Origin: Tautonia marina
Lineage (GTDB): Bacteria > Planctomycetota > Planctomycetia > Isosphaerales > Isosphaeraceae
Length of the DNA: 64,000 nt
NCBI RefSeq assembly: GCF_009177065.1
Contig: NZ_WEZF01000003.1
Coordinates: forward strand, 62,001-126,000
Reading direction: 5' to 3'
The notes below the pieces were generated by a model. That model saw only the letters and a list, made by a program, of their open reading frames with translations, had not been told where the DNA came from and made no database searches. The translations under genes were made by a program, and so were the position numbers. This document shows positions 1-64,000 of the stretch, piece after piece; position 1 is the stretch's first letter; every line of letters starts with the position of its first letter.

Positions 1-429
1 TTCGGTTCCTTGAAAGAGTCGGCCCGACAAACGATCGGCACCGTGTCGATGCTGGCGGGAGGATTCATCTTGACAAGCCTGTTGTGGGCCACGGCACTGG
101 CCCGACTCATCGACGGGCGGCTGCGGTCGGCTTCCTTGACGTTCCTGATCGCGGGAGTTCTGTCGCTGTTCGGGGTGATTCACTCCCCTCTGGTCTCCGA
201 AAAGGTGATGCTCCCGAACCAGGCAATCGATGAAATGAAGCTGCAAGAACGGTACGAGGCCTCTCGAATGCAAACACCCTACCACTGGGCAGGGGCTTAC
301 GCGGGGATCGCTCTGGTTTTGGCCGCGATCGGTCGGTTCGGGCGCCCCCCGGAGACAGAAGATCCGCATGACCTGCTCGAACCAACCGGACCAAAGAAAC
401 CGGAACCGATCGGGATTTCGAGTGAGTAA
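1..429 (+). CDS. C-terminal part of a membrane protein, possibly NCS2/AzgA-like permease (5' truncated)
   Basis: The reading frame is open to the left edge of the window, so this is the C-terminal ~142 residues of a longer protein; the in-frame TTG at position 10 is not a convincing start. Three hydrophobic segments are visible (about residues 15-32, 42-60 and 95-110), followed by a soluble Pro/Glu-rich tail ending GISSE. The stretch LFGVIHSPL and the following YHWAGAYAG resemble the end of planctomycete NCS2/AzgA-type purine/xanthine permeases. That is an inference from memory of the family. The missing N-terminus would carry the diagnostic transporter motifs. Confidence 0.5.
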   Translation, partial: FGSLKESARQTIGTVSMLAGGFILTSLLWATALARLIDGRLRSASLTFLIAGVLSLFGVIHSPLVSEKVMLPNQAIDEMKLQERYEASRMQTPYHWAGAYAGIALVLAAIGRFGRPPETEDPHDLLEPTGPKKPEPIGISSE

Positions 430-575
430 GACTCGCCCCACTGACGTTTTTCCGACACAATGGAGTCATTGCGATTCCAGACGCGTTCGCCCCAGATGGT
501 GGATTCGATGGTCGAGAGCCTTCTGACCACGAAAACCACTGATCGGAATCGCCTGGCATGCTTGTCGGTGATCTG

Positions 576-2339
576 ATGTACAAAGGAATTGCGGTCAGCC
601 CGGGCGTTGTGGTCGGGGTCGCGTACTGCCTGGAAGGCCCGATGGGGCAATCCGAGGTCCAGCGACTGGCTGACGAATCCGACATTCCCGACGAACTCGC
701 CCGATTTGATCATGCCTTGAAACAGGCGTCGGAAGAGCTGGAAGGCATGGTTGCCAAGGTTGCCCAGCAACTCGGGAGTGACGAGGCCGACATCTTTCGG
801 TCGCACTACCAGATGGTGCGTGATCCCTCGCTGGTTGCCAAGGTGCACGAGGGAATTTGTGGATCCCGATTGACGGCGTCGTCGGCCTTGCAGTCGGTTT
901 TGAAAGAGTATGCCTCGATCTTCGCGAGGAGTGGTCAGGAGCTGTTTCAGGAGCGCATGACCGATCTGCGAGATGTCTTCGCAAGGATCACGGCGCATCT
1001 GAACGTAAGTTCGAGCACTTCGGCAGCGATTGACTTGCTCGGTCATGAGGAACCGATCGTTCTGGTGACTCATGAAATCTTGCCGAGCCAGGCGATCAGC
1101 CTCGGTGAAATGCCGATTCACGGAATCGTGACCGAAGTGGGCGGAGGCACGAGCCATGCCGCGATCCTGTCTCGCAGCCGAGGCATCCCCGCCGTTTCCG
1201 GTGCAGCCGGGATTATTGGCCAGGCCAAAACCGGGGATCCGATCGTTGTCGACGGCCGAGATGGCATTGTGGTGCTTCGGCCTGATCCGGAAACCCTGGC
1301 CGCCTACCGCAAGATGCAGCGCGATTTCTTCGAGTTGAAGGATCGGCTGGTCATTAATCGTGATCAACCCGCCTGCCTTTCTGACGGCACGCTGATCGAG
1401 CTCCTGGCCAACGTCAATACGGTTGCCGATGCTACCACGGCCTCGGCGGTGGGTGCTTCGGGGGTTGGTCTGTATCGAACCGAGTACCTCTTTTTGACGC
1501 ATCCGGACGTGCCGGACGAGGACGAGCAATACGAGAATTACCGTCGCGTGATCGAAGCCGCTCCCGATCGCACGGCCACGATCCGAACCCTCGACCTCGG
1601 TGGCGATAAAACGGTTCCTTATCTCGGGCGGCAGCACGAGGCGAACCCATTCATGGGGTGGCGCTCGATTCGGCTTTCGTTTGAACATCCGAAATTTTTC
1701 GAGGTTCAGATTCGAGCGATCCTCCGAGCGGCCTTGCACGGGAAGGTCAGCATCCTCTTTCCGATGATCACGACCCTGGAGGAATTGCAGCACGTAAACC
1801 GGCTGGTCGATGAGGCACGACGAAACCTAAAACGCGCTGGAATTCCTTTTGGAGAAGACGTAAAGACCGGAGTGATGATCGAGGTTCCCGCGGCGGCCAT
1901 GTGTATTGATGCCATGCTGCAGGAAACCGACTTCATCTCAATTGGTTCGAATGACCTGATCCAGTACCTTGTGGCGGCGGATCGAGATAACCCCAAGGTT
2001 GCTCACCTGTGCGATCCGCTCAGCCCTGCCGTCTTGCGCATGCTTCGAATGATCTTCGATGCCTGCCGACGGACGGGAACCCCCGCGACGCTCTGCGGCG
2101 AGATGGCCGGTCAACCTCGGTCGGTTCTGGTTCTGCTGGGGTTGGGGCTCAGACGATTCAGTATGAGCCCGGCCTTCGTGCCAACGATCAAGGCGTTACT
2201 CTCCTCGGTGTCCACTCCGCAAGCGGAACGGTTTGCACATCAGGTGTTACAGCTTAAAACGCGCGAACAAATTCGACGCTATTTGACCGATCGACTTCAT
2301 GAAATTTCGAGAGATCTGGAACTGTTCGACTTCACCTAG
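576..2339 (+). CDS. ptsP: Phosphoenolpyruvate--protein phosphotransferase (PTS enzyme I)
   Basis: Enzyme I takes phosphate from PEP onto a histidine and passes it to HPr. The 587 residues match the usual EI length and architecture: an N-terminal swivel domain starting YKGIAVSPG, the phospho-His signature GGGTSHAAILSRSRGIP with His near residue 194, and a C-terminal PEP-binding TIM barrel with RTLDLGGDK, NPFMGWRSIR, IGSNDLIQYL and the catalytic Cys of LCGEMAG near residue 507. An in-frame ATG at 558 would add six residues. I prefer 576 because homologues begin right before the GIAVSPG strand; neither site has a strong ribosome-binding site. No HPr or EII gene lies beside it, so it probably serves a regulatory PTS encoded elsewhere. 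Confidence 0.93.
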   Translation: MYKGIAVSPGVVVGVAYCLEGPMGQSEVQRLADESDIPDELARFDHALKQASEELEGMVAKVAQQLGSDEADIFRSHYQMVRDPSLVAKVHEGICGSRLTASSALQSVLKEYASIFARSGQELFQERMTDLRDVFARITAHLNVSSSTSAAIDLLGHEEPIVLVTHEILPSQAISLGEMPIHGIVTEVGGGTSHAAILSRSRGIPAVSGAAGIIGQAKTGDPIVVDGRDGIVVLRPDPETLAAYRKMQRDFFELKDRLVINRDQPACLSDGTLIELLANVNTVADATTASAVGASGVGLYRTEYLFLTHPDVPDEDEQYENYRRVIEAAPDRTATIRTLDLGGDKTVPYLGRQHEANPFMGWRSIRLSFEHPKFFEVQIRAILRAALHGKVSILFPMITTLEELQHVNRLVDEARRNLKRAGIPFGEDVKTGVMIEVPAAAMCIDAMLQETDFISIGSNDLIQYLVAADRDNPKVAHLCDPLSPAVLRMLRMIFDACRRTGTPATLCGEMAGQPRSVLVLLGLGLRRFSMSPAFVPTIKALLSSVSTPQAERFAHQVLQLKTREQIRRYLTDRLHEISRDLELFDFT

Positions 2340-2639
2340 ACCCATCTCCAGTCGGTTCGAGGGAGTGGGGCCGATGTGACGGCGTTGGTTCGCCGGGTTC
2401 GATTGCGTTGCAATCGACGGAGTGTTACGCTTGCAGCCGAAGTCATGACACCAATCGGCGGAGGCAGTCCTTGAGACGCCATCCGCTTGCGATTCCCTCC
2501 TTGCCGGCCGTGGTTTCAGACGAAGTTGAGCGTCGTCTCTGTCACAGGCAGAGCGAACGTCTGGGACGCGTTGCCGCGTAGTGCTCCTTGATGATCTTCG
2601 ATCCTGCAGCGCGTGTCTTGAAGCACGGGGCGTCTCCGA
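2340..2639. other. Intergenic region after ptsP
   Basis: About 300 bases without a credible gene. It contains one short perfect hairpin, TCGATTGC-GTT-GCAATCGA, at 2399-2417, about 60 bases after the ptsP stop. It has no T-run, so it is at best a weak terminator. I see no clear promoter. Confidence 0.4.
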
Positions 2640-3986
2640 ATGGCCAATCGACCAAACGTCCAGGAAATCCTTGCAGCCGTTCGAGCTGCGCGGCCGGCAC
2701 CTCCCGAGCGTGAGTCAAACTCCGACGCCCCCGCGCCCTCTCCTGGCCAGGAACCACCCCGAACCGATCTGCCCTCAGTGGCTTCGGATCGCCTCTCTCC
2801 GTCCGAAGGCTCCGACGCATCGGCGGCTTCTGTCACTCCAGAAACTCCGCGTCCCCTGACCTTGCAAGAGAAGCTCGCCGCGGCCCGCAACCGACCAGCA
2901 ACGACGAGCCAGGACGCTCCTGAATCGGCTCCGGTTTCGCTCCCCGACGGGCCTGCGGCCGGAGGACGACCGATGTCGGTCAAGGAGAAGCTTGCCGCGG
3001 CCCGCAATCGCCCGGCGGAGGAGGGGGGCCCCCCCGCACCCTCACCTGCGTCCGAGTCGAAGTCAGCGGAACGTCGTTCTGGGAAACCTACCGCCTCGGA
3101 GCCCTCGGGAACCGAGCCATCGGCTCCGACATCGCCAGGCAGGCCGATGAGTCTTCAGGAAAAGCTCGCCGCAGCCAGAGCCCGACCGGCGATGGACTCA
3201 GCACGACCCGTGGCCAAGAACACGGAGGAACCCTCAGCACGGGTTAAGTCTTCAGATGGGCACGGAGAGAGGGTCGAACGGAAACGTGCTCCGTCGGAAA
3301 AACTCTCCGAACCGCACCGCCTGGCCGAGTCGCTCCGGCGATCGGTCGTGAGCCGGTCTGTCGCAACGAACCGGGCCGCCACCTCCGGGGAGGGTTCAGT
3401 GGCCGCTCTGAGGGCATCTTCACCGGCGATCGGTTTGACTGCGCCTTCTGATCAGACTCGGAGTGAACCTCGCTTTGGGATCCTGGGAACGGGTGGAGCA
3501 CGATGGGTGCTCGGTATCGCCGCGCTCGTGGTCGCGGTCGGATGCACCGGAGTCCTCGTCGCCCGGCAGCTTTCCTCGAATGCCCCGGAGCGGATCAACG
3601 TGGGCCTCCCCTCAAACTTCGAGCCGAATTCTGTGATGAAGGTGAGCACAGCAGCTGAGCCGTTCTGGATTGTCCGCTCAACCGCTTACGATGGACTGGA
3701 CACGATTTACGCCCTTCGAGGCACCTGTCCCGGTGCGGGAGAAGTGGCGATCTGGTCGGAGGAAACACAAACCTTCCGGTGCCCTGGAAGTGCGAGCCAC
3801 TACGCGATCTCGGGGCGACCGATCAAGGGACCGGGCCGCCGAGCACTCGAACGATACCGCGTCGCGCTCACCGAAAACGGTCAAATTGTTGTGGATACGT
3901 CTGAGGAGTTCCGAGAAGAGCTTGGCCAATGGGCCGATCCCGAGAGTTTTGTTCGGTTCCCCTCGGGAGAGGCAAGCCTCCGGTGA
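2640..3986 (+). CDS. Rieske-like membrane protein with four EKLAAAR repeats and incomplete [2Fe-2S] ligands
   Basis: A 448-residue protein in three parts. Residues 1-280 are Pro/Ser/Ala-rich and probably disordered, with four short helical repeats: VQEILAAVRAARPA (7), LQEKLAAARNRPA (75), VKEKLAAARNRPA (114) and LQEKLAAARARPA (172). Residues about 287-309 form one membrane segment. The C-terminal ~130 residues follow a Rieske fold: Cys363, Trp372, FRCPG at 379-383, then GRPIKGPGRRALERYRV. Aligned to the canonical CTHLGC and CPCHGS boxes, both Cys ligands (363, 381) remain, but both His ligands and both disulfide Cys are replaced. It may therefore bind no Rieske cluster, or a different centre. 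Electron-transfer partners are not adjacent. The Rieske relationship is inferred from spacing and the GP-R motif. Confidence 0.72.
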   Translation: MANRPNVQEILAAVRAARPAPPERESNSDAPAPSPGQEPPRTDLPSVASDRLSPSEGSDASAASVTPETPRPLTLQEKLAAARNRPATTSQDAPESAPVSLPDGPAAGGRPMSVKEKLAAARNRPAEEGGPPAPSPASESKSAERRSGKPTASEPSGTEPSAPTSPGRPMSLQEKLAAARARPAMDSARPVAKNTEEPSARVKSSDGHGERVERKRAPSEKLSEPHRLAESLRRSVVSRSVATNRAATSGEGSVAALRASSPAIGLTAPSDQTRSEPRFGILGTGGARWVLGIAALVVAVGCTGVLVARQLSSNAPERINVGLPSNFEPNSVMKVSTAAEPFWIVRSTAYDGLDTIYALRGTCPGAGEVAIWSEETQTFRCPGSASHYAISGRPIKGPGRRALERYRVALTENGQIVVDTSEEFREELGQWADPESFVRFPSGEASLR

Positions 3987-4140
3987 GTCGCCCGCGCCGT
4001 CATTGAAGTACCACGCGAGGGCCAATCGGAACTCTCCCCCGCAGGAGCCATCCCCCCAATAACTTGAGAGAGGTTGAGTGGGACTCTCTCAGCAGACAAA
4101 TTCCCTGGGAGCACCGGGGCACCAGGCCCACGTATGGAGC

Positions 4141-4335
4141 ATGTTCATGACCGCAATCGCACACAATGGAATTCGTTGGACCATTCTGTTCCTGACGATC
4201 CTGGCCGTCACACCCCTTGTCGGTTGTGGGGAACCACAGCCGGGTCTCGAGGGTGCGGTTGTCGTACCGGAACCGGGCACAACAGCTTCGAATGACGCCG
4301 GCGAAGGGGATCAGTCCCTGGAACCACTTGAGTGA
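4141..4335 (+). CDS. Small predicted lipoprotein
   Basis: This 64-residue protein has a basic N-terminus, a hydrophobic core (WTILFLTILAVTP) and a lipobox LVGC with the lipidation Cys at about residue 29. An acidic Gly/Glu-rich mature tail of about 36 residues follows. ATG 4141 or ATG 4147 could start it; GGAG at 4136-4139 is better spaced for 4147. An upstream in-frame GTG at 4078 would push the signal sequence inside the protein and is unlikely. It lies between the Rieske-like gene and the cupredoxin gene. Function unknown. Confidence 0.6.
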   Translation: MFMTAIAHNGIRWTILFLTILAVTPLVGCGEPQPGLEGAVVVPEPGTTASNDAGEGDQSLEPLE

Positions 4336-4398
4336 CGAACTCCGTTCGTTGTTCCACGATCGAGGCCGCTTCCGATCGAGCGTTCTCATTCCGACTGG

Positions 4399-4427
4399 TT
4401 GCGCAGTGACAGTTGATCTGCTAGGAT
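4399..4427 (+). promoter_or_regulatory. Sigma-70-like promoter for the cupredoxin gene
   Basis: TTGCGC at 4399-4404, exactly 17 bases, then TAGGAT at 4422-4427, about 60 bases before the ATG at 4491. Spacing and position suit a vegetative promoter. The -35 matches the consensus only in TTG. Confidence 0.45.
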
Positions 4428-4490
4428 AAGATCACTCGGTTCCTGCCAGACCGTACCCTCCTGAATTTCCTACCGCGAGGACTTTCCCTG

Positions 4491-5273
4491 ATGCGAAGCA
4501 ATTTCTTGACGGCGCGCCGCCTGGTTGCCCTGGGCCTTGGTCTCTCTGTTTCGTTTGGACTGCAGGGCGCGGCCCTGGGACAATATGGCACCCTGAAGGG
4601 TCAGGTGGTGTGGGACGGAGCCCAGCTTCCCCAACTGGAACCGAAGGTCAAGGCCGGGGAAAACGTCAAGGATGCCCAGGTCTGCGCAACGGAACCCATT
4701 CCGGATGAAAGCCTGGTCGTCGATCCGTCCAGCAAGGGGATTCAGTATTGCATTGTCTATCTGGCTCGCCCCAGGGGAGAGAACCCCGATCTGGCCAAGC
4801 AATTGATCGAAGCTGAACCTCAGGTCGTGGTCGATCAGCAGGGCTGCCGGTTTGTCCCGCATGTCGCCGCGGCGCATGAGAAGCAGCAGGTTCTGTTCAA
4901 GTCTAGCGATCCCGTCGCCCACAACGTTCGCTTGCAAGGCTTTAGCAACTCGTTGAATTTCATGCTCCCCGCCAACGGTGAACTGCCTCGGGTTCTCTCT
5001 CCCGAGCGGCGTCCGATGCCGATGGCGTGCGACATTCATCCGTGGATGCAAGGCTTTGTCATGGTGTTCGATCACCCGTTTTTCGCCATTACGGACGAGC
5101 AGGGCAACTTTGAAATCGAAGGGATTCCCGCAGGCAAGCAAAACCTTGTCATCTGGCATGAGAAGGTTGGATATGTGACCGCCGGTGGAGCCCGAGGCCA
5201 GGAAGTGACCATCGCCTCCGGGAAGGAATCAACACTTGCCCCGGTGAAGATCGCACCCAGCCAGATTAAGTAA
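4491..5273 (+). CDS. Secreted cupredoxin-fold protein with carboxypeptidase-regulatory-like tail
   Basis: 260 residues with a signal peptide (residues about 1-30, cleavage near ALG-QYG). The central part looks like a type 1 copper fold: His144 in DPVAHNVR, then Cys180, His183 and Met186 in ACDIHPWMQGF, the usual His-Cys-His-Met set. The segment after it (ITDEQGNFEIEGIPAGKQNL) is the signature of a carboxypeptidase-regulatory-like beta-sandwich. Related planctomycete proteins are often annotated as plastocyanin or methylamine-utilisation-like. Its role is probably periplasmic electron transfer or copper binding; the partner is not identifiable here. It has its own promoter at 4399-4427 and a structured element just downstream. 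Confidence 0.78.
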   Translation: MRSNFLTARRLVALGLGLSVSFGLQGAALGQYGTLKGQVVWDGAQLPQLEPKVKAGENVKDAQVCATEPIPDESLVVDPSSKGIQYCIVYLARPRGENPDLAKQLIEAEPQVVVDQQGCRFVPHVAAAHEKQQVLFKSSDPVAHNVRLQGFSNSLNFMLPANGELPRVLSPERRPMPMACDIHPWMQGFVMVFDHPFFAITDEQGNFEIEGIPAGKQNLVIWHEKVGYVTAGGARGQEVTIASGKESTLAPVKIAPSQIK

Positions 5274-5292
5274 GTCGGTCTGGAGGTAAGGG

Positions 5293-5354
5293 GAAGGTCT
5301 GGTTCGAAGTCGGCTTTGAGGCATTCGATTGCCAGTCGAATGGGCCAGACCTTC
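5293..5354 (+). terminator. Nested inverted repeat after the cupredoxin gene
   Basis: Outer arms GAAGGTCTGG (5293-5302) and CCAGACCTTC (5345-5354) are perfectly complementary over 10 bp. They enclose an inner hairpin, ATTCGA (5323-5328) with TCGAAT (5336-5341). It starts about 20 bases after the stop codon. No U-tract follows, so termination is an inference; it could instead protect the 3' end of the message. Confidence 0.45.
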
Positions 5355-5743
5355 TCATCGAGGGTGGTACTCCCCTCGGGACGAGAATGGGGCGCAACGG
5401 GTTCATTGCTCCTCTGCGCAGCGATCCTGCTAAATTCGAGGGCAAGATTTGGAAAAGGAGGGCTTGTCGACCGCTTGCCGACGCCCATATCCTAAAGAAA
5501 GGAAGGAGGCACGCAAATTGCGTGGAATGATTTCCTCCTTGAGATTCTGAACGGTTCGCAGATTCGCAATCATTGGCCCAGATCAGGGTCAACAACTTGA
5601 TACAGAAGGCACGCGACGTCGGTTCCGATCACGAGCCAACCAGGATCGAGTGCGTCAGGGTCAGATCGCGGAGAACGCTTCGATCACCCCGTCGTTGGGG
5701 GACCGCTGGAACGCTCGGCCGGCAAATCACGGAAGGAGCGCCG
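5355..5743. other. Intergenic leader upstream of the PQQ-repeat gene
   Basis: About 390 bases with no convincing gene. The downstream frame is open from 5573, but nothing there looks like protein before the signal peptide encoded at 5744. I do not see a clean promoter. Confidence 0.35.
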
Positions 5744-8700
5744 ATGTTCCCATATGCGCCACGCCCCTGTGCCCGTTTCCGTCGGCTGCGTGTCTCATTC
5801 CTCGTCATTCTGATTCTCTCCTCACTTTCTCTCGTAAGTCTCCCCGCCGAGGGAGCCCAAAGGCTTCCGTCCACAATCCATCCAGAAACCAGTAGCGCAG
5901 CGGAAGCCTTGCTCAAGACCGCGGCGTCCCACGTTCATCAGCAGCAATGGGATTCGGCCGTTGAACTCTATCAGCGAGCGATCCAGCAGTTTCCCGAAGC
6001 GCTCACTGTGGCCGAGACGCTGGACGAGGGCGGCAGAGAGGTGGATGAGGGGGTCGAGGTTTTTGTCAACGTGAGCGAATACGCTCAACGTCGGATCGCG
6101 CTCCTTCCGGCCGAGGCGTTGCAACTCTACCGGAACCGGATTGACGGAGAAGCTCGTCACCTGTTCGAGCAGGGTCGAGACCAGCTTGATCCAATCCTCT
6201 TACGACGGGTTGTTGATCAGTTCTTCAGCAGTTCGGTTGGTGATGATGCGACGGAGTTGCTCGCCGACCTCGCATTCCAGGAAGGCCGATTTGACGAGGC
6301 ACTGGAACTCTATCGCCGACTGGTCCCATCGAGCGATGCTGGTCGGGCATCATCGATTTATCCTGATCCCAACATCGACATTGCCAAGGTTGCCGCAAAA
6401 CTGATTCTCTGCACCGAGGCACTCGGTCAGCGAACGGGCGACTCGGATTTGCAGAAGTATGCGGAGTTGTACCCAGAATCCTCCGGTGATCTGGCTGGAC
6501 GTCGTGGCCTCTATGCCGAGATTCTGGCCTCCGCTCTGGAACAGGATCAACTCAGACTCCCTGCAGCGCTGGATTCGAGATGGCCGACGTTCGCTGGTGC
6601 CTCCTCTCGCTCGAAGGAGCTGGCGGAGCCGGTCGATCCGGGGGCCCTGGTCTGGTCGATCCCGTTGCGAACGCCGTTTGACGCCAGCGCGAATCTGGAG
6701 GCAAGTCCTCGGCGGTTTGGTCAGGATTTCGGCATGCCCGAGGATGATTTTCCCTCGTTTTTCCCGGTTCTGGAGGGAGACGAGGTATTCCTGACCGATG
6801 GGCGTTCGGTGCTTGGCTATCCACTTGAGGGGAGTCCGGACGGGATGGCCATGCCAGTGCCGTCCTGGCGGGCTTCCCCTCCCGCATCGGCCCCCTCAGC
6901 CGCCCAACCGACGTTCGGCGTCGAACGGCATACCCTGACGATCTTCGGGAATCGAATTTACGCGAGACTCGGGCCCTATGGGGCGGCCTTTCAGGGGAGA
7001 AACCTATCGACGGCACCCCCTACGGCAATCATCGCGGTCGATCGTTCCCGGCCCGAATCCCCTCTCTGGATTCAGACCGCAGATCAGGTGATGGCCGGTC
7101 CCGGTCAGGAAAACCAAGGGGTTTTGACCGGACAGGTGGCGTTTGGAGGCGCTCCCATCGTCGATGAGAGCGGGGTCTATGTGGTCCTCTTGAAACCGGG
7201 GACGCAAGCTCTGACCTGGGTGGCGTGTCTGGAACCCGATACGGGGCAGGCACGTTGGGTCCGATTCGTGTGCTCGGGAACCTCTGCCAGCTTCAGCCGG
7301 GTTCCAGGGGCTCGAAACCGCGGCATGATCGTGAATCCGGAGCTGGGACATCGGCTCCTTTCGCTTGGCGGCTCGACGATTTTTTACCAAACGGATCTCG
7401 GGGCGCTTGCCTCGATCGATGCTCGATCGGGTCGGTTGAACTGGCTGGCGTCGTATCCCAGGCGGATGGCGGGAGTCTCTGGTCTGGCCACACCGGTCAC
7501 GCATAATCCCGCGATCGTCCATGCCGACAAGGTGATTGTCGCTCCGGAAGATACCGACCGCGTGCTTGCGTTTGATCGCTCGAGCGGCCAGCTCCTCTGG
7601 GAGGCCAATCCCGGGGGACGTGTGACTCACCTGCTCGGTGTCGCTGGAGGAAAGCTGGTCGTCACGGGAAATCATGTCTGGACGATCGACGTCGAAGACG
7701 GCAGCATCCGATCGCGGTGGCCCGAGGGGCAGACCCTGGAACAAGGATACGGCCGAGGATTGTTGGCGGGAGGGGAGATTTACTGGCCGACCCGAGACAC
7801 GCTCTACATCCTCGATCAGGTCACCGGCCGGCCGACCGACCGACCTCCGATCGCCCTCCGCGAGGCTTTCGGCTGCGGTGGGGGAAATCTGGTCGCTGGC
7901 GACGGCTACCTGCTCATTGCCGAACGAGATCATTTACGAGTCTTCTGCAAACCGACACGAATGCTCCGCTATTATCGGGAGCGAATCGCGGCGGAACCGG
8001 AGAAGCCGGACCTTTATTATCGCCTGGCTCGTACCGCGGAGACACTCGGCGAGGACCAGGAAGCGCTGGAAAGCCTGGATCGCGTGGCCGAACTTGCAAG
8101 TCCCTCCGACCGCATCGATGGTCGTCGGCTTGTCGAGGCGGCTCGAGCCGAACGCTTCAAGATCCATATGAAGCTGGCCACGGCAGCTTCCAATCAGGGG
8201 GATCCCCAGTTTGCCTCTGAACAGTTTGAACTGGCGATTGCCACGGCTCCTGATGATCGGGAGCGCATAGAGGCCGAACTGGCTTTGGCCAATGCCAGAC
8301 ATGCCGTTGGGGCATCGGCCGAAGCCGTCGAGGTCCTCCAAACCGCGTTGAGCCGCCCTGAAGTTCGTGAAATTGACCTCCCGGCAGACGAACATCGGAG
8401 CCTTCGGGCTGAACTGCTGCTGGTGGATCGCTTGCGATGGCTCATTCAGGAATCCGGGCCGGAGCGTTATGCACGATTCGAGACCGAGGCGTCCGAGTTA
8501 TTTCGGAACGGGCGGAAGAATGACGACCTGCGTCAGCTTGGCGAAGTCGTTCGTCGATACCCTGTCTCACGTCATGTTCCCGACGCACTCGAAGCCATCG
8601 GCACGCTTTCCGAGGAACGTGGGGATTGGTCCGAGGCAGCCCGAGCGTATCATCAACTTCTGATCTCTGCTCAGGAGGATCGGCAACGGGCGATTGGGCT

Positions 8701-10219
8701 CCTCGGACTTGCTCGCTGCTACGAGGCAATTGACCTCGACACCGAGGCTCACGAGGCGTATTTGCTGGCTGGATCGCGTTATGGGGCGTTGGAGATTGAG
8801 CGATCGGGGACGGTCCAACGGATCGAATCGTATGTGGCCGATCGCCTGGCGTCTGCTCACGAACGGCCCGAGGCGCAAGCTCCCGTATTAACTCCGCCGC
8901 TCGATTCGATCGAACGTTCTCAATGGCCTTCGGAATTCGCTCCGTTGCCGATCGCCGAGCCCGCGATTCGACCGATCTCGGGAACTCATCGTCCTGAGGT
9001 GTTGATCGGCCAGGGTCAATTGCGCGGAGTCGAACCGGATTCGGGGGAAATTCTCTGGGAGTGGAACCTGGCAACCCGACCATCCTGGTCGGGCATTGCG
9101 GGGGGGCATTTAATTCTCGCGACTTCCGACCGGATTCTCGGGTTCGACCCGATTAAAGGCGAACCCCGCTGGGACGTGCATTCGAAGGATGGAGAACTTG
9201 CGTTCGGTCCCACTCCGCCGCCACCAGTCGCGGAAGCAGACCGGCGCGACCGACAGCCTGCGTTGTCCGGGTTTCAAGGGTTTCGGCTTCATGGTGATCG
9301 GCTCTATTTCTTTCGAGGCGACCGAGAATTGGTTTGCCTCGATCCGATCGCCGGCCGCCCGCAGTGGACGTACCGCACCTCGGCCATCTCGCTGGATTCA
9401 CACCTGGGGGTGGGACTTGCCCGAGTCGTGATCCAGGCTCGCATGCCCAACGCAGTGGTCGTTCTCGATGCCCGAGATGGCAGAACTCTCGGTATGTTCC
9501 CACAGGACGATTCGGTCGGTCCCTGGCGTCGTCACCCTCACGCCGTGGCCCTGGATCGGGTCGCGATCGTGCCGGACGATACCTCCGTGGTCTTGATGGA
9601 TCTCGAAACCGGCCAGGCAATCTGGGAGGCTCGGGAAGAGTCTCCCCTGCCATCGTCGCCTCGGCCATCACCGACTGATCCCCTCGTGCTGGGAGATTTC
9701 GAGCGCATGCTCGTCCTTCGGGGCGAAACGCTGCAACGGCTCGATCCGATCAACGGACAAGTTCTTTGGTCAACGAACCTGGGGCGATTTCGATCGGATC
9801 GCCGGCACGAGTCGATCCTGCTCGGAACCGACGCAGTGTATGTGATGGGTCAAAAGGGGCCCGGCCTTCGCGTGTCCGCGTTGTCGTTGGAGCGTGGCGA
9901 ACCCTTCTGGAGTGTCGTGCTTCCGGGTGATCTCAACGAGTCATGGGGTCTCAGGCTGACCCCCGACTGTGTCCTGGTCTACCACCTTGGCGACGGGACG
10001 CCGGGCATGGCATCCAGCGGCCCCGTGGTCCTTAATCTCCTGAGTCGAGACTCCGGCCGCCGGGTTCAGCGGTTGGTCGTTGAGGGAACGGGAGCGGGCC
10101 GTCTGGTCCGCCTTCATTCTGACGGGATTCGTGTGGCCGGAGACGAGGGAATGGTTCGCCTGTCAGAGTGGAAGCCGCATGAACGGCAAGCGGCCTTGCG
10201 AGAATTCTCGACACCTTGA
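5744..10219 (+). CDS. Very large exported PQQ-repeat (BamB-like beta-propeller) protein with TPR-like helices
   Basis: 1491 residues. I chose ATG 5744 because GGAAGGAG (5731-5738) sits just upstream and the following residues are a good signal sequence (RFRRLRVSFLVILILSSLSL). The N-terminal ~250 residues are TPR-like (AVELYQRAIQQFPEAL; FDEALELYRRLVP). There follow two blocks of PQQ-type propeller blades (RSSGQLLWEANPGG, DSGEILWEWNLA, IAGRPQWTYRTS, INGQVLWSTNLG), separated by another TPR-rich stretch at about residues 740-1050 (RLARTAETLGEDQEALESL). This is an exported protein-interaction scaffold. It lies directly upstream of the MoxR operon on the same strand with a 142-base gap, so a shared role is possible but unproven. 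Confidence 0.82.
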   Translation: MFPYAPRPCARFRRLRVSFLVILILSSLSLVSLPAEGAQRLPSTIHPETSSAAEALLKTAASHVHQQQWDSAVELYQRAIQQFPEALTVAETLDEGGREVDEGVEVFVNVSEYAQRRIALLPAEALQLYRNRIDGEARHLFEQGRDQLDPILLRRVVDQFFSSSVGDDATELLADLAFQEGRFDEALELYRRLVPSSDAGRASSIYPDPNIDIAKVAAKLILCTEALGQRTGDSDLQKYAELYPESSGDLAGRRGLYAEILASALEQDQLRLPAALDSRWPTFAGASSRSKELAEPVDPGALVWSIPLRTPFDASANLEASPRRFGQDFGMPEDDFPSFFPVLEGDEVFLTDGRSVLGYPLEGSPDGMAMPVPSWRASPPASAPSAAQPTFGVERHTLTIFGNRIYARLGPYGAAFQGRNLSTAPPTAIIAVDRSRPESPLWIQTADQVMAGPGQENQGVLTGQVAFGGAPIVDESGVYVVLLKPGTQALTWVACLEPDTGQARWVRFVCSGTSASFSRVPGARNRGMIVNPELGHRLLSLGGSTIFYQTDLGALASIDARSGRLNWLASYPRRMAGVSGLATPVTHNPAIVHADKVIVAPEDTDRVLAFDRSSGQLLWEANPGGRVTHLLGVAGGKLVVTGNHVWTIDVEDGSIRSRWPEGQTLEQGYGRGLLAGGEIYWPTRDTLYILDQVTGRPTDRPPIALREAFGCGGGNLVAGDGYLLIAERDHLRVFCKPTRMLRYYRERIAAEPEKPDLYYRLARTAETLGEDQEALESLDRVAELASPSDRIDGRRLVEAARAERFKIHMKLATAASNQGDPQFASEQFELAIATAPDDRERIEAELALANARHAVGASAEAVEVLQTALSRPEVREIDLPADEHRSLRAELLLVDRLRWLIQESGPERYARFETEASELFRNGRKNDDLRQLGEVVRRYPVSRHVPDALEAIGTLSEERGDWSEAARAYHQLLISAQEDRQRAIGLLGLARCYEAIDLDTEAHEAYLLAGSRYGALEIERSGTVQRIESYVADRLASAHERPEAQAPVLTPPLDSIERSQWPSEFAPLPIAEPAIRPISGTHRPEVLIGQGQLRGVEPDSGEILWEWNLATRPSWSGIAGGHLILATSDRILGFDPIKGEPRWDVHSKDGELAFGPTPPPPVAEADRRDRQPALSGFQGFRLHGDRLYFFRGDRELVCLDPIAGRPQWTYRTSAISLDSHLGVGLARVVIQARMPNAVVVLDARDGRTLGMFPQDDSVGPWRRHPHAVALDRVAIVPDDTSVVLMDLETGQAIWEAREESPLPSSPRPSPTDPLVLGDFERMLVLRGETLQRLDPINGQVLWSTNLGRFRSDRRHESILLGTDAVYVMGQKGPGLRVSALSLERGEPFWSVVLPGDLNESWGLRLTPDCVLVYHLGDGTPGMASSGPVVLNLLSRDSGRRVQRLVVEGTGAGRLVRLHSDGIRVAGDEGMVRLSEWKPHERQAALREFSTP

Positions 10220-10361
10220 CGCAACCATTCGAGATCGATTTGACACTTCGAGACGGGTCGTGTTGTGTTAGGATCAGCTTTTCGGTTTGCCACCGGGTCT
10301 TGCCCTGGACGACCCCGAAACCCTCTCTCGCTTCGCCTTGATTCGATTGACGGAGGTCCCC

Positions 10362-11441
<1,080 letters not shown>

Positions 11442-12466
11442 CGTCGAAGGGCTTGGGCTTCAGGCCCGGCTGATCGTCGAAGGCTATGTCGCCGGGATGC
11501 ATAAGAGTCCGTATCACGGGTTCTCGGTCGAGTTCTCGCAACACCGCGAGTATGCTCCCGGCGACGATGTCCGCCATATCGACTGGAAAGTCTGGTCGAA
11601 GACCGATAAGTATTACTTGAAGCAATACGAGGAGGAGACAAACCTCCTGACGTATTTGCTGATCGACGCCAGCGCCTCGATGGGATATGCCTCGGAAGGC
11701 AATGTCTCGAAACTGCGCTACGGGCAGTATATCGCCGCGGCACTTTCCTACCTGGTGCTCCAGCAGCAGGACTCGGTTGGACTGGCAGTGTTCGATGACC
11801 GAATTCGACGCTACGTCCGGCCCTCGGGGCAGCCATCGCACCTGAAAGAGTTAATTCGTGTGATGGACGGCGAGGCGGCTCGGGAGCGAACCGGACTCGG
11901 TCCAGTCCTCCATGAGATGGCCGAGCGCATCGGTCGCCGCGGAATCGTGGTCCTGATCAGTGACCTGCTCGACGGAGACGCCCCCGAACTGCTGAGCGGT
12001 CTGAAGCATTTCCGCCACCGGGGCCATGAGGTCGTTGTCTTCCATGTGCTCGACCCGGCCGAGGTGGAGTTCCCGTTTCGGCAGGTGACCAAGTTCAAGG
12101 GTCTTGAGGTTCCCGAGGAACTGCTGACTGATCCAGCCGCCTTACGAGACGGGTATCTGGCTGAACTCTCGGCGTTCACGGATGCGGTTCGTAAAGGTTG
12201 CCGACTGGCCGACATCGACTACGTCCCCCTCCGGACCGATCAACCCCTCGACACGGCGTTGACCGGCTATCTGGCGACCCGATCCGCCCGGACCCGTAAG
12301 GGACCCCGCCGAGTCTGACCCAGAGATCACTCTGTCCGAAGCCAGACCCCCGTCGTAGGATGACAGGACGCATGAGGGGCATCGATCCGAACCTTCAAGC
12401 CAGGTCCTCTGCTCTCCAATCCGTGATTGATTCCGCTGATCAGCTCTTCGACCAGGGACGACCGTT

Positions 12467-14698
12467 GTGACGAACCTTCCACTCCTGGCTATCGGGTTCG
12501 CCAATCCCTTCTTGCTCTGGGGGCTTGCGGCAGCCGCCGTGCCACTGCTCCTCCATCTGCTGAACCGTCGGCGATACCGTGAAGAGTCGTGGGCGGCCAT
12601 GCGGTTTCTACTTGCCGCGATCCGGAAGAACCAGAGACGGATTCGACTGGAACACTGGCTCTTGCTGGCGGTTCGAACCCTGCTGGTCGTCTGTGTGGTT
12701 CTGGCACTTGCGCAGCCATTTCTGGAATCGATTGGTGCTGTACCGCTTCTGGCCGGACGGCGGACCCATCGCGTCATCGTGATCGACGGTACGATGAGCA
12801 TGACGCACACCTCCGCCGAGCGATCGCGGTTCTCCCGGGCCACGGAGTACGCCGACGCATATATCCAGGGGGCCCGCAATGGCGACGCCATCAGCGTGCT
12901 GTTGCTGGGTAATCCTCCGAAGGTGGTGATTGGCGCTCCCTCTCCAAATCATGCTGAGGTTCGTGAGGAACTGAAACAGCTTCAGCCGACCCACGGCACC
13001 GGGGATCTCGACGCAACCTTCACGAAGCTCCGTGAGGTGCTGGACACTTCGGACATTCCGCAGAAGGAAGTGCTCTTTCTGAGCGACCTGCAAGCGGCCA
13101 CCTGGCAGGTCGATCCGGAATGGGAAACTGCTCTGAAACGAAACGTTTCCGCGCTGGAAGAGGATCGAGCCAATTGTGTGGTCGTTGACCTGGGAGACAC
13201 GAGTCGATCAAACCGAGCGGTCGTCGACCTGAAACTGGATGCTCCGATCGTCGTCCGTGACGGGCCTCCGGTGGTGATCACCGCCCGCCTCGCGAATTTT
13301 GGATCAGAGGTGGACACTGGCGTTCGCGCCCAGTTGGTCATTGATGGCCGTCTCGGGCCGGAACGTCGCGTCGATCTTCCGCCTGGCCAGGATGTGCCGG
13401 TCGCCTTCTCCTACCGGTTCGAGGACCCCGGTGACCATGTGGTCGAGGTCAGACTCGACGAGGACCGTCTCGCCGTGGACGATGCCTGGCGATTGACCGT
13501 TCCGGTTCGGGAGTCCTTGGAAGTTCTCCTGGTCAACGGTGACTACAATCCGGAACCCTTTCAGTCGGAAACCGATTATCTCGCTCAGGGGCTCAGTCCC
13601 TCGGAAGGCTCGGATCGGACTCCCTCACCGATTGGTGTGGAGGTGGTCACCGAGTCGCAACTGACCCGACGCGATCTTGAGCGTTACGATGTGATTTTCC
13701 TCTGCAATGTCGCCCGCTTGAGCCGGGGAGAAATTGACGCGATCGATCGATTCCTGCGACGAGGGGGCGGCGTGGTTCTCTTCGGGGGAGATCGCATTCA
13801 GGCGGATGAATACAACGCCAACCTTTTCGCGGGGATTCCCGGTTCGGAAACCTTTGATGGTCCTGGGTTCTTGCCAGCTCGATTCGGCGATGTGGTTTCC
13901 TCGGGAGATGAGATCAGTGAGCAACTCGCCGGAGCCCCGGAGTTCGATCCGCTCGACTTCAACCACCCGATCGTCGCGATCTATCAGGGAGCAGCCGCTC
14001 AGGTGGTTTCGGGTCTGACGGCTGTTCGCTCCTGGCGATCGCATGATCTGATTGTGCCCGAAGGCTCCACGGCTCGTCGCGTGATGGATTTCACCGATGG
14101 TCGGCCGGCGATCCTCACGATGAGCCGTCATCGAGGCACAGTCGTTCAAATTGCCACCACCGCCGATGATGACTGGACCACCTGGCCGCTGCATCCAAGC
14201 TATCCTCCCGTGCTGGAGCAGATGACCTATTTTGCGGCTTCGGGTCGTATGGCTCAGCGAAATGTTGCGGTAGGTCAGAGCTTGGATCAGGCGATTGAGA
14301 CGAATTCGCTCAATGCAGTCACTTCGGTCCTACGTCCCGATGGACGTGAAGAACCGGGTCGTCTGGCAGATGAAGGAGATGGGGCACGCTTCCTGTTCGA
14401 AGGAACCGATCTCTCGGGAGAGTACACGGCTCGGATTGGTCCTCCGGTTGCCCGTGAATTGAGCTTTTCCGTGAATCCCGATCCGGCCGAGAGTGACCTG
14501 TCTCGCGTGGATACTTCAACCCTGTCGGTCCTGTTTCCCCGCTGGACGTTTTCGAGCTGGGACGGGGGGCCGGTCGATCGTTCCGAGGCCGCAGCGGTCG
14601 GTCGCCGCGGCGAGCTGCATCGAGGACTCCTGTTGATTGTCCTCGGGCTGCTTCTGGGAGAATCAACCCTGGCCTGGTGGCTCGGGCGCAGCCGCTAA
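12467..14698 (+). CDS. BatA-type membrane VWA protein with GATase1-like domain
   Basis: 743 residues from GTG 12467. The N-terminus is a typical BatA domain: hydrophobic segment FANPFLLWGLAAAAVPLLL, the LLNRRRYREESWAAMRFL motif and a second membrane segment (LLLAVRTLLVVCVVLALA). A VWA domain follows (IVIDGTMSM; Thr replaces the first Ser of DxSxS). A beta-sandwich comes next, then a flavodoxin/GATase1-like region (about 345-450; VLLVNGDYN, DVIFLCNVA, RRGGGVVLFGGD). A C-terminal membrane helix ends with WWLGRSR. The bulk of the protein probably faces the periplasm. The next gene encodes a protein of the same general plan. Confidence 0.9.
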   Translation: MTNLPLLAIGFANPFLLWGLAAAAVPLLLHLLNRRRYREESWAAMRFLLAAIRKNQRRIRLEHWLLLAVRTLLVVCVVLALAQPFLESIGAVPLLAGRRTHRVIVIDGTMSMTHTSAERSRFSRATEYADAYIQGARNGDAISVLLLGNPPKVVIGAPSPNHAEVREELKQLQPTHGTGDLDATFTKLREVLDTSDIPQKEVLFLSDLQAATWQVDPEWETALKRNVSALEEDRANCVVVDLGDTSRSNRAVVDLKLDAPIVVRDGPPVVITARLANFGSEVDTGVRAQLVIDGRLGPERRVDLPPGQDVPVAFSYRFEDPGDHVVEVRLDEDRLAVDDAWRLTVPVRESLEVLLVNGDYNPEPFQSETDYLAQGLSPSEGSDRTPSPIGVEVVTESQLTRRDLERYDVIFLCNVARLSRGEIDAIDRFLRRGGGVVLFGGDRIQADEYNANLFAGIPGSETFDGPGFLPARFGDVVSSGDEISEQLAGAPEFDPLDFNHPIVAIYQGAAAQVVSGLTAVRSWRSHDLIVPEGSTARRVMDFTDGRPAILTMSRHRGTVVQIATTADDDWTTWPLHPSYPPVLEQMTYFAASGRMAQRNVAVGQSLDQAIETNSLNAVTSVLRPDGREEPGRLADEGDGARFLFEGTDLSGEYTARIGPPVARELSFSVNPDPAESDLSRVDTSTLSVLFPRWTFSSWDGGPVDRSEAAAVGRRGELHRGLLLIVLGLLLGESTLAWWLGRSR

Positions 14699-14757
14699 TT
14701 GCGTGATCGCACGGGCTCCGACCGTGAAGGAACGTGCCGAAGGAAGGCAAAGGGACG

Positions 14758-17181
14758 ATGGAATCGCTGCTCCGCAACCTGGCGCTTCAACTGGGTGCCT
14801 CTCCGGCCGCTCCCGGAGAGGAACTGACCCCGTTTCTTCGCTTTGAGCGTCCCTGGTCACAGGGCCTCTTGCTGCTGGTCTTGCTCGTTGGCTCCTTCCT
14901 GATCGTTCGACTGTATCTGAGCGAGCGCGGGGGCTCGATCGCGTACCGACTCGGACTGGCCAGCCTCCGCGTCAGCTTGCTCTTGCTGACCATGTTCCTG
15001 ATCGCCGAGGCGGTTCTGGTGGTCGAACGCGTCGATCTTCCTTACCTGGTGATCATGGCGGACGACTCGGCGAGCATGGCTCGTGAAGACCAGTATGCCG
15101 ATGCCGAACTGGTTGAACGTGCCGCACAACTTGCGGCTGAAACCGAACGAGCGGATGTGAGCCGGTTTTCTCTCGTGCGATCCTGGCTCGGTCGTGAGAA
15201 CGGGGCGCTGCTCGAATCGCTTCAGGAACAACATCGGGTCCGATTGTACTTAATGGCCGGTTCTGCCCGAGAACTCGCCGAGGTGGATGATCCTGAGGAT
15301 GTCGGCCCGGCCCTATCGGCACTCGACGGCGCTCAAGCGATCGGAGAGCAGTCGTTACTGGGCACCGGGGTGCGCCAGGTGCTGACGGAACTTCGAGGAG
15401 CCCCCCCCTCGGCCATTCTGATTCTCACCGATGGTCAGTCGACACGAGGGGAATCCTTGTCCGATGTCGCTCCGCTTGCTGCGCGGAAAGGCGTTCCACT
15501 CTATACAATCGGAGTGGGTGATGACACGCCTCCCCGAGACCTCGCCCTGTCCGATCTCGTGGTGGATGACGTGGTCTTCGTCGGCGATGCCGTTCGGTTT
15601 GACGCCAAGCTGTCCTCCCGAGGCTTTGAAGGTCTTCCAATCACCATCCGACTGTTCGAGACTCCTCCTGATTCGGGAGACGACGCCCTCGCCAGTGGCC
15701 GCGAGGTGGCCTCAGTTCAGGTGGAAGCCCCACCCGACGGGCAGGCCATCCCGTTTGAAATCATCCATCGACCGCAGGAGACGGGAAGGTTCGATTACGT
15801 CGTCGTCGCCGAGCCGCAGCCCCGTGAAGATGGTGTCGAGAATAACCGCCTCCGACGCACCATCGCCGTCCGGGAAGACAAGATCAAGGTCCTCCTCGTC
15901 GATGGTCAACCACGCTACGAATATCGATATCTCAAAACGTTTCTGGAGCGTCGGCCGGAGTCGATCGACCTCCAGGTGGTGTTGCAAACGGCAGACCCGG
16001 AGTACAGCGCCCAGGATATCGTGGCGTTACCCAACTTTCCCACGGCGGCAGAGGGGGACGATGGGCTTTTCCGATACGACGTGGTGATTCTTGGGGATGC
16101 TGATCCGCTCTATTTCAGTGCTTCGCAACTTCAGTTGCTTGCAGATTTCGTCACCGAGGAAGGAGGCGGGCTTGTCTTCGCCTCGGGAGAGTTTTTTAAT
16201 CCAATTTCTTACCAGGGAACTCCTTTGGAGCCGTTGATCCCGGTGCAGCTCACTGGGGCGCGAAATCCGTTTCAGGGAGGAGAGTCGGTTCAGCCGTTCC
16301 GGATGAACCTGACGGCCGAAGGTCAGGCCAGTCCCATCTTCCGGCTTGCCGACGAAGAAGCAGTAAGCGAGGAAGTTTGGGAAAACCTTCCGCTCCATTA
16401 CTGGTTCCTGGAATCGCCTCGGAAGCAACCTGCCGCGTTCGTCCTGGCCGAGCATCCCTCTGTCGCCGGGTCCGACGGTCCTGTGCCGTTGGTGGCCTAT
16501 CAATTCGTGGGGGCAGGCAAGTCCCTTTACATTGGATTGGACGACACCTGGCGCTGGCGGATCGGTACCGCTGACCGCTATTTTGGCCGATTCTGGGTCC
16601 AGATGATTCGCTTCATGGCCCGTTCTCGCCTGAACCGGGACCGACCGGCCGAACTGGCCACCGACCGCTCGACCTATCAATCAGATCAGCCGGTCCTGTT
16701 TCGTGCTCGATTCCTGAGCGCCGGTCTCGCTCCCCGTTCGGGAGAAGTCGCGGTTGAAGTGGAGCGGGGAGACCGTCCACCCGATCGCCTGATCCTTCGA
16801 TCGACCGGAGATTCGTCGGATTCGTTCGAAGGAATTCTTCCGAACCCGGTGCCCGGCGACTATCGCATCCGGCTGCTTCCTCCCCCGGTGCTTGAGGGAG
16901 AGATTCCGACCGCCGAATTCCGGATTGAACCACCGGCCGACGAACGAGACCGAGTGCAACTCAACAAGGCTGAACTGGTTCGCGCCGCGTCGCTCTCCGG
17001 GGGAGAATACCGCTCGATCCTTGAAGCAGAAAATCTCCTCGACGACCTGCCACCGGCACGTAAGATTCCACTCGACACGGATCCGCCAATCCCTCTCTGG
17101 AACGACTGGCGCGTATTGTCCTTGTTTCTGGGGCTGTTGACCACGGAGTGGGTCTTGCGTAAGCGTAAACAAATGATATGA
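14758..17181 (+). CDS. Second membrane VWA protein with GATase1-like domain
   Basis: 807 residues from ATG 14758, preceded by AAGGGA; an in-frame GTG at 14734 would add eight residues. Two N-terminal membrane helices (about 36-52 and 66-88) lead into a VWA domain with the complete metal motif DDSAS (102-106) and ILILTDGQS. A beta-sandwich follows, then a GATase1-like region (VLLVDGQPRYEYRYLKTFL; DVVILGDADPLYFS; EEGGGLVFASGEFF). A last hydrophobic helix and the tail LRKRKQMI return the C-terminus to the cytoplasm. It mirrors the BatA-type neighbour but with an intact VWA motif, suggesting a paired heteromeric assembly. Confidence 0.9.
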   Translation: MESLLRNLALQLGASPAAPGEELTPFLRFERPWSQGLLLLVLLVGSFLIVRLYLSERGGSIAYRLGLASLRVSLLLLTMFLIAEAVLVVERVDLPYLVIMADDSASMAREDQYADAELVERAAQLAAETERADVSRFSLVRSWLGRENGALLESLQEQHRVRLYLMAGSARELAEVDDPEDVGPALSALDGAQAIGEQSLLGTGVRQVLTELRGAPPSAILILTDGQSTRGESLSDVAPLAARKGVPLYTIGVGDDTPPRDLALSDLVVDDVVFVGDAVRFDAKLSSRGFEGLPITIRLFETPPDSGDDALASGREVASVQVEAPPDGQAIPFEIIHRPQETGRFDYVVVAEPQPREDGVENNRLRRTIAVREDKIKVLLVDGQPRYEYRYLKTFLERRPESIDLQVVLQTADPEYSAQDIVALPNFPTAAEGDDGLFRYDVVILGDADPLYFSASQLQLLADFVTEEGGGLVFASGEFFNPISYQGTPLEPLIPVQLTGARNPFQGGESVQPFRMNLTAEGQASPIFRLADEEAVSEEVWENLPLHYWFLESPRKQPAAFVLAEHPSVAGSDGPVPLVAYQFVGAGKSLYIGLDDTWRWRIGTADRYFGRFWVQMIRFMARSRLNRDRPAELATDRSTYQSDQPVLFRARFLSAGLAPRSGEVAVEVERGDRPPDRLILRSTGDSSDSFEGILPNPVPGDYRIRLLPPPVLEGEIPTAEFRIEPPADERDRVQLNKAELVRAASLSGGEYRSILEAENLLDDLPPARKIPLDTDPPIPLWNDWRVLSLFLGLLTTEWVLRKRKQMI

Positions 17182-17245
17182 GTGACGCTGAGTACGGCTC
17201 AAGACTTTTGGAACGGAACCTTTCCCACGCGAGAGGAGCGGCGAG

Positions 17246-20200
17246 ATGATGGAAACGCTCGATCACCGGATCGCCGGGCTCCGAGGCCACCTCCGACGGG
17301 TCCTCATCCTGAGGGGGCTCTGCTGGACAATCTTTTCCGCGGTCATGGCCTTTATTACCCTGACCTGGATCGACTGGTTCGTTCCGCTGACCTGGAACGT
17401 CCGGGTTGTGGCCTTGGTTCTCGCGGGAATCGTCGTGGCTCTCATCGCCTGGCGAGAACTGGTCCGCCCGTTACTGATTCCGTTCGATGATCTCCGGCTC
17501 GCGTTGTTGATCGAGCGCCGATGGCCCCACCTCAACGATCGCCTTTCGAGCACCATCGAGTTTCTCAAGGCCCGCGGTGCCGCGGATGCTCACGATGGCA
17601 GATATGGGTCGGAAGCGCTCCGCGACCTCACCATCACTCAGGCGATGAACGAGATTCAGGGGCTTGATTTTCAGAGCATTCTCGATCCGAGGCCAATGCG
17701 GCTCGCTGCGACGATGGCGGGTTGGGCCGCGGCTGTGCTGCTGCTGGAGTCATTCATCGCACCGGAATTCCAGTCGATCGCCGCGCGGCGATTTCTTCTC
17801 GACGAGGTCGCCTGGCCCAAACGAACCGAACTGGAAATCGCAGAGGCGCCAACCAAACTGGCCAGAGGAATGCCATTCGAACTCACGGCTCAGGCTGGCG
17901 TCGGTCGTGAGCTCCCCGTGGTCCCTCCGCGAGCCTGGTTCGAGGTTCTGAGTCACGTCGCTCCTCCCTTGAAGCTGTTCGACGGAGCGCTTCGAGGCCG
18001 TCCACCTGGTTCGGCTCGGATTATCTATCGATTCGAGGACGGAGAAACGATCAATTCGGCGCTCCGTCCTGAGGATCGCGGGACGTTTCACGGTCGTCTC
18101 GACGCGGTCAATCAGTCGTTCCGGTTTTATGTTGCCGCCGGGGACGACACGACCGAGTGGGTGAATGTGGCTGTCGTGCCTCCTCCTTCGCTTGATGCGG
18201 TGGAGGTGCAGGTGGTTCCGCCAGCGTACACACGACCTTTCGCCAGCGATGAGGAACGCGAAGCCGCCGTCGAAACACTTGCCTCGGATCAGACCCAGAT
18301 TCGGGCGCTGCAGGGCTCGGTCATCCGATTCAATGGTCGGGCCAATAAGCCACTGAGCTCTGCGAGCTTGATGATTCACGAGGAACCCACCGACATCCCG
18401 GTTTCAATCGAGGACAATGGTGAGCGTCTGCTAGCCTCGGTCGATGCTCAGGGGGCTGGCTCGTACTGGTTCTCCCTGCGTGATCGTGACGGCTTCTCCA
18501 ACCCTGAGGCAACCCGTTACGAGTTGCGAACGATTGTCGATACACCACCGCTCGCCCTGATTGTCGAGCCGCAATTTGATGTCTCTGTTCCTGTGTCTGC
18601 CACCGTTCCCCTCCGTATTCGCGCGGAAGATGACTTTGGGCTTCAACTGGTTCGACTGCTCTACACGGTGACCAAGCCTGATTCCGCCGAAGCCGAGGAT
18701 CATGTCGTTCCCCTTTGGTCCTCGGAAGCCACGATCGACGGCGGACGATCACTTGCTCAAGAAGTGGAGCATCGACTTGAGCTTGCGCCCTTGAACGTGA
18801 CTCCCGGCTCGATCATCTCAGTGTCCGGAGAGGCCCGAGACTTCTTCAGCAGTCCGGATGACGCAGGGCCTCACCTCACCCGGAGTCGGTCCATTCGGAT
18901 TCGAGTGATCTCCGAGGAGGAATACCGAGGCCAACTGGATGACCGTCGGCGAGAGATCCGGGAGGAAATCGAACGGATCTTTGAGATGCAGAAGCTCGCC
19001 ATGCCTCCTGTGCGAGAGGCGATCAACGAACTCGACGCAGCTGGTCAGATCGAGCAAGAAACCGGCGATCGGCTGCGAGAAGCGTCGGTCATGCAACGCC
19101 AGGTCGGTGGCCGTCTCGACGAGTCGGGCAACGGTCTTGGAGACCGAATTCAGCGCTTCCTCGACGACATGGAGAATTCCCGGATGTCCGATCCGGAGGT
19201 CGCCGATCAGATGCAGCAAATGAAAGCGGCCGTCGATCGAATTCGTGCCGAGCATCTCCGCCCGGCCGAGCAAGGAATCTCCCGAGCAATCCGCGACCTC
19301 GAACCGCAAATCGACGGTCAGAATCGCATTGGCAACACCGAAGCGGAGCCCGCCGAAACCGAACCGCAATCGGGGGGACAACCCTCAGTTGGTCAAGCCA
19401 AGGATACCGCGACGGGAGAGGCTGCTCCGTCGGCCCCGGCGGAGTCGACGGAGCCTTCGCCTGCTGGCGAGGAACCCCCGACGGAGGCTGCTCCCGAGGG
19501 AGCGGCTCAACCGTCGGCACCGAGCGATCCTGTCGCGACCGAGTCTCGCCGTTCTCTCGACGAGTCTCGCCAAAGCCAGCAGGCCATCGCTCGTGAACTC
19601 GAAGGGATGCTGCAGGGGCTCAGTGAGTTTGAGACCCTTCGAGGCGTGACCCAGGAGGCTGAGCAACTCCTGAACGACCAGGATGCCGTCAAGAAAGACA
19701 CTGAGCAGCGGGCGACTGATCCCGGCCTGATGGGAAAGACCCCCGACCAACTGAACGCGGAACAGAAGGCCGACCTTCAGAATCTGGCCGACCGACAACG
19801 CGACGTCTCTCGGGATCTTCGAGATCTGGCCAATCGGATGAACGATCTGACTGAGGGGTTGGCCGAAAGTGATCCCCTCGCGGCTGAGGCGTTAAAGGAT
19901 GCCCTTGATCAGCTTCAACGTGAAGGAACCGCGGCCGAACTCGGGCAGGCGGCCGAGCAGATCGACCGCAACCAGATGGGCCCGGCAGGCCAGGCTCAGG
20001 ACAAGGGTCGCGAGGCGATGCAGAACCTCGTTGATACCTTGAAAAACCGTCGTGAAAACGATCTGGAACGTCTGCTCAAACAACTCCAGGAAACCCGATC
20101 GGAGCTTGCCCAGGCCCAGCGTCAGCAGACCGATCTGCTGGAACGGACCCGACAGGCTCAGGGGCAACAAGGCCAGCAAGGCGGCAAGCCTCAGGGGGCT

Positions 20201-21202
20201 CAGCAACCCGGCGGGGAACAACCTCAAGGGGGCCAGCAAGCAGGGGGAGAGCAGGGGGGGGAAGCCGACCGTGCTCGCCTTCAGGAACTTGCCAAGGAGC
20301 AGGAACAGCTTGAGCAGGAGCTCCGGCGCCAGCTCCAAAAACTCCGAAAACTTCGAGCTGATCAGGCCGCCCGAGCCGGTTCAAGAGCGGCCTCTCGCAT
20401 GGGGAACGCCGGTCAGAACCTCGATGAAGGAGATGGCGAAGCCGCGATCCGCGATGAGGAAGAGGCCCTCCGCGATCTCGAACAGGCCATTGCCGATACG
20501 GACCAGGCGATTCAAGAGGCCCAGGATCGCCTCTTGATGGAGCAATTTGCCAAGATTCGCGATCAGCTTCGCGCGTACAATGATCGGCAGAAGCGACTGC
20601 TTGAAGAAACCGAGGCGTTCGAGGCGCGTCGGCAGGCGGGAGGCGGACGACTCTCCCGCGCCGATAGTTTCGATGTTCGCAATCTCGGTCGTGCTCAGGC
20701 CGGTCTGAAGGATGAAACGGCGTCACTGGCTGAGCGGCTCGAAGGCGCTCCCGTATTCAAACTCTCTCTCGAACGAGCGATTACTCGGATGGTTGAAGCC
20801 GCCGAGCAGCTTGCCGAGATTGAGACGGGCGCCGAGACGCAGCGTGCCGAAGAAGATGCCAGTCGTTGGTTGGAACGTCTGGTCGCCTCGCTTGATCCCC
20901 CGAACGAGGAGGATCAGCAAGAGGGAGAGCAGCAGCAACAACAAGGCGGAGGCCAGGGACAACCCGGCCAGGGAAATCAGGGAGACGGCATCCCCGCGGA
21001 AGCCCAGATTCGCATGCTGAAGGCCATGCAGGAAGACATCAACATCCGCACTCAGGAACTGGACGAACTCAAGCGGCGAGACGAACCGCTGTCGGAAACG
21101 CAGGAGGAGGAGTTCGTTCGCCTCGAAGAAGATCAACACACAATCGCTGACCTGCTCCGTGACCTGATTCGCCCGCGACAACCGGATGGCCTGGAGGACT
21201 GA
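17246..21202 (+). CDS. Giant membrane-anchored coiled-coil protein (DUF4175-like)
   Basis: 1318 residues, start ATG 17246 with GAGAGGAG just upstream. Two membrane helices lie near residues 25-45 and 52-70 and a third near 150-170, with a Leu-rich pair IERRWPHLNDRLSSTIEFL between. Residues about 190-560 are beta-rich. From about 565 to the end the protein is almost entirely charged helix and coiled coil (REEIERIFEMQKLAM; LEQELRRQLQKLRKLRAD), with Gln/Gly tracts near 970-1010 and 1220-1240. This matches the DUF4175-type protein that closes planctomycete MoxR/VWA clusters. The next gene begins three bases after its stop. No enzymatic motif is visible; a long structural reach across the periplasm is an inference. 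Confidence 0.8.
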   Translation: MMETLDHRIAGLRGHLRRVLILRGLCWTIFSAVMAFITLTWIDWFVPLTWNVRVVALVLAGIVVALIAWRELVRPLLIPFDDLRLALLIERRWPHLNDRLSSTIEFLKARGAADAHDGRYGSEALRDLTITQAMNEIQGLDFQSILDPRPMRLAATMAGWAAAVLLLESFIAPEFQSIAARRFLLDEVAWPKRTELEIAEAPTKLARGMPFELTAQAGVGRELPVVPPRAWFEVLSHVAPPLKLFDGALRGRPPGSARIIYRFEDGETINSALRPEDRGTFHGRLDAVNQSFRFYVAAGDDTTEWVNVAVVPPPSLDAVEVQVVPPAYTRPFASDEEREAAVETLASDQTQIRALQGSVIRFNGRANKPLSSASLMIHEEPTDIPVSIEDNGERLLASVDAQGAGSYWFSLRDRDGFSNPEATRYELRTIVDTPPLALIVEPQFDVSVPVSATVPLRIRAEDDFGLQLVRLLYTVTKPDSAEAEDHVVPLWSSEATIDGGRSLAQEVEHRLELAPLNVTPGSIISVSGEARDFFSSPDDAGPHLTRSRSIRIRVISEEEYRGQLDDRRREIREEIERIFEMQKLAMPPVREAINELDAAGQIEQETGDRLREASVMQRQVGGRLDESGNGLGDRIQRFLDDMENSRMSDPEVADQMQQMKAAVDRIRAEHLRPAEQGISRAIRDLEPQIDGQNRIGNTEAEPAETEPQSGGQPSVGQAKDTATGEAAPSAPAESTEPSPAGEEPPTEAAPEGAAQPSAPSDPVATESRRSLDESRQSQQAIARELEGMLQGLSEFETLRGVTQEAEQLLNDQDAVKKDTEQRATDPGLMGKTPDQLNAEQKADLQNLADRQRDVSRDLRDLANRMNDLTEGLAESDPLAAEALKDALDQLQREGTAAELGQAAEQIDRNQMGPAGQAQDKGREAMQNLVDTLKNRRENDLERLLKQLQETRSELAQAQRQQTDLLERTRQAQGQQGQQGGKPQGAQQPGGEQPQGGQQAGGEQGGEADRARLQELAKEQEQLEQELRRQLQKLRKLRADQAARAGSRAASRMGNAGQNLDEGDGEAAIRDEEEALRDLEQAIADTDQAIQEAQDRLLMEQFAKIRDQLRAYNDRQKRLLEETEAFEARRQAGGGRLSRADSFDVRNLGRAQAGLKDETASLAERLEGAPVFKLSLERAITRMVEAAEQLAEIETGAETQRAEEDASRWLERLVASLDPPNEEDQQEGEQQQQQGGGQGQPGQGNQGDGIPAEAQIRMLKAMQEDINIRTQELDELKRRDEPLSETQEEEFVRLEEDQHTIADLLRDLIRPRQPDGLED

Positions 21203-21205
21203 CCC

Positions 21206-22084
21206 ATGCCCGCGACTCGATTCCTGATCCCGACGCTGGTCCTGGTTTTCGGGATTGGTCTCTCGGCATCCGCTCAGGACGACGCCCTCGATCGCCTGCT
21301 GGACGAGATCCAGCAGGGCACAAACCCTTCAGACGACGCCAAGGCAGGAGAGAAACCGTCTGGAGACAAGGCCAAAAAACCGGCTCCCCCCCCTCTGGGA
21401 GACGAGGAGGCCGATGTCGATAAGCTTCTTGAAGGTCTGATCGGCCCAAGATCCGATCGACCTGACGCCGAGGGACAGGCCCCGTCTGACCTGGGACTGG
21501 ACGCGATGCCGGATCGCCCCGATCGTCTCGGGGACGACGCACGGGATGAACTTGATCGCGAGGAACAGGCGTTCGATGATTACCTGCGTCGCCTGCTCGG
21601 TCGCATCGACCCGCCCAAGGATGAAGACCAGCGTCAGCAGTCTTCCGAGGAAGGCGGCCCCCTCTCAGAAACCATGGAGAAGATGCGCGAGGTCGAAAAA
21701 CGCCTCTCCGAGCTCGACACCGGGGATCAAACCCGGGAGCAGCAAGAACAGATTGTTCGCGACTTCGATGAGTTGCTCCGCCGCATTCGCCAGCAACAAC
21801 AACAGCAGCAACAGCAACAACAACAGACGGAAATGGCGGGGCAGCAACCTCAGGAGCAAGGGCAAGATCAGAACGGCGAGAACAACGGCGAACAGACCGG
21901 CGCTCCTCCCAAGACCCCCGAGCAGAATCCCGCTCTGGTCAACGCGAAGGATTCCTGGGGCCATCTCCAGGATTCCCTCCGCGAGGTCATGGGGAACGTC
22001 AGCAGGATGATGCCGCTCGATCAACGACGCGAACTGATTGAACGTTACTTCCTGTCAGTGGCCAAAAAAGGCGTGGAGCGTTAA
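21206..22084 (+). CDS. Secreted Gln-rich helical protein, last gene of the MoxR/VWA cluster
   Basis: 292 residues with a signal peptide (RFLIPTLVLVFGIGLSASAQ). The mature chain is strongly acidic and helical, with a run of about a dozen glutamines near residue 200 followed by Q/N/G-rich sequence and a more ordered C-terminus (SWGHLQDSLREVMGNVSRM). It starts three bases after the preceding stop, so the two must be co-translated. The composition closely matches the tail of the preceding protein, suggesting that they interact. No known domain recognised. Confidence 0.8.
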   Translation: MPATRFLIPTLVLVFGIGLSASAQDDALDRLLDEIQQGTNPSDDAKAGEKPSGDKAKKPAPPPLGDEEADVDKLLEGLIGPRSDRPDAEGQAPSDLGLDAMPDRPDRLGDDARDELDREEQAFDDYLRRLLGRIDPPKDEDQRQQSSEEGGPLSETMEKMREVEKRLSELDTGDQTREQQEQIVRDFDELLRRIRQQQQQQQQQQQQTEMAGQQPQEQGQDQNGENNGEQTGAPPKTPEQNPALVNAKDSWGHLQDSLREVMGNVSRMMPLDQRRELIERYFLSVAKKGVER

Positions 22085-22130
22085 TTCACCCCGTGGTCCT
22101 TTGATCTTGAGTGATTCCGGAGTCCCGACC

Positions 22131-23228
22131 ATGGGTCAACCGCTGTCAATGCAATTCCCTCGCCTCTCGCGGCGCTGTTTCACTCGACTTGCGTTGTTCG
22201 GATTCGGAGCAGTTGTCGCCGGCCCCCTCCCGTCCGTTTCTGGTCGCCAGGATACGGGGTTTCGGGAAGGACGAACCGGGGAAGTGCCGGAGGGTTCGGC
22301 GGCACTGGTTGACGATCGGACGATTCGGGCGATCGATGATGGGCTCGCCTGGCTCGCGGCGAACCAGGCTCCTGACGGCTCCTATGGCAGCGGTTCTTAT
22401 CGAGCCGCCATTTCGAGCCTTGCGGGTTTGGCCTTTATGGGCAACGGTTCGTCGCCCGGCCGGGGTCCATACGGCAGGAATATCGACGAAGCACTCGGCT
22501 ATGTCATGTCCTGCGCCGATGCCTCAGGGTTTGTCTCCAGCCCTCCGCCCTCCAATAACCCGATGTATGGTCATGGTTTCGCCACCTTGTTCCTGGCGGA
22601 AGCCTATGGAATGTCTCGCCGGTCGGAACTGCGGCCGATTCTGGAGCGGGCGGTCCGGTTGATCATCGATACGCAAAATGAAGAAGGCGGATGGCGTTAT
22701 CAGCCCGTCCGGGACGACGCGGATCTGTCTGTCACCATCTGTCAGATCAATGCCCTTCGAGCCGCTCGAAACGCTGGCCTCTTCGTTCCCAAGGAGACGG
22801 TCGAAGAATGCATTGACTATGTCAATCAGGCGCAGAACCCCGATGGTGGCTTCCGGTACATGTTGCGGGGGGGATCGAGCGCCTTTCCTCGATCCGCCGC
22901 CGGTGTTGTGGCGCTCTACAGCGCTGCCGTCTACAACGATCAGGCGGTTGACGACGGGATCGAATACCTCAAGCAGCATCGGCCCGATGACCGCTTCCTT
23001 CGTCGACTTCCCCACTACTTCTACGGCCACTACTATGCCGCCCAGGCCATGTGGATTCGAGGGGGAGAGGATTGGAATCGGTGGTATCCCGCTATTCGAG
23101 ACGAGTTGCTGAACGATCAGGAACCCGATGGTTCCTGGTCCGACGGATTCGGTCCAGCGTACGGAACGGCCATGGCCCTGATCATCCTTCAGCTCCCGTT
23201 CAGTTGCCTGCCAATCTTCCAGCGGTAG
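22131..23228 (+). CDS. Tat-exported squalene-cyclase/prenyltransferase-fold protein
   Basis: 365 residues from ATG 22131, with CCGGAG at 22117-22122. The N-terminus carries a twin-arginine motif, LSRRCFTRLALFG, before a hydrophobic stretch. The rest is an alpha-alpha toroid with recurring terpene-cyclase/prenyltransferase motifs: NQAPDGSYGSGS, QNEEGGWRYQP, QNPDGGFRYM and QEPDGSWSDGFG. The DxDD motif of true squalene-hopene cyclases is not seen, and such exported planctomycete proteins are probably not cyclases. It follows the MoxR/VWA cluster by 46 bases and could be co-transcribed. Confidence 0.82.
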   Translation: MGQPLSMQFPRLSRRCFTRLALFGFGAVVAGPLPSVSGRQDTGFREGRTGEVPEGSAALVDDRTIRAIDDGLAWLAANQAPDGSYGSGSYRAAISSLAGLAFMGNGSSPGRGPYGRNIDEALGYVMSCADASGFVSSPPPSNNPMYGHGFATLFLAEAYGMSRRSELRPILERAVRLIIDTQNEEGGWRYQPVRDDADLSVTICQINALRAARNAGLFVPKETVEECIDYVNQAQNPDGGFRYMLRGGSSAFPRSAAGVVALYSAAVYNDQAVDDGIEYLKQHRPDDRFLRRLPHYFYGHYYAAQAMWIRGGEDWNRWYPAIRDELLNDQEPDGSWSDGFGPAYGTAMALIILQLPFSCLPIFQR

Positions 23229-23308
23229 CAGGTTTTCCGATCGAATCTCGAATCCGATCTGAGAATCACTTCGACGCGTGTGAGCATTGCTCGATCGTCG
23301 CCAGAGAC

Positions 23309-24607
23309 ATGACGGCCACCATGAACATTGCCGATCGACCTTCCCTTCTCCTGTGCACGCTCTGGCTTGGGGTCCGGCTAGCCGTCCCTGAGTTCACCAT
23401 GGCCGCTCAGGACGCTCCCGATCCCCTCCCGTCCGAGCCGGTGTTTGATGCGATGCTGAGTAACGGCTCGATCATTACGGGTCGGATTCGCTCAATGTCC
23501 TTCGAGGGTCCGTTGGAGTTAGTCGATGAGCAGGGAGAGGATCGCATCGTCGAGGGAGAGGATCTGGTCAAGCTTTCCAGGCATCGCTCCGTCGTCTCGC
23601 AAGGGGGTTCGGAGGCACCACTGGTGGTGCTTCCTCTCGGCGATCAAATCCGAGGACAACTCGATGCGGCAGACGAACAGACCATCGAGTTAAGGTCTTC
23701 GATCTTCGGAGCATTGAGCATCCCGCTCGATGCCGTCGTCGGATTTTCGATCACGCCCGCTCTGAATCCTCAGGCAGAGGCAACGACGATACGAAGCCTG
23801 AGAGACACTGCTCGTGCATCCGATCGTCTGTTCCTTGTCAACGGGGACGAACGCGATGTCACCTTCTCGGCAGTCGGAGAGTCGGAGGTGGCATATCTGG
23901 ATGCCAATCGGTTACAGAAACTTCCCAAGGAAATGGTGCAAGCGGTGGGACTCGATCCGGGATTATTACAAATTCCCGAAAGTCCTGATCGCTCGTTCGA
24001 CTTTGTCTTTACGGACGGGAGCCGCCTTCGACTGATCGAGCTCAGCATCCGAGAGGGGCGATTGAAAGGAAAGACCTCCATCGGTGTTGAGCTTGATGCA
24101 CCGATCGACCGGATCGCCAGTTGCTATGCGTTGAACGAGCGAATTGTCTATCTCTCAGAACGGGAAGCGGCCCGCGAAGTCACCGTTCCCTACGTGGGCC
24201 CCGCTCGCCCGGTCCAAACCAACACCACGGTCTTCGGAAACCCGATTACCGTCAACGGTCGGCAATTTCTCCGAGGGCTCGGGACGCAGAGTCGTTCCTT
24301 GCTTGCCTATCAATTGCAGCCGGAAGATCAACGCTTTCAGGCTCGCCTTGCCCTGGATGATATTGCCGGACCGCTGGGAAACGTCGTGTTTCGCGTTCTG
24401 GTCGATGGAGAGGAGCGATATGCGTCGCCTCCCGTCACATCAGGGGTTGACCCCATCGCAATCGACGTGGACGTGTCGGGGGGCAAGTTCCTGATCCTCG
24501 CGACGGAGTTCGGTCCTGGTGGCGGCATTCGCGATTACGCTGTATGGATCGATGCACGGCTCATCCGCGAGTTTGGCGACACGGAACCTCCGGTTGCTGG
24601 CAACTGA
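23309..24607 (+). CDS. Exported protein with C-terminal NPCBM/NEW2 carbohydrate-binding-like domain
   Basis: About 432 residues from ATG 23309 (ATG 23321 is also possible). A signal peptide (LLLCTLWLGVRLAVPEFTMAAQ) is followed by two small beta-rich modules with repeats such as LSNGSIITGRIRSMSFEG and PLGDQIRGQLDAADEQTIEL, like those in other planctomycete surface proteins. The C-terminal ~150 residues match NPCBM/NEW2: LRGLGTQSRSLLAYQL, LDDIAGPLGNVVFRVLVDG and RDYAVWIDARL. A polysaccharide-binding role outside the cytoplasmic membrane is inferred from the family. Confidence 0.78.
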   Translation: MTATMNIADRPSLLLCTLWLGVRLAVPEFTMAAQDAPDPLPSEPVFDAMLSNGSIITGRIRSMSFEGPLELVDEQGEDRIVEGEDLVKLSRHRSVVSQGGSEAPLVVLPLGDQIRGQLDAADEQTIELRSSIFGALSIPLDAVVGFSITPALNPQAEATTIRSLRDTARASDRLFLVNGDERDVTFSAVGESEVAYLDANRLQKLPKEMVQAVGLDPGLLQIPESPDRSFDFVFTDGSRLRLIELSIREGRLKGKTSIGVELDAPIDRIASCYALNERIVYLSEREAAREVTVPYVGPARPVQTNTTVFGNPITVNGRQFLRGLGTQSRSLLAYQLQPEDQRFQARLALDDIAGPLGNVVFRVLVDGEERYASPPVTSGVDPIAIDVDVSGGKFLILATEFGPGGGIRDYAVWIDARLIREFGDTEPPVAGN

Positions 24608-24621
24608 ACTCGCGTTCGATT

Positions 24622-25341
24622 ATGCTTCGGTTCATGCCAGAGAAAACTCCCACGACCTACGGACCCGATCGCGAACGGCAACTCGCGCATCTTGCGTCGA
24701 GTGTGGGCCACCATCTCATCAACGCCTTCAGCGCGGTCGTCAGTAACGCCGAGATCCTCAAGCTCTCAAATCCTTCAGACCTCGAGTCTGATCCCGAGCT
24801 TGCAGAAACGGTGGATGTGATCGTCAACGTGTCGGTCAAGGCATCGGGAGTCGCACGTCGATTAATCGATTTCACTCGCCCCTCGACACAACCTCTCGAT
24901 CAGCCGGTTGATCCGGTCATGCTCCTTCAGGAGGTCATCGCCGCATTCTCGCAAACCTACCCAAAGGTTTCCTGGATTATTGATTGCAAACCGGTTGCAT
25001 GCCTGAATGGAGATCCGGCACAACTCCGATCGATGTTCGAGTACATGATTCTCAATTCGATCGAAGCACTCCATACTACGGGTGGGCAGATCATCATTCG
25101 ATCGCAGTTCGATGAGCCCGAGTGGACGAGTTTGATTATCGAGGACGACGGGCAAGGCATGGATGCAGTGATTCAGGAGCAAGCGCTCGAACCGTTTTTC
25201 TCAACGAAACCAGGTCGCCTGGGTATTGGGCTCTGTCTGGCCAACAGTATTTGGCGTCGGCACGGGGGAACGCTCTCGATTCTCAGTAAGCCTGGTCAAG
25301 GGACGATGCTCCGCATGACCTATAGCAGTCAGCGCTGCTGA
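24622..25341 (+). CDS. Sensorless histidine kinase (NtrB-like transmitter)
   Basis: 239 residues from ATG 24622 (or 24634), consisting only of a transmitter. The phosphoacceptor is His30 in SSVGHHLINAFSAVVSNAEIL. The ATPase domain shows the N-box region MILNSIEALHTTGGQI, the G1 box EDDGQGMD, an F box LEPFFSTKPG and the G2 box LGIGLCLAN. There is no membrane segment, PAS or GAF domain, so the input must come from a partner. It ends 13 bases inside the convergent kinase-like gene at 25329-26171, whose partner is an ANTAR response regulator; functional linkage is inferred from that context. Confidence 0.88.
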   Translation: MLRFMPEKTPTTYGPDRERQLAHLASSVGHHLINAFSAVVSNAEILKLSNPSDLESDPELAETVDVIVNVSVKASGVARRLIDFTRPSTQPLDQPVDPVMLLQEVIAAFSQTYPKVSWIIDCKPVACLNGDPAQLRSMFEYMILNSIEALHTTGGQIIIRSQFDEPEWTSLIIEDDGQGMDAVIQEQALEPFFSTKPGRLGIGLCLANSIWRRHGGTLSILSKPGQGTMLRMTYSSQRC

Positions 25342-26171
25342 TTCCGAGTGCGTGTGATTCGGATTTCTGGATCAGGTGGCTGTTGACCATCGCGATGCAA
25401 GCCCAATGGTGCCGCAGGGAAGGTGAACTCAGCCGATCGGATGAGTCCTTCGCCTTCGGTCGGTGCCTGAAACCGAACCCGAGCCCCGAGGATCTCAAGC
25501 CGCTCAAGGCTCAACGCGATCCGGGAGCCGGGATCTGTTCCCACCTCTTCCAGGCAGACGAGACGACCAAACAATGGATCTTCGCGAAGGCTCGTCAGGT
25601 TGTTAATCAATTCCTCGGAAGACGAAACCATCGAGAGACGACTGGCGCTGCCATGCTCTGATGGATCGGACGTCAGGACCAGCGAAACAGAATCCCCCGG
25701 TTTCGCGGAGTCGACGGCCAAGGCAGCCCATTCGAGGAGTGCCTCAAGGCAGAGAACGCGATCTGTCAGGATTGGACGAATCGGTCCTTCAAGAACGCAG
25801 CTCCAGGCAACCCCACGACCAAAGGCCTCGGGCATGACTTGTCGGTCGATCTCAACGAGTAACTCGTCAGGCCGAACGGCAAGCAGCTGCGGCGAGGGCA
25901 GTGCCCGAACCTGATCTATGTAATCCAGATAGCGCTGAGTGAGGACCGCAACATCGTCACACATCGTTGCAGCGGTCGTCAGATGGGGGTGCACGGATTG
26001 CGGGACGATCGGGTTCAGAGAGAGCGACTCGACCGCCTCTCGAATGTCGATCAAGGGTTTCTCAAGATGTTCGCCGATCGCCGCAAGAATCCCTCGCAAC
26101 TCGGGAACATCATGTACCGTCCTGAAGGCTCCTCCAGAATCTGAGGGAGCGGGCTCAGCACATCCATGCAT
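25329..26171 (-). CDS. Degenerate histidine-kinase-like protein (probable pseudokinase)
   Basis: 280 residues. The helical start ELRGILAAIGEHLEKPLIDI lines up with a DHp helix, but relative to the normal SHELRTPL pattern the phosphoacceptor position is Glu34 and the His falls one residue later. The second half has the outline of an ATPase domain (LEALLEWAALAVDSAKPGD in place of the N-box; RIALSLERLEILGARVRF in place of the final strands) but no DxGxG and no GxGL box. It therefore probably cannot phosphorylate itself and may act as a sensor, adaptor or phosphatase-like partner. It lies downstream of the ANTAR regulator on the same strand, and its 3' end overlaps an intact kinase gene. Confidence 0.7.
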   Translation of the reverse strand: MHGCAEPAPSDSGGAFRTVHDVPELRGILAAIGEHLEKPLIDIREAVESLSLNPIVPQSVHPHLTTAATMCDDVAVLTQRYLDYIDQVRALPSPQLLAVRPDELLVEIDRQVMPEAFGRGVAWSCVLEGPIRPILTDRVLCLEALLEWAALAVDSAKPGDSVSLVLTSDPSEHGSASRLSMVSSSEELINNLTSLREDPLFGRLVCLEEVGTDPGSRIALSLERLEILGARVRFQAPTEGEGLIRSAEFTFPAAPLGLHRDGQQPPDPEIRITRTRNQQR

Positions 26172-26407
26172 AACAATCGCCTGAGAGGTCGGATCGATCG
26201 TTCAGAGACTCAGAACCAAAGACACGCGATGGCCAACGACCAAAATTGGGGATCACTGCCGGCCGTGCCCAGAGAAGAGAGAAGAACCTTCCCAGTTGAA
26301 ATCTTTCATCCCTGGCAAGGTCAGGCTACAGTCCATCTCTCTGTTGTGTCAACCAGTGGGATTGACAGGCCAGAGAAGACCGACCGTTTGGCAGAGGCTC
26401 CAGGAAT

Positions 26408-26977
26408 TCAGATCAACTCATGCGCATGAACGATCGTTTCGGCCAGCTTGGCCATTGCGATTCGGCGATCCTGACTTTCACGCTGCAAAAACCGGAAGGC
26501 CTCAGCCTCGGTCAAGTTTTTCCGAGACATGATAATGCCTTTGGCTTTTTCGATCATCTTTCGATCGCGAAGCGTGGCTTCCAGTTCTTCGCTGCGCTTT
26601 TTGTATTGATCTAATTCCCGGGCCTTGGCGACAGCCATCTGAATGGCTGCGTTGAGGGCGGGGCCAGTGACCGGTTTCAGCAGGTACTGAATGGCACCTT
26701 CCTGAATGGCGGCCTCGACCAGCTCGGGTTGACCGTGAGCGGTCAAAATAATGACAGGAGTTCCGGGATCCTGGGCAATCTGGCGGGCCGCAGAAAGCCC
26801 ATCGAGACCGGGCATTTCGATGTCGAGGATTGCCACATCGGGCAGCGTGCGGCGGCACATCTCGATTGCCCGCTGGCCATCCTCCGCCACTGCGGCAACG
26901 CTGTATCCCATTCTGCTCAGAATTTGCTGGAGGCTTGCCCCCACCTTCCGATCATCATCGGCGATGAGTACCTTCAT
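26408..26977 (-). CDS. ANTAR-domain response regulator (RNA-binding antiterminator type)
   Basis: 189 residues from ATG 26977, preceded by AAGGGAG. Residues 1-115 are a complete receiver: acidic Asp7-Asp9, phosphoacceptor Asp52 (AILDIEMPGLDG), Thr79 and Lys101 (LLKPV). A short coiled coil (about 120-137) leads to an ANTAR domain (DRKMIEKAKGIIMSRKNLTE, then EAFRFLQRES and MAKLAETIV). ANTAR regulators such as AmiR, NasR and EutV bind paired hairpins in nascent RNA and block termination. The gene probably forms an operon with the kinase-like gene 236 bases downstream. A near-perfect palindrome sits in its leader at 27041-27064. Confidence 0.92.
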   Translation of the reverse strand: MKVLIADDDRKVGASLQQILSRMGYSVAAVAEDGQRAIEMCRRTLPDVAILDIEMPGLDGLSAARQIAQDPGTPVIILTAHGQPELVEAAIQEGAIQYLLKPVTGPALNAAIQMAVAKARELDQYKKRSEELEATLRDRKMIEKAKGIIMSRKNLTEAEAFRFLQRESQDRRIAMAKLAETIVHAHELI

Positions 26978-27040
26978 TGCGATGAGCTCCCTTCGTCGGT
27001 CGCCGTCGCTCGTCACGAGTTAGAGTCGAGGCTGCAAAGA

Positions 27041-27064
27041 AGGATCGTACCACGGTACAATCCT
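27041..27064 (-). promoter_or_regulatory. 24-base inverted repeat upstream of the ANTAR regulator
   Basis: Forward arms AGGATCGTACC and GGTACAATCCT are separated by AC. The single C/A mismatch becomes a U-G wobble in the minus-strand transcript, so the hairpin is fully paired only in RNA of the regulator gene. It lies 63 bases before the start codon. It could be an operator or a leader hairpin. Its apical loop does not show the A1/G4 hexaloop of known ANTAR targets. Confidence 0.45.
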
Positions 27065-27245
27065 CGTGCCAAAGAGACGATCGACAGAATTATTCGAGTC
27101 CAAGCGTTGCAAACGGTTCTCGGTCGTCCCTCAGCACTGCTTGCTGGACGATTGAGCCGAGCCTTGATCCCTTGATTTTCCTGACCCAACCCCATGAGGG
27201 CGAACCAGTTTCCCAAATCGGGGTTACCACAAGGAACTGAAATCG

Positions 27246-27737
27246 GTGAAGGTACACGTTCCCCAGGTCTTGTTGTTTCAGGATTTGGTGGTCGGAGAGG
27301 CTTGGGAGAGTGTCTCTCGGACAGTAACTCAGGCGGAAATCTCCCTTTTCGCGGGTCTCTCAGGTGACTTCAATGCACTGCATGTCGACCACGAGGCCGC
27401 TCGATCGGGGCCATTCGGGCAACCGGTTGCCCACGGGTTGCTGGGTCTTGCGATTGCCAGTGGACTTGGGACAACCGCCCCACGAGTCGAGACGCTTGCG
27501 TTCCTGGAAATTGTCTCATGGTCCTTTCGAAGTCCAATCACGATTGGCGACACCATTCGCGTGCTCACCCGAGTGGAGGCGCTGGAGCCCCGTGCCAGAG
27601 GCCGACGAGGAGTCGTGACCTGGAATCGCCAGGTTGTCAACCAGCGCGGCGAGGTGGTTCAGGAAGGACAAACGCGCACGCTCGTCCGGGGCCGTTCCAC
27701 CTCGGTCGACGAGGCCGGCGATTCTCCCTCGATGTGA
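27246..27737 (+). CDS. MaoC-family hot-dog-fold protein
   Basis: 163 residues from GTG 27246 with AAGGA upstream. MaoC-type proteins are (R)-specific enoyl-CoA hydratases or related acyl-CoA-binding enzymes. Visible are SLFAGLSGDFNALHVDHEAA (with the Asp-x4-His of the hydratase motif), VAHGLLGLAIASGL and the later strand VTWNRQVVNQRGEVVQEGQT. The neighbours are not fatty-acid genes, so substrate and pathway are unknown. It is transcribed divergently from the ANTAR regulator. Confidence 0.88.
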   Translation: MKVHVPQVLLFQDLVVGEAWESVSRTVTQAEISLFAGLSGDFNALHVDHEAARSGPFGQPVAHGLLGLAIASGLGTTAPRVETLAFLEIVSWSFRSPITIGDTIRVLTRVEALEPRARGRRGVVTWNRQVVNQRGEVVQEGQTRTLVRGRSTSVDEAGDSPSM

Positions 27738-27751
27738 TCGCCAGAGTCGTT

Positions 27752-28582
27752 TCAAGATTCGGGCAATCGTAACGCGGTAAATGCCTGAACCTGACCGATG
27801 ATCGCCGGTTCGGTCGGGAGTCGCTCGATACTACTCGCCCCAAAAAAGCCAACGACTCCTCGGGTTCGAGTCAGCACCTCAGCGGCGTCGGATGGCTCGG
27901 CAATTGGTCCTCCGTGGCAGAGGACGAGAACATCGTCTCGGGCCGAGTGGGCCGCGTCGGCCATGACTTGAACTCGTTCGATTGCTTCGTCGATTCCCAG
28001 GGCGGATTGTGCTCCAATCAACCCCTTCGTGGTGAGACCAACGTGTGCGACCACCACGTCGGCTCCAGCGCTGGCCATCGCGTAAGCTTCGTGCTCGTCA
28101 TGAACATAAGGGCAGGTCAGGAGGTCGAGCCGATGGGCTCTCGCGATCATGGAGACTTCCTTGTCATAGCCCATTCCGGTTTCTTCAAGTCCCCTTCGAA
28201 ATTGCCCATCGATCAATCCGACGGTCGGGAAGTTCTGGACCCCAGCGAACCCGGCGTCGCGAACCTCGGCCAGAAATCGATCCATGATCCGGAAGGGATC
28301 AGTCCCACAGACTCCCGCCAGGACGGGGGTGTGATCAACCACCGGCAAAACCTCGCGAGCCATTTCCATGACGATCGCGTTGGCATCGCCGTAGGGCATC
28401 AGACCCGCGAGGCTCCCGCGTCCAGCCATCCGGAAACGTCCCGAATTGTAGATGATGATCAGGTCAATTCCTCCGGCCTCTGCGCACTTGGCACTCAGGC
28501 CGGTCCCGGCGCCGCCACCGATAATAGGTTGGCCCGAGGCGATCTTCCGTCGGAATCGTTCCAGGATCTTCGTCCGCGTCAC
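27752..28582 (-). CDS. PEP-hydrolase-like TIM-barrel protein (C-terminal half of the Tm-1 architecture)
   Basis: 276 residues. The start is typical of the TIM-barrel signal-transduction family (PF09370): [20 protein letters not shown], then [20 protein letters not shown] and [12 protein letters not shown], with [10 protein letters not shown] and [14 protein letters not shown] near the end. In plant Tm-1 and fungal homologues this domain is fused behind the ATP-binding domain encoded here by the preceding gene. The two genes overlap by four bases. The catalytic activity is unsettled; the PEP-hydrolase name rests on distant family membership. Confidence 0.85.
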
Positions 28583-29811
28583 TTGTTCACCTTCCCTCTT
28601 GCAGCGAGAAGTCGTTCAACAGCCGTATCGGCGAATGCTGGATCGTTGAGATGCATGGGGAGGGATTCAACCCGCGTGTGAGTCGCATCTTTCAATCCGT
28701 CTCGGAGGGCCGAGAACAGGGCTTCGTCTGCCTCGGGGTCGTAGAAGGGTTGACCGGGAGCATCAAGCGCTGAAACGCCGAGTTCGGGTAGCAATACGAC
28801 TGTTTCGACTCGAGCATCCCAGAGTACCTGAGCCATTCGTTGGCCGATCAATTGACACTCGCGAGCTTGAGTGCGCATCAAGGTGACTGTCGGATTATGA
28901 ACATGGAACGTTCGGCCACGGAAACGCTCGGGAACCGTTTCCAGAGGGCCGAAGTTGACCATATCGAGTGCGCCGACACTGACAACTTGCGGTACACCGG
29001 CGGCAACTGCGGCGGTCAGACGATCGGGCCCTGCGGAGAGGACGCCTCCGACAAGTTCATCGGCGAGTTCGGTCGTGGTGAGGTCGAGCACTCCGTCGAC
29101 CAGCCGGTCCTGGATTAATCGCTCCATCGCCTGCCCGCCCACCCCGGTCGCGTGGAAGACGATCACCTCAGCCCCCTGGGCTTCGAGCCGGGCTCGAGCC
29201 CGATCGACGCAGGGGGTTGTCACACCAAACATGGTGGCGGTGATCAGCGGACCATCCGATGATCCTTCACTTGCATCTGGAGTGGAGTGCCCCCGGACCA
29301 TGCCGACCATTGCCTCGGCGGCATTGAGCAGGACGCGCCGGGTGATTCGGTTCAGACCGGCGAGGTCTGCGATCGATGGGATCATCATCAGATCGCTCCC
29401 GCCCACATAGGGACGGGTTTGTCCGCTGGCCAGGGTACTCACCATGATCTTCGGCAGACCAAAGGGGGCAGCCCGCATGGCTGCAGTACCGATGGTGGTT
29501 CCTGCCGAACCTCCAATCCCAAGGATGCCCTCGACAGCGTCTTCCTCGATCAATCGACCAACCAGCCGAGAGACCCCCCGAGCCGCATCGGACACCGCTC
29601 GGCCCCGATCTCGATGCTGATGCACCGCGTCGAGTGACGAACCGGCGGCTTCAAACACTCGATCCCGGGGGATGTCTGCTTCAATCGCTCCGGGATCACC
29701 CGATCCGGCATCGATCACCAGAACCTTCAAACCCTCAGATCGGAGGAGATCTCGGAGAAATGCAAGTTCCCGACCTTTCGTGTCGAGTGTGCCGATCAGG
29801 AGGACCGCCAT
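28579..29811 (-). CDS. Tm-1-like ATP-binding protein (UPF0261)
   Basis: 410 residues, full length for the family. The start [21 protein letters not shown] is diagnostic, as are [33 protein letters not shown] and [15 protein letters not shown]. The tomato Tm-1 N-terminal domain, which binds a tobamovirus replication protein, is the best-known relative. In bacteria the family is found beside PEP-hydrolase-like TIM barrels, as here, and is presumed metabolic. The stop overlaps the next start by four bases, so the pair is translationally coupled. Confidence 0.9.
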
Positions 29812-29847
29812 CTCGCAACTCCCGTCTCAGATCGATCCGATCCAAAG

Positions 29848-29912
29848 AACCCGCATGGGTTTTATTCGCTCAACGAAGGGGCAGGAACCGGGTGAGCCGG
29901 TCTTCCTGCCCC
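29848..29912 (-). terminator. Hairpins between the aldolase gene and the Tm-1-like gene
   Basis: The main hairpin has arms GGGGCAGGAA (29878-29887) and TTCCTGCCCC (29903-29912), a perfect 10-bp GC-rich stem with a small CCGG/CCGG stem inside its loop. It lies 45 bases past the aldolase stop. A second, weaker hairpin (AACCC/GGGTT, 29848-29861) follows nearer the Tm-1-like start. Together they probably separate the aldolase transcript from the downstream pair, although no clear U-run follows on the minus strand. Confidence 0.55.
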
Positions 29913-29956
29913 CGATTTCTCAAACCGCAACACTCCAGTTCGTATTGCGCTCGGGA

Positions 29957-30754
29957 TTAATAGTTCGCCAAAGCGGACGCGGCCTCTCCCTGGTTGAAGC
30001 GATCGGCCAGGGCGGTCGCGTACTGGAGCATCATCGAGAGTTCGCTTCCGACGGCGATAAACCGCCATCCCTCGTCGATTCGTCGCTGGGCGTCGTCTGG
30101 GTCCTTGACATGAATTCCGCAGGGGACATCATGCCGCGCTGCAGCCTCGCGAATACGGAGGAGGACCTCCTCGACACGCTCAGGGGTCGGGGCGACTCCC
30201 TTGGCTTCTCGAAGCGAGGCTGCCAGGTCGTTGGGACCGACAAAGATCGCGTCGATGCCGGGGACAGCGTAAATCTCGTCGGCTCGCTCGACCGCGTCGA
30301 TATGCTCGGTTTGGATGACGACAAGGATTTCCTCGTCGGCTCCCGCATAGTATTTTTCGGCCGTTGTTCCGTAGTTAAGCGCATGTAACGACCCACCGAG
30401 CGACCGATTCCCCAGCGGAGGATATTTGCAGGCAGCAACGGCGATCTGAGCTTCCTCCGGAGTCATCACCATCGGCACAACGATCCCCATTGCACCGCAA
30501 TCGAGGACCGACTTGATGAGATCGTGGCGACAGCAGGAAACGCGTGCCAGCGGAGTGCAGCCGGCATCAGCAATCGCGCCAAACATCAAGGCGGCCGTCT
30601 GGATGTCGGTGTGGGTATGCTCCAGGTCAACCGTCAGCCAGGGAAGACCAGTTCGGGCCAGAAATCGAGCTGCAAAGGTACTCCCGAGGGATAACCAGGT
30701 ACCAACCTGCGGCTTCCCTTCACGAAGGGCTCGCTTGACGGGATTCGGCTTCAC
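29957..30754 (-). CDS. HpcH/HpaI-family class II aldolase
   Basis: 265 residues, the usual length for 2-keto-3-deoxy-acid aldolases that cleave sugar-acid or aromatic-degradation intermediates to pyruvate and an aldehyde. Visible are the N-terminal barrel start GTWLSLGSTFAARFLARTG, WLTVDLEHTHTD, the loop GAMGIVVPMVMTPEEA, the acidic metal ligand in IQTEHIDAVERADEI and the ligand/phosphate region GIDAIFVGPNDLAASL. The substrate cannot be read from sequence. It precedes the Tm-1-like pair on the same strand but is separated from it by a strong hairpin. Confidence 0.9.
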   Translation of the reverse strand: MKPNPVKRALREGKPQVGTWLSLGSTFAARFLARTGLPWLTVDLEHTHTDIQTAALMFGAIADAGCTPLARVSCCRHDLIKSVLDCGAMGIVVPMVMTPEEAQIAVAACKYPPLGNRSLGGSLHALNYGTTAEKYYAGADEEILVVIQTEHIDAVERADEIYAVPGIDAIFVGPNDLAASLREAKGVAPTPERVEEVLLRIREAAARHDVPCGIHVKDPDDAQRRIDEGWRFIAVGSELSMMLQYATALADRFNQGEAASALANY

Positions 30755-31179
30755 GGATCGAAACTCCCAAATCGAATCTTGGACGGGTTCCCGAAACCGA
30801 TCAGATGGCAGTCGGCTGGGAAATCAACGTCCAGTCTGTCACGGTCCCGCGCGACGAGCAAGGCAGAGATGGCCGGACAGGACTTCCGGACCTGCAAAAC
30901 GAGTTGGGATTCACCCGGAGCCTGACAGAAGTCGGAGTATCAGGATCATCCTGCGCTTCTCATAGACCGAATTTACACGCAAATGTTTCATGAATTGCTG
31001 CTTTCAACCCGCTCGCACTCAATGTTGAATGTTCCGTTCTTCGAGAATTTCCGAAGAAGAATTCAGATGGCATGGTTTCAACCTTCTCCGCATGCGATGA
31101 TACTCAAGACCAAGAACAAATCGTCTTGAAATCGACCGACGCATCGGGTTCGATTCGACGAATTTGGCGAGGCGTGGGC
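30755..31179. other. Divergent intergenic region between aldolase and glycosyltransferase genes
   Basis: About 425 bases. A short inverted repeat, TTCTTCG (31037-31043) with CGAAGAA (31052-31058), stands out about 120 bases before the glycosyltransferase start. The downstream frame is open from 31072 but looks non-coding until 31180. Promoters for both genes must lie here; I could not place them with confidence. Confidence 0.35.
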
Positions 31180-32331
31180 ATGCGGATCACGATCGTCACC
31201 GAGACCTATTTTCCGCAGGTGAATGGTGTCTCTCGGACCCTCTCACAGCTCGTGCGAGTCCTGAAGGAATCGGGCGATGCTGTGCAACTTATCCATCCCG
31301 ATTATGGGACGCCCAACCTCGCCGAGGGTTCCTCTCGAGTTCCCTCTCTTCGGGTTCCGTTCTATCCGGATGTCCGACTTCCTCGCCCTCCGTATCGAGG
31401 GGTTTGTCGGTCGATCCAGCATTTTCGGCCCAACCTGATCCATATCGCGACCGAGGCGACCCTGGGACTGGCCGTCCTTCGATATGCCGTCTCAAACGGG
31501 CTTCCCGTGGTTTCCAGTTTCCACACCAATTTCGATCAGTACTCTGACCACTATCGAATCGGTTGGGCTCGAGGATTGATCTGGCGCTATCTCCGGTGGT
31601 TCCACAATCGGACGCGGGAAACCTATGTTCCGTCTCGAGCCACCATTGAGAATCTCAACGGACATGGCTTTCAAAATCTCGTCCTCTGGCCAAGAGGAGT
31701 CGACGCAAATCTCTTCCGTCCAGACCGGGTAGGTCGCGAGTCCGTCCGAAAGGCGTTGGGATTCGAGGCAGACGATGTGGTGATCTCGTATGTTGGACGG
31801 ATTGCCGCCGAGAAAAATATCGACTACCTGGCCGAGGCTCTTTCAAGGTCTGTGCATCGTTGCCCTCGGATTCGCCTGCTGATCGTGGGTGACGGCCCTG
31901 CGCGTCCACTGATCGAGGCTCGACTGGGCAAGATGGCTCGCTTTGTCGGGTTCCGATCCGGCGAAGATCTGGCCGACCATTATGCCGCCTCGGATCTGTT
32001 TGCCTTTGCTAGTCGAACCGAAACCTTCGGGAACGTGGTCCTCGAAGCACTCGCTTCGGGCCTGCCGGCGGTCGTGCTCGCTGACGGTGGTCCGGCGGAG
32101 ATCGTTCTACACGGCACGACCGGGCTGGCGATCCATCCCGATGCCCCACCCTCAACCTTTTCCGACGCCCTGCTTGCCCTGGCCGAGGATGCTCCCCTTC
32201 GCCGTCTTCTTGCCGAGAATGCTCGCGACTCTGCCCGATCCCAGAGTTGGGAGCAGATCATGGGCACGCTTCGCGAACGATACGCTCGGATCATCGAGGA
32301 GTCTGTGCCGGCGGTGATTCCCGTTGGCTGA
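31180..32331 (+). CDS. GT4-family glycosyltransferase (MgtA/mannosyltransferase-like)
   Basis: 383 residues from ATG 31180, where the first Rossmann strand MRITIVTETYFPQVNGVSRT begins. The protein is a full GT-B fold: acceptor-domain motifs SSFHTNFDQYSDHY and VLWPRGVDANLFRP, then the nucleotide-sugar domain with SYVGRIAAEKNIDYLAEAL, LLIVGDGPARPLI and the EX7E motif ETFGNVVLEALASGLP. The pattern resembles GDP-mannose-dependent alpha-mannosyltransferases that build glycolipids. The donor is inferred, not shown. Its 3' end overlaps the convergent membrane glycosyltransferase by 41 bases. Confidence 0.9.
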   Translation: MRITIVTETYFPQVNGVSRTLSQLVRVLKESGDAVQLIHPDYGTPNLAEGSSRVPSLRVPFYPDVRLPRPPYRGVCRSIQHFRPNLIHIATEATLGLAVLRYAVSNGLPVVSSFHTNFDQYSDHYRIGWARGLIWRYLRWFHNRTRETYVPSRATIENLNGHGFQNLVLWPRGVDANLFRPDRVGRESVRKALGFEADDVVISYVGRIAAEKNIDYLAEALSRSVHRCPRIRLLIVGDGPARPLIEARLGKMARFVGFRSGEDLADHYAASDLFAFASRTETFGNVVLEALASGLPAVVLADGGPAEIVLHGTTGLAIHPDAPPSTFSDALLALAEDAPLRRLLAENARDSARSQSWEQIMGTLRERYARIIEESVPAVIPVG

Positions 32332-34027
32332 CCGTTGCCCTTGATCGAGTGAGTTCTGCAAAACGATCCTTGCGAACCCAGAGACCGCGGCCATCCGGTG
32401 AGATCGGAATGCGATAGAGGGTTGTTGGTAAGTATCCTTCCTCAAGGAATTCCCTGAGGCTAGGGAAGGGGGGGTATGCGACCAGGACAAGTTCGGGCCG
32501 ATTTTCCCGAAGATCGTCCATGAGTTCGGCAATTTTCGGTGAGATCACCGGATGGGGACGGTCGGCGAAGTCCCGCATCAGGTTATTCGTGAAGAAATGA
32601 CGCGACGGCGCGTCCATCTTCGAATAAAAATTTAAAGGACTTTGCCATCCCCAGACCAGCAAGCTCGGATCGTTCCAATCGGCGGTTCGATCACCAAGGT
32701 CTCGCCCAATTCTCCGAAGTTCGACCCATTGGCCTCCCCCTTTGTGTCGAATCGTCAGTTGTTCGGCAGGGACCAGGAGGTAGTCTCTGACCTGGATCAC
32801 CCCAAACGCCAGAATCGCCCCGGTCAGTCCGAGGCCGAAGACCCACGATCGCCAGGTTCTCCGCTGCGAAGATGCCAGGTCTCCAAGCATCACTCCCACG
32901 GCCAGTGCGATGCCAGGCATTGGCAACAAGTAGTAGTGGGCCCAGTACAATCTCGGGGCCACGACCTGAATCATTGCCGAGATCGTCCAGCCGACCAGGA
33001 CCAACCGGCCAAAACTCGGCCGACGAACCGCCAGACCGATGAGCGACGGAACCGCAACCAGCCAGAGCGGCCAGGAACCTCGCCCCCACCAGACGAGGTA
33101 CTTGGTGGAACCGAACGGCGGAGGCAACTCTCCCGAGGGATCGGCGTTGCCCGTGAGCCATCGGACTGCAGGTGAAGGCGCGTTCGGCTCGGCCTCGACA
33201 TCCGTCGCCAACGCCCTTCCTGCACGAATGATGTCGTCGTAGGCGTCCCCCGCAACCCCGCGAACTGCGAGGATGCCGACCACAATGACCACGACCCCGA
33301 GAAATCCACCGATCAAGGCACCAAGCGACCTCAGCCGATCACGTAGTCTCAACTGATCGCTCACGTCTCGGCGAGGGAAGGCGATGATGGCCAGGACGAG
33401 AATCACCAGATGCAGCGCCGCGACCTGCTTGACCGCTGTCGCGAGTCCGGCCGCGATCCCGGCGAGCAACAGCCAGGTTCCTCGTTTCCCTGGTTCCTGC
33501 TCTGCCCTGAGAACTGCTGCCAATGCGGCCACCGCAAAGCAATTGATCGCCTGTTCAAGCTGTGCCCCGTTCCCGTATACGTAGGGGTCGGTGCTCAGGA
33601 GGACATAGAGGAAGGCGGAGATGACCGCAGCAATCGTCCCGCTCAGGCGTAAGCCGATCCACCAGACCAGGGCGACGGTGAGCAGAACCAGAGGAATCGG
33701 AAGCAATCGAATCGTAAGCTCGTTCGCTCCACCCATAGCAACCGACGCCGCATAGAGCCAGTACCCCAATGGAGGCTTGTTTTCGCTCAAATCGGCATAG
33801 AGCCGGTCACCTTGTACGAGTTTTCGAGCCATGTACGCATACGCGGCCTCGTCGCAATCGAGCGGTTCGACGTCCCCTTCCACGACGGGCCAGGGGGCAA
33901 CACCGAGTCTTTGTTCCACTGCTGGGGCAAAGGTATGTCCGCGCCACCAGACCGCGAAAATCAATGTGATCACCAGCCCGGTAACCGCCCAGCCAGAGAT
34001 CCGGGATCGCATGGCAATGTTGGCCAA
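32291..34027 (-). CDS. Polytopic membrane glycosyltransferase, GT39/ArnT-like
   Basis: About 578 residues if translation starts at TTG 34027, six bases after a GGAGG; ATG 34012 or 34078 are alternatives. The first helix is followed by a periplasmic loop with acidic residues (VEPLDCDEAAYAYMARKL) and then ENKPPLGYWLYAASVAMGG, the hallmark of the PMT/ArnT superfamily that transfers sugars from polyprenyl-phosphate donors. About ten more membrane helices follow. The C-terminal ~150 residues are a soluble domain (LLVWGWQSPLNFYSKM). It probably acts on envelope glycans or proteins, in keeping with the glycan genes nearby. Confidence 0.84.
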   Translation of the reverse strand: MANIAMRSRISGWAVTGLVITLIFAVWWRGHTFAPAVEQRLGVAPWPVVEGDVEPLDCDEAAYAYMARKLVQGDRLYADLSENKPPLGYWLYAASVAMGGANELTIRLLPIPLVLLTVALVWWIGLRLSGTIAAVISAFLYVLLSTDPYVYGNGAQLEQAINCFAVAALAAVLRAEQEPGKRGTWLLLAGIAAGLATAVKQVAALHLVILVLAIIAFPRRDVSDQLRLRDRLRSLGALIGGFLGVVVIVVGILAVRGVAGDAYDDIIRAGRALATDVEAEPNAPSPAVRWLTGNADPSGELPPPFGSTKYLVWWGRGSWPLWLVAVPSLIGLAVRRPSFGRLVLVGWTISAMIQVVAPRLYWAHYYLLPMPGIALAVGVMLGDLASSQRRTWRSWVFGLGLTGAILAFGVIQVRDYLLVPAEQLTIRHKGGGQWVELRRIGRDLGDRTADWNDPSLLVWGWQSPLNFYSKMDAPSRHFFTNNLMRDFADRPHPVISPKIAELMDDLRENRPELVLVAYPPFPSLREFLEEGYLPTTLYRIPISPDGRGLWVRKDRFAELTRSRATVSQRESPPAQTPR

Positions 34028-34121
34028 CGACTCCCTCCTGAGGTTAGAATCCAGACACGATCCCTCGCCCATCGCCACCTGTTGGCCTGGGTTTCCCTGA
34101 TGCCCTCGGTGATCGACCGCG

Positions 34122-35507
34122 ATGGTTTCTCATGATTCTACAACGATGGCCACCGTTTCGGCAGCCGATCGAACCATCACAATCCCTAGGCCGATCGGTC
34201 ATCTCCGCGCGGCGATCCCGGCCTTGATCTTCGGAGCAGCCCTGATTTTCCTCGCCGATCCACCCCGGATGAGCGGCAACGTCTGGTCACGGTACATGAC
34301 GATCGAGTCGATTGTCGAGCGAGGGACACTGTCGGTCGATGACTCGCCGTATCTGAAACCGAGCGGTTCCCCTGACCTTGCGAAGTTTGGGGATCGCCTG
34401 TACTCAGACAAACCTCCGGTGCTTCCGGCACTTGGAGCAGCCGTTTATGGTCCGTTGTACGCCTCGGGATACCGAATGTTTGACCTTCGTTCACCTCGGA
34501 CCTTCATCGAATCGTTCGGACCGGTGAATCGCGTCCTTGTGGGCAGTCTTATTGCGGTTCCCTCTGCACTGGCGCTCTATGCTCTGCGCAGGATGTTGCA
34601 GGCAATCGACATCCACCGAGGCCTTGCGGATTTGCTGACACTCGGATTTGGCTTCGGTTCCCTTCTGCTGACTTATGGCGTCACGTTCAATAATCACAGT
34701 GTTGCCGCGGGACTCCTGACGCTCGCCTTTGCAATGGTCTTGCTCCAAGATTCCACGCGGCGATCGGGTCTGATTCGAAGCGTGAGTGCCGGGTTCCTGG
34801 CCTCGCTCGGGGCGACGATTGACCTTCCAGCAGGTGGAGCAGTTTGGATCGGTCTGCTGGTTTGGCTGCTGATTCGATCGAGAGGGGCGGGGGTTGCGTT
34901 CCTGATCGGCTCCGCCTTCCCCATCCTCGTTCACAGCCTCCTGCAATCGTTCGTGACGGGATCACCCCTCCCGGTCGAGATGTATCCCGAGGCGCTCGCC
35001 TATGAAGGATCGTACTGGGTGACGGAGATCGGAACGTATCGAGAAACAATCCCTCGTTCGTGGTTTCTCGTCGAGTTGATCGTCGGTCCCCAGGGTTGGC
35101 TGACGGTCACTCCGGTCCTTTTCTTCGCACCAATCGGGATGGCTCTGGCAATGGTGTTCCGCCGCGATGCGCTCCGTTCCGGGGCGATCCTTGTGGCGAG
35201 CGTCACCGCAGTCCTACTGGCTTACTACAGTTTCGGTGTTCGACGAACGGACTATTCAGGGCAGTCGTTCGGTGTGCGTCATCTCTTACCAATCACACCG
35301 CTCGTCTTTCTGTTCGCCGCCGCCGCTCTCGAACGGCTTCGTCATGTGGCCTGGAGGATCGTGTTCGTTGTATTCATGCTCTTTGGTTCGATTTATGCCG
35401 TTTCCGGGATGAACGACCCTTGGAGCCGCATCGAGCGTCGAGACGATCTCCCACTCCGTCTCGCTCAGCGCCTCGTCCTCTACCCTCACAGCAGCTATCA
35501 CCGCTGA
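34122..35507 (+). CDS. Polytopic membrane protein, GT-C-like
   Basis: 461 residues with about ten predicted membrane helices. After the first helix, the loop SIVERGTLSVDDSPYLKPSG, then LYSDKPPVLPALGAAVYGPLY, resembles the DxD plus KPP pattern of GT-C glycosyltransferases, so a polyprenyl-linked sugar transferase is plausible. A late loop RTDYSGQSFGVRHLLPITPL is also typical of such planctomycete proteins. It is divergent from the GT39-like gene with under 100 bases between them, so they may share a regulatory region. Family assignment is tentative. Confidence 0.75.
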   Translation: MVSHDSTTMATVSAADRTITIPRPIGHLRAAIPALIFGAALIFLADPPRMSGNVWSRYMTIESIVERGTLSVDDSPYLKPSGSPDLAKFGDRLYSDKPPVLPALGAAVYGPLYASGYRMFDLRSPRTFIESFGPVNRVLVGSLIAVPSALALYALRRMLQAIDIHRGLADLLTLGFGFGSLLLTYGVTFNNHSVAAGLLTLAFAMVLLQDSTRRSGLIRSVSAGFLASLGATIDLPAGGAVWIGLLVWLLIRSRGAGVAFLIGSAFPILVHSLLQSFVTGSPLPVEMYPEALAYEGSYWVTEIGTYRETIPRSWFLVELIVGPQGWLTVTPVLFFAPIGMALAMVFRRDALRSGAILVASVTAVLLAYYSFGVRRTDYSGQSFGVRHLLPITPLVFLFAAAALERLRHVAWRIVFVVFMLFGSIYAVSGMNDPWSRIERRDDLPLRLAQRLVLYPHSSYHR

Positions 35508-35538
35508 TCGGGCCCTGAGGCGATCCCGGTCGGATCAC

Positions 35539-37464
35539 TCAGAGCCCATCTCGTCGTACTCCTCCTCCAGCTCGAAGGGCAGGGGGGGGCTGCCCCCTTA
35601 GATCCACGTCCCAGGCGACGGACCCCACATCATCTGGCCCTCCCTGGGGCCACGCCCTCGGCTCGTACTCGCCCCCGTCGTCCTGGCCGTTCGGCCCGAT
35701 GGAGGCGACGACGAACCGCCCTTCGGGTCGATGGAGACGGAACACCTCGCCCGAGAAGGGGTCGAGGGGCATTTGCGGGAGCAGGTCGTCCTCAATCGCC
35801 TCGATCGACACCGGCCAGTCGCCGTGTCGGAGGCGGTGCCGTTCAGCAGCGAGCAGGACCACCATCGAACCGAGTTCCGCCTCGTAGCGCCGATGGGCAA
35901 GGTCGCCAGCCTGGCAAGCGGGGGTCATCAGGATCGGGAGTGTCTTGCTCCAATAGGCATGCCACTCGGCACGCTCATCCTCGATCCAGTCTTCCCAGGC
36001 GTCCCAGCGTGGGCCTCGCTCGTGCGCCGGTAGCGCGGCGATTGCCACGGCTTCGTTCATGAATTCCAGCGCGAGGGCCATCTGATTTTCGAAAGCGAGT
36101 TTCCCCCAGGGGGAAACAGGGGAAACCGTCTCATCAGAATCAAGGAATCCTTCGCCACTCAGGGCACGGATCGGGATCTCCTCATCAGCAAGCCGGCGAA
36201 TCACTTCGACCATCGTGGCCCGTTCCCCCTTCATCCCGTAAAGCACAAGAGGCCGCAGGAATTCGGTCATCGTATCCGTCTGGAGTCGTTCCAAGGCTGC
36301 GTTGGAGGCTTCCCCCTGGCCGAGTGTTCGTCGGGCAGTCTGCATCGCGACGCTACCATTGGCGATTCGTACAAGTTGTGAGATCAAGAACGGCTCGTCA
36401 CCGATCGAGCGAGCCACGCCGAGGATGGTCCGGCTGGAGTCAATCGCTTCGTCGATCGCACCGTCCTGGGCGAAAATTGCTGCATCGACCTGCAACAATC
36501 GAGCGGCTGTCCGTGACGCCTGAGTATCGGCCAAGAGCGTGTCGATCACCGCTGGGCCGATCCAGAGTTCATGCCGACCCGTCTCAAGATCGGCCACCCT
36601 GCGAGCGAGGTCGATGGCCTCCTCGTATTCGTCTCGCTCGGCGCGGAGTATCGCGTCGGTCCGGTCGTCCAGCCGGACGTTCGGATCAAGTTCCGCTAGG
36701 CGATCGATCGCCATCCTCAACTCGGTCGGAGGCGGATTGACCCAGCCCGGCATCGCCGGCGGTTCATGATCTGGCCAGCCGTCGGGGAGCAGATCAAGGG
36801 CCTCCCCGACCACGATGGCAGCGTCCTTCTCGGGATCGACCGTTGCCCGGTTTGCCAGAAGGTCGTCTATCCTCCAGTTTGGGTCGTCGCGATCGGCCGC
36901 GGCCACCGCAGCTTCCAGCCGATCATCCACCGCCGTCCCAATCCGAATTCCCACCACGAACGATCCGAGCACAGCCACAACAGCAGGCACCCCGAGCACC
37001 CAGGGAAGCACCCGCCAGTAGAACCGCGAGAGGCGAGAGAATCGTGATGGCCTGTTCGCCTGCTCGCTCGATCGTTTCCCGATTGGGCGTTCGAGGAGGT
37101 TTGCGAAACGCGACGACCAACCCCGCGGCTTTCCCCTGCGCATCAAGGCAAGGACCATGCCCAGCAACCCGCCCCACACGGCACCGATGGCCGCGAACGA
37201 CAGCGCGAAGCCGAGACCCCGGACCGTCCACATCGAGACGGCGAACCCTCGCCCCGCCCCGAATGCGATCGCGCTAAGCATCAGGCCGGCAATCGCACCT
37301 ACCGCCCCGACCGGTATGCCCACCGACGACAGAAGCAGGGCTCCGGCGATCGCCCCTCGCCAGGTCGTAGGAACGACGGCTTCTGACCGTTCCTTCGGCG
37401 TGCTTGCAGCCGGGGCGGTCGTCGGGGCCTCATAGTAGGCAGGATCGACAGGATCAGTCGTCAT
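35539..37464 (-). CDS. Membrane protein of unknown function, C-terminus possibly frameshifted
   Basis: 641 residues as read. The N-terminal ~190 residues contain several membrane segments (GAIAGALLLSSVGIPVGAVG; FALSFAAIGAVWGGLLGMVL; RVLPWVLGVPAVVAVLGSF). The rest is a helical soluble domain. The end, MPLDPFSGEVFRLHRPEGRF with ASIGPNGQDDGG, resembles the C-terminus of pseudopilin-type proteins seen in many planctomycete proteins. The last 20 residues after a run of eight G (35582-35589) read PPPALRAGGGVRRDGL. With one G fewer the frame would read PPLPFELEEEYDEMGSE and stop at 35535, which looks more like real protein. Confidence 0.72.
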   Translation of the reverse strand: MTTDPVDPAYYEAPTTAPAASTPKERSEAVVPTTWRGAIAGALLLSSVGIPVGAVGAIAGLMLSAIAFGAGRGFAVSMWTVRGLGFALSFAAIGAVWGGLLGMVLALMRRGKPRGWSSRFANLLERPIGKRSSEQANRPSRFSRLSRFYWRVLPWVLGVPAVVAVLGSFVVGIRIGTAVDDRLEAAVAAADRDDPNWRIDDLLANRATVDPEKDAAIVVGEALDLLPDGWPDHEPPAMPGWVNPPPTELRMAIDRLAELDPNVRLDDRTDAILRAERDEYEEAIDLARRVADLETGRHELWIGPAVIDTLLADTQASRTAARLLQVDAAIFAQDGAIDEAIDSSRTILGVARSIGDEPFLISQLVRIANGSVAMQTARRTLGQGEASNAALERLQTDTMTEFLRPLVLYGMKGERATMVEVIRRLADEEIPIRALSGEGFLDSDETVSPVSPWGKLAFENQMALALEFMNEAVAIAALPAHERGPRWDAWEDWIEDERAEWHAYWSKTLPILMTPACQAGDLAHRRYEAELGSMVVLLAAERHRLRHGDWPVSIEAIEDDLLPQMPLDPFSGEVFRLHRPEGRFVVASIGPNGQDDGGEYEPRAWPQGGPDDVGSVAWDVDLRGQPPPALRAGGGVRRDGL

Positions 37465-37614
37465 GGTTACCGCCCCGTGCTCCCGTCGCCATCGTCGGGA
37501 GATTTCCCCGGGACGTGTGCGGGGATCGTCGCAGCCTCCCGAGCAATCTCAAAGATTACCCGATCACGCGACGATCCCTCAATGCATCACGCAACAATCA
37601 TGATCGCCCCCATC

Positions 37615-39006
37615 TCAACGGATTGCCGAGACCACGGCCGGACCATCCGGAACCGACGCGGGCCGCAAATCGCCAACAAGTTCGCCCATCAACGCCGCCC
37701 ACTGTTCGCAGCACCCTTCACGCTCGAACTCGGCGAGGAACGTTGATCGGCCCTTTTCCGCCATGGCCGACGCAGCAGACGGATGATCGGCCAGGTACGT
37801 GATCGCATCGACGAGCGAATCGACCTCGCCGAGCCTTACGGTGATGCCGCAGCCGGCCTGGCGGATGGTGTCGGCCGTTTCGCTGTGGTCCGGTCCGACG
37901 AAGAGTACCGGTCGCTCCGATGCCATGGCACCGTAGAGTTTGCCGGGTACGACGATGCCGGTCATCTCAGGCCTCATCGAGACGAGATGAGCATCCGCGA
38001 CCGTTAGGGATTCATGCAACTGTTCCCGAGGAACATAATCAAGGAGCTGGATGTTCTCCAGGCCCTCGGCCTGCTTCGCGTCCTTCACCTCCCGGAGCCT
38101 TGGCCCACCGCCCACGAACAGGAAGACGATCTCCTTGCGGTCGCGGAGGCGTCGAGCAGCCTCGATGAACTCGGTCGCAGAGTGAGCCAGTCCGAGATTG
38201 CCCGAGTACATCACGACGAACTTCTCGGAGAGCCCGAGCGACTCCCGCATTGGATGCCCCTTGCGAGGGATCGGGAAGATTTCGTCCTGGCGGCTCCAGA
38301 CGGGGATCTCGACCATCCGGGAATCGCGGACGCCTTTGTCGCGAATGCGATCGGCCATGTAAGGCCCAAGAACGACGACCCGGTCGGACTGACGATAGAC
38401 CAGGTCGCTCAGCCAGGCCAGGGCGGCCACCACCGGGTTCCGTTTCGACATCTGCCCGAGGGCCAGGCTCGCATCGGGGTGAAGATCCATGCTCCAGTAA
38501 ACCTGGCACGATCCCTTAAGGCGACGAAGGATCGTACCCACAAGGCCGATGATCGGAGGCGTGGTGAGGGTGACGACAACCTCGAACTTCGGCAGCGAAA
38601 GGGCCTTGCGAACCGCCCCGAGGTAGAAGCTCAGGTAATCGGTCATGCGGTTGAAGACGCTTCCCCGGCCGAGCGAAGTGGCGCGGACCCGGTGAATCTG
38701 CACGCCGTTGTGCGTTTCTTCGGCCGGAGGAGGCTCGGCCCCCGGCTCGTAACGGCCCCGGGCACACAGGACATGGACCTCGTAACCGCGATCGACGAGC
38801 GACTCGGCCAGGTCCGTCAGGTGCTGGGCCGTCGAGGCATGATCAGGCCAGTAATACTGGTTAACAAAGAGGATGCGAGGCCGGCGCGAGGGTTGGCCGA
38901 TTCTCGATCCTGAGTGCGGTCGGGTCCTTCCCTCGGACGGATGTCCGGCTCTCCAGAGACGGCCGGATCGGGGAGGAGTACTGGGCTTCGGGATGTCGCT
39001 CACCAT
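37615..39006 (-). CDS. GT4-family glycosyltransferase (WbuB-like)
   Basis: 463 residues. A non-conserved, Arg/Pro-rich leader of about 42 residues precedes the first strand PRILFVNQYYWPDHASTAQ. The rest matches WbuB-type GT-B enzymes that add amino sugars in O-antigen or capsule assembly: VVVTLTTPPIIGLVGTILRR, CQVYWSMDLHPDASLALG, FVVMYSGNLGLAHSATEFIE, FLFVGGGPRL and GIVVPGKLYGAMASERPVLF. Its ATG overlaps the stop of the upstream reductase gene (ATGGTGA), so the two are translationally coupled. Donor and acceptor are not known. Confidence 0.9.
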   Translation of the reverse strand: MVSDIPKPSTPPRSGRLWRAGHPSEGRTRPHSGSRIGQPSRRPRILFVNQYYWPDHASTAQHLTDLAESLVDRGYEVHVLCARGRYEPGAEPPPAEETHNGVQIHRVRATSLGRGSVFNRMTDYLSFYLGAVRKALSLPKFEVVVTLTTPPIIGLVGTILRRLKGSCQVYWSMDLHPDASLALGQMSKRNPVVAALAWLSDLVYRQSDRVVVLGPYMADRIRDKGVRDSRMVEIPVWSRQDEIFPIPRKGHPMRESLGLSEKFVVMYSGNLGLAHSATEFIEAARRLRDRKEIVFLFVGGGPRLREVKDAKQAEGLENIQLLDYVPREQLHESLTVADAHLVSMRPEMTGIVVPGKLYGAMASERPVLFVGPDHSETADTIRQAGCGITVRLGEVDSLVDAITYLADHPSAASAMAEKGRSTFLAEFEREGCCEQWAALMGELVGDLRPASVPDGPAVVSAIR

Positions 39007-39962
39007 TTGGCGTCGGCCTCATCCTTGTTGGCACGATACCAGGAGATCGTCTTGGCCAGTCCGGCCCGGAGGTCGGTCGGCGGCGTCCAGCCGTCGAGGA
39101 CCTGAGTCATTCGGGTCACGTCGAGCACCTTCTTGGCTGCGCCGTCGGGCTTGTCGACGTTCCAGCGAAGTGCGCCTTTGAACCCGGAGAGTTCGTGGAC
39201 CGTCTCGGCAAGTTCCTTGATCGAGGTGCCGACACCGGTTCCGATGTTGAGGGGTAAGGTCTCGTCGTTGTAGACCTCGGCAGCCAGGACAATCGCGTCG
39301 GCACAATCCTCGACGTAAATGAATTCACGAATCGGCTTGCCGGTGCCCCAGACCTCGACCTCTTCGGCGTTGTTCAGATCGGCCTCAACCCACTTCCGCA
39401 CCAGGGCGGCAACGACGTGAGAGCGGTCGGGATTGTAGGAGTCTCCAGGCCCATAAAGATTCGTCAGAATCAGGTGAATCGAGTCGAGCCCGTATTGCTT
39501 TTTGTACGCGACGCCCTGGACAGCCAGCATCTTCTTGGTCAACCCGTAGTTGACGACGCTGGCGTGGCACGGGCCAGCCCAAAGATCCTGCTCCTTGAGT
39601 TCTCCTTCCAGGTAGCCGGGGTAGCTGCACGCGGTGCCGATGTTGACGACCTTGTCAATCTTTGTGAGACGGGCCGCCTCCATCAGATTGGCACCCATGA
39701 CAAGATTTTGATAATAAAGCTGCCCCGGTTCGTTCACGTTGATCCCGATGCCGCCGTAGTAGGCCGCCGCGTGAATCAACGTGTCGCAGGGATGCTCAAG
39801 CAGGCAACGAAGGCAGGCGTCGAGCGTCGTAAGGTCGTAGTCTCGTTTGCGAGGAACGTAGACCTCGGCCCCGAATGACTCAAGCCGCGCGACGATGTGC
39901 TTTCCGAGAAATCCGGCTCCACCGGTGACTGTCACTCGCTTGCCCGACCAGAAACCCTTCAT
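39000..39962 (-). CDS. NAD(P)-dependent sugar epimerase/reductase, GDP-L-fucose synthase-like
   Basis: 320 residues from ATG 39962 (GAGGGG upstream). An extended SDR: the nucleotide-binding start VTVTGGAGFLGKHIV, the active-site region IGTACSYPGY (position of the Ser-Ser-Cys of GDP-fucose synthase) and the YxxxK pair in NYGLTKK. Full-length for Fcl/WcaG enzymes, which epimerise and reduce GDP-4-keto-6-deoxymannose. The conserved GSSC is GTAC here, so a different nucleotide sugar cannot be excluded. Middle gene of an apparent epimerase-reductase-glycosyltransferase operon. Confidence 0.86.
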   Translation of the reverse strand: MKGFWSGKRVTVTGGAGFLGKHIVARLESFGAEVYVPRKRDYDLTTLDACLRCLLEHPCDTLIHAAAYYGGIGINVNEPGQLYYQNLVMGANLMEAARLTKIDKVVNIGTACSYPGYLEGELKEQDLWAGPCHASVVNYGLTKKMLAVQGVAYKKQYGLDSIHLILTNLYGPGDSYNPDRSHVVAALVRKWVEADLNNAEEVEVWGTGKPIREFIYVEDCADAIVLAAEVYNDETLPLNIGTGVGTSIKELAETVHELSGFKGALRWNVDKPDGAAKKVLDVTRMTQVLDGWTPPTDLRAGLAKTISWYRANKDEADAKW

Positions 39963-40092
39963 CGCTCGCGGTCCCCTCAGTGAGTTGATAAAGCAGGATG
40001 CATTCCATTGCAGACAGGCAGGAGACGGAAGGCCGCGGGCGAGCGGGAGACACGCTGCCAACTGCCATCCATCTCCACCTGCGAGCGACGAG

Positions 40093-41022
40093 TCAAACGT
40101 TGCTGAACGGGTTGGACCACTCGATCAGTTTCGCGGCCTGGACAAGTTCACGGATCCCTCGGTCGAGGTCGATCGTCGTCTCAAAACCCTTAGCGCGGAT
40201 CTTCTCGTAGCTGACCTCGTAGTTTCGCTGGTCGGCATCACTACCCACCTCAGCGAAGTGCAGGTAATAATCAACATGCTCGAGAATCTTGCGGGCAACG
40301 TCTTGCTTGGTGAAGTTCATGCTCTCATGGCCGACGTTGTAGACGTCATCTTTGACCTCGTCCCAACGCTCGAGGGCGAAGATGAACGAGCGGGCCATGT
40401 CACGAACATGCACGAACGTTCGCTTAAAACCGCCCTCATAAACGATCAGGTTGCGATTCTTCACGGCTTGATAGGTGAAGTCGTTCGGCATCAGGTCAAG
40501 CCGCATCCGGTTACTCACGCCGAAGGCGGTTGCAAACCGGTAGGCAATCCCGTTGCCGGCATCGAGCACCATCTGCTCGGCCTTGGCCTTGGTTTCACCG
40601 TAAAGGGTGATCGGAGCACGAGGGGTATTCTCGTTGCAAATGTAGTCGGGGATCGACCCGTAAATGCTGCCTGTGGACGCATACAGAACCTTCTGGTCTT
40701 TCTTACGCTTCTCCAGGATCAACTTTGTGGAGTCGACATTGACGGCCTGGGCCAGTTGCGGCTCTTTCTTGCAGGCTGGATAACCAACGATCGCGGCGAG
40801 GTGAATCACTGCGTCGACGCCGTCGAGTGCGGTCTCAACCGTCTTGGGATCGCACACGTCCCCTTTTTGCAGTTCGAAGAAGCGATTTTGGCAGCAAGGA
40901 AGTAACCCATGACCACCAAACTTCAGGGAGTCGAGCACGCGGACTCGATGGCCGCGATTGAGAAGTTCGGGGACCAGGGTCGAACCGACATAGCCCGCGC
41001 CACCGGTGACGAGGAGGTGCAT
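40093..41022 (-). CDS. NAD-dependent nucleotide-sugar epimerase/dehydratase
   Basis: 309 residues, extended SDR fold. Motifs: MHLLVTGGAGYVGSTLVPEL, VIHLAAIVGYPACKKEP, active-site STGSIYGSI and LYGETKAKAE (YxxxK). It resembles UDP-glucose 4-epimerase-type enzymes, but the exact reaction cannot be fixed from sequence. It is the likely first gene of the minus-strand glycan operon, followed after 130 bases by the Fcl-like reductase and then the WbuB-like glycosyltransferase. Confidence 0.86.
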   Translation of the reverse strand: MHLLVTGGAGYVGSTLVPELLNRGHRVRVLDSLKFGGHGLLPCCQNRFFELQKGDVCDPKTVETALDGVDAVIHLAAIVGYPACKKEPQLAQAVNVDSTKLILEKRKKDQKVLYASTGSIYGSIPDYICNENTPRAPITLYGETKAKAEQMVLDAGNGIAYRFATAFGVSNRMRLDLMPNDFTYQAVKNRNLIVYEGGFKRTFVHVRDMARSFIFALERWDEVKDDVYNVGHESMNFTKQDVARKILEHVDYYLHFAEVGSDADQRNYEVSYEKIRAKGFETTIDLDRGIRELVQAAKLIEWSNPFSNV

Positions 41023-41302
41023 TGAGGAGTCCCATCCGTGGACGTCATGCGATGACCTTCGCGCAACGGGTTCCGAACCGAAGCGGAAGGGCTCGGGGGC
41101 AAGGCGTTCGGGGGAGAGGTCGAATTTCTCGGCGGCCCCGTCCGTGCGGCCTCGCGTCGAGCTGTCGAATCAGGTCAGGACGCAGCGATCAGGCTGGCTC
41201 AGGCAACTTTCCGTGAAATTCTCTTGCTGAAACGAACTGCCAGCCTGCGAGTGGGGATCGTACCCGATCGAGCTTTGGAGTCAACGTCGGTTTTCCGAAG
41301 AA

Positions 41303-41500
41303 TTAATCGTCGCTTTCTTCATCGGATTCGCCAGAGGGGGGATTCGAGGCGGGGGGGCCGGGGATGGTATAGGCTCCTTCCACCCATCGGCCCAGGTCAA
41401 TCATCCGGCATCGTTCCGAACAGAACGGGAAGTGGGGGAGGGAGTCGAGGTCGGTTCCCGCGAACTCCCGGCCACACATGGGGCATTTGCCTCGAATCAT
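41303..41500 (-). CDS. yacG: YacG-type zinc-binding protein (DNA gyrase inhibitor family)
   Basis: 65 residues from ATG 41500. A four-Cys zinc site, KCPMCGREF and [17 protein letters not shown], is the YacG signature. E. coli YacG binds GyrB and inhibits gyrase. The tail is acidic and disordered ([10 protein letters not shown]), as in other members. It lies 17 bases after the FmdB-type gene and is probably co-transcribed with it. Confidence 0.88.
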
Positions 41501-41517
41501 GGTCAGCCTGTCATGGG

Positions 41518-41811
41518 TCAGTCGGAAGTGGAACCACTCGAGGCCGCCGGCTTCGAATCGGACTTGGAACTCGAACTGCCGGAACTCGACGAGTCCGAAT
41601 CGGCCTTCGCGGCTTTCTTGTAGGAATCGCTCCGGTAATCGGTCAGATAGAAGCCGGAGCCCTTGAACAGGATCGCCGCGCCCGCGCCGATCTTGCGACG
41701 GAGCGTTTCCTGCTGACATGCGGGGCAGGTCGTTTGCGGGTCGGCCTTGATCGATTCAAAGGCTTCAAATTCATGCTTGCAGCTGTCGCAGATGTAGTCG
41801 TAGGTGGGCAT
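41518..41811 (-). CDS. FmdB-family zinc ribbon protein
   Basis: 97 residues. Begins [20 protein letters not shown], the hallmark of the FmdB/CxxC putative regulatory family. Cys8, Cys11, Cys29 and Cys32 form a zinc ribbon, with [18 protein letters not shown] after it. The C-terminal third is a low-complexity Ser/Lys tail. The molecular role of the family is not established. It follows grpE on the same strand after about 78 bases. Confidence 0.9.
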
Positions 41812-41888
41812 GGAAGGTCGAGGGCTCCGAGAGGTGACCGAACGATGTCTGGGAGATCGGTGATTGATGCGTCAAGATTCGATCGAGT

Positions 41889-42443
41889 TCAGGATGGCTT
41901 GACGGAGACAGCAACGCGGCTTGGTCGCAGCACTCGGTCTTGCAGGCGATACCCGCGACTGAGTTCGGCGACGACGGTGCCCTCAGGATGGTCGGAAGAG
42001 GGTTGCTGCATCAAGGCCTCATGGATGTTCGGATCGAACGGCTGTCCCAGTGCCGTAATCGGTTCGATACCGTGCTTGGCCAGTGTATCGAGCAGTTGTT
42101 TGTGAACCATGTCCAGGCCGGTAATGATCCCTTCGGCTCCGGACTGGCGAGCCGCATCGATGGCTCGCTCGAAATTATCAATGACCGAGAGGAGGTCATT
42201 CGCGAGGGGGGCAGCAGCGTAAACGCGGTCGGCCTCGGCCTGAGATCGGCTGCGTTTCTGGAAATTTAGGAAGTCAGCCTGCGAGCGGCGAAGTTGTTCA
42301 AGGTAATCATCTCGTTGACGGAGGACTTCGTCCAGTTCCTCGCGAGTCGCGGAATGTGGGGCATCGGTCCGTTCAGCCGAGGCTCGTGCCTTGGGATCAA
42401 TCGAAGCCTCTTCGGAAGGATTTTGGGGATTCGAATCGCTCAT
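41889..42443 (-). CDS. grpE: GrpE nucleotide-exchange factor
   Basis: 184 residues. GrpE releases ADP from DnaK. An acidic disordered N-terminus is followed by a long coiled coil (EELDEVLRQRDDYLEQLRRS), the core SQADFLNFQKRSRSQ and LLSVIDNFERAIDAA, and the beta-wing region GIEPITALGQPFDPNIHEAL ending in LRPSRVAVS. It follows dnaJ by about 70 bases. No dnaK is present in the window, so the partner is encoded elsewhere. Confidence 0.95.
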   Translation of the reverse strand: MSDSNPQNPSEEASIDPKARASAERTDAPHSATREELDEVLRQRDDYLEQLRRSQADFLNFQKRSRSQAEADRVYAAAPLANDLLSVIDNFERAIDAARQSGAEGIITGLDMVHKQLLDTLAKHGIEPITALGQPFDPNIHEALMQQPSSDHPEGTVVAELSRGYRLQDRVLRPSRVAVSVKPS

Positions 42444-42512
42444 GGGCGTCGGGTCCAGGTTCGTTGCGGAAGGGGGCTCAGTGAATCGCTCTGATCTCCA
42501 GGACTCGAATCA

Positions 42513-43661
42513 TCAAGGAGTGTCAGCCTCCCCCTCCTCTGGTTCGGTGAAGAAGTCTCGAAGTTTTTCGAGGAAACTTTTGCGTTTCGGACTGACATCC
42601 TGGTGATCGAGTTCAGCGAGTTCGCGAAGCAATTCTTCCTGCCGAGCCGAGAGTCGGCGAGGTGTTTCGATCAGAACCTCGACCAGTTCATCCCCTCGAC
42701 CACTGCCGGACAGGTCGGGCATTCCTCGACCCCGAAGCTTCAAGATCTCTCCACTCTGGGAACCACGCGGGACGGTCAGTGGGGTAGGCCCATCAAGTGT
42801 GGGCACTTCAATCTCAGCGCCAAGCGCGGCCTGGGGATAGCTGATGGGGACCTGACAGATCAGGTCGTTCCCTTTGCGAATGAAGAACGCATGAGGACGG
42901 ACCTGGACCTGGACCCGAAGATTGCCGCGAGGAGCGCCAGGGTCCCCAGGCTCACCCTGGTTTCGGAGCTGCAGAATCGTTCCAGTATCCACTCCCGCCG
43001 GAATGCGGACTTGCACTGAAACAAGCTTGACCTCTCGACCCGAACCCCGACAACCGGAGCAAGGGTCGACGACCCGAACCCCTTCCCCGCCACAGGCCGG
43101 GCAGGTCTGGGCCATCTGGAAGAATCCACGGGCCGTAACGATTTGGCCCCTCCCCCCGCAATAGTCGCACGTTGAGGCCACGGTTCCCGGTTTTGCCCCA
43201 GTCCCATTACAGGTGGTGCAATACTCTTGTCGGTCGAGTTCGATGGTTCGCGTTGCACCTCGGGCCGCTTCTTCGAGCTCGATCTCGAGCCGGACAAGAA
43301 GGTCGGAGCCGGGCCTCGGCCCTCTGCGTCGAGGACCAAAGAAATCGCCGAAGAGTCCGGAACCCCCGAAGATATCCCCGAATGCCGAGAAAATTTCCTC
43401 GGCAGACCGGAAGTCATGCACGCCCGCCCCCTCAAGACCGGCGTGACCATAGCGGTCGTATCGAGACCGCTTGTTCGGGTCGGAGAGGACTTCGTAAGCC
43501 TCGGCCGCTTCACGGAATTTCCGCTCGGCTTCCTGATCGCCAGGATTGCGGTCCGGGTGAAACCGCTTGGCCTGTTGCCGATAAGCTCCCTTGATCTCAT
43601 CGGGAGATGCGCCGCGCTGGAGGCCGAGAATCTCGTAATAGTCACGCTTGGTCGTTGCCAT
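42513..43661 (-). CDS. dnaJ: DnaJ co-chaperone (type I)
   Basis: 382 residues from ATG 43661 ([14 protein letters not shown]; an ATG two codons upstream is also possible). A J domain with HPD at residues 35-37, a Gly/Phe-rich linker ([19 protein letters not shown]), four zinc-binding CxxCxGxG repeats ([32 protein letters not shown]) and the C-terminal substrate-binding domains. It delivers unfolded proteins to DnaK. The gene is separated from groEL1 upstream by about 500 bases that hold a strong hairpin and perhaps its own promoter. Confidence 0.96.
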
Positions 43662-44051
43662 CGGCATCGCGTCTCGGTCGGTGGCACTGGCGGCGGAGGC
43701 TGTCACCAGCTCTACGGTGAAGTCGGAACATCTTACCAACAAAGGCACGAGACCGAATACCGCAAGACGAGAGGGCTACGATCTCGGCGTGTTTCTGATG
43801 CGAACAGGGTCTTTGAGGTGCTTGGGAGATTCTGTCCTGGAATACCGGTCTGCTTCGGTCGAATTCAGCAAGCGACAAAGCAAGGTTCTACTGACGCAAA
43901 TATGTTGATTTGAACCGCACCCTCAAGCCTGCGATCGATCTTCATGAACGAGCTGCGAGAAAAAAACAAGCTGGAAAATGAAGTCAAACGATTGCCAAAG
44001 TTTTGGAAAGGTGTGCGACCAAGCCTAGAAATTTCATCCAAACGTTGATGA
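43662..44051. other. Long leader upstream of dnaJ
   Basis: About 390 bases, more AT-rich than the surroundings, with no credible gene. On the minus strand a weak promoter-like pair is seen: TTGAGG (43921-43926), 16 bases, then CATATT (43899-43904), which would leave a 5' leader of more than 200 bases before dnaJ. Confidence 0.35.
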
Positions 44052-44103
44052 ACACCTTCGGTCGCCACGAGCAATTCCTGTGATTCGTGGCAACCGAAGG
44101 TGT
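44052..44103 (-). terminator. 19-bp hairpin between groEL1 and dnaJ
   Basis: Arms 44052-44070 and 44085-44103 pair over 19 bases around a 14-base loop. The one C/A mismatch on the plus strand becomes a U-G wobble in the minus-strand RNA, so the stem is complete only in the chaperone transcript. It begins about 60 bases after the groEL1 stop. No U-tract follows closely. It is a terminator, processing or mRNA-stabilising element. Confidence 0.65.
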
Positions 44104-44164
44104 CGCAATTCTCGAAGGCGATTTCACTCACGGACGTTTCGAGCTCGACCGCCCTGAAGAAGGG

Positions 44165-45793
44165 TTAGCGAATTGAGCCTTCGATTCGCTTGGCGCCCTT
44201 CTCCTCGTCCTCGTCCTTGAGGTTGGTGATCATCGCCTCGGTCGTGAGCATCAGCCCCGAAATCGATGCAGCGTTTTGAAGGGCCGTTCGAGTGACCTTC
44301 GTCGGGTCGATGATGCCGGCTTCGAACATGTCGACGAACTCGCCGGTATTCGCATTGAAGCCGATACTGCCGCCTTGCTCCAGGATTTCCTGAGCGACCA
44401 CCGCACCGTCATGCCCCGCGTTCTGGGCAATCATCCGGGCGGGTTCTTCGAGCGCTCGCAGGACGATTGCGGCACCGACCTTCTCGTCACCTTCGAGCGC
44501 GTCGTGGATCGCCTTGACAGCCGGGACCGTTCGCAGGAGGGCCGATCCACCTCCAGGAACAATTCCTTCTTCCGCGGCGGCTCGGGTGGCGTGAAGGGCG
44601 TCTTCCACGCGGGCCTTCAGCTCCTTCATCGCGGCTTCAGTCGGGGCACCGACGCTGATGACCGCCACGCCCCCGGTGATCTTCGCCAGTCGTTCCTGAA
44701 ACTTCTCGCGGTCATATTCGGAGTCGGTTTCGGAGATCTGCTTACGCAGTTGCTCAATCCGCTTCTGGATGTCTTCCTTCTTGCCGGCTCCCTGGATGAT
44801 CGTGGTACTATCCTTGCTCACCTTGATCTGCTTGGCCGAGCCGAGTTGCTGGAGGGTCAAATTCTCCAGTTTCAGGCCGAGATCTTCGCTGACGACGGTT
44901 CCGCCGGTCAGGATGGCCATGTCTTGCAGCATCGCCTTGCGGCGGTCGCCGAAGCCAGGGGCCTTGACCGCGCAGATGTTGAGAATTCCTCGAAGGCGAT
45001 TGACCACCAAGGTGGCCAGGGCCTCGCCCTCAACGTCCTCAGAGATGATCAAGAGCGGTTGGCCAGACTGGGCCACGCGCTCAAGCAGGGGGATCAGTTC
45101 CCGAAGACTGCTGATCTTCTTCTCATGCAAGAGGATCAGGGCGTCATCGAGCACGGCCTCCATGGTCGTCGGGCTGGTGACGAAGTAAGGGCTGAGATAA
45201 CCCTTATCGAACTGAAGTCCCTCGACGAATTCGAGGGTGGTCGACGAGGTCTTCCCTTCCTCGACGGTAATGACGCCGTCGTTGCCAACCTTGCTGACGG
45301 CTTCCGCCAGCATCGAGCCGATTGACGGGTCATTGTTGGCCGAGATGGTGCCGACCTGGGCAATCTCTTCGGGCTTGGTCACTTCTCGGCTGACGTGTTC
45401 GATCAGCTCGCCAACCGCCGCGTCGACGGCCTTCTCGATACCACGGCGAACGGCGGTCGGGTTGGCGCCGGTGGTCACCGTCCGAAGCCCTTCGCGGAAA
45501 ATGGCTCGGGCGAGAATGGTCGCGGTCGTCGTTCCGTCGCCGGCGATATCCGAGGTCTTCGAAGCAACAACGTTGACGAGCTTGGCCCCCATGTTTTCGA
45601 AGGGGTCGGGAAGCTCAATCTCCTTGGCGACGGTGACACCGTCCTTGGTCACGGCCGGTCCACCGAAGGACTTGCTAAGGATTACGTTGCGGCCCGTCGG
45701 TCCGAGCGTGGTGCCGACGGCGTGCGCCAGCGTATCGATGCCCGAGAGCATCTTCCGCCGTGCCGCATCGGAGAAGAGCAACTGCTTGGCCAC
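44165..45793 (-). CDS. groEL1: GroEL chaperonin, copy without GGM tail
   Basis: 542 residues starting at GTG 45793 with AGGAGC upstream. A complete Gro[23 protein letters not shown]-site [10 protein letters not shown], apical-domain [30 protein letters not shown] and the conserved [14 protein letters not shown]. The C-terminus is [14 protein letters not shown], with no Gly-Gly-Met repeats, unlike the other copy at 46393-48081. Loss of the tail that normally projects into the folding cavity suggests a specialised paralogue. It follows groES by 165 bases. Confidence 0.96.
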
Positions 45794-45958
45794 GTGCGAG
45801 AGCTCCTAATGAGGTTCGGTCGTTCGAGTGTCTTGCGTTCGAGATGATTGCGTCGAGGGACGGTTCGCAGACCCGATGAGGTCGACCGCAAGGCAGGATC
45901 TGGCCTGCCCCGCGGCGAACAGCGTCTCATTCCAACTGCTTAAAGGATGCTGGACCGC

Positions 45959-46255
45959 TCAGCCAACGATCTTGGCCAGCACGTCTGACTCGCGAAGGAT
46001 CTTGATCTCTTCGCCATCCACTTTGATTTCGGTCCCGGCGTACTTTCCAAAGAGGACCTCATCCCCTTCCTTCAGGCCAATCTCGGCCCGACTGCCGTTG
46101 TCCAGCAGTTTGCCGGGGCCAACCGCCACGACCCGCCCTCGTTGCGGCTTCTCGCGAGCCGTGTCAGGCAGCACAATTCCGCCGGAGGTCTTCTCCTCGG
46201 CCTCGATTTCTTTGATCACGATGCGGTCGTCAAGCGGGCGAATGGTCGTCGCCAT
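45959..46255 (-). CDS. groES: GroES co-chaperonin
   Basis: 98 residues, the standard length. [19 protein letters not shown] starts the beta-barrel, the mobile loop that contacts GroEL is [19 protein letters not shown], and [18 protein letters not shown] closes the fold. It is the only groES visible here and lies between the two groEL genes, so it could serve both. Confidence 0.97.
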
Positions 46256-46313
46256 GGTGGGGTTCCTATGCGTTGATCAGGTTTGGTGAGGGAGCGATCC
46301 CGTAGCTGTTGAT

Positions 46314-46367
46314 TTGAACGTTCAAGGCAATGGATTGGCCGTTGACCGGTGGCCTTTGGCCTCGGTC
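46314..46367 (-). terminator. Hairpin and palindrome between groEL2 and groES
   Basis: Twenty-five bases after the groEL2 stop, the minus-strand RNA can form GACCG-A-GGCC-AAA-GGCC-AC-CGGTC (46344-46367), a two-part stem with a small bulge. Further on, TTGAACGTTCAA (46314-46325) is a perfect 12-base palindrome. Either could attenuate groES expression relative to groEL2, or the palindrome could be an operator. Inference only. Confidence 0.4.
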
Positions 46368-46392
46368 ACGACCTGACCTCGGGGGACCGGGC

Positions 46393-48081
46393 TTACATCA
46401 TTCCCATTCCACCCATGCCGCCCATTCCACCCATGCCGCCCATTCCACCCATGCCGCCCATTCCATGGTCGTCATGATGGGGGTCGCCACCGGCGGGCTT
46501 CTTCTCTTTCTTCTCGATGATGATCGCTTCGGTCGTCAGCAGGAGGCCTGCAACCGAGGCACCATTTTGAAGCGCGGTGCGAGTGACCTTGGCCGGATCG
46601 ACGACACCGAAGGAGAACAGGTCGCCCCATTCGCCACTCTCGGCGTTGTAACCGAAGTTCGGTTCACTCGAACGGCGAATCTTATTGACGACCACTGATC
46701 CGTCGAGGCCGGCGTTCTCGGCGATGGAGCGGCAAGGCTGCTCAAGGGCTCGGCGGACGATCTGAATTCCGAGGTCCTCGTCACCACCGGTCTTCAGGTC
46801 ATCCAAAATCTTGGCGGCTCGGACCAGGGTGGTGCCGCCACCGGGAACGACGCCCTCCTCAATCGCCGCTCGGGTGGCGTGCAAGGCGTCCTCGACGAGG
46901 GCCTTGCGTTCCTTCATCTCGGTTTCGGTGGCGGCACCGACGTTGATCTTGGCCACGCCACCTGCAAGTTTCGCCAGGCGTTCCTGGAGCTTCTCGCGAT
47001 CGTACTCGGAGTCGGTGGTGCTGATCTCTCGCTTGATCAGTTCGGTGCGTCCCTTGATCGCGTCGGCCGTACCGCGGCCCTCGACGATGGTCGTGTGGTC
47101 ACCACTGAGGATGACCTTGGCTGCCCGTCCGAGGTCGGTCAGCTGAACGCTCTCGAGATCGATTCCGAGATCCTTGAAGATCGCCTTACCACCGGTCAGG
47201 GTGGCAATGTCTTCGAGCATGGCCTTGCGGCGATCTCCGTAGCCCGGAGCCTTGACGGCGGCCACCTGGAGAATGCCTCGAAGCTTATTGACCACCAGCG
47301 TGGCCAGGGCTTCACTCTCGACATCCTCAGCGATCACCAGCAAAGGCTTGTTCGCCCGAGCGATCTGCTCCAGCAGGGGCACGAGTACCCGAGGCGTGCT
47401 GATCTTCTCCTCGTGGATCAGGATGTAAGGGTCTTCAAGGACGACCTCCATCCGGTCCTGGTCGGTGATGAAGTGCGGGCTGAGATAGCCGCGGTCAAAC
47501 TGCATTCCCTCGACGACGTCGACTTCGGTTTCGAAGCCTTTGCCTTCCTCGACGGTAATGACGCCGTCGGTGCCGACCTTCTCGAAGGCGTCGGCCAGGC
47601 GTTCTCCGATGCTGCGATCGTTGTTGGCCGCGATCGTGGCAACCTCGGTGATTTGCTTTTTGTCGCCGCCAACCGACTTGGCACGCGCCTTGACCTCTTC
47701 GACAACCCGCTCGACGGCCTGATCGATGCCTCGCTTCAATGCCATCGGGTCAGCCCCGGCGGCAAGAGCTTTCAAACCTTCCTTGAAAATCGCCTCGGCC
47801 AGCACGGTTGCGGTGGTGGTTCCGTCACCCGCCGCATCCGAGGTCTTGCTTGCGGCTTCCTTGACGAGCTGGGCACCCATGTTCTCATAGGCGTCCGTCA
47901 GCTCAATTTCTTCAGCAACGGTCACACCGTCCTTAGTTACCGTCGGGCTTCCCCAGCCCTTGTCGATGACCGCATTGCGGCCTCGGGGGCCGAGAGTGCT
48001 CCGCACGGCCTTGGCCAGCTTGGATACACCACTCGCCAGCTTCTGGCGTGCTTCTTCGTCGTAAGCCAACAGTTTCGCCAC
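46393..48081 (-). CDS. groEL2: GroEL chaperonin with GGM tail
   Basis: 562 residues from ATG 48081, preceded by GGAGGGAG. Canonical Gro[64 protein letters not shown] and [16 protein letters not shown]. After a Lys-rich stretch ([11 protein letters not shown]) it ends in six Gly-Gly-Met units and GMM. It is the first gene of the groEL-groES-groEL group. No CIRCE inverted repeat (TTAGCACTC/GAGTGCTAA) is visible upstream, so control by HrcA is not supported here. Confidence 0.97.
46402..46464 (-). repeat. Short tandem repeat coding the GroEL2 GGM tail
   Basis: An 18-base unit, ATTCCACCCATGCCGCCC on the plus strand, is repeated three times plus partial copies and encodes Gly-Gly-Met units. Repeat number may vary between strains. 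Confidence 0.8.
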
Positions 48082-48482
48082 GGTCGTCGTCTCCCTCCAG
48101 CGCGGTCGCGCCGACGCGATGTCGCTTGGGCTTCGTCAGTCGTTCGTTGGGGGCGATCCTCCGAAAACCTCTGGCATAGACTTTCCAGCCAGAAGGTCTT
48201 CGTGTTCGACGCGGCAAGTGGCAAGTCGTGTACCATGAAGAGAGATCTTTGTAACTCGTTCGACGATCAAAGTTTACGCACAGCGGCGAGCAGCCCGACG
48301 TCCTGCCAAACTGGCAGTCGTTTTGGCTTCCATGCCATTTCGACGGGAGCTGGAGCCTTGTCGGCGAACGGTCGAGCCGTTGAGATGAAGGCTCGCGAAG
48401 TGAATGGGGTGCCGATCACTCGGTGCCTTACTGTTCGTCTCCGGCGTTCAGCCCTCCAACGCAGTTCCATGAGGCCCGTTCG
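48082..48482. other. Divergent intergenic region between groEL2 and the hydrolase gene
   Basis: About 400 bases. It holds the groEL2 ribosome-binding site (GGAGGGAG, minus strand) next to 48081. I could not identify a convincing promoter or a heat-shock operator. Plus-strand frames open here are antisense leftovers of groEL2. Confidence 0.4.
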
Positions 48483-49394
48483 ATGGGAAAATGCGTCCTC
48501 TTGACCACAATCTTGCTTGTGATCTCTTCAACACCGGGGCTCTTAGCAGCAGAGCCAACGGAGCACCTGCTCTGGCCCGATGGAGCGCCTGGTGCGCTCG
48601 GTTCGGCCCCGGCCGACCAGCCAACGATCATCGTGTACCAGGCTGATCCCTCAGTGGCGACGGGGGCGGCAATCGTGATCTGCCCCGGAGGTGGTTATGG
48701 GGCTCTTGCCATCGATCATGAGGGCCATCAAGTTGCCCAGTGGCTCAACTCAGTTGGAATTACCGGGGTGATTCTCAAGTACCGACTCGGCCCCCGTTAC
48801 CAGCATCCGATTCCATTGACCGACGCCCAGCGCGCCCTGCGAACGGTGAGAGCCAACGCGGATGACTGGGGAGTTGACCCATCTCGTGTTGGAGTGCTGG
48901 GATTCTCTGCGGGAGGGCATCTCGCCTCGACCGTGGGAACCCATTTTGATCTCGGTGATCCTGATGCAAAGGATCCGATTGATCGCCAGAGTAGCCGACC
49001 GGATGTGATGATTCTTGGCTATCCGGTGATCGCCCTGGCGACTGAGTATGCACACGGTGGGTCTCGACGGAATCTCCTCGGTGAGAATCCGCCCGCTGAC
49101 CTGCTGGACTCTCTCTCGAACGAACGTCGGGTGACCCCGGAGACCCCTCCGACGTTCCTCGTACACACGAACGAGGATGAACCGGTTCCTGCCGAAAACA
49201 GTCTGTTGTTCGTCCTCGCCCTACGAAAAGCCGGTGTTCCCGTCGAGTTCCACCTGTTCGAGGCGGGCCGTCATGGTCTAGGCCTGGGAGGAGGACTGCC
49301 CGATCGAGGAATCGGACCTGACGAGGCCTTCGCCGTCTGGCCCGGCCTGTGTGAAACCTGGCTCAAGCGCCGAGGGTTCCTCGACCGGAAGTGA
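48483..49394 (+). CDS. Exported alpha/beta-hydrolase, acetyl-esterase/xylan-esterase-like
   Basis: 303 residues from ATG 48483 with a signal peptide (GKCVLLTTILLVISSTPGLLAAE). The hydrolase core shows the oxyanion region ICPGGGYGALAIDHEG, the nucleophile elbow GFSAGGHLAS, a late acid in TNEDEPVPAENSL and the catalytic His in EAGRHGLGLG. It matches planctomycete carbohydrate esterases of the BD-FAE/acetyl-xylan-esterase type, which deacylate plant or algal polysaccharides. The substrate is inferred. Confidence 0.88.
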   Translation: MGKCVLLTTILLVISSTPGLLAAEPTEHLLWPDGAPGALGSAPADQPTIIVYQADPSVATGAAIVICPGGGYGALAIDHEGHQVAQWLNSVGITGVILKYRLGPRYQHPIPLTDAQRALRTVRANADDWGVDPSRVGVLGFSAGGHLASTVGTHFDLGDPDAKDPIDRQSSRPDVMILGYPVIALATEYAHGGSRRNLLGENPPADLLDSLSNERRVTPETPPTFLVHTNEDEPVPAENSLLFVLALRKAGVPVEFHLFEAGRHGLGLGGGLPDRGIGPDEAFAVWPGLCETWLKRRGFLDRK

Positions 49395-49517
49395 ACCGAT
49401 CGGTCTTGGATCTTCTTGATTTATCTTCGTTTGGTTGCGCAGCGGAAGTCGGAGCCCATCGCATGATCGGCCTTGCGAGTGGCAGTCGCGAGGCCGATTC
49501 TCCGCCTTCGAGGGCTC

Positions 49518-50126
49518 TCAAACCCGCTCGGAGGCTCGAACCAAACGGTTTCGAAGATCTGCCAGTTCCGCGAAGTCTCCTTCGACGAGAACCCTGGCGG
49601 CGATCATCACGGCTGCCACGTGAGAAACCTGGATCCGCGCCTCCATTCGGCAAACCTTCGTAAACCAATCCGCAAAGTCCTCGGTGGAAACGATGATCTC
49701 CTCCGAGGGATCAAGCTTCTGCGGTGCGATTCGGTCGACCCCAACCGCGAGGAAACCAACGACCTCATTATTCTGATTCGCAGGATTTGCCGGATGACGA
49801 CCAAGGAAGTGGAACGTTCCACCGCCGTAGCCGGTTTCTTCAAGAAGCTCCCGACGTGCGGCAGCCTCAACACTGTCATCGTCGGGGTCAACCGTACCGC
49901 TCGGGAGGCTGGTCAAAACCTCGCGGAGTCCATGGCGATACTCCGTCACCAGGACGATGTGGCCTTCGGCGGTCAAGGCAACGACGTTCAACCAGGTGGG
50001 TAACTCGATCACGTGATACGGCGCGATCGGGTACCCTGAAGGCGAACGGCAATCGTCGCTCCGGAGGGTGATCCAACGATCGCGGTAGGTCACGACCGAA
50101 CGTTCGACGCGCCAGGGCTCGATCAT
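49518..50126 (-). CDS. NUDIX hydrolase (ADP-ribose-pyrophosphatase-like)
   Basis: 202 residues from ATG 50126. Begins IEPWRVERSVVTYRDRWITL, as in ADP-sugar pyrophosphatases. The Nudix box is GTVDPDDDSVEAAAR followed by RELLEETGY, in which the interval between the Gly and the REx2EE core is one residue longer than the consensus and Asp replaces the first Glu. The REx2EExGx metal core is intact. It lies 22 bases after aspS on the same strand and is probably co-transcribed. Confidence 0.87.
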   Translation of the reverse strand: MIEPWRVERSVVTYRDRWITLRSDDCRSPSGYPIAPYHVIELPTWLNVVALTAEGHIVLVTEYRHGLREVLTSLPSGTVDPDDDSVEAAARRELLEETGYGGGTFHFLGRHPANPANQNNEVVGFLAVGVDRIAPQKLDPSEEIIVSTEDFADWFTKVCRMEARIQVSHVAAVMIAARVLVEGDFAELADLRNRLVRASERV

Positions 50127-50148
50127 GGTTCGTCGTCCTGACCTCGAC

Positions 50149-51903
50149 TCATCGCGTTCGGATATGCAACTCGCGGAGCTGCTGATCCTCGACCGAGCCT
50201 GGGGCACCGGTCATCAGGTCGGTTCCCCTTGCCGTTTTCGGGAAGGCGATGACATCGCGGATGTTGTCGAGCCCAGCGTAAAGCATCACCATTCGATCGA
50301 AGCCGAATGCGATTCCTCCGTGAGGCGGTGCCCCGTAACGGAGAGCAGACAGCAGGAATCCGAATTTCTCCTCGGCCTCCTCGGAAGAAAGGCCGAGATG
50401 GCGGAAGATAGTTGATTGAATCTTCGGATCGTGACAGCGGATTGTGCCACCGGCCGCTTCTTCTCCGTTGATCACCAAATCGTAAGCCTGGGCACGGACC
50501 TTTAACGGCTCAGATTCGAGCAGATGCAGGTCCTCCGGCAAGGGCATTGTGAACGGATGGTGCTCGGCGACGAAACGGCCGTCCTCCGGATCCCAGGAGA
50601 AGAGCGGAAACCGGACTACCCAGGAGTAGTGGAACGAGGCAGGGTCGTACAGTCCCAAACTTCTTCCGAGGCGATGTCGGAGCGCCGCAAGGCTTGCGGA
50701 AGTCACCTCGCTGGTATCGGCAACAATCAGTAAGAGGTCGCCGGGCTTCGCGTCGAATCGCTCTCGGAACGCAGCCTGGACCTCGGGGGGCAGGAACTTG
50801 GCGGTCGGGCCAGTGAACTGCTCACTCTCCACCTTCAACCAGACAAGCCCCTTGGCGCCATACTCCCCAACAAACGAGGTGAGTGCGTCGAGATCCTTGC
50901 GGCTATGGGATTCGGCAGCCCCGGGAGCACAGATTCCTCGAACTCGTCGCCCATGTTCGACGGTGTCGCGGAAGACCTTGAACTCGGTCTGTGACGCGAG
51001 ATCGGCGAGATCCTTGATCTCCATGCCGAACCGAAGATCAGGCCGGTCGGTGCCGAACCGCTCCATCGCGTCGTGGTAGTCGAGTCGGGGCAAAGGAGTG
51101 GCCAGATCCTCACCGGTAAACTCGACGGCCAGCGCGCGAACAAGCCCCTCCATCGTTTCCAGCACGTCCTCGAACTGGACAAACGACATCTCGATGTCCA
51201 GCTGACTGAACTCTGGCTGTCGATTGGCTCGAAGGTCTTCATCCCGGAAGCATCGGGCAATCTGAAAATACTTATCCATCCCCGCAACCATCAGCAATTG
51301 CTTGTACAGTTGCGGACTTTGCGGTAAGGCGTAAAAGTGGCCGGGATGGACACGGCTCGGGACGAGGAAGTCTCTGGCACCTTCGGGAGTGCTTCGACCA
51401 AGCATGGGGGTTTCGACTTCCCAGAATCCCAGGTCGGTCATCGCCCGCCTCATGGTCTGGGCCAGGCGATGGCGAATCTCGACGATGCGGTGCATCTCGG
51501 GACGGCGGAGGTCGAGGAATCGGTACTTCAACCGAAGTTCTTCGTTGGCCTCACCACCGATCTCGAACGGGGGGGTCTGAGTCGCGTTAAAGACTTCCAG
51601 AGACGAAACTTGCAGTTCGATCTCGCCAGTCTTGAGCTTTGGGTTTTCCTTGCCGGGGAGACGACGACGGACCGTTCCTCGGACACCGATGACCCATTCA
51701 TTCCGCAACGACTGGGCGGCCTCTTGGAGAACCGGGCCTGCCTCTGGTTCGAAGACGACTTGCGTCATCCCGTAACGATCTCGGAGGTCGATAAACACCA
51801 CCCCACCAAAATCGCGATAGGCATTGACCCAGCCGTTGAGAACGACCTCCTGGCCGAGGTGTTCGGCCGTCAATTCACCGCACGAATGGGTCCGCTTGAG
51901 CAT
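50149..51903 (-). CDS. aspS: Aspartyl-tRNA synthetase (bacterial type)
   Basis: 584 residues from ATG 51903 (MLKRTHSCGELTAEHLGQEV). It charges tRNA-Asp (or tRNA-Asx). An N-terminal OB-fold anticodon-binding domain leads to the class II core: FLDLRRPEMHRIVEIRHR, TPEGARDFLVPSR, the QSPQLYKQLLMVAGMDKYFQ segment (below motif 2), ARCFRDEDLRANRQPEFSQ and the final motif 3 GIAFGFDRMVML. The large GAD insertion of bacterial AspRS is present. First gene of an aspS-NUDIX pair with a promoter at 51991-52020. Confidence 0.97.
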   Translation of the reverse strand: MLKRTHSCGELTAEHLGQEVVLNGWVNAYRDFGGVVFIDLRDRYGMTQVVFEPEAGPVLQEAAQSLRNEWVIGVRGTVRRRLPGKENPKLKTGEIELQVSSLEVFNATQTPPFEIGGEANEELRLKYRFLDLRRPEMHRIVEIRHRLAQTMRRAMTDLGFWEVETPMLGRSTPEGARDFLVPSRVHPGHFYALPQSPQLYKQLLMVAGMDKYFQIARCFRDEDLRANRQPEFSQLDIEMSFVQFEDVLETMEGLVRALAVEFTGEDLATPLPRLDYHDAMERFGTDRPDLRFGMEIKDLADLASQTEFKVFRDTVEHGRRVRGICAPGAAESHSRKDLDALTSFVGEYGAKGLVWLKVESEQFTGPTAKFLPPEVQAAFRERFDAKPGDLLLIVADTSEVTSASLAALRHRLGRSLGLYDPASFHYSWVVRFPLFSWDPEDGRFVAEHHPFTMPLPEDLHLLESEPLKVRAQAYDLVINGEEAAGGTIRCHDPKIQSTIFRHLGLSSEEAEEKFGFLLSALRYGAPPHGGIAFGFDRMVMLYAGLDNIRDVIAFPKTARGTDLMTGAPGSVEDQQLRELHIRTR

Positions 51904-51990
51904 GGCCGGCGCAGGTCCTTCGCCATCAAGAACATCATCAGGGACGCCGAATCTCTCGACTCCTCGTCGAGTCGGCGACACACGAGCAAC

Positions 51991-52020
51991 AGACTATTCT
52001 CCAGGGCTTAGGAACGTCAA
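51991..52020 (-). promoter_or_regulatory. Sigma-70-like promoter of aspS
   Basis: Minus-strand TTGACG (52015-52020), 18 bases, then TAGTCT (51991-51996), ending 87 bases before the aspS ATG. A good -35 with an average -10. Confidence 0.4.
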
Positions 52021-52132
52021 GCGTCCGCGAATGGTTCGTCGATCCCACAAGACACGATGACGACCCGGATCGGTGGAAAACGTTCGGGAATCGGTTCTGC
52101 AGGAAGACTTTCCGAGAAGCGTGCTCAGGCGA

Positions 52133-53248
52133 TCACTCGGGGTCGAGGGCATGGAGCGCCTCGTCCACAAAACGTCCATCCACACGGATGGGTTTCCCAT
52201 CAAATGAAACCGTGCCGCCACCAAACTCGGGGGTCTGAATTTGCACCAGGTCCCAATGAATCTTGGATCGATTGCCGTTGTCTGCCTCGTCGTACGCATT
52301 GCCCGGAGTCAGGTGGAAGCTGCCGGCGATTTTTTCATCGAATAGGATGTCACGCATGGGCCGCTGAATCTTCGGGTTGCAACCCAGCGACCACTCGCCG
52401 ATGTACGAGGCTCCCTCGTCGGCCTGGAGGATGCGATTCAGCCGCTCCTCGTCTCCCGCATCGCATGTTGCCTTGCAAATCCTCCCTTTCTGAAATTCCA
52501 GCCGGATGCCGTCATACGCCGACCCCTGATAAATTGTCGGGGCGTTGAATCGAATAAAGCCTTCGACCGACTCCTTGAGCGGGGCAGTGAAAACCTCCCC
52601 ATCCGGAATGTTCATCTCGCCAGCGCAGGGTACGACAGGAATCCCAGCAATTGAAAACCTCAGGTCGGTGTCCGGTCCCGTGATCCTCACCTCTCGGGCG
52701 GCTTCCATCAGCTGGGCGAGCGGCTTGAGGGCTTTTGCCAGCAGCGGATAATCAACATTGCAGGCTTCAAAATAAAAATCTTCGAATGCCTCGGTACTCA
52801 TCCCGGCTTGTTGAGCCATTCCAGGGCCAGGCATTCGGAGGACACACCAGCGCGTCTTCTTGATGCGACGCTCGAAGTGAACGGGAGTCATGAAGTGCTG
52901 GTTGTAGAGATTCATCCGATCGGGAGGAATGTCGGCCAGTTCACTGATGTTCTCCGAGCCGCGCAGGGCGATGTAGGCTTGCACCCGATCCATGCGGAAG
53001 GCCTCGGTCTCGGCCCAGGCTCGGAGTTGAGGCTCGGTTGCCCCCCGAAGCATTTCCCGAAGAATCCTGGAGCGTTTCAGATCGACCAACGCGATTGCGC
53101 CAAGACGCCCAGCCTTGCGGACAAGCAACCGAGGCAGGGTGTCGTCATCGAGATCCACACACTCAACCAGGAGCGTTTCTCCCGGCTGTAACCGCGTCGA
53201 GTGTCGGATCAAGGTGTCTGCGAGCGTCTCCCAGCGCGGATCGGGCAT
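52133..53248 (-). CDS. M29-family metalloaminopeptidase
   Basis: 371 residues, the usual size for aminopeptidase T/M29 enzymes. Typical motifs: LIRHSTRLQPGETLLVE near the start, PCAGEMNIPDGEVFTAPLKE with acidic and aromatic neighbours, ASYIGEWSLGCNP, and AGSFHLTPGNAYDEADNGN followed by SKIHWDLVQI, which supplies late metal ligands. It releases N-terminal residues from peptides. Divergent from the SDR gene downstream in the window. Confidence 0.9.
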   Translation of the reverse strand: MPDPRWETLADTLIRHSTRLQPGETLLVECVDLDDDTLPRLLVRKAGRLGAIALVDLKRSRILREMLRGATEPQLRAWAETEAFRMDRVQAYIALRGSENISELADIPPDRMNLYNQHFMTPVHFERRIKKTRWCVLRMPGPGMAQQAGMSTEAFEDFYFEACNVDYPLLAKALKPLAQLMEAAREVRITGPDTDLRFSIAGIPVVPCAGEMNIPDGEVFTAPLKESVEGFIRFNAPTIYQGSAYDGIRLEFQKGRICKATCDAGDEERLNRILQADEGASYIGEWSLGCNPKIQRPMRDILFDEKIAGSFHLTPGNAYDEADNGNRSKIHWDLVQIQTPEFGGGTVSFDGKPIRVDGRFVDEALHALDPE

Positions 53249-53422
53249 GGGTGGCTCCGGCTTCAGTCGAGGAGGAAAGGTCGAAGACGACCGGGGGATT
53301 GCGAGGAGGGGCGGGCTTGTCTAAGCTGAGGCGCGGCAAGGCCGCGGTCAGGGCTCAGGTCCGACCGACCAGTAACCTCATTGTTCGAGATCAACGCGAG
53401 CGACGCAAGCGGGGGAAGATGA

Positions 53423-54196
53423 ATGGCGGTCAATCCGTTCGACCTGACCGGCAAAGTGGCGATTGTCACCGGGGGCAATGGGGGAATCGGGCTCGGAATG
53501 GCCCGGGGACTCGCTCAAGCCGGTGCTCAGCTCGCCTTGGTCGGCCGTAACCAGGAGAAGACCACCGAGGCCGCTCGGATGCTCGCCGAAGAGACGGGAA
53601 GCCAGGTACTCCCCGTGACTGCCGACGTGTCTCAGGAAGCCGAGTGTGAGCGGATTGCACGCGAAGTCCTCAATCAGTACGGTCGCATCGACATCCTTTT
53701 CAACAACGCCGGAATCAACATTCGCAAGCCTCCTCACGAGTTGACGCTCGACGAGTGGCGGGAAGTCATCGACGTCAACCTCACGAGCGCCTTCCTGCTC
53801 TCCAAAGCGGTTTACCCAGCCATGAAAGCTGTGGGAGGCGGGAAGATCGTCAACATCGGTAGCATGACGTCCATCTTCGGCTCAGGCTTTGCACCAGCCT
53901 ATGCGACCAGCAAGGGAGGGATTGTCCAACTCACCAAAAGCCAGGCATTGGCCTGGGCTTCGGACAATATCCAATGTAACGCGATCCTTCCTGGCTGGTT
54001 TGATACGGAATTGACCAAGAAAGCTCGCGTCGAAATTTCAGGATTGCACGAGCGGGTTCTCGCTCGGATTCCGACAGGACGCTGGGCAAGCCCCAACGAC
54101 ATGGCCGGGACCGCCGTCTGGTTGGCGAGCCCGGCCAGCGATTACGTCACCGGAATTGCGATTCCCGTCGACGGTGGTTATTCCGCGATGCTTTAA
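53423..54196 (+). CDS. Short-chain dehydrogenase/reductase (gluconate/glucose dehydrogenase type)
   Basis: 257 residues from ATG 53423 with GGGGGAAG upstream. A classical SDR: TGGNGGIGLGMARGLAQAGA cofactor loop, NNAGINIRKP, active-site Ser in NIGSMTSIFG, Tyr-x3-Lys in AYATSKGG, and the C-terminal VDGGYSAML. It resembles 2-deoxy-D-gluconate 3-dehydrogenase (KduD) and glucose 1-dehydrogenase, but SDR substrate assignment from sequence alone is unreliable. Confidence 0.9.
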   Translation: MAVNPFDLTGKVAIVTGGNGGIGLGMARGLAQAGAQLALVGRNQEKTTEAARMLAEETGSQVLPVTADVSQEAECERIAREVLNQYGRIDILFNNAGINIRKPPHELTLDEWREVIDVNLTSAFLLSKAVYPAMKAVGGGKIVNIGSMTSIFGSGFAPAYATSKGGIVQLTKSQALAWASDNIQCNAILPGWFDTELTKKARVEISGLHERVLARIPTGRWASPNDMAGTAVWLASPASDYVTGIAIPVDGGYSAML

Positions 54197-54197
54197 T

Positions 54198-54210
54198 CCG
54201 AACGCTTCGG
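54198..54210. terminator. Short hairpin between convergent genes
   Basis: CCGAA-CGC-TTCGG, a 5-bp stem with a 3-base loop, immediately after the SDR stop and before the convergent hypothetical gene's stop. Possibly a shared weak terminator. Confidence 0.3.
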
Positions 54211-54216
54211 GAGGGA

Positions 54217-55602
54217 TCAACGACGGGTTGGCGGTTCAACGGCGTCGGCGGTCTGTTGATCGGCCTCGGCCCTCTTCCCAAGATCAACATCGACCGTGAA
54301 GCCCCGAGCGAGGTTCAGCGAGAACCGGACGGTGACAGCAGACGTATCTCGCTTGGGCTCGTTGGCTGAGGATTCCTCGGTGATGGGCCGGTTCTCGTTC
54401 AGCAACTTTGAATTCGTGCTGACAGCGTATCCCTCATCAACCTGGGCTGACGGTGGAGAAACTGTGACCTGAGGAGAGGGAACCGGCTGACCGTCAACAT
54501 AAGGTCGATAATCGGTTCGTTCGGCGGCTCGATCCTTTTCCGTCCGGGGATCAACCAGTTGACCATCTGTCCCGATCGCAGGTGGTAGAGTCCGACTCGG
54601 CAGCGCCGGGAGAGGCATCGGCTCAGGATTTCCTGGACGAGCCACCTCGACCGCATTCGCGGTGACAATTTCGACCGGAACAATCGGCAGCAATCCCCAG
54701 GGAGTCGCCGCCAGCGCCGAGGGCACCTGGCCAGGCTGGATCGTCACTCGCATCGCATCGGCCGTCGAGGAGCGGGGGGGCTGAGCAACCAGCGTCGGTG
54801 TGGGATCCATTCCAGGTGGCCCTGCGGACACCAACTCTTGCTTTACCTGACGAACCCCGGGATCGGTAGGATGAACCTCGGATGAGGCCTCTGCGGTCCG
54901 CATTGAGATCAGGAGAAGACGCTCTCGGAGTTGAGACTGACCGTCACCCGAGTTTTCGGACTTCACCCCAAGGCTTAACACGAGGCCGTGAGCGGACGGA
55001 AGGAGCCACTCGCCACCCATTTCGCGATGCGTAACTTCGGGAATTTGGACCCGAAAGTTTGCCTGATCCTCCTTACCAATCGTCGCGGTTGTCTCGACTT
55101 CGTGGACGGCGACGACTCGCGTATCCATGACCTCGACCTTCAGCAACACCCCCTCCGGCTGGGGAAGTCCAACCAGGCGAAGTTGCGATCCATCATCAAC
55201 CGGTACAATGACCGGACGAGGCCCCGGCGTCTCGCCGGAGGTTGCGGGAGTTGATTCAGGAAGTTCCGCGTGCACCACGAAATGACGGGTGGAGCATGTT
55301 CCGATGATGGCAGGCATGCCAAAGGAGGCGACCACTGCTGGAGCGTTGACCACCTTCGCCCGAGGCGCGGAGGTGAATTGGCGGCTCATCTCGGCAAGCG
55401 TTTCGAGTTCGGCAACCCAAGCCGAACAGCCTGCACGGTGCCCGCCAAAATGAAGCCGAGTTTGGTAGGCTTCTCGCCAACTGATCGCTTCACAGTCGAT
55501 CTGACGCACCTCGAAGGAGATCATCCCTGCCGGGACCTCGCCGGAGACCGGCGCAGCCGCGGGACCGACGAGGAGGAGTGGGATCGCAAGGAGAACGTTC
55601 AT
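54217..55602 (-). CDS. Secreted protein of unknown function with secretin-like features
   Basis: 461 residues with a signal peptide (MNVLLAIPLLLVGPAAAPVSG). Residues about 80-225 have the order of motifs seen in secretin beta-domains: RAKVVNAPAVVASFGMPAII, a beta-rich middle with VEVMDTRVVAVHEVE, and GGEWLLPSAHGLVLSLGV near the end. The rest is Pro/Thr-rich and ends RFSLNLARGFTVDVDLG. Resemblance to secretins is faint, the N-domains are missing and no pilus or secretion gene is near, so it may be an unrelated or decayed relative. Confidence 0.55.
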   Translation of the reverse strand: MNVLLAIPLLLVGPAAAPVSGEVPAGMISFEVRQIDCEAISWREAYQTRLHFGGHRAGCSAWVAELETLAEMSRQFTSAPRAKVVNAPAVVASFGMPAIIGTCSTRHFVVHAELPESTPATSGETPGPRPVIVPVDDGSQLRLVGLPQPEGVLLKVEVMDTRVVAVHEVETTATIGKEDQANFRVQIPEVTHREMGGEWLLPSAHGLVLSLGVKSENSGDGQSQLRERLLLISMRTAEASSEVHPTDPGVRQVKQELVSAGPPGMDPTPTLVAQPPRSSTADAMRVTIQPGQVPSALAATPWGLLPIVPVEIVTANAVEVARPGNPEPMPLPALPSRTLPPAIGTDGQLVDPRTEKDRAAERTDYRPYVDGQPVPSPQVTVSPPSAQVDEGYAVSTNSKLLNENRPITEESSANEPKRDTSAVTVRFSLNLARGFTVDVDLGKRAEADQQTADAVEPPTRR

Positions 55603-55885
55603 GCAAGAACCCCCTTCCGTGAAGGTCCGAAAGTCCGAAACACCGCGAAGATAGGACAGCGGAACCTAGCACGACTCTGCTTCGTCGTCAATTGCAGGCT
55701 AGCCAGTGTCGGCCAGGCGCCTTCGGACCGAACGGGTTCACCTCGCCGAGAGACGCTCCAGAGAGGTTTCGTTCCTGCACGGAGAGGACGACCACCTTGC
55801 GAGACCGACCTCACAATCAACGGAACATTTAGGCAAAAAGTTTCATCGATATGAAGAAACTTTCAACTCGACCAGGACTGCTCAA

Positions 55886-57355
55886 ATGAATTTGACTGAA
55901 CCAATCACGCCGAACTGGGTCCGTGATGCCGTGTTTTATCAGATTTTCCCCGATCGTTTTGCGCAGTCGGAGCGAGTTGCAAAGCCAAGCGGCCTGAAGG
56001 GATGGGGAAGCCCTCCCACTCCACATGGATATCAGGGAGGAGATCTGCTCGGAGTCGCTGAGAACCTCGACACGCTGGTCGATCTGGGAATTAATGCCAT
56101 CTACTTTACGCCAATTTTCCAGTCGGCTTCGAATCATCGATACCACACACACGATTATCTCAACGTTGACCCCATGTTAGGTGGGAATCAGGCGTTTCGA
56201 GAGTTACTCGACCGGGCCCACGATCGCGGAATGAAAATCGTGCTTGATGGGGTCTTCAACCACGCAAGCCGGGGCTTCTTTCAGTTTAACGACATCCTGG
56301 AGAACGGCTCTGATTCCGCATATACTGATTGGTTCCACGTTGAAGATTATCCGCTCTTTGCCTACGACCCTGAGAAGCCCAACAACTACAAGGCCTGGTG
56401 GGGGCTCTCCGCACTGCCGAAGTTTCGCACCGAAACACCCGCCGTTCGAGAGTACTTGCTCCATGTTGCCCAATACTGGATCGACCTTGGGATTGACGGG
56501 TGGCGTCTCGACGTCCCCGAAGAGATCGATGACGATGATTTCTGGAGAACGTTTCGTCGACGGGTCAAGGAACACAATCCAGAAGCTTACATCGTAGGAG
56601 AGATCTGGGGAGACGGTTCTCGATGGCTTCAGGGAGACATGTTCGACAGTGTGATGAATTACATTCTTGCAAAAGCGTGTATCTCATTTTTTATTGGCGA
56701 TTCTCTGAACCGTAATGAGCTCGCTCCGGAACCCCTCAAAAACCTTCACCCAGCAAATGCTCGCCAATTCGCAAGTGAAATTGCAAATCTTCAATCAAAG
56801 TATCACCCGAACATTCAACTTGCGTTGCTCAACCTGTTGGGAAGTCATGACACGGCTCGATTCCTCACTCTGGCAGGTGAAGATCGGTCCGCGATCCGAC
56901 TTGCAACCCTGTTTCTCATGACTTACCCCGGTGCGCCTTGCGTCTATTACGGCGATGAGGTTGGCATGACCGGGGGACATGAACCCGGTTCACGAGGAGC
57001 GTTCCCATGGCACCGATCGCTCTGGGATCACGAATTACGGGATACATTTCGGACGTATATTCACCTCAGACATTCCCACCCCTCATTACGTCGGGGATCG
57101 TATGAGACCCTCCTTGCCGAGGGGCATGTGTACGCGTTCCTTCGACAATTCGAAGGAGAGTCCGTCGTCGTAATCCTGAACGCTGGAACGAGCGGTGTGA
57201 CGGTTGATCTCGACTTTCCCGGCCTGTCCGTTGATGGTGTCGAATGGAGCGATGCACTTGGTTCCGGAGCCTCGCGGGTTGAAGAGGGACGATTGCGAGG
57301 GCTTGACGTCGATGCCCGAAGTGGCCGAGTCCTTGTGACCAGGGAGGGCCAATGA
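55886..57355 (+). CDS. GH13 alpha-amylase-family glycosidase (cyclomaltodextrinase/maltogenic-amylase-like)
   Basis: 489 residues from ATG 55886. Begins WVRDAVFYQIFPDRFAQSER, typical of the subfamily. All catalytic residues are present: the nucleophile Asp209 in GWRLDVPEEI, acid/base Glu239 in IVGEIWGDGS and the third carboxylate Asp322 in NLLGSHDTARF; DGVFNHASRGF is the region I motif. There is no signal peptide, so it acts inside the cell on maltodextrins or glycogen-derived sugars. The central part (about 56.68-56.92 kb) is visibly more AT-rich than the neighbours. Its stop overlaps the next start (ATGA). Confidence 0.93.
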   Translation: MNLTEPITPNWVRDAVFYQIFPDRFAQSERVAKPSGLKGWGSPPTPHGYQGGDLLGVAENLDTLVDLGINAIYFTPIFQSASNHRYHTHDYLNVDPMLGGNQAFRELLDRAHDRGMKIVLDGVFNHASRGFFQFNDILENGSDSAYTDWFHVEDYPLFAYDPEKPNNYKAWWGLSALPKFRTETPAVREYLLHVAQYWIDLGIDGWRLDVPEEIDDDDFWRTFRRRVKEHNPEAYIVGEIWGDGSRWLQGDMFDSVMNYILAKACISFFIGDSLNRNELAPEPLKNLHPANARQFASEIANLQSKYHPNIQLALLNLLGSHDTARFLTLAGEDRSAIRLATLFLMTYPGAPCVYYGDEVGMTGGHEPGSRGAFPWHRSLWDHELRDTFRTYIHLRHSHPSLRRGSYETLLAEGHVYAFLRQFEGESVVVILNAGTSGVTVDLDFPGLSVDGVEWSDALGSGASRVEEGRLRGLDVDARSGRVLVTREGQ

Positions 57356-58131
57356 GTCGACCACCCCACTGGAGATTTCCTCCCGGCGTCAATCCGGCCC
57401 TCTGGGAATACACAACCTCTGTCCGGTTGGCTCAGGAAGAAGCCGACTATTTCGCGGAAGATCCGTTGACCCGAGCCGACGAGGTCATTCTTCACGACTA
57501 TTTCCGCGTCCCATGCCGCCTGATCGATCTCGGATGTGGCGTTGGGCGACTTTCACTGGCGTTCTCTCGTCGAGACTTCAGCGTGACTGCGGTCGATCTC
57601 TCGGCCGCGATGCTCGAAGCCCTTGGCCGATCGGCCGCAGCCGAGGGGCTCTGGATTGATCGGATCCGTGCCAACCTCTGCCGTCTTGAAGGCCTGTCTG
57701 ATGCCTCCTTCGACGCGGCGATCTGCATGTATAGCACCCTCGGGATGATCTCGGGCACTCAGGCGAGACAATCAGCTCTGGCGTCCGCCCGAAGAGTGTT
57801 ACGCCCGGAGGGAGTGCTAGCCTTGCACGCCCACAACTTTTGGCTCAACCTTCGAGATCGTCAGGGTCGTGCCTGGCTCTTGGGTGAGATGGGACGGCAG
57901 GTCATCGGCAAGGGAACGGGGGATCGTCAGATGACCTACCGGGGGATCCCCGGGATTGAGGTCCACCTTTATCAATGGCCCGAGCTTCGCAGTGATCTGA
58001 TTCGTGCGGGTTTTCGGATCACCAAAGTCGTGGCGCTGGATTCCGTAACCGCCCAGCCAATCCGTTGGCCGCAATTGCTCCAGGGCTTACGGGCAGGAGG
58101 TTGGATTGTTTTCGCCAAACGAGTGAGCTGA
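57352..58131 (+). CDS. SAM-dependent methyltransferase
   Basis: 259 residues. The Rossmann SAM-binding motif is LIDLGCGVGRLSLAF, followed by FSVTAVDLSAAMLEALG (acidic residue for the ribose) and FDAAICMYSTLGMISG. The start, RPPHWRFPPGVNPALWEYTT, is also seen in related planctomycete methyltransferases. It overlaps the GH13 gene by four bases and must be translationally coupled to it. The substrate is unknown; nothing in the sequence links it to sugars beyond this coupling. Confidence 0.88.
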   Translation: MSRPPHWRFPPGVNPALWEYTTSVRLAQEEADYFAEDPLTRADEVILHDYFRVPCRLIDLGCGVGRLSLAFSRRDFSVTAVDLSAAMLEALGRSAAAEGLWIDRIRANLCRLEGLSDASFDAAICMYSTLGMISGTQARQSALASARRVLRPEGVLALHAHNFWLNLRDRQGRAWLLGEMGRQVIGKGTGDRQMTYRGIPGIEVHLYQWPELRSDLIRAGFRITKVVALDSVTAQPIRWPQLLQGLRAGGWIVFAKRVS

Positions 58132-58152
58132 TCCCTGCATATGAGAGAGGAG

Positions 58153-59109
58153 TCACTGATCCGACGACGTCGCATCGACAGCCGAAGGATCGGTCCGAGG
58201 AACACGATAGCGTAGCCGGGGGCTCTCGATCGTCACCGTCGTGTAAGGTTCGACACTTTGGGTCAGCCAAACCGATGAGCCGATCACGGCATGATGCCCA
58301 ATCCTCGTTTCGCCACCGAGGATGGTCGCACTGGCGTAAATGACCACGTCGTTTTCAAGGGTCGGATGTCGTTTCTGATCCCGAACGATTTCTCCATTCT
58401 CATTCTTCGGGAAGCTCAACGCTCCGAGCGTTACCCCTTGATAGAGTTTGACGTTATCGCCAATCTCCGTTGTCTCGCCAATGACAACGCCCGTCCCGTG
58501 GTCAATGAAGAATCGGCGCCCAATTGTGGCCCCGGGATGGATATCGATGCCTGTCTTGGAATGTGCATATTCGGTCATCATGCGGGGGATCAGAGGAACG
58601 CCGAGGCGATGGAGCATGTGTGCGATTCGGTAAATGGTGATCGCCGCGACCCCCGGATAACAGAAAATAATTTCGTCGTAGGCCTTCGCCGCCGGGTCAC
58701 CATCGTAGGCAGCTTCCACATCGTCCGCGAGAATGTCGCGCAACTCGGGGATCGACTCGAAAAATATCAATGTAATTCGATGAGCCCGGGTCATGCAAAC
58801 AGTGTCATCCTCCTTGCCCTCGCAATCATGTCGTCTCAAGGCGCGGAAGATCTGATCGCTGAGTCGATCGTACAACCCATCAACCAGATCCCCCACGTGA
58901 TAGGGTACGTTCTTCATCGAAAGGTTTTGTCGTCGTCCAAAACCAGGATAGAGAATTTCGCGAAGGTCGATCAGGATCTCGGTAATCTCACGATAGCTCG
59001 GGAGACTCGGATGGCCGAGGTGGTTAATCACACCGCATCGCTCGTAGGTCCCGACAATGGCGTTGATCAGGGAGGGAAGTCGGTCCTTGAGGAGAGGGTC
59101 GGTGGCCAT
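58153..59109 (-). CDS. cysE: Serine O-acetyltransferase (EpsC/CysE-type)
   Basis: 318 residues. CysE makes O-acetylserine, the precursor for cysteine. The helical N-terminal domain is long (about 165 residues). The left-handed beta-helix follows: [40 protein letters not shown] and [20 protein letters not shown] with the hexapeptide rhythm and catalytic His in IDHGTG. The C-terminal tail is polar. It could instead serve polysaccharide acetylation, but the context shows no capsule genes nearby. Confidence 0.9.
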
Positions 59110-59883
59110 CGGTCACTCTTTCAGGGTCCGGGACAGAGGCGAATTCGCACTCGACTGATTGTACGAGGAGCATCCCAACCCGTCCAACGGTGGTCGTCGG
59201 CCCGAAGTGTTCCTCTGTCAGAACGCACTGGAGAAGCCCCCACCTCCCGGCGATCGAGTGGGTCGTGTGTCTCGGTGGGTTCAAACGAATTCCCGGTCCA
59301 AGGGGTAGTACGTTGCTCAACGAATGATCCGGTAATGCAGGCCTCTCGACTGGATCAGGATCCCTTGGCCGACCTGACCAGAGCGACTTGCCGTTCGATC
59401 ACGAGCTCCGATCGGATCAACACAGCGCCGAGTCGATCTCCTTCGCAAGGGATTCATCATGTGACTCTTCTCGGAGCGGAGAAGGTGTTGAACAGGTCGA
59501 AGGTACAGGTTCCTGGCTAAATCAGGTCAAGGGAGTCGCACAGACTCATCCGACCCCGCCTGGAATGATGCGATTTTAAAGTGTCGGTGATGTTGAAAAG
59601 CCCACGGTCGGACACAGGCAAGTGGTTGCTAAGGAGCGTCCAGCCGGTCACGATGATTGTCTGGCTCAAGGGACCAGGTGAACTGTCGGAATCGTGCCCC
59701 GAAGGCGTTCCGATGTGAGGGTCCCCACCAGGAGTTGGTCGGTGACTTGACCGATTGCCTGAACGTTCCCTCTCCGTCGTTTGGTGGGGGCGACCAGCGG
59801 CCGATTTGATGTCCTTTCCATGGGCACAGCCTCGCTCAACCCGACCGAGAACCGGCTCATTGCCGGGAGCGGAGACTCACTCG
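59110..59883. other. Largest non-coding gap, divergent between cysE and the O-methyltransferase gene
   Basis: About 770 bases. The frames that are open here carry no recognisable motif, signal peptide or ribosome-binding site. No tRNA cloverleaf, known riboswitch or strong promoter was seen. A 6-bp stem CTTCTC/GAGAAG near 59464-59481 is the only obvious structure. Confidence 0.35.
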
Positions 59884-60942
59884 ATGACAGTACGAGAACT
59901 CGCCCGGCCTCACACGGATCCGACGCCGATTTTTGAACTCTTTCGAGGGAATTTTGCGACAGAATTGCTGACAGTGGCGGTCGCCCACTTCAACGTCTTT
60001 GGTCGCCTTGCTGACACTCCCCGCAGCGAAGCGGAATTGCGAGCCGCCCTCCATCTTCAGGACCGACCCGCGACGGTCCTGTTCACCGCGCTTCGTGCCA
60101 TGGGACTCCTGAGCCGGAATGAGCAGGGAGATCTCGAACTCACCGAGCTTTCCCGGGAGCATCTCGTTCCCGGCTCCCCGTTTGACATCGGATGTTATCT
60201 CACGCTGGCGGAACGAAGCCCCGGAGTGCTCGAAATGGCCGAACGGCTGCGCTCGAACCATCCAGCCACCTCCGGCCCTGTCACAGAAGAAGGGGTTGCA
60301 TTCGTCTATCGAGAGGGGATCGATTCAGCGATGGAGCGTGAGGCAGCCGCCCGAACGTTAACCCTCTCGCTGGCCGGTCGAGCCCGAAACGTCGCGCCGG
60401 TACTGGCCGAGGCGTTCCCCCTCTCCGGATGCCGAACCTTGCTCGATGTCGGAGGAGGTTCGGGACTCTACAGCATTGCCTATTTACAGCGTCACCCGGA
60501 GCTGACCGCCATCGTCTGGGATCGCCCCGAAGTGCTAAAGGTCGCCCATGAACTGGCCGAGGAACACGGTGTAGCCGATCGCCTCGAATGTCGGTCCGGT
60601 GATATGTTTACCGACCCAGTTCCTCATGGAGCCGATGCCGTCTTGCTCTCGAACATCTTGCACGACTGGGATATCCCGGAATGCAAGTCCCTCCTTTCCC
60701 GTTTGTCTGAAGCACTCTCTCCCGGACGAAAGCTGCTCATTCACGATGTGTTCCTCAACGATGCGATGGATGGGCCGTTGCCGGTTGCACTCTATTCGGC
60801 TTCCCTGTTCTCGCTGACCGAAGGTCGAGCCTATAGCGCCGCCGAATATCGGGCATGGTTGACCGAGGCCGGTTTTGATCCCGGACCAATTGTTCCAACC
60901 CTGGCTCACTGCGGCATTCTTCCAGCCTCTCGAATCTCCTGA
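59884..60942 (+). CDS. O-methyltransferase of the plant-type family 2 (acetylserotonin OMT-like)
   Basis: 352 residues from ATG 59884, preceded by GGAG; an in-frame ATG at 59809 would add a weak leader. The N-terminal winged-helix dimerisation domain is visible (FGRLADTPRSEAELRAALHL), then the SAM-binding LLDVGGGSGLYSIAYLQ, the motif WDRPEVLKVAHELAEEH and the catalytic-region SNILHDWDIPECKSLLSRL. Enzymes of this family methylate hydroxyl groups on small aromatic or polyketide substrates. The absence of neighbouring biosynthetic genes leaves the substrate open. Confidence 0.88.
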   Translation: MTVRELARPHTDPTPIFELFRGNFATELLTVAVAHFNVFGRLADTPRSEAELRAALHLQDRPATVLFTALRAMGLLSRNEQGDLELTELSREHLVPGSPFDIGCYLTLAERSPGVLEMAERLRSNHPATSGPVTEEGVAFVYREGIDSAMEREAAARTLTLSLAGRARNVAPVLAEAFPLSGCRTLLDVGGGSGLYSIAYLQRHPELTAIVWDRPEVLKVAHELAEEHGVADRLECRSGDMFTDPVPHGADAVLLSNILHDWDIPECKSLLSRLSEALSPGRKLLIHDVFLNDAMDGPLPVALYSASLFSLTEGRAYSAAEYRAWLTEAGFDPGPIVPTLAHCGILPASRIS

Positions 60943-61067
60943 ATTTCGGGCGACCGAACTGGACTAGGCAACGTAGACCTCGATCGAATAACATCTTCCA
61001 TCATCTCGTACCGGTCTGCCCCGGTGCGATCCTCTTTCCCGAGAGCCCGCATTTTTCCTCGTCTGCC

Positions 61068-61631
61068 ATGAACATAAAAGCGACTGACATTCGCCGCGGA
61101 ATGGTGATTATCGTGGACGGTACCAACTATGTTGTCCACGATTTCTACCACCACACGCCCGGCAACCTCCGCGCGATGGTCCAGGCGAAGCTCAAGAACA
61201 TGCAGACCGGCTCGATCATCGACAAGCGTTTTCGCTCGGTCGACCAGATTGAAGTCCCCTTCGTCGAATCAAAGGAGTACGAATACCTGTACTCGTCAGG
61301 GGACGAGCATGTTTTCATGGACACTTCGACCTTTGATCAGCTCACCTTCTCGCCGGACATGATCGGCGATTCGATGCAGTATCTGTTGCCCAACACCAAG
61401 GTGAGCGTTCGCTACGTCGACGAGAAGCCGGTTTCGATCGAGTTACCCGACACGGTTGAGCACACGATCACCGACACCCCTCCGTCGATCAAGGGAGCCA
61501 CCGCGACGAACCAGTACAAGGAAGCCACGACCGAAACCGGCCTGAAAATCAGTGTGCCTCCGTTCATCGGCCCGGGAGAGAAAGTTCGGATCGACACTCG
61601 CGATGGGAAATACGTCGAACGGGTCAAGTAA
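61068..61631 (+). CDS. efp: Elongation factor P with unusual loop residue
   Basis: 187 residues, normal length. EF-P helps ribosomes pass polyproline. KOW-like domain I starts NIKATDIRRGMVIIVDGTNY; the OB domains contain VFMDTSTFDQLTF and end TGLKISVPPFIGPGEKVRID. In the domain I loop the usual PGKGQAF is PGNLRAM, so the residue that is normally Lys or Arg and post-translationally modified is Asn33. Modification enzymes (EpmA/B, EarP, YmfI) would have no target, so this EF-P must work unmodified or through another residue. Confidence 0.95.
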   Translation: MNIKATDIRRGMVIIVDGTNYVVHDFYHHTPGNLRAMVQAKLKNMQTGSIIDKRFRSVDQIEVPFVESKEYEYLYSSGDEHVFMDTSTFDQLTFSPDMIGDSMQYLLPNTKVSVRYVDEKPVSIELPDTVEHTITDTPPSIKGATATNQYKEATTETGLKISVPPFIGPGEKVRIDTRDGKYVERVK

Positions 61632-61656
61632 CCGGAAGTGATCGTGCTTCTCGATC

Positions 61657-61670
61657 AGGCCGATCGGCCT
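61657..61670 (+). terminator. Palindromic hairpin after efp
   Basis: AGGCCGATCGGCCT is a perfect 14-base palindrome that can fold as a 5-bp stem with a GATC loop, 26 bases past the efp stop. GC-rich but with no U-run. Confidence 0.4.
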
Positions 61671-61743
61671 CTCGTCACGCCGGCCCCAGGATCACCTCGA
61701 AGAGGGCAGGGGCTCGGCTCGGCTCGCCGCGGAGCGATTCATT

Positions 61744-62907
61744 GTGTCTGCCCCGAACGTGGTGAACATCCTTTGTGATCTGGTGGCGCGACCGAGCGTT
61801 AACCCAATGGGTCGATCCGTGCCTCACGAAACGCCCTTCTTCGAGGGGCGTGTTTCGGACTACCTTGAGGCATTTTTTCGATCCCTCGGCGTTCCTTATG
61901 AGCGAACCACCATCTCTCCAGGCCGGGACAACCTGATCGCTCGGTTCGAACCACCCGACGCAAAACACACCCTGCTCTGGGATGCCCATCAAGACACCGT
62001 TCCGGTGGAAGGAATGGTCATCGAACCATTCCAGCCAACCGTGGAGGGTGGCCGGGTTTATGGTCGAGGATCGTGCGACGTGAAGGGGGGCCTCGCGGCC
62101 ATGCTGGCGGCGTTCGCTCGACTGGTCAAAGATCAGCCGAAGGGAGCCGCTCGGGTGCTGTTGGCCTGTACCGTCGACGAGGAGTACACGCACACCGGTT
62201 CCTCAGCACTGGCCTCCCAGCGTCTTCCCGTTGATCTGGCGATTGTGGCCGAGCCGACCATGCTCGAAGTCGTCACGGCCCACAAGGGAGCCGTTCGCTG
62301 GAAAGTTCTGACGGAAGGCGTTGCCTGCCATAGCTCTCGGCCTCGTGACGGCGTAAACGCCATCTATCGGATGGCTCACGTACTCAACGCCATCCAGAAG
62401 TATGCCGATCGTCTCCAGGACTCGACACCCGACCCGCTCCTTGGACCACCAACGCTCTCGGTTGGTCGAATTGAAGGGGGGCAGAGCGTCAACGTCGTTC
62501 CGGACTTTTGCGCCATCGACCTCGATCGACGCGTCATACCTGGGGAAGATGTTGATGGAGTCCGCCAGGCACTCCGCGAGGCACTTCAATGCGAGCTTGG
62601 CGATTCGGTGCCATTTTCCTTCAGTGAACCCTGGGTCCGCATGCCTTCGCTCGGCCCCGATCGGGCATCGTCCTGGGTCGAACCGGTGCGAGAGGCCATC
62701 GGCACGGTCCTGGGACAACGTCCTCCCATTTCCGCAGTCCCATACGGGACTGATGCCGGACCGCTTTCAGCCTCTGGAATCCCATCGCTGGTTCTCGGCC
62801 CAGGCGACATTGCCCAGGCCCATACCAAGGACGAGTGGATTGCGGTCGATCAACTGGAGAAGGCCGTCGAGGTCTATTACGCGCTCGCCTGCAACCTGGG
62901 TTCGTGA
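61744..62907 (+). CDS. M20-family metallohydrolase (ArgE/DapE-like)
   Basis: 387 residues from GTG 61744, with GGAG about nine bases upstream. Di-zinc M20 hydrolases cleave N-acyl or peptide bonds. The ligands are in place: His82 and Asp84 in DAHQDTVP, bridging Asp112 in GRGSCDVKGG, catalytic Glu146 and Glu147 in VDEEYTHTGS, Glu170 in AEPTML and the late His in QAHTKDEWI. The dimerisation lid (VGRIEGGQSVNVVPDFCAID) is complete. Candidate reactions are N-acetylornithine or succinyl-diaminopimelate deacylation; the substrate is not decidable from sequence. Confidence 0.9.
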   Translation: MSAPNVVNILCDLVARPSVNPMGRSVPHETPFFEGRVSDYLEAFFRSLGVPYERTTISPGRDNLIARFEPPDAKHTLLWDAHQDTVPVEGMVIEPFQPTVEGGRVYGRGSCDVKGGLAAMLAAFARLVKDQPKGAARVLLACTVDEEYTHTGSSALASQRLPVDLAIVAEPTMLEVVTAHKGAVRWKVLTEGVACHSSRPRDGVNAIYRMAHVLNAIQKYADRLQDSTPDPLLGPPTLSVGRIEGGQSVNVVPDFCAIDLDRRVIPGEDVDGVRQALREALQCELGDSVPFSFSEPWVRMPSLGPDRASSWVEPVREAIGTVLGQRPPISAVPYGTDAGPLSASGIPSLVLGPGDIAQAHTKDEWIAVDQLEKAVEVYYALACNLGS

Positions 62908-62922
62908 AGGAACGCCGAGGAA

Positions 62923-63507
62923 TCAGGGAAAGACTCTTGGATCGAGCAGTTCACGCTCGATCCGGTTCAAGATGCGCTGTTCGAGCGCGAAGTCTCGACC
63001 CTCGGGAATCCATCCGAGAGGAGGGGCAATCGGGCCCACGACCTCTCGTGATCGATTGATCTGAAAATCTTGGGGGAAGGCGGCCATCCCGCCGTTCTGC
63101 CGCTCCGGCCGATCAAGAAATTCAAGCTCCTTCCAAACCTCAACGTTGATTGCGAATCCTTCCGCAACCGGCTCAACGGTCGCAATCGCAAACCTACGAT
63201 AGGTTTGTAGGGTCGCTTCCAGCCGTTGCCTGAGTCCGATCGAGTCACCACGCCAGGGCTCGACGATGGTCGCAGCCGTTTCCGGATAGGTCGAGATTCT
63301 CCGGGCCAGCCGGTTCTCCTCATCGATCTCGAAATCCTCGTCCAGCGCATGGACTGTCGCATCCCACGCGGCGTCGAAGCTGGTCGTCTGGATGATCAAC
63401 GGATTGGGCAGCACAGCCTGATTCCGGACCGTCGCGCAGCCGGTTAGGCCCGCCGGAAGGATCAGCGCTGCGAAGAGCGCAGCCGAGAGGGGCCTGGGTC
63501 GTTTCAT
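62923..63507 (-). CDS. Predicted lipoprotein of unknown function
   Basis: 194 residues from ATG 63507. A lipoprotein signal (RPLSAALFAALILPAG-LTGC, Cys24) is followed by a compact alpha/beta domain: FDAAWDATVHALDEDFEIDE, then RRISTYPETAATIVEPWRGDS and AIATVEPVAEGFAINVEVWKELE. Similar small planctomycete lipoproteins are annotated as hypothetical. It converges on the M20 gene with a 15-base gap. Confidence 0.75.
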   Translation of the reverse strand: MKRPRPLSAALFAALILPAGLTGCATVRNQAVLPNPLIIQTTSFDAAWDATVHALDEDFEIDEENRLARRISTYPETAATIVEPWRGDSIGLRQRLEATLQTYRRFAIATVEPVAEGFAINVEVWKELEFLDRPERQNGGMAAFPQDFQINRSREVVGPIAPPLGWIPEGRDFALEQRILNRIERELLDPRVFP

Positions 63508-63791
63508 GACAATCCTCTGCTCGACCTCGACCAACGATCGCGGCCCAGATTCGAAGGCAGGTCTTGCAGAGAAGCGGGGCCGAAGATCCGATCGGATAGG
63601 ACGCTCGGACAGGCGATCTCCGGTCCAGAAGCCTGTGCTCTGTTCCGGAGCGGGTCGGTATGGTGCCCCGATCGTGAGATCCTGACAAGACCAAGTTGCT
63701 CGAAGCCGAACCGTGACCTACGGTCCTCTTGGAGTACGGTCCGGTTCACCTCGATCGCGCGAATGATCCGAGGATTCGGAGCAAAGCCCCC

Positions 63792-64000
63792 ATGCGAGCG
63801 ACGATCAACACCTCAACGATCATGACCCAGCTTCCGGAATCGAGCGAACCCAAACCCAAGCCGTTTCGTCATCGTTGGGCCGAGTTGTTGGGCCTGGCGA
63901 CCCGTTCCAGTCTGGTCCTCCCCCGATTTCTGGAAGCGGTTGGCGCATCGACCCAACGTGATGAGGTTCACACGCTCCTGCTCCGATCGGCTCAGGCGCT
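63792..64000 (+). CDS. N-terminal part of an unidentified protein (3' truncated)
   Basis: An ATG at 63792 opens a frame that runs to the right edge (about 69 residues: MRATINTSTIMTQLPESSEP and so on). A polar, Pro/Lys-rich start leads to FRHRWAELLGLATRSSLV and a likely helix. No family recognised; a start at ATG 63822 is equally possible. Confidence 0.45.
   Translation, partial: MRATINTSTIMTQLPESSEPKPKPFRHRWAELLGLATRSSLVLPRFLEAVGASTQRDEVHTLLLRSAQA

What the first reader, a model, noticed from the sequence alone, without database searches (positions are those of the whole stretch)
2640..3986. Rieske-fold protein that keeps only the two Cys ligands and carries four EKLAAAR repeats
The C-terminal domain aligns with Rieske proteins through the Trp, F-x-C and GP-x-R landmarks. 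Of the two boxes, however, only Cys363 and Cys381 survive; both His ligands and both disulfide cysteines are replaced (Gly, Ser, Glu, Gly). It may bind another metal, form a Cys-Cys switch, or be purely structural. The N-terminus has four copies of an xQEKLAAARxRPA helix in a disordered region, as if to dock several partners in the cytoplasm.
Basis: partly seen in the sequence, partly recalled or inferred. Interest (0 to 1): 0.58.

Follow-up and report, generated by a model that had tools for sequence, protein, structure and literature searches.

The report
Rieske protein without its iron-sulfur cluster
In one genus of planctomycete bacteria a respiratory-chain protein has lost the residues that hold its iron-sulfur cluster, and its partner genes are gone, yet the gene is still kept by selection, apparently for its membrane anchor and its repeated helix motif.

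Summary
The 448-aa protein at 2640-3986 has a Rieske fold in which both His ligands (G365, S384) and both disulfide Cys (E368, G383) are replaced and only C363 and C381 remain. The N-terminus has three exact EKLAAAR repeats plus one diverged copy, not four.

It is a decayed descendant of an ordinary Rieske subunit. In relatives the same repeat-bearing gene keeps CxH...CxCH (27 of 30 family loci; 79 of 80 GTDB loci) and is followed by cytochrome b6, a PetD-like subunit and a multihaem cytochrome c. All exceptions are Tautonia. In its four genomes those three genes, both His and the twin-arginine motif are lost. It is not junk: omega is 0.23 for anchor plus domain, 0.16 for helix/repeat blocks, about 1.2 for linkers.

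Cysteines were lost in pairs (window species and sister keep the ligand pair, T. sociabilis only the disulfide pair, the fourth species all four), which argues against a new metal site. And G005, another genus, lost the complex separately and keeps repeats plus anchor with no Rieske domain. The repeat-anchor module probably works independently of electron transfer; its partner is unknown.

The parts
2640..3986 (+). Whole gene: cluster-less Rieske-fold protein with cytoplasmic repeats, 448 aa
2640..2699 (+). Residues 1-20, diverged copy of the helix repeat (MANRPNVQEILAAVRAARPA); conserved N-terminus of the whole subfamily
2850..2900 (+). Repeat 1, RPLTLQEKLAAARNRPA (residues 71-87)
2967..3017 (+). 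Repeat 2, RPMSVKEKLAAARNRPA (residues 110-126)
3141..3191 (+). Repeat 3, RPMSLQEKLAAARARPA (residues 168-184)
3303..3344 (+). Conserved helix block LSEPHRLAESLRRS (canonical: DPKDLAEALRQ), residues 222-235
3495..3575 (+). Transmembrane helix, residues 286-312; no RRx[FLIVMW] motif before it
3585..3959 (+). Rieske-fold domain, residues 316-440, without the [2Fe-2S] ligand set
3726..3728 (+). Cys363, position of the first ligand Cys
3780..3782 (+). Cys381, position of the second ligand Cys
3987..4490 (.). Place where relatives carry cytochrome b6, PetD-like subunit and multihaem cytochrome c genes; here only a small lipoprotein-like ORF (4078-4335)
558..2339 (+). Upstream neighbour kept in synteny: PtsI (phosphoenolpyruvate-protein phosphotransferase)
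4491..5273 (+). Downstream neighbour kept in synteny: carboxypeptidase-regulatory-like protein that ends the canonical operon in relatives

Best explanation
Shown by sequence: the gene descends from the Rieske subunit of a b6f-like Rieske/cytochrome b complex (Rieske, cytochrome b6, PetD-like subunit, multihaem cytochrome c). In Tautonia the other three genes are gone. The Rieske subunit has lost its cluster ligands and its twin-arginine motif, but its reading frame, transmembrane anchor, helix repeats and fold stay under purifying selection. Inferred: the losses happened in the ancestor of the genus; the protein carries no [2Fe-2S] cluster and moves no electrons. It works as a membrane-anchored scaffold whose cytoplasmic tail of three or four EKLAAAR-type helices on neutral linkers docks one or more partners. 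The periplasmic Rieske shell is a structural cap, held in each species by at least one remaining Cys pair. The repeats had this docking role already in the canonical complex, which is why they outlast it.
For: Ligands kept in 27 of 30 family loci and 79 of 80 GTDB loci; all exceptions are Tautonia, whose 4 of 4 held genomes carry one degenerate copy. Cytochrome b lies directly downstream in 78 of 80 loci; the exceptions are T. sociabilis and L096. The four Tautonia genomes have one cytochrome b each, in G000 in another operon, and no PetD-like or multihaem protein, while the positive controls G038 and G004 have both. The order PtsI - Rieske-like - downstream protein is kept with exactly three genes missing. 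RRx[FLIVMW] before the anchor: 68 of 73 sequences scored; the five without are the four Tautonia and one truncated at a contig end (10 of 83 not scored for want of an anchor residue). Selection, window species against sister G041: omega 0.155 (helix blocks) and 0.233 (anchor plus domain), both significantly below 1; linkers 1.16; dS about 1 in this gene and three neighbours. Simulated neutral decay gave 10-14 stops on average at 0.5-1.2 substitutions per site and no stop-free run (0 of 300 at each of three divergences). The cluster subdomain, the most conserved part in canonical proteins (0.92 mean identity), is less conserved in Tautonia than the two basal parts (0.37 against 0.45 and 0.51). 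G005: repeats plus anchor without Rieske domain at the same locus, sister in a PtsI tree to G004, which has the full operon (supports 0.992 and 0.998).
Against: No partner of the repeats is known, and no expression or biochemical data were seen. The domain has omega 0.20-0.24 against 0.002-0.054 in canonical pairs, so slow decay after a fairly recent loss cannot be fully excluded. Only four species of one genus carry the cluster-less form. G005 rests on one assembly and one gene tree. The linker omega depends on an uncertain alignment (29% identity). Two ligand Cys remain in three of four species, so some metal binding in those species is not excluded.
Confidence: 0.6

Rival explanations
1. 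Gene in slow decay: nothing is selected any more, and the open frame is a leftover of the deleted operon.
For: Omega of the domain is 0.20-0.24 against 0.002-0.054 in canonical pairs; the cluster subdomain is degraded; G018 has lost the gene altogether.
Against: Omega is significantly below 1 (LRT 38.8 for anchor plus domain, 29.2 for helix blocks); intact frames in 4 of 4 species; neutral simulations give no stop-free frame in 900 runs; EKLAAAR cores unchanged in protein although codons differ.
Confidence: 0.15
2. Cys363 and Cys381 bind another metal or a different cluster, giving a new redox or metal-sensing function.
For: Both ligand Cys are kept in three of four species. By analogy, cluster-less plant mFDX-like holds a single metal ion through its residual Cys and a His (PMC10069907, passages).
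Against: T. sociabilis has Ala and Ser at these positions; the His positions are G/S, G/T, I/D and P/D. No other conserved ligand set was seen.
Confidence: 0.1
3. The cluster-less domain has been recruited into the remaining bc-type complex (G000:C2) as an accessory subunit.
For: One cytochrome b remains in each Tautonia genome, in G000 beside its own intact Rieske gene; the basal parts of the fold, which could sit on a complex, are the better conserved parts. Cluster-less ferredoxin as a structural complex I subunit is a precedent (PMC10069907, passages).
Against: No genetic linkage to the bc operon; relatives with a single large cytochrome b, such as G012 and G018, have no such protein. Nothing tested binding.
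Confidence: 0.12

Closest known systems
Kustd1480 and Kuste4569 of Kuenenia stuttgartiensis (PDB 9rk3, 9rk4), Rieske subunits of b6f-like complexes with multihaem cytochrome c (PMC12954380; abstract, introduction and part of section 3.1 read)
   Same: Closest solved relatives by sequence and fold; parent complexes have a b6-like cytochrome b, a subunit-IV-like protein and multihaem cytochrome c, like the operon of the canonical relatives.
   Different: They coordinate [2Fe-2S] with two His and two Cys and have the disulfide; here both His and the disulfide Cys are gone and the complex genes are absent.
Canonical EKLAAAR-repeat Rieske proteins of Isosphaeraceae (e.g. Singulisphaera acidiphila, L050)
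   Same: Same N-terminus, repeats, anchor, domain and gene neighbourhood; orthologous position.
   Different: They keep CTHLGC and CPCHGS, the RRxF-type motif and the downstream b6, PetD-like and multihaem genes.
Arabidopsis mitochondrial ferredoxin-like, mFDX-like (PMC10069907; passages read)
   Same: An electron carrier that lost a cluster ligand, binds no Fe-S cluster and is kept for a structural role in a respiratory complex.
   Different: Ferredoxin fold, eukaryotic, still part of its complex; here the whole partner complex is gone.
NirD, small subunit of assimilatory nitrite reductase (recalled; two paper searches found nothing)
   Same: Recalled as a Rieske-like fold without the cluster ligands.
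   Different: Recalled as soluble and cytoplasmic, without anchor or repeats. Not compared here.

Membership tests
Rieske [2Fe-2S] protein (functional) | Rieske fold | tested here: met
   phmmer to 9rk3 E=1.6e-16; model with alignment Z=19.2 to 9rk3. That model leans on the alignment of relatives.
Rieske [2Fe-2S] protein (functional) | Two Cys and two His cluster ligands | tested here: not met
   C363, G365, C381, S384; in all four Tautonia species both His are replaced
Rieske [2Fe-2S] protein (functional) | Second Cys pair forming the disulfide (respiratory Rieske proteins) | tested here: not met
   E368 and G383; the pair is kept in T. sociabilis and G040
Rieske [2Fe-2S] protein (functional) | Pfam PF00355 curated cut-off | tested here: not met
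   13.5 bits against 20.3; 17.2 bits in the genome search
Rieske [2Fe-2S] protein (functional) | Cluster seen by EPR or absorption | not testable with these tools
   needs purified protein
Rieske subunit of a Rieske/cytochrome b complex | Partner cytochrome b gene next to it | tested here: not met
   none at this locus; the only cytochrome b of the genome has its own intact Rieske elsewhere
Rieske subunit of a Rieske/cytochrome b complex | Twin-arginine motif before the anchor | tested here: not met
   absent in 4 of 4 Tautonia; present in 68 of the other 69 scored, the one exception being cut at a contig end. T. sociabilis has RRPRL, which does not fit RRx[FLIVMW].
EKLAAAR-repeat Rieske subfamily of Isosphaeraceae | MAxRPxVxEIL N-terminus, EKLAAAR repeats, one anchor, Rieske fold, PtsI upstream | tested here: met
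   PtsI is not adjacent in every canonical member

The most novel reading that the evidence does not exclude
The EKLAAAR-repeat tail is an autonomous, membrane-anchored docking module of Isosphaeraceae that was carried on a respiratory Rieske subunit and outlives it. Where the complex is lost, selection can keep the tail and let the redox domain lose its cluster (Tautonia) or vanish (G005). That would mean these Rieske/b complexes have a cytoplasmic recruiting function separable from electron transfer.
Probability: 0.4. Interest if true: 0.68.

Novelty: new variant of a known kind. Interest (0 to 1): 0.52.

Why it matters
It is a stepwise natural experiment in which a respiratory Rieske subunit outlives its complex, loses cluster ligands and export motif together, and stays under selection. 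It points to a docking function of the repeat tail for which I found no description (searches, open-licence PMC text only), and gives a clean system for testing what the Rieske fold needs once the cluster is gone.

Tried and rejected
New metal site conserved in the genus: rejected, T. sociabilis lacks both ligand Cys. A second, canonical repeat-Rieske in the same genome: none in 4 of 4 Tautonia genomes. Assembly error: rejected, four genomes agree on ligand loss and gene order. The first scan of genome contigs with the single protein found nothing; the alignment scan gave 109 relatives, of which 80 were kept, so 29 were not examined. More domain-less repeat proteins: only G005 in 45 family genomes (weak hits in seven other genomes, five of them canonical repeat-Rieske genes by position, G030:C1 and G015:C52 not followed). 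In six genomes or contigs without a canonical match the neighbourhood of the downstream protein was read; the other eight of the 14 were not. Link between repeats and PtsI: not strict, several repeat-bearing loci have no PtsI hit nearby. Pairwise loss of Cys as a statistical claim: only two loss lineages, chance about 1 in 9 by simple counting, so offered as a hint only. Omega estimates for pairs other than G000-G041 often have saturated dS and are not leaned on. Literature on cluster-less Rieske proteins: searches gave nothing on point, except the ferredoxin analogy from 67.

Full report
Observation. The ORF at 2640-3986 encodes 448 residues. From the N-terminus it has a long low-complexity tail with three exact EKLAAAR repeats and one diverged copy at the very start, a conserved helix block (LSEPHRLAESLRRS), one transmembrane helix (residues 286-312) and a Rieske-fold domain. 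Pfam Rieske is below cut-off, NCBIfam gives a weak PetC match (E=1.8e-07, far below its cut-off), but phmmer finds the Kuenenia Rieske 9rk3 at E=1.6e-16. The model made with 45 aligned sequences has pLDDT 90.9 and aligns with 9rk3 at Z=19.2 and 1.5 A. Since that alignment is mostly canonical relatives it leans towards their fold; the single-sequence model is poor (pLDDT 56.2), yet its top PDB matches are again Rieske domains. Ligand positions: C363, G365 (His), E368 (disulfide Cys), C381, G383 (disulfide Cys), S384 (His).

Relatives. A search of the 45 held genomes of the family found homologues in 31. Of the 30 with fetched loci, 27 keep both boxes; the three that do not (G000, G040, G041) are one genus, and the fourth genome of that genus, G042, does not either. 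In GTDB contigs the alignment scan kept 80 of 109 relatives; 79 of 80 are canonical and the exception is Tautonia sociabilis, whose contig length equals that of G042:C11. The genus is therefore Tautonia; G040 fits T. plasticadhaerens (chromosome 8.67 Mb; PMC7716859, passages). The two samples overlap in genomes. The repeats are found in Isosphaeraceae-like loci (L049-L069, except the truncated L062) and not in the more distant loci L070-L128.

Lost complex. In canonical relatives the order is PtsI, Rieske, cytochrome b6 (PF00033), a PetD-like protein of about 530 aa (PF00032), a multihaem cytochrome c of about 1200 aa (PF00034 and others), then a carboxypeptidase-regulatory-like protein. PtsI is not adjacent in all of them. 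Cytochrome b follows in 78 of 80 loci (not in L052 = T. sociabilis and not in L096, which is a canonical protein and was not explained). In the four Tautonia loci the three complex genes are missing between the Rieske-like gene and the last protein. Each Tautonia genome has one cytochrome b; in G000 it lies beside an intact Rieske gene at another place. PetD-like and multihaem proteins were not found in any Tautonia genome, while G038 and G004 gave both. This parent complex resembles the Kuenenia complexes described in PMC12954380 (introduction read).

What was lost with the cluster. Beyond the ligands, RRx[FLIVMW] before the anchor is gone in the four Tautonia proteins; it is present in 68 of the 69 others that could be scored (one is cut at a contig end), and 10 of 83 could not be scored. 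T. sociabilis has RRPRL near the anchor, which I count as not matching. Tat exports folded proteins and the Rieske subunit is a Tat substrate in Pseudomonas (PMC8432897, passages); that a protein without a cofactor no longer needs Tat is my inference. The cluster subdomain is the most conserved part in canonical proteins (mean identity 0.92 against 0.69 and 0.77 for the basal parts) and less conserved than the basal parts in Tautonia (0.37 against 0.45 and 0.51).

Is it still selected? For G000 against G041 dS is near 1 in this gene and in three neighbours. Omega is 0.233 for anchor plus domain (LRT 38.8 against 1), 0.155 for helix blocks defined from G000 alone (LRT 29.2), and 1.16 for linkers (LRT 0.3). 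PtsI has 0.013 and twelve canonical Rieske pairs 0.002-0.054, some with saturated dS. So selection is relaxed but present, and it sits on the helices, the anchor and the fold. Neutral simulations never kept the frame open (0 of 300 at each of three divergences). The 11 EKLAAAR copies in the four genomes use several codon spellings; since they were picked by their protein motif, this alone is not proof.

Cysteine pairs. G040 keeps all four Cys, T. sociabilis only the disulfide pair, G000 and G041 only the ligand pair; no species is left with mixed single Cys. In a Rieske fold both pairs bridge the same two loops (recalled), so one cross-link could be kept in every species. With two loss lineages this is a hint. 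It does speak against a metal site shared by the genus.

Second lineage. G005, another genus, has at the same locus (PtsI upstream, small lipoprotein-like ORF and the same downstream protein) a 267-aa protein with the N-terminus, repeat-like helices (one exact EKLAAAR, two variants) and an anchor, ending there, with no Rieske domain and no Pfam match of note. It has a single cytochrome b and no PetD-like or multihaem protein. In a PtsI tree of 19 sequences G005 pairs with G004, which has the full operon (0.992), and Tautonia is their sister (0.998). If this single-gene tree with long branches is right, the complex was lost twice and the repeat-anchor part was kept twice. G018 has lost all of it.

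Reading. The simplest account is that the Rieske subunit had two jobs: electron transfer, which ended with the complex, and a cytoplasmic docking job of the repeat tail, which continues. The first half is well supported; the docking job is inferred from conservation, and the partner is unknown. Slow decay, a new metal site, and recruitment into the remaining bc complex are rivals. A structural precedent is the plant mFDX-like protein (PMC10069907, passages). No paper was found on this protein (searches; open-licence PMC text only).

Noticed in passing
G000:C2:215469-218729 (L005): An ordinary bc-type operon with an intact Rieske protein (CPHLAC...CPCHAS) and a cytochrome b carrying a C-terminal CxxCH motif; the only cytochrome b of this genome.
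   Followed up: partly
4078-4335: Small lipoprotein-like ORF (signal-peptide-like stretch ending in GCGE) between the Rieske-like gene and the downstream protein; similar small ORFs sit at the same place in G005 and G018.
   Followed up: no
L130:8616-9419 (-): Repeat-plus-anchor protein of G005 without a Rieske domain, 267 aa, at the syntenic place.
   Followed up: yes
L096: Canonical Rieske protein (Pirellulales MAG) without a cytochrome b hit in 20 kb.
   Followed up: no
L066, L068, L069: Contigs titled 'Candidatus Kuenenia stuttgartiensis' carry EKLAAAR-repeat Rieske genes of the Isosphaeraceae type; probably mislabelled records.
   Followed up: no
5573-10219: Large protein with TPR and PQQ/BamB-type beta-propeller matches downstream of the locus; relatives lie at the same place in G040, G042, G005 and G018.
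   Followed up: no
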